Source: a virus
IMG/VR virus record: IMGVR_UViG_3300030102_002155
Location: 1-36,817 of that record
Length of the DNA: 36,817 bases
Strand: one strand, 5' to 3'
Shown: positions 1-36,817 of the stretch, one piece after another
How positions within the stretch are numbered: the stretch's first letter is position 1
Layout: each line of letters begins with the position of its first letter
Position numbers and translations under genes: made by a program
Notes under the pieces: generated by a model
Told to the model about the DNA's origin: nothing
The model's input: only the letters and a program-made list of their open reading frames with translations
Databases searched by the model: none

Positions 1-1
1 A

Positions 2-625
2 ACAGGAGGAGGAGTGGAACAAGAGCCTACTGAACAGGCTATTGAAGAAAACGAAACAAGTCCTGAACCTGCTGAAACAGAAACTACAGTCGCTTCTGCA
101 CAGGAACTAAATGAACCTAGAGGGGTTACTGAGGAAAATGAGATTAACGGAGAGGGAGAAACAGGAGCAGGTAGAGATAGAGATGATGGAACTGAAACTG
201 CTACTGGAGCAGAGGAAAATCTCGAAAGCAGAAATCAAGAGGTGGAAGAAAGCAGGAATAGAAGAGTTTCTCCAAGAAGTAATCAAGTTATTTCAGTAGA
301 AGATATAGCAAAAAAAGTAAACGAAACAATAAAAAAAGTAGACCAAAGACTAATAGCAACTCAATTAATTGTTGCAAAAATTATGTCTAATGATGCTACA
401 ATTAGTACATATAATTCTATAAATAATGATATTTTTCAAAATCAACCTTTTATAGATGGAGGTGCTTATAATGAAACAAGAAGATATTTTGATGATAGAA
501 ATATATATGCTCAAAATCAAAATGTTTATAATGACGTCATGGATAATCGTCAAGAACAAATTGAACAAGCTAGTGATGAAGTTATAAGAACAGAAGAACA
601 TTTAAGGAGAATACGTGGATATTAA
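2..625 (+). CDS. C-terminal part of acidic protein (5' end outside window)
   Basis: The reading frame is open from base 2, with no stop before the window edge, so this is the tail of a longer gene. A GTG at 14 lacks a credible start context. The first ~90 residues are Glu/Thr/Asn-rich and disordered-looking. The last ~110 residues look folded, with amphipathic helices and Asn/Gln/Tyr-rich segments, and end in IRGY. The acidic composition matches the end of the truncated exported protein at 35807-36817, so both are probably parts of one gene on a circular map. The frames are not contiguous across the edges: 2 (mod 3) bases would have to be added. The function is unknown; a virion or cell-surface role is inferred. 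Confidence 0.7.
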   Translation, partial: TGGGVEQEPTEQAIEENETSPEPAETETTVASAQELNEPRGVTEENEINGEGETGAGRDRDDGTETATGAEENLESRNQEVEESRNRRVSPRSNQVISVEDIAKKVNETIKKVDQRLIATQLIVAKIMSNDATISTYNSINNDIFQNQPFIDGGAYNETRRYFDDRNIYAQNQNVYNDVMDNRQEQIEQASDEVIRTEEHLRRIRGY

Positions 626-842
626 AACTATAGCTGGTATTGTAGGTTTAGTCATAACCATTGGTGGATTGTTTGTGTTTCAAGGACAACTTATTCAGAG
701 GGTAGATGTATTAGAAGCCAAATCAGCACCAAACATTAAACCTTTAGAGCAAGATATAGCTATTAATAAAGCAGAAATAGCTGTTATCAAAGCTAAAATA
801 GAAGAAATAAAAGCAAGAAACTCTAATCCATTAGGACAATAA
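615..842 (+). CDS. Small membrane-anchored coiled-coil protein (i-spanin or holin-like?)
   Basis: A 75-residue protein starting at GTG 615, four bases after AAGGAGA and overlapping the previous gene by 11 bases. Residues ~5-23 form one hydrophobic helix (AGIVGLVITIGGLFVF). The rest is a charged, heptad-like helix rich in Ile/Ala/Lys/Glu. One N-terminal membrane segment followed by a periplasmic coiled coil is the plan of inner-membrane spanins, and some class III holins look similar. A tiny lipoprotein (35685-35810) lies just upstream if the map is circular, which favours a lysis role. No family signature proves this. Confidence 0.75.
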   Translation: MDIKTIAGIVGLVITIGGLFVFQGQLIQRVDVLEAKSAPNIKPLEQDIAINKAEIAVIKAKIEEIKARNSNPLGQ

Positions 843-846
843 ACTT

Positions 847-1308
847 ATGCCAAAGAAACCTGACTTAGAAAAAGAAACTAAATTTATAAATTATTTCTGT
901 GAGGGAACTACGCAGGGTAATGCAACACAATCAGCAATAAAAGCTGGTTACAATAAAGAAACAAATCCAGCACAAATGGGTGCTTATTTGCGAAAAAAAT
1001 TGTCTACAGAAATTAGAAAGAAAAATGAAGAAATGGTATCTAGTACAAGTAGTCGTGCTATAACAGTATTAAACGATTTGCTAGGTTCTGAACAAGATAG
1101 TGTAAGACTTAATACAGCTAAATTGTTGTTAGAAATCAACAACTTTCATAGTCAAAATATCAATCTTAATATTGATGACGTTAAAGAAAAAACAGACGAA
1201 GAATTAGTTTATGAACTAAAAACATTATTAGCATCTAATCCTGATTTACATGAAGCAATTTTAAATAAAGCAGAAGATGTAACAGATGACGATGACACAT
1301 TACATTAA
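847..1308 (+). CDS. terS: Terminase small subunit
   Basis: A 153-residue protein that recognises phage DNA and delivers it to the large subunit for packaging. Residues ~10-55 (FINYFCEGTTQGNATQSAIKAGY, written here in two overlapping pieces: FINYFCEGTTQG and NATQSAIKAGY) have the helix-turn-helix arrangement of the Terminase_2 type. A middle helical part follows, then a very acidic C-terminus (DDDD) usual in the family. It begins five bases after the preceding stop. Its stop codon overlaps that of the convergent minus-strand gene within TTAA. The large subunit is ~11 kb away at 12235, an unusual separation. Confidence 0.85.
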   Translation: MPKKPDLEKETKFINYFCEGTTQGNATQSAIKAGYNKETNPAQMGAYLRKKLSTEIRKKNEEMVSSTSSRAITVLNDLLGSEQDSVRLNTAKLLLEINNFHSQNINLNIDDVKEKTDEELVYELKTLLASNPDLHEAILNKAEDVTDDDDTLH

Positions 1309-1829
1309 ATAAAATCACCAATTTTTTCTAGTGCATCGCTTTCTACATCTTGTATCATTGACAAAATACGTTCGTATTTATTTTTAAATTTTTGAAATTT
1401 ATTTATAGGTATTTTTGTTAAGTTTGCTCTTACTACATTTGTATAAATAAAATCGCCATCAGCACAATGGTCACATTTTCTTATATTATTTTTTAATTTA
1501 TAAAATCCTCTTCCTGAACAAAATGGACATTTTATTAAAGTACATTCTATTAAACATGCTTTAACTATGTCACACACCAAATTTTTTTCCCCCCTTTTAA
1601 AACTGTATTTGTTTTCTAATTCTTTAATAAATATTTTGTAAAATTGTTTTAAAGATTCATCGTCATTCAAATATTTTCCGATAATAAAATCTGTTTCTTT
1701 ATTTGTTAATTTTGAGTATGAAAGTTTTAGCAATACGTCTTCTGTGCTAATAGCATTATGAACTTTGCTACGTTTACCTGACAACTCAGGAGATGACGGA
1801 GTTAGCTTTTTTAAGGTTTCAAGTTTCAT
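1305..1829 (-). CDS. Zinc-finger protein resembling phage antitermination protein Q
   Basis: A 174-residue protein, last in the minus-strand early operon. A helical N-terminal half is followed by CPFCSGRGF (101-109) and CDHCADGDF (119-127), a four-cysteine zinc knuckle with the CxxCxGxG spacing seen in DnaJ zinc fingers and in Q-type phage antiterminators. Position and size fit a late-gene activator or antiterminator, but the match is from the motif alone. The start at 1829 has no strong Shine-Dalgarno and overlaps the upstream gene by 11 bases, suggesting coupled translation. A bipartite motif copy (1817-1838) straddles this junction. A general DNA- or RNA-binding zinc protein is the alternative. 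Confidence 0.6.
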   Translation of the reverse strand: MKLETLKKLTPSSPELSGKRSKVHNAISTEDVLLKLSYSKLTNKETDFIIGKYLNDDESLKQFYKIFIKELENKYSFKRGEKNLVCDIVKACLIECTLIKCPFCSGRGFYKLKNNIRKCDHCADGDFIYTNVVRANLTKIPINKFQKFKNKYERILSMIQDVESDALEKIGDFI

Positions 1830-1838
1830 TTGTTAACT
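1817..1838 (+). repeat. Bipartite motif copy (degenerate)
   Basis: TTTCAA-N8-TGTTAACT, straddling the junction of two minus-strand genes. Part of the dispersed family described in the findings. Confidence 0.6.
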
Positions 1839-2103
1839 TATACCAATCTAATAACTCTTTTTGAGTGCCATATTTAGCCTCCCAAGTATGCGTTCCTATG
1901 TGGTGTATTCCCTCGTGTCCCTGATGATGAGCATGACACAACGGAATGAATTTATCTAGCGATTTTAACCCCATACCAGCCCCTGTAAAGTGATGTATAC
2001 ACGGCTGTGTGTAAACCCCTAAATGCTTTTTACAAACTACGCATCCGAAATCAATCATTTTCTTATATTTTTCTTGTACTTCTTTAGTTGGTCTTTTAGC
2101 CAT
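1819..2103 (-). CDS. HNH-like nuclease, Ref/NinG-type
   Basis: A 94-residue protein from ATG 2103; a TTG nine bases upstream (2112) is a weaker choice. Metal and active-site residues are visible: CVVC (21-24), HH (37-38), PLCHAHH (54-60) and GIHH (65-68), followed by WEAKYGTQKELL. This Cys/His order is typical of RecA-dependent Ref-like and HNHc_6 phage nucleases that act in phage recombination. It lies in an operon with a helicase-loader-like gene and opposite the annealing protein and exonuclease, which fits recombination-dependent DNA processing. No clear ribosome binding site precedes it. A bipartite motif copy sits at 2107-2128, right before the start. Confidence 0.75.
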   Translation of the reverse strand: MAKRPTKEVQEKYKKMIDFGCVVCKKHLGVYTQPCIHHFTGAGMGLKSLDKFIPLCHAHHQGHEGIHHIGTHTWEAKYGTQKELLDWYKLTNET

Positions 2104-2106
2104 AGT

Positions 2107-2128
2107 TTTCAATTATCGAATGTTAACA
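2107..2128 (+). repeat. Bipartite motif copy
   Basis: TTTCAA-N8-TGTTAACA, at the start of the Ref-like gene, opposite in orientation to that gene. Confidence 0.65.
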
Positions 2129-2143
2129 TATAGCTATTATTAA

Positions 2144-2503
2144 TTAATCAAGTTCTTGGTAAAATTTCTTTTCTCTACGCAAATTAGCTGACTGTGTTCT
2201 AAATAAATCACAAAATAATTCAGCAGATTTTAGTTTATACTTAGTGTCGATAATTGTTTTTTTTAATTCTACGAGCTTATCAATGTGATTAATAACCTCT
2301 ACCTGTGTGTTTGCCCACGCTTCTTTTTCTTTTTGTGTCATTTTTCTATCAGACAGAGATATAAACGCTTGGTCTCTCTCCAATTTCATCTCTAACGTAT
2401 GTTTTTCGTATTCTGATTCAGCTTTAGCAAGTCTCTCACCTAACTCTGAAATGTGCATTACAGCCTTTTCAAGAGCCTCATCTCCTAATCTTATAGCCGT
2501 CAT
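2144..2503 (-). CDS. Coiled-coil early protein, unknown function
   Basis: A 119-residue, almost entirely helical and highly charged protein. Residues ~10-45 and ~65-100 have long Leu/Ile/Lys/Glu heptad runs, suggesting a helical hairpin or dimeric coiled coil. The start codon overlaps the stop of the loader-like gene (ATGA at 2500-2503), and AAAGGAG lies ten bases upstream, so the two are translationally coupled. Partnership with the loader-like or nuclease neighbours is inferred from the operon. I do not recognise the family. Confidence 0.75.
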   Translation of the reverse strand: MTAIRLGDEALEKAVMHISELGERLAKAESEYEKHTLEMKLERDQAFISLSDRKMTQKEKEAWANTQVEVINHIDKLVELKKTIIDTKYKLKSAELFCDLFRTQSANLRREKKFYQELD

Positions 2504-2961
2504 TTATTACAGACTCCTTTTAACTTGTTTTTGACATTATTTGGTAAAGCGTCATACTTTGCATTATTAATTTCTGATTTGTATAAGTCTACAAACTTTT
2601 CTGTCATTCTATCTACCTCAGTCTCAAGCATTGTCCTTATTCTTTTTTCTCCAATAATTTGTATAACTCTCATAAAATTTTTATCTTTTTCAAAAAATTC
2701 CTTTGGTTTATTTCTGTTAACAAATTGCAAAAACATGGTTGCATAATCCTTGTCTTTCTCCATATTTTTTGTAATGTCGCAAACCTGTGGTTTCCATTCT
2801 GAGGTTTTTGTATGGTTTGATAATGATTTAAGACAGTCTTCTAAATTTTCATCTTTGAAAGCAATCCAGTAAAACCCAATCTGAACTGTGTTTAATTTTT
2901 TCTGTTTAGGGTAGGCGTCGTCAATTAGCCTTACGAATCCATTGAATTCATTTTTATTCAT
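2500..2961 (-). CDS. Helicase loader / replisome organiser-like protein (G39P-type)
   Basis: A 153-residue protein starting at ATG 2961, chosen because GAGGAG sits six bases upstream; a GTG at 2967 would overlap that site. The N-terminal half (VRLIDDAYP, TVQIGFYWIAFKD, SLSNHTKTSEWKPQ) follows the pattern of the loader-and-inhibitor family typified by SPP1 G39P, which binds and delivers replicative helicase. The C-terminal part is helical and charged. No phage helicase, primase or polymerase is seen, so the likely partner is the host DnaB. First gene of the minus early operon, behind a good promoter at 3058-3030. Confidence 0.65.
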   Translation of the reverse strand: MNKNEFNGFVRLIDDAYPKQKKLNTVQIGFYWIAFKDENLEDCLKSLSNHTKTSEWKPQVCDITKNMEKDKDYATMFLQFVNRNKPKEFFEKDKNFMRVIQIIGEKRIRTMLETEVDRMTEKFVDLYKSEINNAKYDALPNNVKNKLKGVCNK

Positions 2962-3029
2962 ACACACTCCTCAAGTGAATATTAATTATTAATATTAATT
3001 ATAATAAATATTAATTATATATGTTTATT

Positions 3030-3058
3030 AATATAGATATTAACTTATAAAAAGTCAA
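3030..3058 (-). promoter_or_regulatory. Sigma70-type promoter of the minus early operon
   Basis: Read on the minus strand: TTGACT (3058-3053), 17-base spacer, TATATT (3035-3030). Five of six bases match at each box and the spacing is ideal. The transcript would start near 3023, about 60 bases before the first gene. Confidence 0.7.
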
Positions 3059-3080
3059 ACTATTTATTATTCAAAAATGA

Positions 3081-3109
3081 TTGCAAAATATAAAATATGA
3101 TGTTATCTT
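3081..3109 (+). promoter_or_regulatory. Sigma70-type promoter of the plus early operon
   Basis: TTGCAA (3081-3086), 17-base spacer, TATCTT (3104-3109). The predicted start is near 3116, just before the structured leader at 3129-3200. The same TTGCAA-17 arrangement occurs before the large terminase. Confidence 0.5.
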
Positions 3110-3128
3110 AAAAAGACCTATAAATGAT

Positions 3129-3200
3129 GTCGTATGTGTTGGTGGCAGAAATGCCGAGAGGGAATGTAAAAGCAGTAAGTACCAATTTTCCCCATACGAT
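3129..3200 (+). ncRNA. Structured 5' leader RNA with possible pseudoknot (unclassified)
   Basis: Nested complementary segments in the leader of the recombination operon. Outer stem: CGTATG (3131-3136) with CATACG (3193-3198), extendable by two pairs. Inner stem: TTGGT (3139-3143) with ACCAA (3181-3185). A hairpin GGCA-GAAA-TGCC (3144-3155) is closed by a GNRA tetraloop. GGGAA (3160-3164) can pair with TTCCC (3188-3192) across the inner stem, giving a pseudoknot. The conserved cores of hammerhead, TPP, FMN, cobalamin, glycine or fluoride RNAs are not present. A cis-regulatory element or riboswitch is inferred. The first gene starts at 3225. Confidence 0.5.
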
Positions 3201-3224
3201 TCAAAAACAACATGAGGATATACT

Positions 3225-3740
3225 ATGAGCATAGAAGTAGCTGAACACTTAATGAAACAATATGACTTTCTTACAAAAAAAGACTTTTGGGACTGTCATG
3301 GAACACCAATCATAAAACATTACGCCCTATTGCAAGTCGCACTAACTAATAAAATTACATTTGGCAAACCTGATGTTTTGGACATAGACTTAAAAAACAG
3401 AATATGTTGTATCGGCATATTGGCAAAAATGAGTAACAAAGAAGAATACGATTTGGGAGAGGCATGTCCTGAAAATTGTACCAACGCATACACTACAGCT
3501 ATGGCAATCAAACGTGCCAAAGACAGAGCCGTAATTAAGGTTTTAGGACTTTATGGAAAAGTTTACTCAGACGCAGATGTGGTAACAGACAAAGACGGAA
3601 ACAAAGCATTTGCAGAAGACATACAAGTGTGGCAAGGAACAACTGAAGAACAAGTAGCAAAGGCTATCGCAGAGGTTAACAACCTAAAGAAAGAAACAAA
3701 GGTAGATTTAAAAAATGAGGTGTTAACAAATGGAAAGTAA
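3225..3740 (+). CDS. Probable single-strand DNA annealing protein (Rad52/Sak-like)
   Basis: A 171-residue protein with a good start (GAGGATATACT before ATG). Residues ~85-115 (NAYTTAMAIKRAKDRAV, then IKVLGLYGKVYSD) match the segment shared by small phage annealing proteins, where the T-A-x-KRA-x-DRA helix precedes a conserved GLYG/YSD turn. The N-terminal ~80 residues form the mixed beta sheet usual before it. The C-terminal tail is charged and helical. It overlaps the next gene, a YqaJ-type exonuclease, by 11 bases, the standard phage recombination pair. The exact superfamily is inferred. Confidence 0.65.
   Translation: MSIEVAEHLMKQYDFLTKKDFWDCHGTPIIKHYALLQVALTNKITFGKPDVLDIDLKNRICCIGILAKMSNKEEYDLGEACPENCTNAYTTAMAIKRAKDRAVIKVLGLYGKVYSDADVVTDKDGNKAFAEDIQVWQGTTEEQVAKAIAEVNNLKKETKVDLKNEVLTNGK
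3707..3728 (+). repeat. Bipartite motif copy
   Basis: TTTAAA-N8-TGTTAACA, ending one base before the exonuclease ATG; the GAGG ribosome site lies in its spacer. Confidence 0.7.
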
Positions 3741-4464
3741 AGTAAATCTACGTTCTAGCCTGTTTGGAAACTACTGTTTCGGCATGTATACAAAAAGACA
3801 CATACAACTTTTCAACGACCTTTATGCTATAGAGGAGCAAATACCACCATTTCAAAAAAACCTAATGAGGTACGGAACAACACACGAAAAGCATGGTGTG
3901 GCAGAATTTATCAACTGGTTTGGTCAAATGCCTGAAAATATACTTTCAGAGCAACTAAACCTAATTGTCCCTGTTAGCGATGATGTTAGCCTATCAAGTA
4001 CCCCTGACGGATTTTGCATGGACGGGAACGCTTTGGTTGAGGTCAAATGCACCAAGATAAAAAAACAAACAAAACCTAAGTTTGACGCAAGGTGGCTACC
4101 TCAAGTGTTCGGTCAAATGCTAGTCGTAAATGATTACTACAAAGCAAACAAAATAGACAAAAAAATAGACAAAACTTTTCTTGTAAACTGGGCAGAGAAA
4201 GACACAAAGATATACATGGTTCAAAGGAATGACGACGCAATACACATGATTAAGGAATTGTTGATGAATTACGGACAGACTTTTAACAAAATGAGCAATG
4301 TTGCTAAAAATTTACCTGACCTAATTGACTTAGAAGACAATCAAAAGAACGAATTACTTAACTCAATACAAAAAGACCTGAAAACCAATGATGAGGTGCA
4401 ACATCAAATCATGGAACAAGCGTTAGAAAATAGCGTTAAGTTAGTCTATGAGGCAAGTATTTAA
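3730..4464 (+). CDS. YqaJ/lambda-type 5'-3' exonuclease
   Basis: A 244-residue protein that would resect double-stranded DNA ends for the annealing protein upstream. Visible PD-(D/E)XK elements: THEKHG (about 51-56, first acidic ligand), TPDG with D93, EVK at 104-106, and the downstream Gln helix LPQVFGQM (about 124-131). Residues ~35-60 (PPFQKNLMRYGTTHE) match the start of YqaJ viral recombinase domains. Length is normal for the family. GAGG precedes ATG 3730 within a bipartite motif copy (3707-3728). Confidence 0.85.
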   Translation: MESKVNLRSSLFGNYCFGMYTKRHIQLFNDLYAIEEQIPPFQKNLMRYGTTHEKHGVAEFINWFGQMPENILSEQLNLIVPVSDDVSLSSTPDGFCMDGNALVEVKCTKIKKQTKPKFDARWLPQVFGQMLVVNDYYKANKIDKKIDKTFLVNWAEKDTKIYMVQRNDDAIHMIKELLMNYGQTFNKMSNVAKNLPDLIDLEDNQKNELLNSIQKDLKTNDEVQHQIMEQALENSVKLVYEASI

Positions 4465-4481
4465 AGATTTCAATGTTAACA
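4460..4481 (+). repeat. Bipartite motif copy
   Basis: TTTAAA-N8-TGTTAACA in the short gap between the exonuclease and the 4497 gene. Confidence 0.75.
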
Positions 4482-4496
4482 ATACAGGAGAAAAAT

Positions 4497-4730
4497 ATGA
4501 CAAAGAAAGTAACAGAGATAAAAAAAGAAAAGAAAAGCGTGATGAAAATGGCATACGAGGGTGCAATATATGATATTGAAAGTCACTTTGACATTATGTA
4601 TCACAGAACAAACTTAATGGCTATTAAAAGAATGATAATGAGATTACCCTCATTACATGAAGTAGAACAAGCGTTAGAAAAAATAGAAATAGCAAGACTA
4701 AGATTGGAGAAAAGAGATGCCGAAGAATAA
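4497..4730 (+). CDS. Small basic helical early protein, unknown
   Basis: 77 residues from ATG 4497, which follows CAGGAG by six bases. An in-frame ATG at 4473 has no ribosome site and lies inside a bipartite motif copy. The N-terminus is Lys-rich. Residues ~18-70 are helical with Met/Ile/Arg-rich segments. The gene overlaps the next by 14 bases. No family recognised; operon position suggests a recombination or host-takeover accessory. Confidence 0.7.
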   Translation: MTKKVTEIKKEKKSVMKMAYEGAIYDIESHFDIMYHRTNLMAIKRMIMRLPSLHEVEQALEKIEIARLRLEKRDAEE

Positions 4731-5013
4731 TGTAGAGTACGAAAGTTTGTTTCCTAACGATATTTTAAAAGAAGAGGTAGAAGCAATATACCAAAAGCTC
4801 AAAAAAATAAATCAGGAAACAGGAAAGAACCACCCTGTCTTTCAAAACGGAAACGTAGAGAGAGACGGCAAAACTTACAGCGTCAGCTTATGGTTTAATG
4901 AAAAAGAGGGTAAAAGGTTCTTAACTTACAAGAGAGAAGAAACAAACAAGGAGAGCAAGAATTTTCAGAAAAAAGAAACTGGCTCGGATGTAAAACCTTT
5001 TTGGGAGAATTAA
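4717..5013 (+). CDS. Small beta-rich early protein, possibly ssDNA-binding
   Basis: 98 residues. The core NHPVFQNGNVERDGKTYSV (about 39-57), followed by SLWFNEKEGKRFLTYK, resembles the common short phage proteins with the pattern HPxxxGxxxxxGKxYxxSxWxNEKxGxxxxxL, often near recombination genes. The C-terminus DVKPFWEN is acidic with aromatic residues, reminiscent of SSB tails. An OB-like single-strand-binding role is a guess. Start overlaps the upstream gene; the stop abuts the next start (TAAATG). Confidence 0.6.
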   Translation: MPKNNVEYESLFPNDILKEEVEAIYQKLKKINQETGKNHPVFQNGNVERDGKTYSVSLWFNEKEGKRFLTYKREETNKESKNFQKKETGSDVKPFWEN

Positions 5014-5268
5014 ATGTTGATGACAGACTACACAATAACAGAAGACTTGTTGAAAAATGTACGAGAGTGCGAAGAAATATCCATAAACAACATACCAAAA
5101 GAACACAGGGAAACTAAGCTCCCTGTGGGTGTTGTGTGTGAACTATCATACCAACAAGGACAACGTGACGCTTATCGAGAAGTTATTAATTTGATACTAG
5201 CTAAAGACGAGCAAATCATGGGACTATATGACGAAATGGCAAGAAAAATGAGAGGGAAAAAACAATGA
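5014..5268 (+). CDS. Small early protein, unknown
   Basis: 84 residues. ATG 5014 directly follows the upstream stop; ATG 5020 is an equally good start in the same frame. A middle segment, KLPVGVVCELSYQQGQRDAY, resembles short phage proteins with a QGxRDA helix. The C-terminus is basic (RKMRGKKQ). No membrane segment. Overlaps the next start (ATGAGC) by four bases. Confidence 0.7.
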   Translation: MLMTDYTITEDLLKNVRECEEISINNIPKEHRETKLPVGVVCELSYQQGQRDAYREVINLILAKDEQIMGLYDEMARKMRGKKQ

Positions 5269-5585
5269 GCTATCACAAACAATATTACAAAGACCACCCT
5301 GAGTTAAAAGAAAAACAAAGAAAGCGATATTCAAGCATGACTCAAGAACAAAAAAAAGAGTTTTTGGATAAACAGAAAAGCAAGAGAGCAAATGAAACAA
5401 AAGAACAAAGAGAGGCAAGGTTGTACGCACAAAGAAAGAGATACCAAAAAAACAGAGAGGCAAGGTTAACATACCAAAAAATTTACAACAAAAAGAAAAT
5501 AGAAAAAATTGAAACGCTTGAGCAAGAAGTTAAAGTTTTAAAAGAATGTGTAAAAAAATACGAGGCAACAAATGAGACAACTTAA
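5265..5585 (+). CDS. Lys/Arg-rich helical protein, probable nucleic-acid binder
   Basis: 106 residues, of which about a third are Lys or Arg. It begins with SYHKQYYKDHPELKEKQRKR, and variants of RYxxxxxExxxE recur through residues 5-75, giving a long basic helix. Residues ~80-102 form a Leu-heptad coiled coil. This composition suggests nucleic-acid binding or dimerisation. Overlaps both neighbours. Family not recognised. Confidence 0.65.
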   Translation: MSYHKQYYKDHPELKEKQRKRYSSMTQEQKKEFLDKQKSKRANETKEQREARLYAQRKRYQKNREARLTYQKIYNKKKIEKIETLEQEVKVLKECVKKYEATNETT

Positions 5586-5853
5586 AGACGAAGAGACAAT
5601 TATAAAAAAACAAATAAGAAAAGAAGTAAATGAATTTTTAAAAAACACAAAATGGGCAAAGTATAACCCTAACGGCATTTACGTTTTATCAACTCTTATA
5701 AGAGAAGTGTTTGAATTTGCACATGCAAAGTTTAAGGTTTCATATCGTTCTAAAGATGAAATTGACTCAATTTTTTATCATTTTGTCTTGTCCGTATTGC
5801 TGGACACTATGACAGACGCCATGCATGACGATACAGACAAAACTAAGCATTGA
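5572..5853 (+). CDS. Small early protein, unknown
   Basis: 93 residues, mostly helical with aromatic positions (KWAKYNPNGIYVL; EVFEFAHAKF; SIFYHFVLSVLLD). Begins inside the end of the previous gene. It is the last gene before the 104-base gap holding a bipartite motif copy, an inverted repeat and a promoter candidate, so it may close the first plus-strand operon, though no terminator is seen. Confidence 0.65.
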   Translation: MRQLKDEETIIKKQIRKEVNEFLKNTKWAKYNPNGIYVLSTLIREVFEFAHAKFKVSYRSKDEIDSIFYHFVLSVLLDTMTDAMHDDTDKTKH

Positions 5854-5875
5854 TTTAAATAATTCATTGTTAACA
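5854..5875 (+). repeat. Bipartite motif copy
   Basis: TTTAAA-N8-TGTTAACA directly after the stop at 5853, about 62 bases upstream of a predicted transcription start. Confidence 0.75.
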
Positions 5876-5883
5876 CTTCGTAT

Positions 5884-5913
5884 TTAAATAACGTAACTAT
5901 AGACGTTATTTAA
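5884..5913. repeat. Perfect 11-bp inverted repeat (operator or hairpin)
   Basis: TTAAATAACGT (5884-5894) and ACGTTATTTAA (5903-5913) separated by eight bases. The right arm overlaps the -35 region of the promoter candidate at 5900-5927, as expected for an operator. Confidence 0.6.
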
Positions 5914-5927
5914 TAATGTGTCATAAT
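5900..5927 (+). promoter_or_regulatory. Promoter candidate before the 5958 gene
   Basis: TAGACG (5900-5905), 16-base spacer, CATAAT (5922-5927). The start would be near 5934, placing the TGTTAACA half of the motif at 5854-5875 about 62 bases upstream. The -35 box is weak. Confidence 0.4.
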
Positions 5928-5957
5928 ATATCTACTACTAACTATTGTGAGGATAAT

Positions 5958-6239
5958 ATGAGTGTAATCATACCAAAAGACAGTAAAGCGATGAAATTGA
6001 TTAAAAAACATCGTGGAAATATGGAAAAATTAGCAAAATTGATGAAACCTATAATAATTAATTATGTAGAATTTGAGAAAGAGTGCTACGAAAAACACGA
6101 CGATAGAAACATTAACAATGATAAATTCGATTACTCAGACTTAGACGACATAATACATGAAATGTTAAATCATGATTTTTATTATGCTGTTCAAGAGATA
6201 CGAGAAGAATTAGAAGAAAAGGGAGCAAAGCATGAGTAG
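5958..6239 (+). CDS. Small acidic/helical early protein, unknown
   Basis: 93 residues from ATG 5958, chosen because GTGAGGATAAT precedes it; an upstream in-frame ATG (5916) lies in the promoter region. The N-terminal half is basic and the C-terminal half acidic (DYSDLDDIIHEML; EIREELEEKG). No family recognised. Overlaps the zinc-ribbon gene by eight bases. Confidence 0.65.
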   Translation: MSVIIPKDSKAMKLIKKHRGNMEKLAKLMKPIIINYVEFEKECYEKHDDRNINNDKFDYSDLDDIIHEMLNHDFYYAVQEIREELEEKGAKHE

Positions 6240-6453
6240 TATGACAGGAGAGTGGTGTTGCACAGAATGTGGCTCATACAATGCTTATCAAGAAACATTC
6301 AGCGATGATGAAATAGGACACATTATGGGCTGTGATGATTGTGGTTACTATGACGTATACAGAGAAAATGCAAAAACAGGACAAGTAATAGAAGAATATC
6401 AAGGCAAAGAACATTGCTATGCCAAAGAAGATAAGGAGAAAGACGATGAGTAA
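6232..6453 (+). CDS. Small zinc-ribbon protein
   Basis: 73 residues with WCCTECGSYNAY (8-19) and CDDCGYYDVY (34-43): two CxxC knuckles about 20 residues apart, each followed by aromatic residues, the pattern of a rubredoxin-like zinc ribbon. Phage proteins of this size often bind host RNA polymerase or other machinery, but nothing here fixes a target. The acidic tail ends EDKEKDDE. Confidence 0.7.
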   Translation: MSSMTGEWCCTECGSYNAYQETFSDDEIGHIMGCDDCGYYDVYRENAKTGQVIEEYQGKEHCYAKEDKEKDDE

Positions 6454-6643
6454 AGAATATACATTTGAAATAATGGAAGACTTAGAAAAAATGGGCTTTT
6501 CTGAGCAACAGGTTACAGAAATAATAAATGTTTTTTATAACAATAGAAAAGAGTTTGCAAAAATGCTTAATTTATTCAACGAAGAACATGGCATTAAAGA
6601 GTCAATGAAAATAGTTTCAGCAGACAAGATAACAGTAAATTAA
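6446..6643 (+). CDS. Small helical early protein, unknown
   Basis: 65 residues from ATG 6446, preceded by AAGGAGAAAGACG; an in-frame ATG at 6419 has no ribosome site. Starts eight bases inside the previous gene. Residues 12-25 (LEKMGFSEQQVTEI) look like a UBA-like or HTH-like helix turn. Unknown function. Confidence 0.65.
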   Translation: MSKEYTFEIMEDLEKMGFSEQQVTEIINVFYNNRKEFAKMLNLFNEEHGIKESMKIVSADKITVN

Positions 6644-6657
6644 GAGAGGACAAGTAA

Positions 6658-6927
6658 ATGAGTAGACAATATTATATAGCTTACGATTATAATGCCTTAC
6701 CAAACGATGTAGCCGAAGACCTTTTGGATGAAATAAACGATTTATTGGAGTCTAAAGGTATCGTCATACAATCATTTACGGCTGAAGATACAAAAGGCTT
6801 TGACCATAGATTAGACCTTGAAATATACGAAAAGCCAAAGACACCAAAAATACCAACCCCACAAAACCCAGTAGACTTAGACGCTTATTTTGACGCTTGT
6901 TTGCGTCATTGGACAAAAAAGAAATAG
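6658..6927 (+). CDS. Small early protein, unknown
   Basis: 89 residues with a good ribosome site (AGAGGAC) 8 bases before ATG. The alpha/beta N-terminal ~58 residues have a pattern like small ferredoxin-like folds (QYYIAYDYN, DLLDEINDLLESKGI, LDLEIYEK). A proline-rich linker follows (PKTPKIPTPQNP), then a short helix. Family not recognised. Confidence 0.65.
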   Translation: MSRQYYIAYDYNALPNDVAEDLLDEINDLLESKGIVIQSFTAEDTKGFDHRLDLEIYEKPKTPKIPTPQNPVDLDAYFDACLRHWTKKK

Positions 6928-6954
6928 GATTACACATTGGGTGTACTCTGCTTC

Positions 6955-6976
6955 TTTCAATTTATTGATGTTAACA
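6955..6976 (+). repeat. Bipartite motif copy
   Basis: TTTCAA-N8-TGTTAACA in the gap upstream of the winged-helix gene. Confidence 0.7.
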
Positions 6977-7000
6977 AATATATATTACAGATAAAAAAAC

Positions 7001-7029
7001 TTGATGTTTTTATAATACAAGGTTAGTCT
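7001..7029 (+). promoter_or_regulatory. Weak promoter candidate before the 7059 gene
   Basis: TTGATG at 7001-7006 sits in the segment AAAAAAACTTGATG, which recurs at 8037-8050. With a 17-base spacer the -10 would be TAGTCT (7024-7029), which is poor; TATTAT at 7029-7034 is an alternative with a long spacer. The TGTTAACA at 6969-6976 lies 24 bases upstream of TTGATG. Confidence 0.3.
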
Positions 7030-7058
7030 ATTATTATAACATTTACAGGAGAAGTTAT

Positions 7059-7316
7059 ATGAAAAAGAAAAAATTGTTTGGTTGGAATATAGATGAGCCA
7101 AAATCGAAAGTAGAGATGATTCTTTCTCACTTAATAAATAACAGAAAAATAGACACTTGGACTGCTTTTACAAAGTATAGAGCAACAAGGCTATCAGGCG
7201 TTATTTATAATTTAAGAAAGCGTTTTAATATTGTTTCTAAAGACGTCAAAGATAAAGAAGACGGAAGAAAAAGTTACGTAGTTTACATTTACAAAGGACT
7301 CAAGAATGTCGATTGA
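7059..7316 (+). CDS. Winged-helix/HTH DNA-binding protein
   Basis: 85 residues. Residues ~16-65 follow the short phage winged-helix pattern: a first helix (SKVEMILSHLINNRKI), a helix-turn-helix (TWTAFTKYRATRLSGVIYNL), then a beta wing (RKSYVVYIY). This family is common in phage early regions. It is the best candidate in the window for a protein that reads the bipartite motif, and it lies behind one copy (6955-6976), but that link is untested. Ribosome site CAGGAGAAG precedes the start. Overlaps the next gene by 11 bases. Confidence 0.65.
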   Translation: MKKKKLFGWNIDEPKSKVEMILSHLINNRKIDTWTAFTKYRATRLSGVIYNLRKRFNIVSKDVKDKEDGRKSYVVYIYKGLKNVD

Positions 7317-7647
7317 TAAAGTTATGAAATATTTTGAGTCGATTGGTGCTGAGAAAACAATCGTCAGGGACGAAGAGGGCAATATTGAGTATGCGATGTT
7401 AACAGTTGATAAACCAAAACACATACGCATACCCAAAGAAAAAATAGGTGGTATAACTACCAACTATATCAATGAAAACATGCCAAAAGGTCTTACGTTT
7501 ATGCCAAATTGTGCAGTCGTGACAGACGAAGAGGGCAATGCTCATATTGTATCTACGTGTGGGTTCAGACATCTCGATGATTTGGAGCTGAGAATGAATA
7601 TGGCGATTGAGAACCTCTTTAAACTTTTAGATGTTAACAATCAATAA
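7306..7647 (+). CDS. Hypothetical early protein
   Basis: 113 residues, alpha/beta, with a central segment PKGLTFMPNCAVVTDEEGNA and a C-terminal helix LRMNMAIENLFKLLDV. No family recognised. AAAGGACTC precedes the start. The last codons lie in a bipartite motif copy (7618-7639). It converges on the minus-strand gene at 7693; the hairpin between them is listed as a terminator. Confidence 0.65.
   Translation: MSIDKVMKYFESIGAEKTIVRDEEGNIEYAMLTVDKPKHIRIPKEKIGGITTNYINENMPKGLTFMPNCAVVTDEEGNAHIVSTCGFRHLDDLELRMNMAIENLFKLLDVNNQ
7618..7639 (+). repeat. Bipartite motif copy
   Basis: TTTAAA-N8-TGTTAACA in the last codons of the 7306 gene, just before the terminator. Confidence 0.65.
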
Positions 7648-7652
7648 TCTTG

Positions 7653-7681
7653 AAAAAAGCGTGGGGACATGGTGTCCCCAC
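7653..7681 (-). terminator. Rho-independent terminator of the 7693 gene
   Basis: Perfect 9-bp stem GTGGGGACA (7661-7669) and TGTCCCCAC (7673-7681) with a three-base loop. On the minus strand it is followed by GC and six T (7658-7653), right after the stop of the minus-strand gene. On the plus strand only TTT follows, so it may also slow plus transcription. Confidence 0.85.
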
Positions 7682-7692
7682 TTTGTCGATGT

Positions 7693-7932
7693 CTAAATTT
7701 CGCCAACAGACTCAACTTCCCAGCCGTCTGCGTCTTCTTCGTCCAAGTCGTCTACCTCTTGTCCCTTGACAACAACTTGGTCGACACTATACATTTTGTC
7801 GACAATTTCTTGGGCTAATGCCCATGCCTCGTCTTCGTCTTTAGCATGTATAGTCCTTGTGCATGATATCTTGTTTTCAAAGATAATCTCAAACTCAGGC
7901 ATACCTTCTTCTATTTTCGCAACTTCACTCAT
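7693..7932 (-). CDS. Small acidic protein with DpnD/PcfM-like pattern
   Basis: 79 residues. The core FEIIFENKISCTRTIHAKDE, continuing DEAWALAQEIVD, has the beta-beta-helix order of DpnD/PcfM-like small domains (a strand ending in A(K/E)(D/T)E-x-EA, then a helix). The C-terminus is strongly acidic (DDLDEEDADGWEVES). The small protein at 10348-10518 shows the same core, so they may be distant paralogs. Ribosome site CTGGAGAAAGTA before ATG. Single-gene transcript with its own promoter and terminator. Confidence 0.65.
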   Translation of the reverse strand: MSEVAKIEEGMPEFEIIFENKISCTRTIHAKDEDEAWALAQEIVDKMYSVDQVVVKGQEVDDLDEEDADGWEVESVGEI

Positions 7933-7960
7933 TACTTTCTCCAGTTAATTACTTAAACAC

Positions 7961-7989
7961 ATCATGACAAATATTTTGTAAAACATCAA
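7961..7989 (-). promoter_or_regulatory. Promoter of the 7693 gene
   Basis: Minus strand: TTGATG (7989-7984), 17-base spacer, CATGAT (7966-7961). The start would be near 7954. The TGTTAACA at 8014-8021 lies 24 bases upstream of the -35 box. Confidence 0.45.
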
Positions 7990-7999
7990 CAAATATGTT

Positions 8000-8021
8000 T
8001 TTAGTTTTTAAGATGTTAACA
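8000..8021 (+). repeat. Bipartite motif copy (left half degenerate)
   Basis: TTTAGT-N8-TGTTAACA, centred between two divergent promoters (-35 boxes 23-24 bases away on each side). Confidence 0.55.
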
Positions 8022-8044
8022 ATACATATTAAATACAAAAAAAC

Positions 8045-8073
8045 TTGATGATATTCTATTTATGTTGTAGATT
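8045..8073 (+). promoter_or_regulatory. Promoter with predicted start at the ATG of the 8080 gene
   Basis: TTGATG (8045-8050), 17-base spacer, TAGATT (8068-8073). The expected transcription start coincides with A of the ATG at 8080, so the message could be leaderless, and no Shine-Dalgarno is present. TGTTAACA (8014-8021) lies 23 bases upstream and is shared with the divergent promoter. Confidence 0.4.
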
Positions 8074-8079
8074 GATAGT

Positions 8080-8250
8080 ATGAGAAAGAAAAACAAGAAT
8101 AAACAGACGCTACATTTGGCACACCCTACCGACTTTTTCTATACCAATGACTTCAAAGACAGTCAAAAGGTAACAAAAATATCTCTAGAAGAGGCACAAA
8201 GACTAGAAAATCTGGTTTATTTACTTCGTTATGTCAAAAAGAAACTTTAG
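8080..8250 (+). CDS. Small basic protein, unknown (possibly leaderless)
   Basis: 56 residues. The first nine are nearly all Lys, Arg or Asn. Residues 34-55 form an amphipathic helix (ISLEEAQRLENLVYLLRYVK). No Shine-Dalgarno precedes ATG 8080; see the promoter entry. The stop lies 20 bases inside the next gene, which implies coupling. No family recognised. Confidence 0.55.
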   Translation: MRKKNKNKQTLHLAHPTDFFYTNDFKDSQKVTKISLEEAQRLENLVYLLRYVKKKL

Positions 8251-8503
8251 AAAGACACGCAACTTTAGATTTGTAAAAATACACGGCGAACATGGAAAGC
8301 CACAGGGAGGAGTATTCAAAGGTGAAGACAACATGCAAAAGGCAAGAACAAAAGAATCTATCTTGCTTGAGGCAAAAGCCAAAGAAAGCCGACGCAAAAA
8401 AGAAGAAGAACAAACAAAGCACAAAAAAACTTACGAAGACAGAATGGCTGAAAGAGAAAGAAAAATGTACATCAGCAGTATTTTGATTCGTGATGATGAT
8501 TGA
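8231..8503 (+). CDS. Basic, charged helical protein, unknown
   Basis: 90 residues. The N-terminus is Arg/Lys-rich (SKRNFRKTRNFRF), and a Gly-rich turn (GEHGKPQGGVFKGE) precedes a long Lys/Glu helix (~35-80). Likely nucleic-acid binding from composition only. Overlaps the preceding gene by 20 bases. Followed by a motif copy (8506-8527) and two hairpins. Confidence 0.6.
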   Translation: MSKRNFRKTRNFRFVKIHGEHGKPQGGVFKGEDNMQKARTKESILLEAKAKESRRKKEEEQTKHKKTYEDRMAERERKMYISSILIRDDD

Positions 8504-8505
8504 TA

Positions 8506-8527
8506 TTTAAAATATCTAATGTTAACA
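8506..8527 (+). repeat. Bipartite motif copy
   Basis: TTTAAA-N8-TGTTAACA just after the stop at 8503. Confidence 0.75.
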
Positions 8528-8549
8528 ATACAAAAGCACACCAAATAAA

Positions 8550-8593
8550 AGTGACGCACTCATGAAAAAAACTGAAAAAAGAAGTGCGTCACT
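8550..8593 (+). other. Stem-loop, 11-bp perfect stem
   Basis: GTGACGCACT (8551-8560) pairs with AGTGCGTCAC (8583-8592), plus A8550-T8593. The 22-base loop is A-rich. No T-run follows directly. It may be the 5' part of a small RNA ending at the next hairpin, or an RNA stability element. Confidence 0.6.
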
Positions 8594-8609
8594 CATTATT
8601 ATGAGAAAC

Positions 8610-8680
8610 GTGATTGGAGTTTTTAAGATGAGAAAAATCAAATAGATTTCCCCAATCACATTTTTATTATATCATTTTTT
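8610..8680 (+). terminator. Probable terminator hairpin
   Basis: GTGATTGG (8610-8617) pairs with CCAATCAC (8652-8659), followed by TTTTTATTATATC and a second T-run around 8675-8681. The 34-base loop is long for a terminator, which lowers confidence. It would end transcription of the 8080-8503 genes. Confidence 0.5.
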
Positions 8681-8703
8681 TAAAAAACATAAATAAAAAT
8701 ATA

Positions 8704-8725
8704 TTTAAATATATTATTGTTAACA
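8704..8725 (+). repeat. Bipartite motif copy
   Basis: TTTAAA-N8-TGTTAACA in the gap before the minus-operon terminator. Confidence 0.75.
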
Positions 8726-8741
8726 GTTACAAATTTAAGAC

Positions 8742-8774
8742 AAAAAAAAAGAGGCTGATATTTCTACCAGCCTC
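8742..8774 (-). terminator. Rho-independent terminator of the minus operon 9707-8780
   Basis: On the minus strand GAGGCTG (8774-8768) and CAGCCTC (8757-8751) form a 7-bp stem followed by nine T (8750-8742), directly after the stop of the 8780 gene. Confidence 0.9.
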
Positions 8775-8779
8775 GATTT

Positions 8780-9190
8780 TTATGAGTTGTATAACATATG
8801 GTCGTCAACAACATCTTCAAGAAGATAATCATTTGCAGATTCTCTATCTTTTTCATTGTAGTCATATCCATAGCACTCAATATTTGTTCCGTAGTTATGC
8901 TCATGCCCATCATTATGAGAAACAACGATATTAAAATTCCAAGTGGATGTTTTTCCTACATGTTGGGAAACTTCCTGCTCTAATTCTTTGAAAGCGTCCC
9001 TCCATTCAGACAACAAATATTCAACAGATTCGATATAACCTCCAGAAAAGTCGTAATAACCTCCTATCGGTAAATCCACGTCGATATCGCCGTCAATAGA
9101 GAATTTAAAATACATATCATTCAATTTATTTTCATACATTGCCTTAATATGCTCATATCTTCTTTCTTTTTTTGTCCTAATTACATGCAT
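8780..9190 (-). CDS. Hypothetical protein, last of a three-gene minus operon
   Basis: 136 residues from ATG 9190, with GAGG eight bases upstream. A longer frame back to 9250 would run through the upstream membrane-protein gene and is less likely. Residues ~25-60 are beta-rich (KFSIDGDIDVDLPIGGYYDF). The C-terminal part is rich in His/Asn/Tyr/Asp (NDGHEHNYGTNIECYGYDYN). Family not recognised. Confidence 0.65.
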   Translation of the reverse strand: MHVIRTKKERRYEHIKAMYENKLNDMYFKFSIDGDIDVDLPIGGYYDFSGGYIESVEYLLSEWRDAFKELEQEVSQHVGKTSTWNFNIVVSHNDGHEHNYGTNIECYGYDYNEKDRESANDYLLEDVVDDHMLYNS

Positions 9191-9195
9191 TTTTA

Positions 9196-9372
9196 TTACC
9201 TCAATAATAAATCTACTGCTATAAGCATGAACGGAAAAAACGTCACGCAAAAAACAGCAAAAAAATATTTATATTCTGTTACGTCGTTCTTTATTAATTC
9301 ATAAAGAGCAACGTAACAAGAAACTCCACATATTAAAAATAAGATTAAGTATAATGTAACTATCAGCTCCAT
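9196..9372 (-). CDS. Small two-helix membrane protein
   Basis: 58 residues. Hydrophobic helices at ~2-22 (LIVTLYLILFLICGVSCYVA) and ~36-57 (KYFFAVFCVTFFPFMLIAV) are separated by a short charged loop (ELIKNDVTEY). Its ATG shares a base with the stop of the upstream gene (TAATG on the minus strand), so translation is coupled. Candidate holin-like, superinfection-exclusion or host-membrane effector; nothing decides between them. Confidence 0.65.
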   Translation of the reverse strand: MELIVTLYLILFLICGVSCYVALYELIKNDVTEYKYFFAVFCVTFFPFMLIAVDLLLR

Positions 9373-9707
9373 TATAATGACCTTATTTGATACATGCCTT
9401 TTTTCATGTTTTCCTTGAATTGTTTGTTATCAATTCCCAGATAAACATTCCTTTGCGTTGATGTTGTCGTACTGTAGTCAAATAATCTTCTACCATTCTT
9501 TGTAGATTGGTTTAAAGTAATATTTCCCTCAGAATCACGCAACAAAATTAAAGAGCCGTATGAATATAAAGCCTCATCATATTCATGCTTAGAAAACTCT
9601 GCTGGATAACCTATAACAAAACAATTTGCTAAAGGTCTTCCGTCTGCATTTTTTCTAAGTTTAGTCACTTTAATTTTACGCAAGTATTTTTCAGTTATTT
9701 CACGCAT
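9372..9707 (-). CDS. Hypothetical protein, first gene of the minus operon
   Basis: 111 residues with a strong ribosome site (TTAGGAGTAATAAAA before ATG). Basic N-terminal helix (YLRKIKVTKLRK), then beta-rich segments including YSYGSLILLRDSEGNITLN. No family recognised. The upstream gap has an inverted repeat CATAATAT/ATATTATG (9781-9800) that may be part of its control region. Confidence 0.6.
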   Translation of the reverse strand: MREITEKYLRKIKVTKLRKNADGRPLANCFVIGYPAEFSKHEYDEALYSYGSLILLRDSEGNITLNQSTKNGRRLFDYSTTTSTQRNVYLGIDNKQFKENMKKGMYQIRSL

Positions 9708-9862
9708 TTTTATTACTCCTAAAAAAGTTAGTTAATCAGTCAATGTCATTTACTATCGGTACAACCTAGAGTCTAACACCCATAATATATTTATATTATG
9801 TTGACTTATAATAATTATAATATTGATGTTTTTTAATGTACAGTAAAATTTACCTAAATATA

Positions 9863-9884
9863 TTTAAATTATTGATTGTTAACA
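9863..9884 (+). repeat. Bipartite motif copy
   Basis: TTTAAA-N8-TGTTAACA in the long control region. Confidence 0.75.
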
Positions 9885-9932
9885 ATAATTATTTTAAAAC
9901 ATAAACAGACATATATTTTAATATTGCATAGT

Positions 9933-9954
9933 TTTAAATTATTAAATGTTAACA
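9933..9954 (+). repeat. Bipartite motif copy
   Basis: TTTAAA-N8-TGTTAACA, 70 bases (close to seven helical turns) after the copy at 9863. Confidence 0.75.
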
Positions 9955-9975
9955 TTACAAAATTTAGAACATACA

Positions 9976-10004
9976 TTGAGACAATATTAAAGAACGTAAA
10001 TAAT
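9976..10004 (+). promoter_or_regulatory. Promoter candidate in the control region
   Basis: TTGAGA (9976-9981), 17-base spacer, AATAAT (9999-10004). The predicted start near 10011 places TGTTAACA (9947-9954) about 60 bases upstream, as at other promoters here. Confidence 0.4.
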
Positions 10005-10205
10005 TATTTTTTTCTATTGATTAATTAAAAAATCTATGAATTAAAAAATGCTGTAAGTTATTGATTTTTGATGACCTCGCAGAATGTAATATTTGGCGTT
10101 TTTTAACACTTTTGATATCGTACTATCAGAATTTAAAAAACATCAAAAAAGGGTATTTAAGCTCGATATAAAGCGTGTCAAGTAATTTCTGCAATATTTT
10201 CAATT

Positions 10206-10233
10206 TTGATACTTATATATACATATATATAGT
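10206..10233 (+). promoter_or_regulatory. Promoter candidate
   Basis: TTGATA (10206-10211), 16-base spacer, TATAGT (10228-10233): five of six bases match at both boxes. Would start near 10240, upstream of the 10348 gene. Confidence 0.5.
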
Positions 10234-10237
10234 ATGT

Positions 10238-10259
10238 CTTCAATTAAATAAAGTTAACA
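10238..10259 (+). repeat. Bipartite motif copy (degenerate)
   Basis: CTTCAA-N8-AGTTAACA, between two promoter candidates upstream of the 10348 gene. Confidence 0.45.
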
Positions 10260-10285
10260 AAAGGCTTTTTAAATAGTGTCAAAAC

Positions 10286-10294
10286 TGATATAAT
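10286..10294 (+). promoter_or_regulatory. Extended -10 promoter of the 10348/SprT-like operon
   Basis: TGATATAAT is a perfect extended -10 (TGnTATAAT) with no good -35 box. The start near 10301 would give a ~47-base leader before ATG 10348. Confidence 0.6.
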
Positions 10295-10347
10295 TTAATT
10301 ACGGGTTGGTTATGGTGACTGCCTAAAATTACTAAGGAGTAAAAAAT

Positions 10348-10518
10348 ATGAAAAAGTATGATGTAAAAGTAGATATAACATTTAGTAAAAGTATATATGT
10401 TAATGCTGAAACAGAAGATGAGGCGAAAAAACTAGCCGAAGATGAGGCATATAGTCATCATCATGGCGAAGTTATTATGGGCGTAGAAATAATCGATATT
10501 GATACATTAGAGGAGTAA
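10348..10518 (+). CDS. Small DpnD/PcfM-like protein
   Basis: 56 residues with AAGGAG twelve bases before the ATG. KKYDVKVDITFSKSIYVNAE, then TEDEAKKLAEDEAYS and VEIIDIDTLEE, show the beta-beta-helix-beta order and the A-E-(T/S)-E-DEA signature of DpnD/PcfM-like domains. Ends five bases before the protease gene, so co-transcribed. The role of this family is unknown. Confidence 0.7.
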   Translation: MKKYDVKVDITFSKSIYVNAETEDEAKKLAEDEAYSHHHGEVIMGVEIIDIDTLEE

Positions 10519-10523
10519 AAAAT

Positions 10524-11687
10524 ATGAGAAAAAATATACTAATAGAAAGAAAGAAAAAGGCAGATGTTTCACGTGGAACATCTGTTAAGTTTGAAAAATA
10601 TAGTGCGTTCAACAATCACGGCTATAGAGCCTATAACGTAATTGACTCACTTATTATAGATGACAAATATACGAAAAATTCTTACGACAAGCGTTATTCT
10701 GTTTGTGTTGCTAAGAATTTGCAAGAGTCCTTAGACACTATCAGACATGATACAAAAAAGAATAATGATAAATTAGAACAATTTATTAGAAGTAACTTTT
10801 TAAAAACAACATTGTTTGATTTCTTTAAACAAGTTGAACATCATGAAGATGAGAACGTCATTAAGTTTCTTGATAGCGTTCCACGTGGAAACTGTTACAG
10901 AACCGAAAGCTATGCTTTGTTAGATATGCACATCGCAAAGTTTTGGGACATGTACAAAAAAGCAGACTTCTTCGATAAGCGTACACTTAAAAAACAACAA
11001 GAAGAAATAAAAAACTTTTCTAATGCACCAGTTAGAGAAAAGGTTCTACGTGAAATGGTTGCGATGTTAACTCCAATCTTTTCAGAACGTGGTTATGAGT
11101 TGGACTTATCAAAGGTTGCTGTTTGTTTTGATATTGAAATGAAAGGTAAAGTTTTAGGCAGATGTTATCATGAATCTTGTGACGGAGGTTCAGCAGACGT
11201 TGAAAAAAACTTACTAAGACAAATCGCAATACGTGGTTCATTATATAAAAATGAAGACGGAAAAGTTACTTACAATCCTAACAAGATTGACGATGTACTT
11301 GCAGTTCTTGTCCATGAATTAGTTCACGGATATCTGGGTATCGAAGAAAAGCACGGAGCTAAATTTAAAAAGATGTGTAAGAACGTCGGCTTAAAAGGTT
11401 CTGGACAAAATGACGCTAAGTTTACAAGCACTCAGCCTAATGATGAGTTTAAAACAATGTACGCAGAAATATTAAAACTTAATTTTCCAGCGACAGAGTT
11501 TGACATTCAGAGAGAGACTAAGAGCAACAATAAAAAGCTCAAGTGTCCAGTTTGTGGTATGCGTTGCGTAGTAACTAATCAAGCACAGAAACACGCTCAA
11601 GTAAATTTACTATGCGACCATAACGGCACAGACTTTGAAGACTATGAGCCTAGCGTTATGGAACAGTACGAAAGTAAAAAGAAGTAA
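10524..11687 (+). CDS. SprT-like zinc metalloprotease
   Basis: 387 residues. HELVH (264-268) with a third ligand at H277 (EEKHGAKF) is the zincin motif in SprT-like order. It is followed by a zinc ribbon CPVCGMRC (from 341) and a later Cys (LLCDHNG), as in SprT/Spartan-type proteins that act near DNA. The N-terminal ~240 residues are helical and not recognised. Known relatives cleave proteins crosslinked to DNA; the phage target is unknown. GGAGTAAAAAAT precedes the ATG. The gene contains a parS-like palindrome (10561-10584) and ends before a strong terminator. Confidence 0.75.
   Translation: MRKNILIERKKKADVSRGTSVKFEKYSAFNNHGYRAYNVIDSLIIDDKYTKNSYDKRYSVCVAKNLQESLDTIRHDTKKNNDKLEQFIRSNFLKTTLFDFFKQVEHHEDENVIKFLDSVPRGNCYRTESYALLDMHIAKFWDMYKKADFFDKRTLKKQQEEIKNFSNAPVREKVLREMVAMLTPIFSERGYELDLSKVAVCFDIEMKGKVLGRCYHESCDGGSADVEKNLLRQIAIRGSLYKNEDGKVTYNPNKIDDVLAVLVHELVHGYLGIEEKHGAKFKKMCKNVGLKGSGQNDAKFTSTQPNDEFKTMYAEILKLNFPATEFDIQRETKSNNKKLKCPVCGMRCVVTNQAQKHAQVNLLCDHNGTDFEDYEPSVMEQYESKKK
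10561..10584. promoter_or_regulatory. parS-like palindrome inside the protease gene
   Basis: A 24-base palindrome with one mismatch. Its core, TGTTTCACGTGGAACA (10565-10580), read on the minus strand is TGTTCCACGTGAAACA, which fits the bacterial parS consensus TGTTNCACGTGAAACA at every position. A second palindrome, TTCCACGTGGAA, lies at 10879-10890. Confidence 0.55.
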
Positions 11688-11702
11688 CACGTACTTAAAA
11701 CT

Positions 11703-11736
11703 AAGTGAGTCATTTAATTATGGCTCACTTTTTTTT
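11703..11736 (+). terminator. Rho-independent terminator after the SprT-like gene
   Basis: AAGTGAGTC (11703-11711) pairs with GGCTCACTT (11722-11730) through nine pairs including one G-U, with a ten-base loop and eight T (11729-11736). Confidence 0.9.
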
Positions 11737-11751
11737 ACTTTAATTTTCTAT

Positions 11752-11773
11752 TGTTAACATTAAATAATTTAAA
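11752..11773 (-). repeat. Bipartite motif copy, reverse orientation
   Basis: On the minus strand TTTAAA-N8-TGTTAACA, after the SprT-like gene's terminator. Confidence 0.75.
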
Positions 11774-11963
11774 ACTTTATTAATGTTTTCATTATAGGTC
11801 TATAATAAAAAAACAAATCGCCGAAAGACTGCAATGCCTTATTCTACATAACATATATACATAGATAGCCTTAATTTATTATTATATATTTAATGATGAT
11901 TTATTATTTTAAATTATTAAATAATAGTAGCCATGCACTTACCACGCCACTAAAAATAAATCA

Positions 11964-11985
11964 TGTTAACATTAAATAATTTAAA
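11964..11985 (-). repeat. Bipartite motif copy, reverse orientation
   Basis: On the minus strand TTTAAA-N8-TGTTAACA; the spacer and flank match the copy at 11752 closely. Confidence 0.75.
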
Positions 11986-11997
11986 ATTAATTTATTG

Positions 11998-12019
11998 TTT
12001 AACAAAATAAATGTTAACA
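11998..12019 (+). repeat. Bipartite motif copy
   Basis: TTTAAC-N8-TGTTAACA, 12 bases after the reverse copy at 11964-11985. Confidence 0.65.
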
Positions 12020-12060
12020 AAAAAAATTCCAAACAGATTGCAAAAGATTTGTCAGACAGG

Positions 12061-12130
12061 TCGCACCCCCCATATCACAAAATCAAAAACAGGGTCGTCT
12101 AGTTCACGCTATGGAGGGGGAAATGAAGTG
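12061..12130. other. GC-rich island upstream of the large terminase (cos/pac candidate)
   Basis: About 70 bases far richer in G+C than the surroundings. CCCCCCAT near one end and ATGGAGGGGG near the other are roughly complementary. Packaging sites often lie beside terminase genes and are GC-rich, so a cos or pac role is possible. A structured leader is the alternative. Confidence 0.3.
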
Positions 12131-12161
12131 CATTAGCAATCGCTTATATATGAATAAAAGT

Positions 12162-12190
12162 TTGCAATAATAAAAAATTTTAATTATAGT
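12162..12190 (+). promoter_or_regulatory. Late promoter before the large terminase
   Basis: TTGCAA (12162-12167), exact 17-base spacer, TATAGT (12185-12190). The start near 12197 falls within or just past the AGAGGTGG ribosome site, so the leader is very short. This is the only strong promoter seen ahead of the late region. Confidence 0.55.
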
Positions 12191-12205
12191 TAGAGGTGGA
12201 CAATT

Positions 12206-12238
12206 ATGCTTAGTTGTTATCTAAAACTCCAATTATGA
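12206..12238 (+). CDS. Possible leader peptide coupled to the large terminase
   Basis: ATG 12206 lies six bases after AGAGGTGG, the best ribosome site here, but its frame codes only MLSCYLKLQL. Its TGA overlaps ATG 12235 of the terminase (ATGA), the classic arrangement for translational coupling. A sequencing frameshift near the start of the terminase gene would look the same. Confidence 0.4.
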   Translation: MLSCYLKLQL

Positions 12239-13653
12239 ATCAAGACAGAATAAGTGAAATATCAAAAACGCTTAGAACACGGCGTGTAGAGAATAAATTA
12301 AAATATTATAAGCCGTATCGGTTTCAAGTTAATTTTCATGAAACTGGCAAACATGCTAACCAAAGGTTACTCATGGCAGCAAATAGGGTCGGGAAATCTT
12401 ATGTGGGAGCAATGGAAATGGCAATGCATTTGACAGGTGCATATCCTCAATGGTGGAAAGGAAGAAGATTTAAACAGCCTATCAAGGCTTGGGTGTGTGG
12501 AGCATCGAATGAGACGACAAGAGATATCTGTCAAAAAGAACTATTTGGGCAACCTGATAACCCAAGAGAAAAGGGACGTGGTTCAATCCCAAAACATCTA
12601 ATTGGCGAGACTACAAGAAAACCCGGAGTGCCGAACGCACATTCTTCTGTATTGGTTAAACATGTTTCGGGTGGCTGGTCTAGGGTTGCTTTCAAAGCCT
12701 ACGAAATGGGTGCTGAAAAATTTATGGGGGAGTCCATAGATTTGGTATGGCTAGATGAAGAGCCATCACAAGATATCTACTCACAATGCATTACAAGGAC
12801 GCTTGATAGACAAGGAATGGTTTATTTAACCTTTACGCCTGAATCAGGCATTACTGAGGTAGTGCAGAACTTTACAACGAATTTAAAACCTAAACAGGCT
12901 CTTATTACAGCAGGTTGGGAGGATGCAGACCATCTAACTGACGACATGAAAGAGCAAATCTTATCGGCTCTACCACCTCATGAACGTGAATTGAGGTCAA
13001 AAGGTATTCCGATGATAGGTTCAGGGCTAGTATTTCCTATAGATGAGGACAGTTTAACCTGCGAACCTTTTCAAATACCCGAACATTTTGCAAGAATTGC
13101 TGCAATAGACTTTGGTTATGACCACCCTACAGCAGTTGTATGGGTAGCATGGGACAGAGATGAGGACATTGTTTACGTCTATGACTGTTATCGTCAGTCA
13201 AAACAGACGCCTGACTACCACGCAGGACACATCAATCAGCGTGAGGGCAGTCATTTTATACCTATAGCGTTCCCACATGACGGATATCAACACGATAAAG
13301 GGTCAGGAGTAACACTTGCAGAGCAATATAGACACGCACACGTCAATATGTTGCCGTTTCACTTCGAGAATCCACCTGCATTAGGCGAAAAAAAGGGTGG
13401 AAATAGCGTTGAAGCAGGGTTAATGGAGATGTTGACAAGAATGGAGCAAGGAAAGTTCAAAGTTTTTAACACTTTGTACGATTGGTTTGAAGAATTTAGG
13501 TTATATCATCGTAAAGATGGTAAATTAGTTAAAATTAAAGACGATTTAATGTCTGCAACACGATATGCAACCATGAGTTTGCGTTATGCTGATACAGAAA
13601 CGTCAAAATGGAACAAAAAGGGTCGATTAGGACCTGATGTAGCAATCGTTTAG
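12235..13653 (+). CDS. terL: Terminase large subunit
   Basis: 472 residues from ATG 12235 (a TTG at 12214 would add seven). Packages DNA into the prohead with an N-terminal ATPase and a C-terminal nuclease. Walker A AANRVGKS (48-55); Walker B and catalytic Glu LVWLDEEP (about 169-176); RNase H-like nuclease AIDFGYDHPTAVVW (first Asp ~291) and a late Asp pair KDDLMSATRY (~435). The sequence type fits short-tailed phages of the P22/T7 plan. Start choice rests on the coupled leader peptide at 12206. The small subunit is far away at 847. Confidence 0.95.
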   Translation: MNQDRISEISKTLRTRRVENKLKYYKPYRFQVNFHETGKHANQRLLMAANRVGKSYVGAMEMAMHLTGAYPQWWKGRRFKQPIKAWVCGASNETTRDICQKELFGQPDNPREKGRGSIPKHLIGETTRKPGVPNAHSSVLVKHVSGGWSRVAFKAYEMGAEKFMGESIDLVWLDEEPSQDIYSQCITRTLDRQGMVYLTFTPESGITEVVQNFTTNLKPKQALITAGWEDADHLTDDMKEQILSALPPHERELRSKGIPMIGSGLVFPIDEDSLTCEPFQIPEHFARIAAIDFGYDHPTAVVWVAWDRDEDIVYVYDCYRQSKQTPDYHAGHINQREGSHFIPIAFPHDGYQHDKGSGVTLAEQYRHAHVNMLPFHFENPPALGEKKGGNSVEAGLMEMLTRMEQGKFKVFNTLYDWFEEFRLYHRKDGKLVKIKDDLMSATRYATMSLRYADTETSKWNKKGRLGPDVAIV

Positions 13654-13663
13654 GAGAAATATT

Positions 13664-13822
13664 ATGGCATTACCACTACTAGGATTTTTAGGCAGAACTG
13701 CTGCTATGAAATTCGCAAAAAAAATGGGCAGTAATAATACTGTCAAATTATTAAAAGAAGCAGAAAAAAAGTTCCCAAAACTTGGAAATAATGCGAGAAG
13801 ACAGTTTGAAAGTGGCAAATAA
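13664..13822 (+). CDS. Small basic protein between terminase and portal
   Basis: 52 residues, preceded by AGGAGAAATATT. Hydrophobic N-terminus (ALPLLGFLGRTAAMKFA), then a Lys/Arg-rich amphipathic part (KLLKEAEKKFPKLGNNARRQ). TAATG junction with the portal gene. No family recognised; position suggests a head or packaging accessory. Confidence 0.65.
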   Translation: MALPLLGFLGRTAAMKFAKKMGSNNTVKLLKEAEKKFPKLGNNARRQFESGK

Positions 13823-15855
13823 TGGCTGAATTGAACGGAAAAATGACTGATAGTGAATTAGCAGCTTATTTAGAGTCAGAAATACAAAGTTCAACAGGTC
13901 ATATGAACAGCGAACTCTCAAATCAAAGAGAAGACGCTATGAAATATTATTTGGGTGAAAAATTTGGCAATGAAATAGATGGTCGTTCTGAAATCGTTAC
14001 AACTGATGTCAGAGATACTGTCGAATACATTATGCCGTCATTGATGAGGATATTTACGACTCATAACAACATAGCTGAATTTGAGCCACAAGGACCTGAA
14101 GACATTCCTATGGCAGAACAGGCTACCGATTACGTCAATTATGTTTTTAACAAGCAAAATAACGGCTTTAAGGTCCTTTATGATGCCTTTAAGGACGCAC
14201 TTATAAGCAAAACAGGTATTGTTAAGCATTATTGGGAAGAAAAAGACGAAAAAAAGACGGAAACTTACACAAATCTGACAGATGTCGAATATCAGAGTAT
14301 TTTAGCCAATGACGAGCTAGAAGTGTTAGAACACACAGAAGAAGTGCAATCTGAAGAAGTTTCTGATGAAAATGGTATTGTAATACAGCCTAAAGTGTCT
14401 ACACATGATGTAAAAGTGTTGTGTGAAAAAAAATATGGGCAAGTTAGGATTGCTGCTGTTCCACCTGAAGAATTTTTAATATCAAGAAGAGCAACAGACT
14501 TAGAATCTGCTCATTTTATTTGCCATAGAGTTAAAAAAACTGTTTCAGACCTAGTACAAGAGGGCTACAAACAGTCAATTATTGATTCTGTAAGGGACTA
14601 CACGGCTTCACAAGCAGAATATAATGAAGAAAGACTTGCAAGATTTAGTTTAGATGATGATTCTATTCCTCCTGACGAGGGCATAGGTGCGTCAAGGCAG
14701 ATATGGGTAGATGAATGTTACATCAAATTAGATGAAAACAAAGATGGAATTGCAGAACTTAGAAAGATAACAAAAGTTGGTAATGTTATATTGGACAACG
14801 AAGAAATCGACATGATTCCTTTCTCAACAATATGCCCATTACCGATTCCTCATAAGTTTTACGGAATGTCGATAGCTGATACTGTCAAAGATATCCAATT
14901 AATCAAGTCTACAATTATGCGTAACCTGTTAGACAATATGTATCTTACAAACAATGCAAGATACGCAGTTTTATCAGGTCAAGTAGAGTTAGATGATTTA
15001 TTAACATCACGTCCGGGTGGCATTGTAAGGACTAGAAGTCCTAACGCCGTAACAGCGTTGCCCACTCCACAAATACAACCTTATGCTTTTCAGATGGTTC
15101 AATATTTAGACGGAATTAGAGAAGAAAGGAGTGGGGTATCTAAAATGACACAAGGACTCAATCCTGATGTACTAACATCTCATGTAACGTCAGGTGCGAT
15201 TTCAGCAGCTACAGAGTCTGCAATGCAAAGAGTAGAATTAATAGCTCGTATATTTGCTGAAACAGGAATCAAAGATATGTTTAGAAACATATATTCGTTA
15301 GTACAAAAATATGAAGATAGAAAAAAAGTTTTTTATTTAAACAATAAGTTCGTTCCACTCGATGTTTCTAGGTGGGCAGACAAACTTAATTGCACAATAA
15401 ACGTAGGCATAGGTAGTGGTAGTCAGCAAACTAAACTGCAATCTATGAGTAGTATAATGAGTATTATACAAAAACTAATAGAAGTTGGTGGTATGAATAC
15501 ACTTGTAACATCACAAAACATTTACAACGCTGTAAGTGAGTTTGTTACACAAGCTGGATATAAAAATCCAAACTTGTTTGTTAGCAATCCAGCAATGATG
15601 CCACCACCACCACCACCACAACCTACTGTTGATGAAAAAATTGCAACACAAAAACGACAAGTAGAATTGAAAAAACTTGAAACAGATGCAGAAGTTTCTG
15701 TTATGGAACTCAAACTTAAAAAAGATATGGCAACTGTTGAACTTGCAATCAAACAACAAGAACTTGAAATTAACAAACAAGAATTAGAAATTAAAAAAGC
15801 AGAACTTGCATTAGAAGTAACACAAGAAAGACCTGTTAAAATTGGCAATGACTAG
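13822..15855 (+). CDS. Portal protein (P22-like head-tail connector)
   Basis: 677 residues. Forms the ring through which DNA enters and leaves the head. The N-terminal part (REDAMKYYLGEKFGNEIDGR, then SEIVTTDVRDTVEYIMPSL) and the core (IPHKFYGMSIADTVKDIQ, STIMRNLLDNMYLTNNARY) are typical of large podovirus portals. A proline run (592-600, from CCA/CCT repeats) leads to a long charged coiled coil that may form the portal barrel. Located directly after terminase as usual. Confidence 0.9.
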   Translation: MAELNGKMTDSELAAYLESEIQSSTGHMNSELSNQREDAMKYYLGEKFGNEIDGRSEIVTTDVRDTVEYIMPSLMRIFTTHNNIAEFEPQGPEDIPMAEQATDYVNYVFNKQNNGFKVLYDAFKDALISKTGIVKHYWEEKDEKKTETYTNLTDVEYQSILANDELEVLEHTEEVQSEEVSDENGIVIQPKVSTHDVKVLCEKKYGQVRIAAVPPEEFLISRRATDLESAHFICHRVKKTVSDLVQEGYKQSIIDSVRDYTASQAEYNEERLARFSLDDDSIPPDEGIGASRQIWVDECYIKLDENKDGIAELRKITKVGNVILDNEEIDMIPFSTICPLPIPHKFYGMSIADTVKDIQLIKSTIMRNLLDNMYLTNNARYAVLSGQVELDDLLTSRPGGIVRTRSPNAVTALPTPQIQPYAFQMVQYLDGIREERSGVSKMTQGLNPDVLTSHVTSGAISAATESAMQRVELIARIFAETGIKDMFRNIYSLVQKYEDRKKVFYLNNKFVPLDVSRWADKLNCTINVGIGSGSQQTKLQSMSSIMSIIQKLIEVGGMNTLVTSQNIYNAVSEFVTQAGYKNPNLFVSNPAMMPPPPPPQPTVDEKIATQKRQVELKKLETDAEVSVMELKLKKDMATVELAIKQQELEINKQELEIKKAELALEVTQERPVKIGND

Positions 15856-15994
15856 TAGAATAAAACAAAGAAGATTGATTTCGAATAAAATAAGAAAGTT
15901 AAGACAAGAGGGTAAAACACAAAAAGAAGCAGTAGCAATAGCAATGAGTATGTATGACACAAGAAAATCTAAAAACAGAAATAGAATTACTTAA
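15848..15994 (+). CDS. Tiny basic protein (DUF6496-like pattern)
   Basis: 48 residues, strongly basic. KIRKLRQEGKTQKEAVAIAM (15-34) resembles the helix of short phage proteins with KQAIAIAL-type motifs (DUF6496-like). Starts inside the portal stop region and overlaps the next gene by 41 bases. First of a run of tiny late genes. Confidence 0.55.
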   Translation: MTSRIKQRRLISNKIRKLRQEGKTQKEAVAIAMSMYDTRKSKNRNRIT

Positions 15995-16178
15995 AAAAGA
16001 AATTAATGTAATTAAATCAAATCATCTTACTCATATAGAAAAAGATATAGAAGATTTAAAAGTTGATGTAAAACACATTAAATCAGAAGTATTAAAATTT
16101 AAACATATTGGTTACGGAGCAATCGCTGTTTTTGTTTTAATGAGTGATAAATTTAACGACATATTGAGGTTATTATAA
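15954..16178 (+). CDS. Coiled-coil protein with C-terminal membrane helix (XhlA-like)
   Basis: 74 residues. Ile/Leu heptads from 5 to ~50 (LKTEIELLKKEINVIKSN, IEKDIEDLKVDVKHIKSEV), then one membrane segment (HIGYGAIAVFVLM) and a short tail. This is the layout of XhlA-type phage lysis accessory proteins, although position in the head cassette is unusual for lysis. The start lies in the preceding gene without an obvious ribosome site. Confidence 0.6.
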   Translation: MTQENLKTEIELLKKEINVIKSNHLTHIEKDIEDLKVDVKHIKSEVLKFKHIGYGAIAVFVLMSDKFNDILRLL

Positions 16179-16264
16179 TGGCATACGGCTACGGAAATAA
16201 AAAAAGTAACAAAAAAAATCAAAATAAAAACAAAAAGAAAAAGAAAAAAATGGGGAGTTGTTAA
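16178..16264 (+). CDS. Tiny poly-lysine/asparagine protein
   Basis: 28 residues: AYGYGN followed by almost only Lys and Asn, ending MGSC. Shares TAATG overlaps with both neighbours, which supports translation despite its size. Likely binds DNA or acidic virion surfaces by charge; the role is unknown. Confidence 0.5.
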   Translation: MAYGYGNKKSNKKNQNKNKKKKKKMGSC

Positions 16265-16434
16265 TGGGAGCTAAAACTAAACACTATTTTAAAACTGGCA
16301 AAGAATATAAAGGCAATGTGCATAAAATGCCTAATGGACAAATTCACACAGGTAAATCACATAACAAAAACTCAAAACAAGTAGTTCATTTTAAAGATTT
16401 ATCAGATAGAGCAAAAAAGGTAGCAAAATCATAA
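16264..16434 (+). CDS. Tiny basic late protein
   Basis: 56 residues. TKHYFKTGKEYKGNVHKMPN, continuing GQIHTGKSH, is a short beta-hairpin-like part, followed by a basic helix (FKDLSDRAKKVAK). The pattern recurs in small phage proteins near head genes. TAATG junctions on both sides. Confidence 0.6.
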   Translation: MGAKTKHYFKTGKEYKGNVHKMPNGQIHTGKSHNKNSKQVVHFKDLSDRAKKVAKS

Positions 16435-16553
16435 TGAAAAAGAAAAAGAAAAAAACTTTTCCTGACTTAAACAAAGATGGAAAAGTAACACAAGCTGACA
16501 TCCTTATGGGTAGAGGTGTGTTAAGAAAACAAAAAGGTGGTAGATATGGCTAA
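16434..16553 (+). CDS. Tiny EF-hand-like protein
   Basis: 39 residues. After a Lys run, FPDLNKDGKVTQADILMGRG carries a D-x-N-x-D-G-x-V-x-x-x-D loop like an EF-hand or dockerin calcium site. Similar one-loop proteins occur in marine phages. Overlaps the next gene by eight bases. A calcium-binding virion role is inferred. Confidence 0.6.
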   Translation: MKKKKKKTFPDLNKDGKVTQADILMGRGVLRKQKGGRYG

Positions 16554-16689
16554 ATTATGTGCTAAAGGCAAAGCTGCTGCAAAAAGAAAATTTAAAGTTT
16601 ACCCAAGTGCTTATGCAAATATGTATGCATCAGGCGTTTGTTCAGGTCGAATAAAACCAAAGAAAAATGCCAAGAAAAAAAGGACTTAG
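16546..16689 (+). CDS. Tiny basic conserved phage protein
   Basis: 47 residues. AKLCAKGKAAAKRKFKVYPS, continuing AYANMYASGVCSG, is a well-recurring phage segment (K-A-A-A-K-R-K-F-x-V-Y-P-S-A-Y-A-N). Highly basic with two Cys. Overlaps the DUF5872 gene by 23 bases. Function unknown. Confidence 0.7.
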   Translation: MAKLCAKGKAAAKRKFKVYPSAYANMYASGVCSGRIKPKKNAKKKRT

Positions 16690-16909
16690 ACAATGGGTCA
16701 AAGATAAATGGGTAGATATTGCTAATAGACGTTCTGACGGCTCGTTTCCACCTTGTGGTAGGTCAAAGGGTGAGAAAAGAAAAAAGTACCCAAAATGTGT
16801 GCCTCTAGCTAAAGCTAGAAGCATGTCTAAAGGTAAAAGACGTGCTGCAGTTGCAAGAAAACAAGCAAAATCAAACAGAGGACCAAGACCATCGTACGCA
16901 AAAACGTAA
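16667..16909 (+). CDS. DUF5872 family protein
   Basis: 80 residues. LRQWVKDKWVDIANRR, PPCGRSKGEKRKKYPKCVPL and AKARSMSKGKRRAA match the DUF5872 pattern, with conserved W-V-D-I, CGR and YPKC. Its paired Cys and His/Lys content suggest a small metal- or nucleic-acid-binding protein. Function unknown; common in phages near structural genes. Confidence 0.8.
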   Translation: MPRKKGLRQWVKDKWVDIANRRSDGSFPPCGRSKGEKRKKYPKCVPLAKARSMSKGKRRAAVARKQAKSNRGPRPSYAKT

Positions 16910-16959
16910 AAAGTTATTTTGGTAATTCACCATTAACAGCAAATGATTTACAAAGTCTA

Positions 16960-17109
16960 ATGCTAAAAAACAGAATTTCTGTTGAAGAGATGTTTATGTT
17001 AACAGGTCACAAGCCTAACGACATACGTGGATATCTTAGAGGCAGCAAAAAGATTCCTCACTATTGGAGTGAAGAAACATTACTAGAAAAAATAAAACCT
17101 AACGAATAA
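16960..17109 (+). CDS. Small HTH-like protein with unclear start
   Basis: 49 residues from ATG 16960, which has no ribosome site. The frame stays open back to 16837 without another ATG, GTG or TTG. The upstream codons read VKSYFGNSPLTANDLQSL, which looks like real protein. ISVEEMFMLTGHKPNDIRGY, then LRGSKKIPHYW, resembles a Cro/XRE helix-turn-helix. Either the start is non-canonical, a base is wrong near 16905, or translation passes from the DUF5872 gene by frameshift. Confidence 0.5.
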   Translation: MLKNRISVEEMFMLTGHKPNDIRGYLRGSKKIPHYWSEETLLEKIKPNE

Positions 17110-17147
17110 CTACACCTGCATAAGCAGATAGAATCAAAGGAGAAAAC

Positions 17148-17402
17148 ATGACTGAAAAACAAAAACAAATTGCTGATGGAAAAGAAGCAAAAATGTTATT
17201 AGAACATCCAATGTTGGTAAAAGCATTTAATGATATATTAAATGACGGATATCAAAAATGGATGACAACTAATATAGACCAAAAAGAGGAGAGAGAAGCA
17301 ATTTATCATGCACAAGTTGGACTTATGAGAGTAAAACAAGTTTTGGTAAATGCTATAGATAACGGAAAAATATTAGAAGAAGAGGTAAAAAACGATGGCT
17401 AA
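17148..17402 (+). CDS. Small helical protein before the scaffold
   Basis: 84 residues with an excellent ribosome site (AAAGGAGAAAAC). Helical: MLLEHPMLVKAFNDILND and AIYHAQVGLMRVKQVLVNAI. Overlaps the scaffold gene by eight bases, so probably a head-assembly accessory. Small proteins with the pattern LLxHPxxxxAFxxI precede head genes in many podoviruses. Confidence 0.7.
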   Translation: MTEKQKQIADGKEAKMLLEHPMLVKAFNDILNDGYQKWMTTNIDQKEEREAIYHAQVGLMRVKQVLVNAIDNGKILEEEVKNDG

Positions 17403-18444
17403 AATAAACAAACCTACTCCAAACGATAATATTCCCGTTACAGAAAGCAAGAATAAAGGAATTCCTGTAACAGACGTAAGGTCTGCACAAGAAGCATTGA
17501 TGGCTCAATTACAGTCTCCAGCAACGGAACAAGCTGAAGAGCAAGAAATGCAACCAGAAACTGAGGATTTAGTTTCTGAAGAGGCAATGGAAGTTGCCGA
17601 ATCAGTTGAGGAAGCAACAGATAATCCTGACGGATTGACTGTTGACGATTTAGTTGAAGATACTTTACAAGAAGAAGAAGACCAACCTAAGTTGTATACT
17701 GTTAAAATTGATGGTAAGGACACTCAGGTCACGGAAGACGAGCTTCTAGCAGGGTATAGTAGACAAGCTGATTACACACGAAAAAGTCAAGTATTGGCAG
17801 AGCAACGTAAAAAAGCTGATGATGAATTAGCTACGACTCAACAAGAAAGACAGCGATATATTTCTCAACTTGAACAATTTGGCAATCAAAGCAAAAGTAA
17901 GCTAGATGCTTTCAAGAGCATTGATTGGGAAAAACTCAAGGCAGAAGACCCAATGGAATATATGAGTAAACGTGATGCTTATAGAGATTTGCAAGAAAAC
18001 ATAAGAGCAAGTCAAGAAGAGCAACAACGTGAAACTCTAAAGTTCCAACAAGAACAGTTGAAAAAATTTGAAGAAGTAAAAAAAGTCAATTACGACGATT
18101 TAATCGTTCGTGTTCCACAATGGGCAGACCCTGAAAAAGGAGCAGAAGTTAAACAAAATGTTAAAAACTATGCACAAGAAAGAGGGTTTACACAACAAGA
18201 ACTCGACGGATTAATCGACGCAAGGAGCATTGAAATGTTATACAAAGCTATGTTATATGACAAATTAGTTAGTCAAAAAATTCAAACTAAAAAGCAAAAG
18301 ACAGTACCTAAAGTTACTAAACCGGGAGCAGGTACATCTAAAACTGAGGTCGCATCAGAGAAAGTGAAGCAACAAAGGCAAAGACTAAAAAGAACAGGAC
18401 ATGTCAATGATGCCTCAAAGCTCATTGAAAGCCTGTTGTCTTAA
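17395..18444 (+). CDS. Scaffolding protein
   Basis: 349 residues. N-terminal ~95 residues acidic and disordered; LYTVKIDGKDTQVTEDELLA (from ~100), then GYSRQADYTRKSQVL, is the recurring scaffold signature of marine podoviruses; long coiled coil to ~225; basic C-terminus (QRQRLKRTGHVNDASKLIES) as used for capsid binding. Located directly before the capsid gene. It should direct prohead assembly and then leave. Confidence 0.85.
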   Translation: MAKINKPTPNDNIPVTESKNKGIPVTDVRSAQEALMAQLQSPATEQAEEQEMQPETEDLVSEEAMEVAESVEEATDNPDGLTVDDLVEDTLQEEEDQPKLYTVKIDGKDTQVTEDELLAGYSRQADYTRKSQVLAEQRKKADDELATTQQERQRYISQLEQFGNQSKSKLDAFKSIDWEKLKAEDPMEYMSKRDAYRDLQENIRASQEEQQRETLKFQQEQLKKFEEVKKVNYDDLIVRVPQWADPEKGAEVKQNVKNYAQERGFTQQELDGLIDARSIEMLYKAMLYDKLVSQKIQTKKQKTVPKVTKPGAGTSKTEVASEKVKQQRQRLKRTGHVNDASKLIESLLS

Positions 18445-18476
18445 TACTAAACTTTTAACACAGAGGTGTAATACAA

Positions 18477-19418
18477 ATGGCACAATTAACAAATACATTT
18501 GAAACTTATGATGCTGTGGGAAACAGAGAAGATTTGCAGAATATTATTTATAATATTACTCCAACTGATACTCCATTTATGTCAAGTATTGGTACAGGAA
18601 ATGCAACATTCACAAAACATGAATGGCAAACTGATTCTTTAGCATCACCTGCTTCAAACGCACAAATAGAGGGTGATGATTCACCTAATGCAGCAATGTC
18701 AGCAACAACTCGTGTTCTCAACTATACACAGATTTCATACAAACCTGTTATGGTCTCAGGAACACAAGAGACAGTTATACATGCTGGTGTAAATTCTGAA
18801 TTAGCTTATCAAATAGCTAAAGCAGGTAAAGAACTTAAAAGAGATATGGAACTAGACCTTACCGGTAAAACCGATGCAACAGCAGGTTCAGGTAATGGTG
18901 GTGCAGCTCGTAAATCAAGAGGATTTGAAAGCTGGACAGTAACTAATAACTCTTATGGTTCAGGTGGTTCAAATTCTAGTGGTTCTGTTACTGACGGAAC
19001 ACAAAGGTCTTTGACAGAATCCATTCTTAAAACAGAGTTAAAAGCCTGTTATGACAATGGTGGTAATCCTGACCTATTGCTAGTAGGTTCATTCAACAAA
19101 CAAAAAGTATCAGGCTTTACTGGTAACTCTACACGTATGGACATGGCAGAAGATAGAAGTCTAGTAGCTACTATTGATGTTTATGTTTCTGACTTTGGAG
19201 AAATCAGAGTCGTAGCTGATAGGGTACTTCGTTCTTCAGGAAGAAGTGCATTGTTAGTTGAAACAGAAATGTTTGCTACTGGTTTTTTAAGACCTTTCCA
19301 AACAATAGACCTAGCAAAAACAGGTGACGCAGAGAAAAGACTACTCTTAGCAGAGTGGACACTCATAGCTAAAAATGAAGCGTCTTCAGCAACAATAGCT
19401 GATTTAACAACTTCATAA
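18477..19418 (+). CDS. Major capsid protein (DUF5309 type)
   Basis: 313 residues. Opens with TNTFETYDAVGNREDLQNII and YNITPTDTPFMSSIG, the DUF5309/SU10 capsid signature. Also NYTQISYKPVMVSGTQETV and a C-terminal GFLRPFQTIDLAKTGDAEKR typical of the HK97-fold P domain end. A Gly/Ser-rich insert (SYGSGGSNSSGSV) is probably a surface loop. AGAGGTGTAATACAA precedes the ATG. A hairpin follows the gene. Confidence 0.92.
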   Translation: MAQLTNTFETYDAVGNREDLQNIIYNITPTDTPFMSSIGTGNATFTKHEWQTDSLASPASNAQIEGDDSPNAAMSATTRVLNYTQISYKPVMVSGTQETVIHAGVNSELAYQIAKAGKELKRDMELDLTGKTDATAGSGNGGAARKSRGFESWTVTNNSYGSGGSNSSGSVTDGTQRSLTESILKTELKACYDNGGNPDLLLVGSFNKQKVSGFTGNSTRMDMAEDRSLVATIDVYVSDFGEIRVVADRVLRSSGRSALLVETEMFATGFLRPFQTIDLAKTGDAEKRLLLAEWTLIAKNEASSATIADLTTS

Positions 19419-19449
19419 AAATTCATATACTCCTCATGGTACATGAATG

Positions 19450-19478
19450 GGAGGAGGGTTTGAGAATTTCCCTCCTCC
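19450..19478 (+). other. GC-rich hairpin after the capsid gene
   Basis: Perfect 9-bp stem GGAGGAGGG (19450-19458) and CCCTCCTCC (19470-19478), 11-base loop, no T-run after it. Probably an RNA-stability or processing element that keeps capsid mRNA abundant, or a weak attenuator before the head-decoration genes. Confidence 0.6.
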
Positions 19479-19554
19479 ACAAAAAGATACATTAATAATG
19501 ACCTTGAAGAACGTATCGCTTCGGAACGAGGGTTATTAATACAAGGAGACTTTA

Positions 19555-19902
19555 ATGAGAACATTAAATGATTATTTTATGACAGCAGAAATAGAAGATA
19601 TTTCTACTGCATCTAGCACATTTGTTCCAGTTCCAGATGGTGGTCGTATTATCAAAATTATAACAGCACTACAAGGTGCTATTAGTGGTGGTAATGCAGC
19701 TATTTCATTTGAAATTGGTGGAACTGCCGTAACAGGTGGTGGAATAACAGTTGCACACTCAGGTTCAGCAGCAGGTACAGTTGATTCAGCAGTACCGACA
19801 GCAGCTAATAGAGTTGAAGAAGACGGCACTATTGAAATGATTACCGATGGTGGTTCTACAGGTGCTAAAAAATTATTGGTAACATTTGTTATTAGGAGAT
19901 AA
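19555..19902 (+). CDS. Head decoration-like protein
   Basis: 115 residues, beta-rich and Gly/Ala/Thr-rich (VPVPDGGRIIKIITALQGAI, then GGNAAISFEIGGTAVTGGG), ending VTFVIRR. Position after capsid and composition match small capsid-decorating or stabilising proteins of DUF5309-capsid phages. ACAAGGAGACTTTA precedes the ATG. Confidence 0.6.
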   Translation: MRTLNDYFMTAEIEDISTASSTFVPVPDGGRIIKIITALQGAISGGNAAISFEIGGTAVTGGGITVAHSGSAAGTVDSAVPTAANRVEEDGTIEMITDGGSTGAKKLLVTFVIRR

Positions 19903-19904
19903 AT

Positions 19905-20189
19905 ATGGGTGCAAACTACGGATTACGAGTGACAAATACAATTAAAAGAACTGTAAGCACTAGCTCGGCACAAACAGCAGCAACAAATGCTAGTACAGAA
20001 TATGTCAGAGTAATATCAGACACCGATGGTGTTCATATTGCTTTTGGTGCTAATCCGACTGCAACAACCAGTTCGACATATCTTGGAGCAAATGACCCTG
20101 AAATTTTTAAAATTGACGGGGGTATGAAAATTGCTGCTATAGTTGCAAGTTCAACAGCTAATCTCTACATTGATGAATTAAGCGAATGA
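19905..20189 (+). CDS. Second small beta-rich head protein
   Basis: 94 residues, Thr/Ser/Ala-rich: TSSAQTAATNASTEYVRVIS, DTDGVHIAFGANPTATTSS, IFKIDGGMKIAAIVASSTAN. The strand-loop pattern resembles jelly-roll-like decoration proteins. Starts two bases after the previous stop with GGAGATAAAT. Virion role inferred from position. Confidence 0.6.
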   Translation: MGANYGLRVTNTIKRTVSTSSAQTAATNASTEYVRVISDTDGVHIAFGANPTATTSSTYLGANDPEIFKIDGGMKIAAIVASSTANLYIDELSE

Positions 20190-20485
20190 GAAAGAAACTT
20201 TCTGACAATCAAATTTTTCATTGGCACGAGCCAACAAAAGAAATGGCTATTGAACATGTCGAAAACATAAAACCCCTTATTGATTCTAACAAAAAGTTAC
20301 AGCAAGAGGACCATCACATTGCAGATGATTTTAGATTGTCTGCACGTATACCTATGACTATATACTATGAATGGAAGAATAAATTTGGGGTTGATATGTT
20401 TGACCCTAATCACAAAGAGGGTGTAAAAAAACTTATCAATAGTCCTGAGTATAGATATCTCAAAACTACTAACAGGAGAATATAA
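20186..20485 (+). CDS. Conserved late protein, unknown
   Basis: 99 residues, charged and aromatic (IFHWHEPTKEMAIEHVENI; ARIPMTIYYEWKNKFGVDMF). The C-terminus SPEYRYLKTTNRRI resembles proteins encoded between head-decoration and adaptor genes in marine podoviruses. Overlaps both neighbours (ATGAG; TAATG). A role in head completion is inferred from its place. Confidence 0.65.
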   Translation: MRKKLSDNQIFHWHEPTKEMAIEHVENIKPLIDSNKKLQQEDHHIADDFRLSARIPMTIYYEWKNKFGVDMFDPNHKEGVKKLINSPEYRYLKTTNRRI

Positions 20486-21111
20486 TGGCAATATCAAATT
20501 ATTCAGAACTTAAATCAGCTATTGCTGACTGGTTAGATAGAACAGACTTAACTGATTCTATACCTGATTTTATTACTTTAGCTGAAACAAGACATAAAAG
20601 AGATTTTAAAATAAGACGTATGGAAACAAGAGTTACTGCAAACACTATTGCAGACTCAGAATATTATACTTTGCCTGATAATTATGTTGCTATGCGTAAC
20701 ATACAACTTAATACAGACCCTAAAACGCCTTTAGAATATTTAACACCCGAACAAATGGACAGAATACACGCAGGTAGCACAAAAGGTAAACCCAAAGCGT
20801 TTTCTATTATAGGAAACAATATACAGTTAAGACCTATACCTGATAGTGTATATGAAATAGAAATACTTTATTTTAAACACTTTACACCTTTATCAGATGG
20901 AAACACAACTAATGATATGCTTACTAATCATCCTGACGTTTATCTATATGGAGCATTAGTAGAAGCAGAGCCTTATTTACAAAATGACAAAAGAATACAG
21001 GTTTGGTCGGCTTACTATGATAGAGCCAAAAAAGATATAATAGATTCTAACGAGAGAGATAGACACTCAGGTGTAGCACCTACAACAAGAATTGATTATG
21101 GGTTATATTAA
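20485..21111 (+). CDS. Head-tail adaptor (SU10 adaptor-like)
   Basis: 208 residues. YSELKSAIADWLDRTDLTDS and IPDFITLAETRHKRDFKIRR, then YYTLPDNYVAMRNIQL and a C-terminal Tyr-rich helix region (YLYGALVEAEPYLQNDKR), are the pattern of phage adaptor proteins that sit below the portal. Located after head genes and before fibres. Confidence 0.8.
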   Translation: MAISNYSELKSAIADWLDRTDLTDSIPDFITLAETRHKRDFKIRRMETRVTANTIADSEYYTLPDNYVAMRNIQLNTDPKTPLEYLTPEQMDRIHAGSTKGKPKAFSIIGNNIQLRPIPDSVYEIEILYFKHFTPLSDGNTTNDMLTNHPDVYLYGALVEAEPYLQNDKRIQVWSAYYDRAKKDIIDSNERDRHSGVAPTTRIDYGLY

Positions 21112-21287
21112 TGACTACATGGACTATTGTATCGGAACAAGCTAGAGGTTATATAGAAACTGAAGATAATATATTTTTATTAGCAACAGAAAATGATGAA
21201 TTAATACAACAAGAAAATTTAACAGATATAGATACAGAAGATTATCAAGAAATAGTACCTGTATCGACAACATGGACAATACAATAA
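21111..21287 (+). CDS. Small acidic late protein, unknown
   Basis: 58 residues, strongly acidic (YIETEDNIFLLATENDELIQ; DIDTEDYQEI). Starts with TTWTIVSEQ and ends STTWTIQ, so the two ends mirror each other. TAATG junction upstream, TAAATG downstream. Probably a virion or fibre-assembly accessory. Confidence 0.6.
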   Translation: MTTWTIVSEQARGYIETEDNIFLLATENDELIQQENLTDIDTEDYQEIVPVSTTWTIQ

Positions 21288-23012
21288 ATGGCAACAAAAA
21301 AGATTTCAGATTTTGCAACTACTACTACACCCTCAAGTAGTGCGTTATTTCCGATAGTACAATCTAGCTCAAATTTTTCAGTAACACTCGAAAATATTGC
21401 TGCAAATCTACCTGCTGTATCAGCAACATCATTGACTACGTCAGGAACTATAACTGCAACAAGTGGATTTATTGGAAACCTTACAGGCAATGTAACTGGA
21501 AATGTTACAGGTTCATCAGGCTCGTCTACAGGAAATGCAGCAACAGCTACGGCTTTACAAACTGCTCGAACAATCGGTGGTGTATCATTTGATGGAACGG
21601 CAAACATAAATTTGCCCGGAGTAAATACTTCAGGAAATCAAGATACAAGTGGCACGGCAGCTATTGCAACGACCTTTACTATAGCCGATGAATCAAGTGA
21701 TACAACTTGTTTTCCATTGTTTGCAACAGCATCATCAGGAAATTTGGGAGCTAAAACTGCAAGTGGACTAACATTTAATTCAAGCACAGATGTATTGTCA
21801 GGAACATTCTCAGGAAATATTACAGGAAATGTTACTGGAAACACAAGTGGCTCATCAGGTTCTTGTACTGGAAATGCAGCGACTGCTACAGCTTTAGCTA
21901 CAGGCAGAGAGATTTCTCTTACAGGAGATGTTACAGCTTCAGGCGTATCGTTTGACGGAACTGGCAATATCAGTCTTTCGACAACTATAGGGGCTAACAG
22001 TATTGCACTTGGCACAGACACGACAGGTAATTATGTATCTACCATAAGTGGCACAACAAATGAGATTGAGGTATCAGGTTCAGGAAGTGAAACTGCGACT
22101 GTAACTGTAGGATTGCCTGACAATGTAACGATTGCAGGAAACCTGACTGTAAACGGCACAACAACAAGCGTTGATACAACAAACCTAGAAGTTGAAGACC
22201 CATTAATAAAATTAGCTAAAAACAATAGTGCTGCAGATAGTTTAGATATAGGTTTTTATGGTCTATACGATACATCAGGTTCACAAGATTTATATTCAGG
22301 ATTATTTAGAGACGCTAGTGATTCAGGCAAATACAAATTATTCAAAGATTTACAAGTAGAACCCGATACTACTGTAAACACAAGTGGTACAGGCTATGCT
22401 ACAGGCACATTAGTTGCTACATTTGAGGGAAATCTTACTGGTAATGTTACAGGAAATGTTTCAGGAAGTTCAGGGTCTACCACAGGTAACGCTGCGACTG
22501 CTACGACCTCAACGAATGTAACAGTAGCTGACGAAAGTAGTGATACTACTTGTTTTCCTTTATTTACAACTGCAGCAACTGGAGACCTTGCACCTAAGTC
22601 AGGCAGTAATCTAACATTTAATTCAAGTTCAGGCACTTTAGGTGCGACAGTATTTTCAGGTTCAGGCTCATCACTTACAGGAGTAGTTATAGAAACTGCT
22701 AGTACAGGAAGTGCCGAAATACCTGTAGGAACAACAGCTCAACGAGATGGCTCACCTGCAACTGGTATGTTTAGATTTAACTCTACAACATCAGGATTTG
22801 AGGGCTACAATGGTAGTGCTTGGGGTGCGATTGGTGGAGGTGGTGGTGCTACTGGAGCAGGTGGTGATGAAGTATTCCAAGAAAACGAAAGAGTAGTTAC
22901 AACCAACTATACTTTATCTACCAATAAATCAGCTATGTGCGTTGGACCACTTACAATTAATTCAGGGGTTACAGTAACAATCCCATCAGGAGAGAGGTTA
23001 GTTATTTTATGA
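21288..23012 (+). CDS. Repetitive tail fibre protein
   Basis: 574 residues. ATKKISDFATTTT is a common N-terminus of marine phage fibres that anchors to the tail. Repeats of the form GNLTGNVTGNVTGSSGSSTG followed by NAATATAL occur at about 64-85, 176-200 and 383-405, and ADESSDTTCFPLF occurs twice. C-terminus has a Gly run (GGGGG ~521) and a beta-rich tip (NKSAMCVGPLTINSGVTVTI). It probably trimerises into a shaft with a receptor-binding tip. Confidence 0.85.
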   Translation: MATKKISDFATTTTPSSSALFPIVQSSSNFSVTLENIAANLPAVSATSLTTSGTITATSGFIGNLTGNVTGNVTGSSGSSTGNAATATALQTARTIGGVSFDGTANINLPGVNTSGNQDTSGTAAIATTFTIADESSDTTCFPLFATASSGNLGAKTASGLTFNSSTDVLSGTFSGNITGNVTGNTSGSSGSCTGNAATATALATGREISLTGDVTASGVSFDGTGNISLSTTIGANSIALGTDTTGNYVSTISGTTNEIEVSGSGSETATVTVGLPDNVTIAGNLTVNGTTTSVDTTNLEVEDPLIKLAKNNSAADSLDIGFYGLYDTSGSQDLYSGLFRDASDSGKYKLFKDLQVEPDTTVNTSGTGYATGTLVATFEGNLTGNVTGNVSGSSGSTTGNAATATTSTNVTVADESSDTTCFPLFTTAATGDLAPKSGSNLTFNSSSGTLGATVFSGSGSSLTGVVIETASTGSAEIPVGTTAQRDGSPATGMFRFNSTTSGFEGYNGSAWGAIGGGGGATGAGGDEVFQENERVVTTNYTLSTNKSAMCVGPLTINSGVTVTIPSGERLVIL

Positions 23013-24091
23013 CAGTTAAGATTAATGCAGATACAAGTGATGGACTAAAGTTTGTATCAGATACAAGTGGCACAGTAGACATACAGTCTAATGGCACAAC
23101 TAAATTTACTGTTGGCACTACAATAGATTGTCAAGGTAATGAATTAGTATTAGATGCTGATGGTAATACAAGTTTAAGAGAAGTAGCTGACAACAAAATA
23201 AATTTTAAGGTCGGTGGTACAGATAAAATACAATTTGATGATAATGGAAGATTATTGTTTGAACATTTACAATCAGCAAACATTGGTGGAGCAGAATGTA
23301 AATTACAAATACAAGGAACATCTACAGAAACATCTTCAATAAGTTTAAAATCTAATGCAAATTCTTCGGCTGCTCCGACATTAAGGTTTGGTAAATCAAG
23401 AGGTACATCAGTTAATAGTGAAACTGTTGTTCAAAATAATGATGAATTAGGTGTTATTGTTTTTGCAGGAGCAGATGGTAGTGATACACAATCACAAGGT
23501 GCTGTTATAATTGCAGCAGTTGATGGTACACCGGGAAGTAATGATTTACCTACAAGATTAGTATTCCAAACAACTGCTGATGGTGCAAGTAGCACAACAG
23601 AAAGAATGAGATTAGATAGTAATGGACAACTTTTATTAGGTTCTACATCTCAGGACTTGGGAGAAAGACTGCATGTTGCTCACACAGGTGGTGGTGTTGT
23701 TTGTGTTATGAGAACTGTAAACTCAGGTGGTACAGTACAAATTGGTTTTAAAAATGCTAATGGTTTTGTTGGAGAAATTGTTACAAATGGTAGTAATACA
23801 TCTTATGCAACATCATCTGACTATAGATTAAAAGAAAATGTTAGTTATACATTTGATGCAACATCAAGACTAAAACAATTAAAACCTGCTAGGTTTAATT
23901 TTAAAGCTGATGCAGATACAACATTAGACGGCTTCCTTGCACACGAAGTTTCATCAATAGTACCTGAAGCAGTTATTGGAGAAAAAGATGGTGAAAAAAT
24001 GCAAAGCATTGACCAAAGCAAACTTGTACCCTTACTAGTCAAAACAATACAAGAATTAGAAGCTAGAATAACAGCATTGGAGAGTGAATAA
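23009..24091 (+). CDS. Tail spike/fibre with S74-type chaperone domain
   Basis: 360 residues. Beta-rich repeats in 1-260; C-terminal SSDYRLKENVSYTFDATSRL, PARFNFKADADTTLDGFLAH and EVSSIVPEAVIGEKDGEK match the intramolecular chaperone (Peptidase_S74), which helps the trimer fold and then cleaves itself off, with the catalytic Ser expected in the SSDYR segment. Ends in a coiled coil (ELEARITALES). ATGA overlap with the preceding fibre. Confidence 0.88.
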   Translation: MTVKINADTSDGLKFVSDTSGTVDIQSNGTTKFTVGTTIDCQGNELVLDADGNTSLREVADNKINFKVGGTDKIQFDDNGRLLFEHLQSANIGGAECKLQIQGTSTETSSISLKSNANSSAAPTLRFGKSRGTSVNSETVVQNNDELGVIVFAGADGSDTQSQGAVIIAAVDGTPGSNDLPTRLVFQTTADGASSTTERMRLDSNGQLLLGSTSQDLGERLHVAHTGGGVVCVMRTVNSGGTVQIGFKNANGFVGEIVTNGSNTSYATSSDYRLKENVSYTFDATSRLKQLKPARFNFKADADTTLDGFLAHEVSSIVPEAVIGEKDGEKMQSIDQSKLVPLLVKTIQELEARITALESE

Positions 24092-24534
24092 TGGCAATTA
24101 CAGTACATGGAACAAGAACAGACAATACAGATTTATTAACAAGTAGACCAAGTTTTAGTGCAAGAATTTCGTCAGACCAAACCGTTTCAGCAAGTACATT
24201 TACAAAAATGCAATGTGCTACAGAAGACTTTGATACAGATTCAAAATATGATGCCAGTAGCAATTTTAGATTCACACCTACTGTAGCAGGATATTATCAA
24301 TTCAATCTAGGTATGAGAGGTTCATCAGATGGAACAAACATTATTGCACTTTACAAAAATGATGCAATATTTAAAAGACATGTAGTAGAAGGTCACAAAT
24401 TTGCTACATTGAGTGTTATATGTGTGAGTGATGCAGATGATTACTTTGAAGCATTTGCTTCTACGACAGGCACAACTTTTAATGATGAAACAGCAGATAA
24501 TTATTTCCAAGCACATTTCGTAAGAGGAGCATAA
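24091..24534 (+). CDS. C1q/TNF-like jelly-roll tail protein
   Basis: 147 residues. FSARISSDQTVSASTFTKMQ, YDASSNFRFTPTVAGYYQFN and NIIALYKNDAIFKRHV follow the C1q-like domain pattern (FTPTVAGYYxF is its hallmark). Such trimeric jelly rolls serve as fibre tips. No N-terminal anchor is visible, so it probably attaches to another fibre. Confidence 0.75.
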   Translation: MAITVHGTRTDNTDLLTSRPSFSARISSDQTVSASTFTKMQCATEDFDTDSKYDASSNFRFTPTVAGYYQFNLGMRGSSDGTNIIALYKNDAIFKRHVVEGHKFATLSVICVSDADDYFEAFASTTGTTFNDETADNYFQAHFVRGA

Positions 24535-24698
24535 TGGCAACATTAGTAGAAAAAATTAAATCAGTTAGACCAAAAGTCACAGATGCAGATTTCGTAGACA
24601 ATATTATTGTGAGAAACAATTCAGATGGTAATGGAGATTTTATAGAATCATGGAATCATCCAACAGAATCAAGACCAACAGATGAGGAATTAGAATAA
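24534..24698 (+). CDS. Small tail-fibre assembly-like protein
   Basis: 54 residues ending IESWNHPTESRPTDEELE, which resembles the conserved end of fibre assembly chaperones and XkdW-like proteins (W..P...P(T/S)xEEL). TAATG junctions with both fibre genes. Acts probably as a chaperone for a neighbouring fibre. Confidence 0.6.
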   Translation: MATLVEKIKSVRPKVTDADFVDNIIVRNNSDGNGDFIESWNHPTESRPTDEELE

Positions 24699-25273
24699 TG
24701 GCATTAGTAATTAAAGGAAGTAGTTCAGGACAAGTAACGATAGATGTTCCTGCTAGTGCAGGTACAAACACTCTTACAATTCCTGCTAGTACAGGCACAG
24801 TAGCTTTAACATCTGATATATCTACAACACAAATTTTGCATGTAAGAGATGAAAAAGGTAGCACGACTTTTGGTGGTGGGGCTTCAGCAAATACTACAGC
24901 AACAAGAGATTTAAACACAATCGTTACTAATGAAATAACAAGTTCTAGTCTTGGCTCAAATCAAATTACACTTCCTGCAGGAACTTATTTTTTAGATGCT
25001 TCTGCACCTGCAAACGAAGTCGGAAGACACAGAGCAAATTTATATAATGTAACTGATAGTGCAATAGCATTATTAGGACAAAGCTCAATAGTAGAGGCTG
25101 CCAATACTACAACTCAATCTAGAATTAGAGGAAGATTTACTATATCAGGAACTAAGGTATTTGAGATAAGACACTATACAATAAATGCAAGGTCAGTTTA
25201 TGGGTTTGGTGATTATGTTACTGACGGACAAACTCAAATATATACAGAAGTAATTATAGAAAAGGTATCATAA
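24698..25273 (+). CDS. Tail fibre protein
   Basis: 191 residues. N-terminal ALVIKGSSSGQVTIDVPASA, then GTNTLTIPASTGTVAL, is the common marine-phage fibre anchor (repeated xTLTIPA). The C-terminal ~110 residues form a beta-rich, C1q-like domain (ITLPAGTYFLDASAPANEVG; FEIRHYTINARSVYGFG). Probably an alternative receptor-binding fibre. Confidence 0.78.
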   Translation: MALVIKGSSSGQVTIDVPASAGTNTLTIPASTGTVALTSDISTTQILHVRDEKGSTTFGGGASANTTATRDLNTIVTNEITSSSLGSNQITLPAGTYFLDASAPANEVGRHRANLYNVTDSAIALLGQSSIVEAANTTTQSRIRGRFTISGTKVFEIRHYTINARSVYGFGDYVTDGQTQIYTEVIIEKVS

Positions 25274-25440
25274 TGAAATACGCACTTATAGAAGACAATG
25301 TAGTAAAAGTAATATCATATCAACCTACAGATAATTTTGTAGAAGTTGCAGACAATGTTTATGCTGATATGGTCAAAAAAGAAGATGGTTCATACGATTA
25401 TACTGATGAATTTAAAGCAGCACATACACTAGAGGAATAA
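25273..25440 (+). CDS. Small fibre-assembly-like protein
   Basis: 55 residues: MKYALIEDNVVKVISYQPTD has the start pattern of tail-fibre assembly proteins (YALIExxxVxNVI), followed by NFVEVADNVYADMVKKEDGS and an acidic end. TAATG coupled to the fibre upstream. Confidence 0.6.
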   Translation: MKYALIEDNVVKVISYQPTDNFVEVADNVYADMVKKEDGSYDYTDEFKAAHTLEE

Positions 25441-25443
25441 CAA

Positions 25444-26169
25444 ATGGGATTAGAAACAGGAACATATATAGACAGTCTTAATAGCTCAAACCCAACAGCT
25501 ACAGATGCTGTATCACAGGGTGATGACCACATAAGACTTATTAAATCGACAGTCAAAGCTACATTTCCTAACCTTAGTAATGCTGTTACTTCAACACACA
25601 CAGAATTAAATTTACTAGATGGCGTTACAGCAAACACTACAGAACTTAACTATGTAGATGTTGCAACACTTGGTACTGTAGAAGCATCAAAAGCTGTAAC
25701 AGCAGATGCAAACAAAGATATTACAGGAGTTAGAAATCTTACGATTACAGGAGCATTTTCTGCAGGTAGTGGAGTTGCTACTATAGCAGATGTATATCCT
25801 GTAGGAAGTATTTATATAAATGCAGCAGTTGCAACTAATCCTGCAACATTACTTGGTATTGGAACATGGGTAGCTTTTGGTTCAGGTCGTGTAATGGTAG
25901 GTATTAATGCAGCAGACTCAGATTTTGATACAGTAGAAGAAACTGGTGGTGCAAAAACTCATACATTAACTATTTCAGAATTACCATCGCATACTCACAA
26001 CAGACCGAAAGGTTGGAAACCTGCTCCAAACTCACAAGATGTTGATATAACAGGTGGAAATGGAGTTAATGTTGCAGATAACATGTTAACAGATGCAACT
26101 GGTGGTGGACAAGCTCACAGCATTATGAACCCATATATCGTAGTATATATGTGGAAAAGGACTGCATAA
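25444..26169 (+). CDS. Tail protein with gp10/collar-like C-terminal domain
   Basis: 241 residues. N-terminal GLETGTYIDSLNSSNPTATD is a frequent podovirus tail start. A repeat (TELNLLDGVTANTTELNYVD) lies near 58-77. C-terminal VYPVGSIYINA, GTWVAFGSGRVMVGI, ELPSHTH and IMNPYIVVYMWKRTA are the signature of the T4 gp10/collar-type domain, with a His-rich loop. Likely a fibre or baseplate-like connector. Confidence 0.82.
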   Translation: MGLETGTYIDSLNSSNPTATDAVSQGDDHIRLIKSTVKATFPNLSNAVTSTHTELNLLDGVTANTTELNYVDVATLGTVEASKAVTADANKDITGVRNLTITGAFSAGSGVATIADVYPVGSIYINAAVATNPATLLGIGTWVAFGSGRVMVGINAADSDFDTVEETGGAKTHTLTISELPSHTHNRPKGWKPAPNSQDVDITGGNGVNVADNMLTDATGGGQAHSIMNPYIVVYMWKRTA

Positions 26170-27717
26170 ATGCCTGTATTTCAAGCACCTCCTCCAAAAG
26201 GATTAATTAAAGATACTAACAATACTATTATACCTTTTGAGTTTTATTCAGAAGCATCGAATGTAAGATTTGCTGATAGTGCTGCAAAAAAAATACAAGG
26301 ACATGACTCAGTATTCGGCACACCAACAGTCGCCCCTTACTTTGTATTGAACTGGTCTTATGATGTAAGTTCATTTTGGTTTTATGCAGGAACTGCAAAG
26401 ATTTATAGATTAAGTGGTACATCAACACATACAGATTTTACAAGAGCATCAGGTGGTGATTATTCAACGAATTTAACGACAGTCGGTAATTGGACAGGAA
26501 CGATATACAATGGACTACCAATACTTTGTAATGGTATAGACGACCCACAAGCATTAGCTACAACAGGTGCAAGTGCATTTAGCGATTTACCTAACTGGAT
26601 TTCTAATGGAACTTGCAAGACTATTAAGGCATTTGGTAATTACTTGATGGCACTAAATTTAACAGAGGGTGGTACAAATTTACCTAACAAAGTTAGATGG
26701 GGTGATACAGCAGAAGATTTTAACTATCCCTCATCTTGGACTGCAGCAGCAACAAATGATGCAGGTGCAGTAACTATAGGGGATGAAGCAGATGAAATTA
26801 TAGATGGTCTTGCACTCAAAGAATCATTTATTATTTACAAAGGTAACTCGACTTGGATTGCTAACTATATAGGTGGCAACCTCGTATTTAGTTTTAAAAA
26901 ATTATTTAACGATACAGGCATATTGACTAGGAACTGTGTGCAAGAGTTTGAGGGCAAACATTTCGTCGTAACTCAAGGTGATATAATTGTACATAACGGA
27001 GTATCGAAACAATCCGTAGCTACTAATTCTATTAAAAAGCATTTGTTCGATAGCATAAGTGACCAATATTACAATTTAAGTTTTGTTACTCATAATGTGC
27101 AAAAGTCTGAAATGTGGTTTTCTTTTCCGTCAGTAGGTTCACAATTTTGTAACAAAGCATTAATTTATAATTATGTAGACGGAAGTTTTACTTTTCGTGA
27201 TTTACCTGACATTTATCATATAGGTCCGGGAGTTGTAGACCCAGCAGCTACTACTAATACATGGAATAATCAAACAGGAACATGGACAACGACTACAGGC
27301 ACTTACGGAGATAGACAGTTTAATCCTACCGAAAGAAGCATACTTTTTGCAGGAACAAGTGATACTAAGCTGTATCGTGGAGACTTTGGGCAACAGTTTG
27401 ATAATGAAAACTTTATTACAACAGTAGAGAGAAAAGGGCTTACATTAGATGGTAATAACAATACTGTCAAACAAGTTAGAAAACTAACTCCTAGAGTAAA
27501 AGGTACGGGAACTGTAAATATATCTGTCGGTAGTTCTATGTCTCCTAATGGTTCATATACTTTTAATGCTTCACAAAGTTTTGACCCTAACTCACAAAAC
27601 AAGGTAGACTGTAGAGTAACTGGCAAATTTATAGCAGTAAGGTTTCAACATACTAGCAATAGTGAGTTTGAGCTTAACGGCTATGATTTAGAATATGAAG
27701 TTTTAGGAGAAAGATAA
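26170..27717 (+). CDS. Tail hub/nozzle beta-propeller protein (P22 gp10-like)
   Basis: 515 residues. Starts PVFQAPPPKGLIKDTNNTII and continues with repeated W/G/D-rich beta blades (NLTTVGNWTGTIYNGLPILC; FIIYKGNSTWIANYIGGN; HFVVTQGDIIVHNGVSK), typical of the propeller-type tail accessory proteins that close the portal in short-tailed phages. A C-terminal ~100-residue beta domain follows. Length and place fit. Confidence 0.78.
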   Translation: MPVFQAPPPKGLIKDTNNTIIPFEFYSEASNVRFADSAAKKIQGHDSVFGTPTVAPYFVLNWSYDVSSFWFYAGTAKIYRLSGTSTHTDFTRASGGDYSTNLTTVGNWTGTIYNGLPILCNGIDDPQALATTGASAFSDLPNWISNGTCKTIKAFGNYLMALNLTEGGTNLPNKVRWGDTAEDFNYPSSWTAAATNDAGAVTIGDEADEIIDGLALKESFIIYKGNSTWIANYIGGNLVFSFKKLFNDTGILTRNCVQEFEGKHFVVTQGDIIVHNGVSKQSVATNSIKKHLFDSISDQYYNLSFVTHNVQKSEMWFSFPSVGSQFCNKALIYNYVDGSFTFRDLPDIYHIGPGVVDPAATTNTWNNQTGTWTTTTGTYGDRQFNPTERSILFAGTSDTKLYRGDFGQQFDNENFITTVERKGLTLDGNNNTVKQVRKLTPRVKGTGTVNISVGSSMSPNGSYTFNASQSFDPNSQNKVDCRVTGKFIAVRFQHTSNSEFELNGYDLEYEVLGER

Positions 27718-27974
27718 TGGCAGAAGCACCCAAATATTCACCGAACCCAGTACCTAGTAACCCTGAAGATTTACCAAGATATATTTTTGAGGAGTTTTTG
27801 AAACTGCAAGGAGCATTGGAAGAAAATCCAACAACATTTATCGAAGTAAAAAATGCAACTCCTGCAAGAAAAAAACAAGGAGACATTGTATATGCAGATG
27901 GGACTAACTTTAATCCGGGTGCAGGTGAGGGTATTTATTTTGTAAACGCTGCAGGTACGTACACTAAATTATGA
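27717..27974 (+). CDS. Small tail-associated protein
   Basis: 85 residues. SPNPVPSNPEDLPRYIFEEF, then LKLQGALEENPTTFIEV, is a recurrent segment in marine podovirus tail genes, followed by a short beta part (GIYFVNAAGTYTKL). Probably an accessory bound to the tail hub. Overlaps the next gene (ATTATGATT). Confidence 0.65.
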   Translation: MAEAPKYSPNPVPSNPEDLPRYIFEEFLKLQGALEENPTTFIEVKNATPARKKQGDIVYADGTNFNPGAGEGIYFVNAAGTYTKL

Positions 27975-28399
27975 TTTTAGTAAGTGGCATTACGTCAGAC
28001 AAAATAGACGAAGTTTGGATTCTTTGCAAAGAATACATAGAAATGGGTAATAGCAAAAGCAAAGAAGAAATGAATATTGATGATATTTATGAAAGATTAA
28101 AAAACGCAGAAATGCAACTTTGGGTAATTTTTGACGAAGAAAACGATTTAAAATCTGTAGTAACTACAGAAGTAGTTAATTACCCAAGAAAAAGAACATG
28201 CAGAATTGTAACACTCGGTGGTAGTGGAATGGACAACTGGGTAGACAAGGTTCTTGATACGCTAGAAAACTGGGCAATAGAAAACGATTGCGTAGCTATG
28301 GAAACAGCTTGTCGCAAAGGATTTATAAAAAAATTAGATAAGTATGGCTATGAACATGCTTACACTATTTTAGGTAAAGATTTAACAACAATACATTAG
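27971..28399 (+). CDS. GNAT-fold-like protein (T7 gp13-like position)
   Basis: 142 residues. LWVIFDEENDLKSVVTTEVV, RIVTLGGSGMDNWVDKVLDT and CVAMETACRKGFIKKLDKYG, ending HAYTILGKDL, follow the acetyltransferase fold order, but the acetyl-CoA loop (Q/RxxGxG/A) is reduced to GGSGMD. Proteins like this occur before internal virion genes in T7-like and marine podoviruses, where they act in virion assembly. Enzymatic activity is doubtful. Confidence 0.65.
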   Translation: MILVSGITSDKIDEVWILCKEYIEMGNSKSKEEMNIDDIYERLKNAEMQLWVIFDEENDLKSVVTTEVVNYPRKRTCRIVTLGGSGMDNWVDKVLDTLENWAIENDCVAMETACRKGFIKKLDKYGYEHAYTILGKDLTTIH

Positions 28400-28409
28400 A
28401 GGTACTTTT

Positions 28410-29324
28410 ATGAGTAAAGGAAGTGGTGGTGGTGGCTCTCAAGTTACGAGAGTAGAACCATCTACAATAGCAGAACCTTTTCTACGTGGTATATATTCAG
28501 ACGCTAGTAATTTATATAATACTGGTGGTCCACAGGTATTTACAGGTAGAACTTTTGCACAACCAAGTGAAACAACCCTGACGGGTGAAAATCTTGCATT
28601 GCTAAATGCTTTAGGTCCACAGTCACAGTTAACGAATCAACTCGGTGCTGCACAACAATTTGCATTAGCAGGTCCAGCGAACCTTGCTAGTAATCCTTTT
28701 CTATCGAACGCAGCAGATGCTGCTACAAGACCTCTATTTACACAAGCTCAAGGTCTGTTGCAACAAGCTAGAAGAGATGCGAATAGAGCAGGACAACTAG
28801 GTGGAGATAGACAAGCAATACTAGAACAAGGCGTTATAGGAGATTATTTGCAAAAAGCAGGTGACATAAGGTCAAAAATGTTTAGTGATGCCTACAGCGA
28901 TGCGTTGTCCAATCAGGCAAAAGCAATAGGACTAGCTCCACAAACAATAGCTCAATTTGCTGGTCCATCACAAACTTTAATGAATTTAGGTGGCAGACAA
29001 GAGGCTAGAGACCAAATGGCAATAGACGATGCTAGAAGAGTATTTGAAGCACAACAAAATAGACCATTTGATAATCTTGCAAGATATCAGTCTTTAATAA
29101 GTGGTACTGATACGGGCAGAACAATGACACAAAGTATGGCAGGTAGTTCACCATCATTTGGACAAAGAGCAATAGGTGGTGCAGCATCAGGTATTGGAAC
29201 AGCAGCAGCTTTAGGTTCTAAAGCATTTATGGGTCTCGGACCAACAGCAGCAGCAATCGGTTCATATGCAACCCCTATAGGTTGGGCAGTTGGTTTAGGT
29301 TCAGTATTAGGATTATTTGATTAG
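28410..29324 (+). CDS. Internal virion / ejection protein 1
   Basis: 304 residues. Gly/Ser-rich start (SKGSGGGGSQVTRVEPST), Ala/Gln-rich helical middle (LTNQLGAAQQFALAG, QAQGLLQQARRDANRAGQLG) and a hydrophobic Gly/Ala C-terminus (AIGGAASGIGTAAALGSKAF, PIGWAVGLGSVLGLF) that may insert into membranes. Fits DNA-ejection proteins. RBS AGAGGTACTTTT. Confidence 0.7.
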   Translation: MSKGSGGGGSQVTRVEPSTIAEPFLRGIYSDASNLYNTGGPQVFTGRTFAQPSETTLTGENLALLNALGPQSQLTNQLGAAQQFALAGPANLASNPFLSNAADAATRPLFTQAQGLLQQARRDANRAGQLGGDRQAILEQGVIGDYLQKAGDIRSKMFSDAYSDALSNQAKAIGLAPQTIAQFAGPSQTLMNLGGRQEARDQMAIDDARRVFEAQQNRPFDNLARYQSLISGTDTGRTMTQSMAGSSPSFGQRAIGGAASGIGTAAALGSKAFMGLGPTAAAIGSYATPIGWAVGLGSVLGLFD

Positions 29325-29334
29325 GAGATAAATT

Positions 29335-30984
29335 ATGGCATTACCTTATGTAGTAGCACAAGTAGGTTACGGGTTAATTAGACAAATATTGGTAGGAGTA
29401 AATCGTAAAGCTGCTGCTGCAAGAATTGCACAAGAATTAAAAGTAAATGCAGCAACAGGTAAAAAAATTGCAGACCAATTTTATAAAGTACAAGCTGGTG
29501 GAAGAACCAGTTCTACTGTTGGTAGAGGCAAAAATGCACAAACCTTAACAAGTGACGCAAAAAAAATACAAGTAGCTACAACAGAGTCAAATGCTGCAAA
29601 AATGGGTGGTTACGTTAACACACCTAGAGGAGAACAAGTTTATAAACAATCTTTAAAATTTGCAAAACCAAACACGACACCAGCAAGTGCAACTAATCAA
29701 GGATTTTTTGCAAACATGAATAATATGGGACGCACAGGTGCAGGATTTTTAACATCTCCTACAGGGATTGGCATAGGCACAGCAGGTCTTTTGGGTATAG
29801 GTGCGTTTGATGCTATGAATACTGATGACGCAAGACCAGTAGATACAGCAGGAACAATATCTGATGATGCACAGCTTGTTACAACACAAAACCCTGACGG
29901 AAGCACAACTACAAGTTTAATGTCAACAGCAGGAGGTGGGAATTCTTATAGAGACCAAGTAAGAAAAGGTGAAATAAAATTAGGAATTACAGAAAAATCA
30001 TATAAAGATTTTAAAACACAGTTAAATAATTACAGAAGAGAATCAGGAACTTCAAGAAGTGATTTAGGAGAAAGATTTTTTGACGAAAATTTAGGTTTTA
30101 GTTATGACGAAAATGACCCTAGAGGGAATCCTGAATTTGCAGAAGAAGCTGATTTATACAGATTAGAACAAGACAAAGAGGGTATTGAAATAGCTAAAAG
30201 AGGCGAATCGCCTGACTTTAAATATAATCCGGGAAACGCTGGTAAATTTGATATTGCTTTTCAGGCAGTAAAAGATGCAGAAAAACAAGCAACAACACCT
30301 GATGCTCCTAGTTTTAGTTTAGCAGATGCACGAGCAGCAATAGCTACTGGTGGTGCTGGATTAGACGATGACACGCCAACTCCTAGATTTGGAGATGCAA
30401 CAGGACCTAATCAGTTTGAACTTGTTAAAGGCGATGACAGAAATTTACTTGAAAGAACTTTTGGAATCGGAGACGAGGGCATATATGTAAGAAAAGTTTA
30501 TGATATAGATTCAGGCACTTATTTGACACCTAGTCCCGGAGATACAGGCTATCAAGAATTTACAGAGTCAGAATTAGCATCAGGCATGACTACGAATCAA
30601 GGATATCAAGCAAGTAATGCTTTAGTTGACCCAAACCTTGTAAATGTAGGTCAAAACATTACAAATGCTAAAGGAGAAGTTATTGGCACACAAGGACCTA
30701 TAACAAGCACTACTGTAACACCTGACATAACTGCACAAGTTGCAGGACCAAATGGACAAATGTTGTTAAAAGACCAAACTTCAATGGCTGGTAACATTTC
30801 AGACCAAGCACAGATATTTGGGTTGGTAAATTATTTAAACAATCTTGCACAAAACAACAATACGTTTATGGGACAGAATCCGGGATTTAATACAGGTTTT
30901 TTTGCTAGACCACCGATGCAACAGTTTTATGGTACTAGACAACCCGGATTTTTTGATAGAGAATTTTATAAAGGATTTTTTTAG
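29335..30984 (+). CDS. Internal virion protein 2
   Basis: 549 residues. N-terminal ~55 residues form an Ala/Lys-rich amphipathic helix. A hydrophobic Gly-rich segment (TGIGIGTAGLLGIGAFDAM) is near 143-161. The rest is low-complexity Asp/Thr/Asn/Gln-rich, ending in an aromatic tail (PGFFDREFYKGFF). The layout suits a flexible ejection protein. AGGAGATAAATT precedes the ATG. Confidence 0.65.
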   Translation: MALPYVVAQVGYGLIRQILVGVNRKAAAARIAQELKVNAATGKKIADQFYKVQAGGRTSSTVGRGKNAQTLTSDAKKIQVATTESNAAKMGGYVNTPRGEQVYKQSLKFAKPNTTPASATNQGFFANMNNMGRTGAGFLTSPTGIGIGTAGLLGIGAFDAMNTDDARPVDTAGTISDDAQLVTTQNPDGSTTTSLMSTAGGGNSYRDQVRKGEIKLGITEKSYKDFKTQLNNYRRESGTSRSDLGERFFDENLGFSYDENDPRGNPEFAEEADLYRLEQDKEGIEIAKRGESPDFKYNPGNAGKFDIAFQAVKDAEKQATTPDAPSFSLADARAAIATGGAGLDDDTPTPRFGDATGPNQFELVKGDDRNLLERTFGIGDEGIYVRKVYDIDSGTYLTPSPGDTGYQEFTESELASGMTTNQGYQASNALVDPNLVNVGQNITNAKGEVIGTQGPITSTTVTPDITAQVAGPNGQMLLKDQTSMAGNISDQAQIFGLVNYLNNLAQNNNTFMGQNPGFNTGFFARPPMQQFYGTRQPGFFDREFYKGFF

Positions 30985-30995
30985 GAGTATAACTT

Positions 30996-31970
30996 ATGAG
31001 TATGTTTGATGATATAGCGTTGGTCGGCAGTCAATTAGCTGGTTTTTTTGACGAAGACAATCAACAAAATGGTAGACGAATAGAACCTAGAGTTCCTAGT
31101 AGTATTAATACATCTGACGTAGCTGGATTTTTTAATCCACAACTACATCTCATTGATGGACTTGCAACAGGACAACTATCGCAAGAATCTATAGAAAAGT
31201 ACAAACAAGCAAAAGGTATACAAGACTTATTTAAAGTTGCAGCAGAAGTGCAAAGTACAGGTACAAAAAGAAATCCTTTTGAAACTTCAGGACAAGCAAT
31301 AAGCAGAGCATTATCATCACCTGATGATGATACAAAAACTTTTGATGCTATAAGCAGGTCAAGAGTTGCAACAGCTAATTTATTAGACAAAACAAATCAA
31401 GTAACAACACCTAGATTTGCACCTAGAACTTATTCACTAGAGTCGCAACAACAAGATGCATTAATACCTGAGTCGTTTGGTGCGTTTGATGCTGCACAAA
31501 TGAGTTTATCTAAAGTAGGTTCAGCACTAGGATTAAAAAATTTAGAATCTAACAGAGCATTAGCATCAAGAGAGGCTTTGAATAGGTCCATACTAGAAAC
31601 ATCTGCTAGTGTATTTACAGGTAGACCATCTAAGTTCTTGTTAGAACAAATACAAAAAACAATACCTATAACTGCACTTGAGGGAGATGATTTAGCTTAT
31701 TCTAAATACAATAAAGTAAAAGACATATTCAAAGACCAAGTTGAGCAATACAAAAATCTATTAGCAGGTGCAGGAACATCTTCTGATAAAACTAAATATG
31801 CACAAAAACTTGGTGATTTGGAATATATGGTAAAAAGGTTAGAAGTCGTAACAGGGGCTTTCGAGCAACAAGGATTTGGTGCTGACCCATTTTATGATAC
31901 GCCTGACACATTTGCAGGTGAATTTACGACAGAAGACTTAAATGAATTAGAAGATTATTTTGGAAACTAA
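30996..31970 (+). CDS. Internal virion protein 3
   Basis: 324 residues with no membrane helix; helical, Gln/Ser/Thr-rich with LVGSQLAGFFDEDNQQNGRR near the N-terminus. SYNDVAGFF-like repeats (GFFDED, GFFNPQ) occur twice in the first 50 residues. The C-terminus is acidic (FTTEDLNELEDYFGN). Stop abuts the next start (TAAATG). Ejection-complex membership inferred from its place. Confidence 0.6.
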   Translation: MSMFDDIALVGSQLAGFFDEDNQQNGRRIEPRVPSSINTSDVAGFFNPQLHLIDGLATGQLSQESIEKYKQAKGIQDLFKVAAEVQSTGTKRNPFETSGQAISRALSSPDDDTKTFDAISRSRVATANLLDKTNQVTTPRFAPRTYSLESQQQDALIPESFGAFDAAQMSLSKVGSALGLKNLESNRALASREALNRSILETSASVFTGRPSKFLLEQIQKTIPITALEGDDLAYSKYNKVKDIFKDQVEQYKNLLAGAGTSSDKTKYAQKLGDLEYMVKRLEVVTGAFEQQGFGADPFYDTPDTFAGEFTTEDLNELEDYFGN

Positions 31971-34412
31971 ATGACACCTTTAGAAAGAAAAAGAATACAA
32001 GACGCAATAAATGACGAATTTAACGCTTACAAACGTGCTGGTTCTACTTTGCTACAAGCAGACAGAATTAACGCAAAAACTTATTATAAAAATGTAAGGA
32101 ACAAAGGCGTACAACTTGGTTTAATTGGTGAAGACGAATATCCTACAGACTTACCTAGTTGGGCAGAACCAACTATGCGTATTACAGGTGCTACGTTAGG
32201 TGCTATTGCAGGTTCTGCAGGTGGCATAGCTGGTACATCTGCTGGTGCTGGTGTTGGTGGTGCTGCTGCTACAGCAGCTTACAGAGAGTTAGCTGAGTTG
32301 TTAAATCCTGATTTACCACTTGCTCCTATTAGTCAGAAATTTAAAGACGCAGGTATTGCTGGTGCTACTGATTTTGTCGGTACTGCAGTATTTATGGGAG
32401 CAGGTAATGCATTAGGAAATGTACTAGGCAGAGGCAAAGAACTTTCTAAAAAACAAATAGAAAAGTTAGGAAAACTAAGTGACAAAGAATTAGCAAAAGT
32501 AGGCAAAGACATACCTAGAAGAACTTCTCTTATAGAAAGAATGGTGCAACAAAAAGGCGAAGAGGGTAAGCTATATGTTAAAGAAATAACTGAAGCGTTT
32601 GAAAAAGAGGGACTAACGCCGTATTTAGGTCTTGTGACTGGTGAACATATTAGAAGTTATTTTCAAGCAGCAGGAGTTTTACCTTTAATAGGTTCGCCTA
32701 CAAGAGGAGCATATCAAAGACAAATAAAAGAAGTTGTAAGCAGGATAGTAGGTGACTTTAAAAATTTAAATGCAAATATACAAAAAGACGGATTTGCAGC
32801 AATATCACAATCAGGTAATCCAGCACCTTATTTAGCATCGAGTGCAAAAGAATTTGCTTTTCAACAGAAAAAAGGTGTAGGTGGTAAATTAAGGATTGAA
32901 AGAAATGAACAGGTGTCTCCTAGCTTAGAAACTCTAGCAGCAGGTAGGTCAGGCACAACTTTGTTACAAAATATAGAGCAAAAATTAAATTTAAGAGTTG
33001 CAGAAAAACAAAATGCTTACAAAGATTTTGATAAAAGTTTATTACAAAGCGATGTTAGAATTGCTTTAAACAAACCTATTTCTTACATAAATAAAGATGG
33101 TGTAGAAACTACAGGTGCGAGTATTGCAGACCTTATAGGTAAAGCAACAAAAGCAAATCCAAGAGCATTTTTAGGAGCAGACCAAGCTAACATAGGTACA
33201 TCTGCAATAAAAAACATACAAAAAGAATTAGGGTTTATACAAAATAAAGGTGCAATTACTGCTGGTGTACCTGCATTATTTACAACTCAATCACTCAACA
33301 AAGCAGGTGGCATTTTATCAGGAAGAGATTACTTAAAATTATATTCTAATGTCAGAGACAAAATATCAAACATAAAAGCATCAGCACCTATAGGACAAAA
33401 CCTTACTGCTGAAAACAAACATGCATTAGCAAAATTATCGTCATTACAAAATGCACTAGAAAATAATATGCGTGGTGTTGCAGACGATGCATTACAAAAA
33501 TTGCAAGTAGCGAAAGACGCAAACAAAGCATTTCTAGATGATGTCAATTTAAATAAACAAGCGTTAGCTTATATGGGTAATTCTAATGCTTTTAAAAATG
33601 TATCAAGAGAACTTACAAAAGACCAAAAAGAAATGTTTAAAATTGATACTTTAAATTTACCAGTAGGCAGTCAATCGACTACACAAGCAACACTATTAAG
33701 AAATTACTTTGATACGACTGATGCAGCTAAACATGCACAGTTACATAAACTTGTTGGAGACACAGAATACAAAGGGTTAGTAAATGCACAAATTGACGAT
33801 ATTTTAGAACAAAAACTATTTTTGCCTCTTAATGCAGGTAAAGACATAACAAAACTTACTAAAGACGCAACAAGCGATTTGATGACTCCTGCTATGAGAG
33901 TAAAAATTACTGAGGCTTATGGAAAAGATTTAGGTAATAAAATGATAAATAATATTGGTTCTTTTAATAAAATAGCACCATTTTTATTAGCAGAACCTAA
34001 TTTAAATAATTTTGTTTTACGTAACGCAGTATTGTCAAAAGGCAGTATAGGTATTGGTAGTGTTGGTATTTTAGGTTATTCGTTTGGTGGTCCAATCGGT
34101 TCTTTAGCGTCATTAGGAATTATGTACGGATTCAGCAGACTTTTATCTAAACCTTACGGGCAAAAACTTATACAACAAGCTAATTTAGAAACAGCAACAG
34201 GTAGAGAAGCAGCGACTAGAGTAAGAGACGAATTATCAAAAGAATTAAGACTTGCTGACAAAACTAATAGAATTAGAGAAAGAGCATTACAAATAGCAAA
34301 TCCTGAAGCATTTAGAAAGTATTTAGAATTATTAAGACAATCAGGAGTCGAATATGGTGGAGCAGTTATAGGAACACTACCTGACTCATCAAGAGAGGAG
34401 TTTTATAGATGA
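31971..34412 (+). CDS. Large internal virion / ejection protein
   Basis: 813 residues, the largest protein here. A Gly/Ala-rich hydrophobic stretch lies at ~65-105 (ATLGAIAGSAGGIAGTSAGA, then GVGGAAATAAYRELAEL) and a second near 690-720 (IGIGSVGILGYSFGGPIGSL). The middle is long and helical. This matches the large T7 gp16/P22 gp16-like proteins that form the ejection channel. No transglycosylase motif is evident. ATGA overlap with the holin-like gene. Confidence 0.72.
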   Translation: MTPLERKRIQDAINDEFNAYKRAGSTLLQADRINAKTYYKNVRNKGVQLGLIGEDEYPTDLPSWAEPTMRITGATLGAIAGSAGGIAGTSAGAGVGGAAATAAYRELAELLNPDLPLAPISQKFKDAGIAGATDFVGTAVFMGAGNALGNVLGRGKELSKKQIEKLGKLSDKELAKVGKDIPRRTSLIERMVQQKGEEGKLYVKEITEAFEKEGLTPYLGLVTGEHIRSYFQAAGVLPLIGSPTRGAYQRQIKEVVSRIVGDFKNLNANIQKDGFAAISQSGNPAPYLASSAKEFAFQQKKGVGGKLRIERNEQVSPSLETLAAGRSGTTLLQNIEQKLNLRVAEKQNAYKDFDKSLLQSDVRIALNKPISYINKDGVETTGASIADLIGKATKANPRAFLGADQANIGTSAIKNIQKELGFIQNKGAITAGVPALFTTQSLNKAGGILSGRDYLKLYSNVRDKISNIKASAPIGQNLTAENKHALAKLSSLQNALENNMRGVADDALQKLQVAKDANKAFLDDVNLNKQALAYMGNSNAFKNVSRELTKDQKEMFKIDTLNLPVGSQSTTQATLLRNYFDTTDAAKHAQLHKLVGDTEYKGLVNAQIDDILEQKLFLPLNAGKDITKLTKDATSDLMTPAMRVKITEAYGKDLGNKMINNIGSFNKIAPFLLAEPNLNNFVLRNAVLSKGSIGIGSVGILGYSFGGPIGSLASLGIMYGFSRLLSKPYGQKLIQQANLETATGREAATRVRDELSKELRLADKTNRIRERALQIANPEAFRKYLELLRQSGVEYGGAVIGTLPDSSREEFYR

Positions 34413-34846
34413 TGGGAATACCAATGGAGCTATTAAGCATGTTAGCTTCGACTGTTCTTGGCGGCATTATGTCAATAGTTGCACAAAAAGGACAAGCACA
34501 AGCAGAAAGAGAAAAAATGTTAATGCAACGAGCAGAGTTTGCAGCTAAACAAACAGACAAGGCTAGGCAAGTAACAGACCCACATACCAAACACACAAGG
34601 CGTTGGATAGCCCTGATGTGTGTATTCTCAATTATAGTAGTACCAATTGTTGCACCTATATTTACTGACGTAAACATTGCATATCAGATAATGACAGAAG
34701 CAGATTCGGGGTGGTGGATATTTGGAGAGACTTATGAGACATCATATTTTGAGTCAGGCAACACAATTTATATAACTAATCTACAATCACATACAATATT
34801 TTCTATTATTGGATTGTATTTTGGTGGTTCACTAACAAGGAAATAA
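34409..34846 (+). CDS. Holin-like membrane protein
   Basis: 145 residues from ATG 34409 (or 34412). Membrane segments at ~6-24 (ELLSMLASTVLGGIMSIVA), ~66-87 (WIALMCVFSIIVVPIVAPIF) and ~125-141 (TIFSIIGLYFGGSLT), with a charged helical loop between the first two. Such three-span proteins with a WWIFGETYE-like loop occur at the end of the structural module in marine podoviruses and are annotated as holins. Function inferred. Confidence 0.65.
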   Translation: MMGIPMELLSMLASTVLGGIMSIVAQKGQAQAEREKMLMQRAEFAAKQTDKARQVTDPHTKHTRRWIALMCVFSIIVVPIVAPIFTDVNIAYQIMTEADSGWWIFGETYETSYFESGNTIYITNLQSHTIFSIIGLYFGGSLTRK

Positions 34847-34847
34847 A

Positions 34848-35096
34848 ATGGTAGCTAAAAAATATCAATCTAAGACAGGTGGGCTAAATGAGGCTGGTAG
34901 AAAATTTTTTAAAAGAACACAAGGCTCTAATTTAAAAAGACCTGTAACAGGAAAAGTAAAAGCCGGTTCAAAAGCAGCTAAAAGACGTGCAAGTTTTTGT
35001 GCAAGAATGTCAGGAGTTAAAGGTCCTATGAAAGACAGCAAAGGTAGACCAACAAGAAAAGCATTAGCATTGAGAAAATGGAAATGTCGAAGTTAA
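34848..35096 (+). CDS. DUF6321 family protein
   Basis: 82 residues. KTGGLNEAGRKFFKRTQGSN, KAAKRRASFCARMSGVKGPM and KDSKGRPTRKALALRKWKC are the conserved DUF6321 sequence. Very basic with two Cys, a likely nucleic-acid binder; frequent in phages near structural or lysis genes. Function unknown. Overlaps the next gene by 19 bases. Confidence 0.85.
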   Translation: MVAKKYQSKTGGLNEAGRKFFKRTQGSNLKRPVTGKVKAGSKAAKRRASFCARMSGVKGPMKDSKGRPTRKALALRKWKCRS

Positions 35097-35710
35097 AAGG
35101 TGCATTATTTGTACTTACAATCCTTATTATTTTATTAAGTATTGAATCATCAGTATCTGATGTTACTTCATCAGGTGCTACAACAAATACACAATCTAAT
35201 AATGCTGGGTCAAACACGGCAATAACCGGAGGCTACGAGAGCAGCACAACGTATCAATCAGGTAGTAGCTCAAATACTACTACAAATAATGAAACAAATA
35301 ATAGTACGAATCAAAAAACTGCTGTTGCACCATCAAATGCACCTGCAATGTCTGTTTATGGACAAGGTTCATGTGTTATTCCATTGAGTTTAGGCATGAC
35401 AACTATTGGGTTTGCTTTTTCTGCAGGTAATTATTATGCAGATGAAGAGTGCGAAAGACGAAAAAAAGCAGAACTTTTAAACAAATTAGGCATGAAAGTA
35501 GCCAGTATTAGTCTTATGTGTCAAGACGAAAATGTATGGCAAAGTATGATGGACGCAGGAACTCCTTGTCCAATAGATGGACTTATTGGTGTCCAAGCAA
35601 AAGCAAGATGGATAGAAATAGGTGGCTTTCAAAAATTAAATGTTAACAAATGGAATAATAAACCTATTCCATCAGGAATGATTAATGAAAATACTAATAT
35701 TAATAAGTAG
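35078..35710 (+). CDS. Membrane-anchored Ser/Thr/Asn-rich protein
   Basis: 210 residues from ATG 35078 or 35084. Signal anchor at ~8-22 (ALFVLTILIILLSIE), then a ~65-residue Ser/Thr/Asn/Gly linker, then a C-terminal domain with four Cys (GQGSCVIPLSLGMTTIGFAF; DEECERR; LMCQDENVW; GTPCPIDG) that could form disulfides in the periplasm. Not recognised as an endolysin: no lysozyme, amidase or peptidase motif. Contains a bipartite motif copy at 35627-35648. Confidence 0.7.
   Translation: MEMSKLKGALFVLTILIILLSIESSVSDVTSSGATTNTQSNNAGSNTAITGGYESSTTYQSGSSSNTTTNNETNNSTNQKTAVAPSNAPAMSVYGQGSCVIPLSLGMTTIGFAFSAGNYYADEECERRKKAELLNKLGMKVASISLMCQDENVWQSMMDAGTPCPIDGLIGVQAKARWIEIGGFQKLNVNKWNNKPIPSGMINENTNINK
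35627..35648 (+). repeat. Bipartite motif copy, the only one found in the late half
   Basis: TTTCAA-N8-TGTTAACA inside the end of the anchored-protein gene, 36 bases before the lipoprotein ATG. Confidence 0.5.
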
Positions 35711-35810
35711 TTTATTGTTAGTAAGTTGTGCAACACACAGAGTCACATTAGGCGAAATGACAATTTACGGAAGTAACGAACAAGAAATACCAGCACCTGA
35801 AAGAAAATGA
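35685..35810 (+). CDS. Tiny lipoprotein (o-spanin-like)
   Basis: 41 residues. MKILILISSLLLVSCATHR is a complete lipoprotein signal with lipobox LVSC, leaving a mature chain of 27 residues rich in Glu/Pro (GEMTIYGSNEQEIPAPERK). Phage lipoproteins of this size are usually outer-membrane spanins. ATGA overlap with the next gene and 26-base overlap with the previous one support expression. Confidence 0.75.
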   Translation: MKILILISSLLLVSCATHRVTLGEMTIYGSNEQEIPAPERK

Positions 35811-36817
35811 AATATTTAATTTTACTTATACCTGTTATAACTTTTGCAGATATTAACACAACAGGTAATTTAATTACTAATGGTACATTCGATGATGGCA
35901 CTACAGGGTGGACATTGTCGGGTGATGCACAACGAATTGGAGATTGTTGTCCGGGTGGACATGACCTAGAGTTTGGAGATAGTGGCAATATTGAGCAATC
36001 ATTCTTACTCCACAGTAACACCATAACGCAACCGATGCTTAATAATGGCATTACTCTAAACTCTAGCGTTCAAGTACAAAATGGCGAATGTGGGGTAGCA
36101 GGATGTTGGGGTGGCTCTGGACCAGCAGATAGTTTTAGTATTAGACTACAGATAAGAGATGAAAGTAACGAAGTGTTAGCTACTACAACACAGGAGAGAT
36201 ACAATGTTACGAACATTAATGGAGAGTATTTTACAGACAGTATTACGTATACAGGGACTGGCAGCAATATTGGAAATATTAATATTAGTGGTACCGATAG
36301 TAATAGTCCTGCTAATCTTGGTGGTGCTAACGTGGATAATATATCTGTAACAATGACGTACGATGATACTGTTCTTACAGCTACACAAACAGCAATATTA
36401 AATACAGCATTTGAAGAAATAGAAGAAGTATTAACTACGATAGAACCTGAAGAATTATTTATATATGAAGAATTTATATTAGAAGAATTTATACCTTTTG
36501 AGGAGATTTTTATAGAAACAGAAATGTTTAATGAGGTATATGTAGAAGAAATAGAAATAGAAGAAATAAACACGGGTATAGTAAATGTTTTTAATTTAGC
36601 TCCTCCTATAGAAACATTTCAAGAAATACCTATGGAGGTAAGTTATGGCAATCAAGAGACCATCGAAGAAATCGCAACAGAAATCGAAATTAAAGAAGAA
36701 GTTATTGAAGTCAGAGAAAACTCAAACATCGAAACAACCGAAAGTTTTGAAAACACAGGAGAAGAATTGGTCGGACACCATGAATCTCAAGGCACAGGAA
36801 ATGAGGAAGGAACACCT
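35807..36817 (+). CDS. Exported acidic protein with CBM-like domain (3' end outside window)
   Basis: 337 residues, open to the window end. Signal peptide 1-14 (MKYLILLIPVITFA). Residues ~16-150 (NLITNGTFDDGTTGWTLSGD, GCWGGSGPADSFSIRLQIRD) resemble carbohydrate-binding jelly-roll modules that begin NLITNGTFE-like. From ~195 a long Glu/Ile-rich segment follows (EEIEEVLTTIEPEELFIYEE; EIEIEEINTG). Probably continues in the acidic fragment at 2-625 on a circular map. A secreted or outer-surface phage protein; role unknown. Confidence 0.75.
   Translation, partial: MKYLILLIPVITFADINTTGNLITNGTFDDGTTGWTLSGDAQRIGDCCPGGHDLEFGDSGNIEQSFLLHSNTITQPMLNNGITLNSSVQVQNGECGVAGCWGGSGPADSFSIRLQIRDESNEVLATTTQERYNVTNINGEYFTDSITYTGTGSNIGNINISGTDSNSPANLGGANVDNISVTMTYDDTVLTATQTAILNTAFEEIEEVLTTIEPEELFIYEEFILEEFIPFEEIFIETEMFNEVYVEEIEIEEINTGIVNVFNLAPPIETFQEIPMEVSYGNQETIEEIATEIEIKEEVIEVRENSNIETTESFENTGEELVGHHESQGTGNEEGTP

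Follow-up and report, generated by a model that had tools for sequence, protein, structure and literature searches.

Structured RNAs are usually viewed as fixed elements linked to particular genes. Several pseudoknot riboswitches (SAM-II, preQ1-II and c-di-GMP-II) have an H-type fold with an embedded hairpin in the mRNA leader, like the element described here, and structured stems are also found in the leaders of phage genes or between co-directional phage genes, as RNase III sites and as 5'-stabilising stem-loops of the T7 and ompA type. The closest positional analogue is HK022 putL/putR, a non-protein-coding RNA of ~70 nt in a phage early-operon leader that works in cis (PMC9378689). The xrRNAs, like the element, are small viral pseudoknots, and a flaviviral one mechanically stops the bacterial RNase J1 (PMC5760640). 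Repeated intergenic hairpins resembling the modules described below occur as REP/MITE-like elements and as repetitive hairpin-forming elements in mitochondria (PMC2800124).

The put RNAs consist of two adjacent stem-loops with no closing stem and are bound to the RNA polymerase zinc-binding domain, whereas the homologues of our element share a covarying closing stem around one pseudoknotted domain that is swappable and also occurs between cistrons. The xrRNAs protect 3' UTR fragments of RNA viruses, and Rfam detects no sequence similarity between them and the element. What separates it from SAM-II, preQ1-II and c-di-GMP-II is the absence of a match in Rfam and of a common expression platform in the leaders that were folded, the unrelated genes downstream and the exchange of modules. 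Unlike stems of the T7 and ompA type, the modules recur as a repertoire, nest, and have pseudoknotted interiors that are conserved. Unlike REP/MITE-like hairpins, the modules have a fixed orientation and conserved interiors with compensatory changes, while it is the stems that vary.

The window, by which we mean the whole 36,817-nt stretch of DNA that was analyzed, is a 36.8-kb phage record whose terminase is closest to that of Pelagibacter phage Baldr (59% identity), so the host of the phage is likely marine. An earlier note on this DNA had proposed an unclassified structured RNA with three nested stems, a GNRA hairpin and a GGGAA/TTCCC cross-pairing in the leader of a recombination operon. 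All of these pairings are found at 3130-3199 on the + strand, and the leader position holds as well, with the element lying between the predicted transcription start (~3116) and the ATG of the first gene at 3225. The start is given by a sigma-70-like promoter on the + strand, TTGCAA (3081-3086) and TATCTT (3104-3109) separated by 17 nt, that aligns with the same promoter in three related loci of our set (L002, L003 and L004).

The name "recombination operon" is backed by predictions for its first two genes. The first (3225-3740, + strand, 171 aa) falls in no Pfam or PHROG family, and its AlphaFold2 model, built from 19 homologues with a pLDDT of 79, has human RAD52 as its top Foldseek match (E 6e-4). 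With VIA-align the model matches RAD52 over 97 residues (Z 9.1, rmsd 4.4) and, at lower scores, Sak (Z 6.7) and Red-beta (Z 6.2), so the product is predicted to have a RAD52/Sak-like fold, with a putative annealing role. The second gene (3730-4464, + strand, 244 aa) has a homologue in L003 that matches the YqaJ recombinase domain slightly under the Pfam cut-off (21.3 bits, where 22 is required). The family of the first gene, predicted RAD52-fold annealing proteins that lack a Pfam or PHROG model, had 450 relatives in one viral scan.

The closing stem, P1, pairs TCGTATG (3130-3136) with CATACGA (3193-3199) and is lengthened by folding to 3125-3136/3193-3203, giving a whole folded element of 3125-3203 (covariance-model match of 93 bits at 3128-3201). 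Within it, P2 pairs TTGGT (3139-3143) with ACCAA (3181-3185), and the P3 hairpin (3144-3155) pairs GGCA (3144-3147) with TGCC (3152-3155) around a GAAA loop (3148-3151). The invariant strand GGGAA (3160-3164) pairs with TTCCC (3188-3192), and a loop of TGTAAAAGC followed by AGTAAGT occupies 3165-3180. In folding, GGGAA/TTCCC is a nested helix when P2 is omitted and makes an H-type pseudoknot when P2 is present. The feature is an H-type pseudoknot, formed by P2 and GGGAA/TTCCC, with the embedded hairpin P3, closed by a replaceable P1. The 80-nt region folds better than shuffled sequences (z -2.5, with 2 of 200 shuffles as good), whereas the 109-nt leader taken as a whole folds no better than its shuffles (z -0.7). 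Because of this leader value, and because a loose version of the topology is present in 104 of 2000 shuffled leaders, the window sequence by itself is suggestive at most; it is the conservation of the core in homologues that shows the element to be real.

Copies of the core were retrieved from 2.9 million viral contigs with DNA patterns derived from it. Nine distinct sequences from marine phage contigs align and share a core of ~50 nt (TGTTGGTGGYA...TGCCGAGAGGGAATGTAAAAGC...ACCAMTTTTCCC) that is nearly letter-for-letter identical, and every stem is intact in all homologues, against one refutation that the earlier note had named (stems broken in close relatives). P1 is TCGTATG/CATACGA in the window and TAGATAG/CTATCTA elsewhere, and it is paired in 9/9 sequences. 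Five of its nine pairs have two-sided changes, with a covariation score above all 500 shuffles, though the changes stem from few events, the window stem and a variant in L028; sliding the P1 partner by 1-3 columns in the alignment destroyed the pairing. Compensatory changes of the kind that the earlier note looked to were therefore seen in P1, whereas P2, P3 and the cross-pairing are near-invariant, so covariation gives them no direct test. In P2, four pairs are invariant in the nine sequences and the outermost pair is formed in two of them. P2, P3 and the pseudoknot are supported, as far as alignment goes, by conservation and by a complementary extension of P3 in L021. The GAAA loop of the GNRA hairpin is present in the window but is dispensable, with other loops or long inserts replacing it in L021, L026 and L028 (in the last two, a structured insert of ~66 nt in P3). 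Overall, the folded RNA at 3130-3199 (+) is real and conserved, and its structure is well supported. A covariance model of the core (R1), run over 1.2 Mb of related and socket-bearing loci, gave one extra weak match, inside a coding sequence at window position 22829, and no other new copies, so the core family is narrow and specific. The genes downstream of the core are unrelated to one another across homologues.

In most homologues, P1 takes the form [AG]TAGATAG/CTATCTA[TC], and this stem with its linker (CTATCTATCCTTRATRAATT), which we call a socket, is found in 59 viral contig stretches. Linking the socket interiors by shared 12-mers placed 46 distinct sequences from 58 loci in 27 families, 19 of which occur in more than one locus. 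The socket stem is common to many copies, and that of the window copy is unrelated. In one module, M9, the interior stays unchanged while the closing stem varies and is still paired (GGGTAGGTAG/CTACCTACC in L099 vs GGATAGATAG/CTATCTATCC), and arrays of several modules occur in L006 and L141. Modules also nest. The second part of the loop after TGTAAAAGC is swapped for structured inserts in L017, L018, L021 and L022, and two of the insert types, M2 and M7, are also found as elements in their own right. Free-standing copies of M2 lie between ATAGATAGG and CCTATCTAT in L006, L106, L107, L131 and L134, and in L017 and L022 M2 sits within the core loop; M7 occurs on its own in L012, L108, L130 and L153, and L026 and L028 have it inside P3. 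M2 has a crossing helix of its own, and this changes from TTGTA/TACAA to TTGGA/TCCAA where M2 is nested, which is compensatory change within a pseudoknot; for M2 overall, the covariation score was reached by 1 of 500 shuffles and the count of pairs with two-sided changes was not unusual (61 of 500). Judging from these comparisons, which show the core to belong to a repertoire of modules that can be exchanged and nested in marine phage leaders and intercistronic gaps, P1 acts as a socket.

Closely related phages differ in what a given site holds. L003 and L004 share 98.4% identity on one side of the leader and 99.2% on the other, and between them the same ATAGATAG/CTATCTAT stem holds either the core with nested M7 or an unrelated module of 27 nt, after which the next reading frame starts differently. 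L104 and L133 have different modules with 96% identity over the upstream 300 nt, L113 and L117 (80% identical) likewise have different modules, and L135 and L136 (95% identical) have M9 in a short and a long form. There are also empty sites. The first gene of L002 is ~82-85% identical in protein to that of the window and has an orthologous leader with no module, while the L002 contig carries the core at another gene; in more distant phages, the same gene is preceded by no module (L006 and L163) or by another hairpin (L160). Since L002 and L006 have the same gene without a module there, the module is dispensable at that site. Aligning the occupied leader of the window with the empty one of L002 gives no clean insertion point. 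In the distant relatives L160 and L162, the leader places another strong hairpin (GAGAAGGG...CCCTTCTC) ~20 nt upstream of this gene.

The placement of sockets relative to genes is regular. Among 55 distinct sockets, the downstream gene is on the sense strand in 46 of the 50 callable cases and the upstream gene in 50 of 52. Fourteen sockets end 22-29 nt before an ATG, and most of the others then run into further hairpins or modules; in the single-module core leaders, the distance from the end of P1 to the ATG is 20-28 nt in all seven. Some modules lie directly downstream of a strong promoter. However, a promoter match with at most 3 mismatches was found upstream of 13/47 modules vs 41/300 controls, indicating that many modules are intercistronic and not linked to promoters, and 24 of the 47 are intergenic without a promoter match.

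Several explanations could account for such a system. In a ligand- or protein-sensing cis-regulator, the core would bind a metabolite, a host protein or the phage annealing protein and control the downstream gene. The near-invariant unpaired nucleotides, the pseudoknot, the covarying closing stem and the leader position are all typical of aptamers, and the full window leader has a competing structure of similar energy in which GUGUUG of the core pairs with CAACAU near the ribosome-binding site. However, the nine leaders showed no common expression platform. The unconstrained minimum-energy fold is already the core fold in seven of the nine homologous leaders, those with a single module (in L014 and L022 the free fold favors other pairings), folding of the nine leaders revealed no alternative hiding the ribosome-binding site that is common to the homologues, and accessibility of that site ranges from 0.07 to 0.99 and hardly depends on the core. 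The core-fold minimum, the lack of a shared alternative and the unrelated downstream genes speak for a constitutive element over a metabolite switch, and near-identical phages swap the core for other modules at the same gene, so that we consider a sensing role unlikely. An antiterminator like the put RNA of HK022, in which a nascent RNA of ~70 nt near an early promoter would modify RNA polymerase, fits the element in that putL (PMC9378689) is equally long, occupies an early-operon leader and has the same cis orientation, but it appears highly improbable given the difference between two stem-loops and one closed pseudoknotted domain, the many intergenic modules without a promoter match, and the few convincing intrinsic terminators in the early operon on the + strand.

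Trans-acting RNAs engaged in an arms race, serving as decoys, inhibitors or immunity determinants against factors of the host or of rival phages, would explain the frequent swapping and the many families. The swaps between near-identical phages and the 27 families do look like diversifying loci, and the multi-module arrays of L006 and L141 fit as well, but neither the fixed sense orientation nor the frequent spacing of 22-29 nt to the ATG is necessary for action in trans, and we regard this as distinctly unlikely. The shared GGGATAGATAGG/CCTATCTATCC stems, the TTAATGAATT linkers, the swaps and the nesting could instead point to mobile or recombination hairpins acting as DNA (MITE/REP-like or attC-like), with the stem as recombination site and the RNA structure incidental, for which the mitochondrial hairpin elements are a precedent. 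This is quite improbable, as the modules keep a fixed orientation to genes, their conserved interiors show compensatory change within a pseudoknot, and the unrelated stem of the window indicates that the stem sequence is not required.

The explanation we tentatively prefer is that the modules are constitutive, cis-acting mRNA leader elements that protect or insulate phage transcripts, with exchanged modules doing the same job. The structure being well supported, we infer the mechanism as follows. A module would form a tightly folded block between the transcription start and the ribosome-binding site, just upstream of the latter, that may shield phage mRNA against decay that depends on the 5' end or runs 5'-to-3', and may insulate the initiation region. 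Different modules could do this with different sequences, which would explain swapping in one slot, and exchange probably takes place by recombination at shared stems and linkers. The case for mRNA protection draws on precedent, namely the xrRNA that blocks RNase J1 (PMC5760640) and 5' stem-loops, which stabilize bacterial mRNAs according to papers cited in PMC3997798. Three points count against protection: the near-invariant core suggests recognition by a specific factor over a purely mechanical role, the spacing of 20-28 nt could reflect compact packing from promoter to ribosome-binding site, and the module is dispensable at this site, given L002 and L006. A broader proposal, a combinatorial repertoire of small pseudoknotted RNA modules set in common stem sockets, nested and exchanged between phages, which in its strongest form would be phage counterparts of xrRNAs that mechanically hold up 5'-to-3' decay of mRNA by the host, is doubtful in our judgment.

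The description of the RNA as unclassified agrees with our searches. The Rfam search that the earlier note had called for (Rfam 15) returned no matches above the gathering threshold in the window or in 10 homologue loci, and at E values up to 10 there were just PrfA, ST7-OT4_3 and ceN67, far under threshold and no better than chance level. Searching 50,697 phage records by BLAST with the element and with several arrays gave no true match; a match in a Vibrio phage (E=4) was within coding sequence, and those in Klebsiella, Escherichia and Staphylococcus were ~30-40 nt long and at annotated genes where the record was annotated. Relaxed DNA patterns gave chance matches only beyond the known members, ARAGORN detected no tRNA and a tRNA-like reading was rejected, and neither the core pattern nor the socket (stem and linker) occurs in 84,980 bacterial and archaeal species genomes. 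No paper describing the element or the module system turned up in simple literature searches. Fremin and colleagues have reportedly published a large catalogue of candidate viral structured RNAs, and published catalogues of this kind, which were outside our literature search, may hold some of the motifs unnamed. On its own, a single motif would count as a new family within the structured leader RNAs, a kind already known. As far as we can tell within the sensitivity of these searches, a repertoire whose members swap and nest is a system of a new kind, and it is this modular system, not the single motif, for which we found no match among known systems.

Related phages thus appear to use structured RNAs as cassettes that can be exchanged, whose cores are conserved, whose stems are replaceable and which nest, in the leaders of ordinary genes. 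Should the modules protect mRNA, they would be a bacterial viral RNA strategy parallel to the xrRNAs of eukaryotic viruses; should they bind host factors, they would represent a large group of natural RNA inhibitors that is still unexplored. The near-identical phage pairs that differ by one module are ready-made experiments.

We made several further observations in these loci. Within the element, the invariant strand GAGAGGGAATGTAA (window 3156-3169) is a Shine-Dalgarno-like run with a start codon and then a stop codon (ATG TAA) directly after it, which may be coincidence. L014 and L022 have a second GGATAGATAG socket downstream of the core, and the P1 3' strand could pair either way. Small hairpins with a common ATGGCTA loop and differing complementary stems occur in L016, L017, L018, L021, L122, L147 and L151, directly upstream of the core in L016-L018. 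An RNA-like block of ~95 nt (GTCGTTAGTTGGGACAGTTATACCTCGAAAGAGATG...CATTAA) adjoins sockets and is near-identical in three phage contexts (L006 3657-3752, L014 4482-4598 on the - strand, and L106 6157-6273), and another block of ~90 nt (TACTGTTAGGTGGGAACATACC...GTATTAAT) is found in eight distinct contexts (L106, L108, L111, L124, L127, L130, L149 and L150). Elsewhere in the window, there is a strong terminator-like hairpin at 7661-7681, between the convergent genes 7306-7647 (+) and 7693-7932 (-), and another at 8751-8774. The last 60 bases of the window (36758-36817) are identical to the end of L018, a core-bearing contig, and may mark a shared boundary or a repeat.
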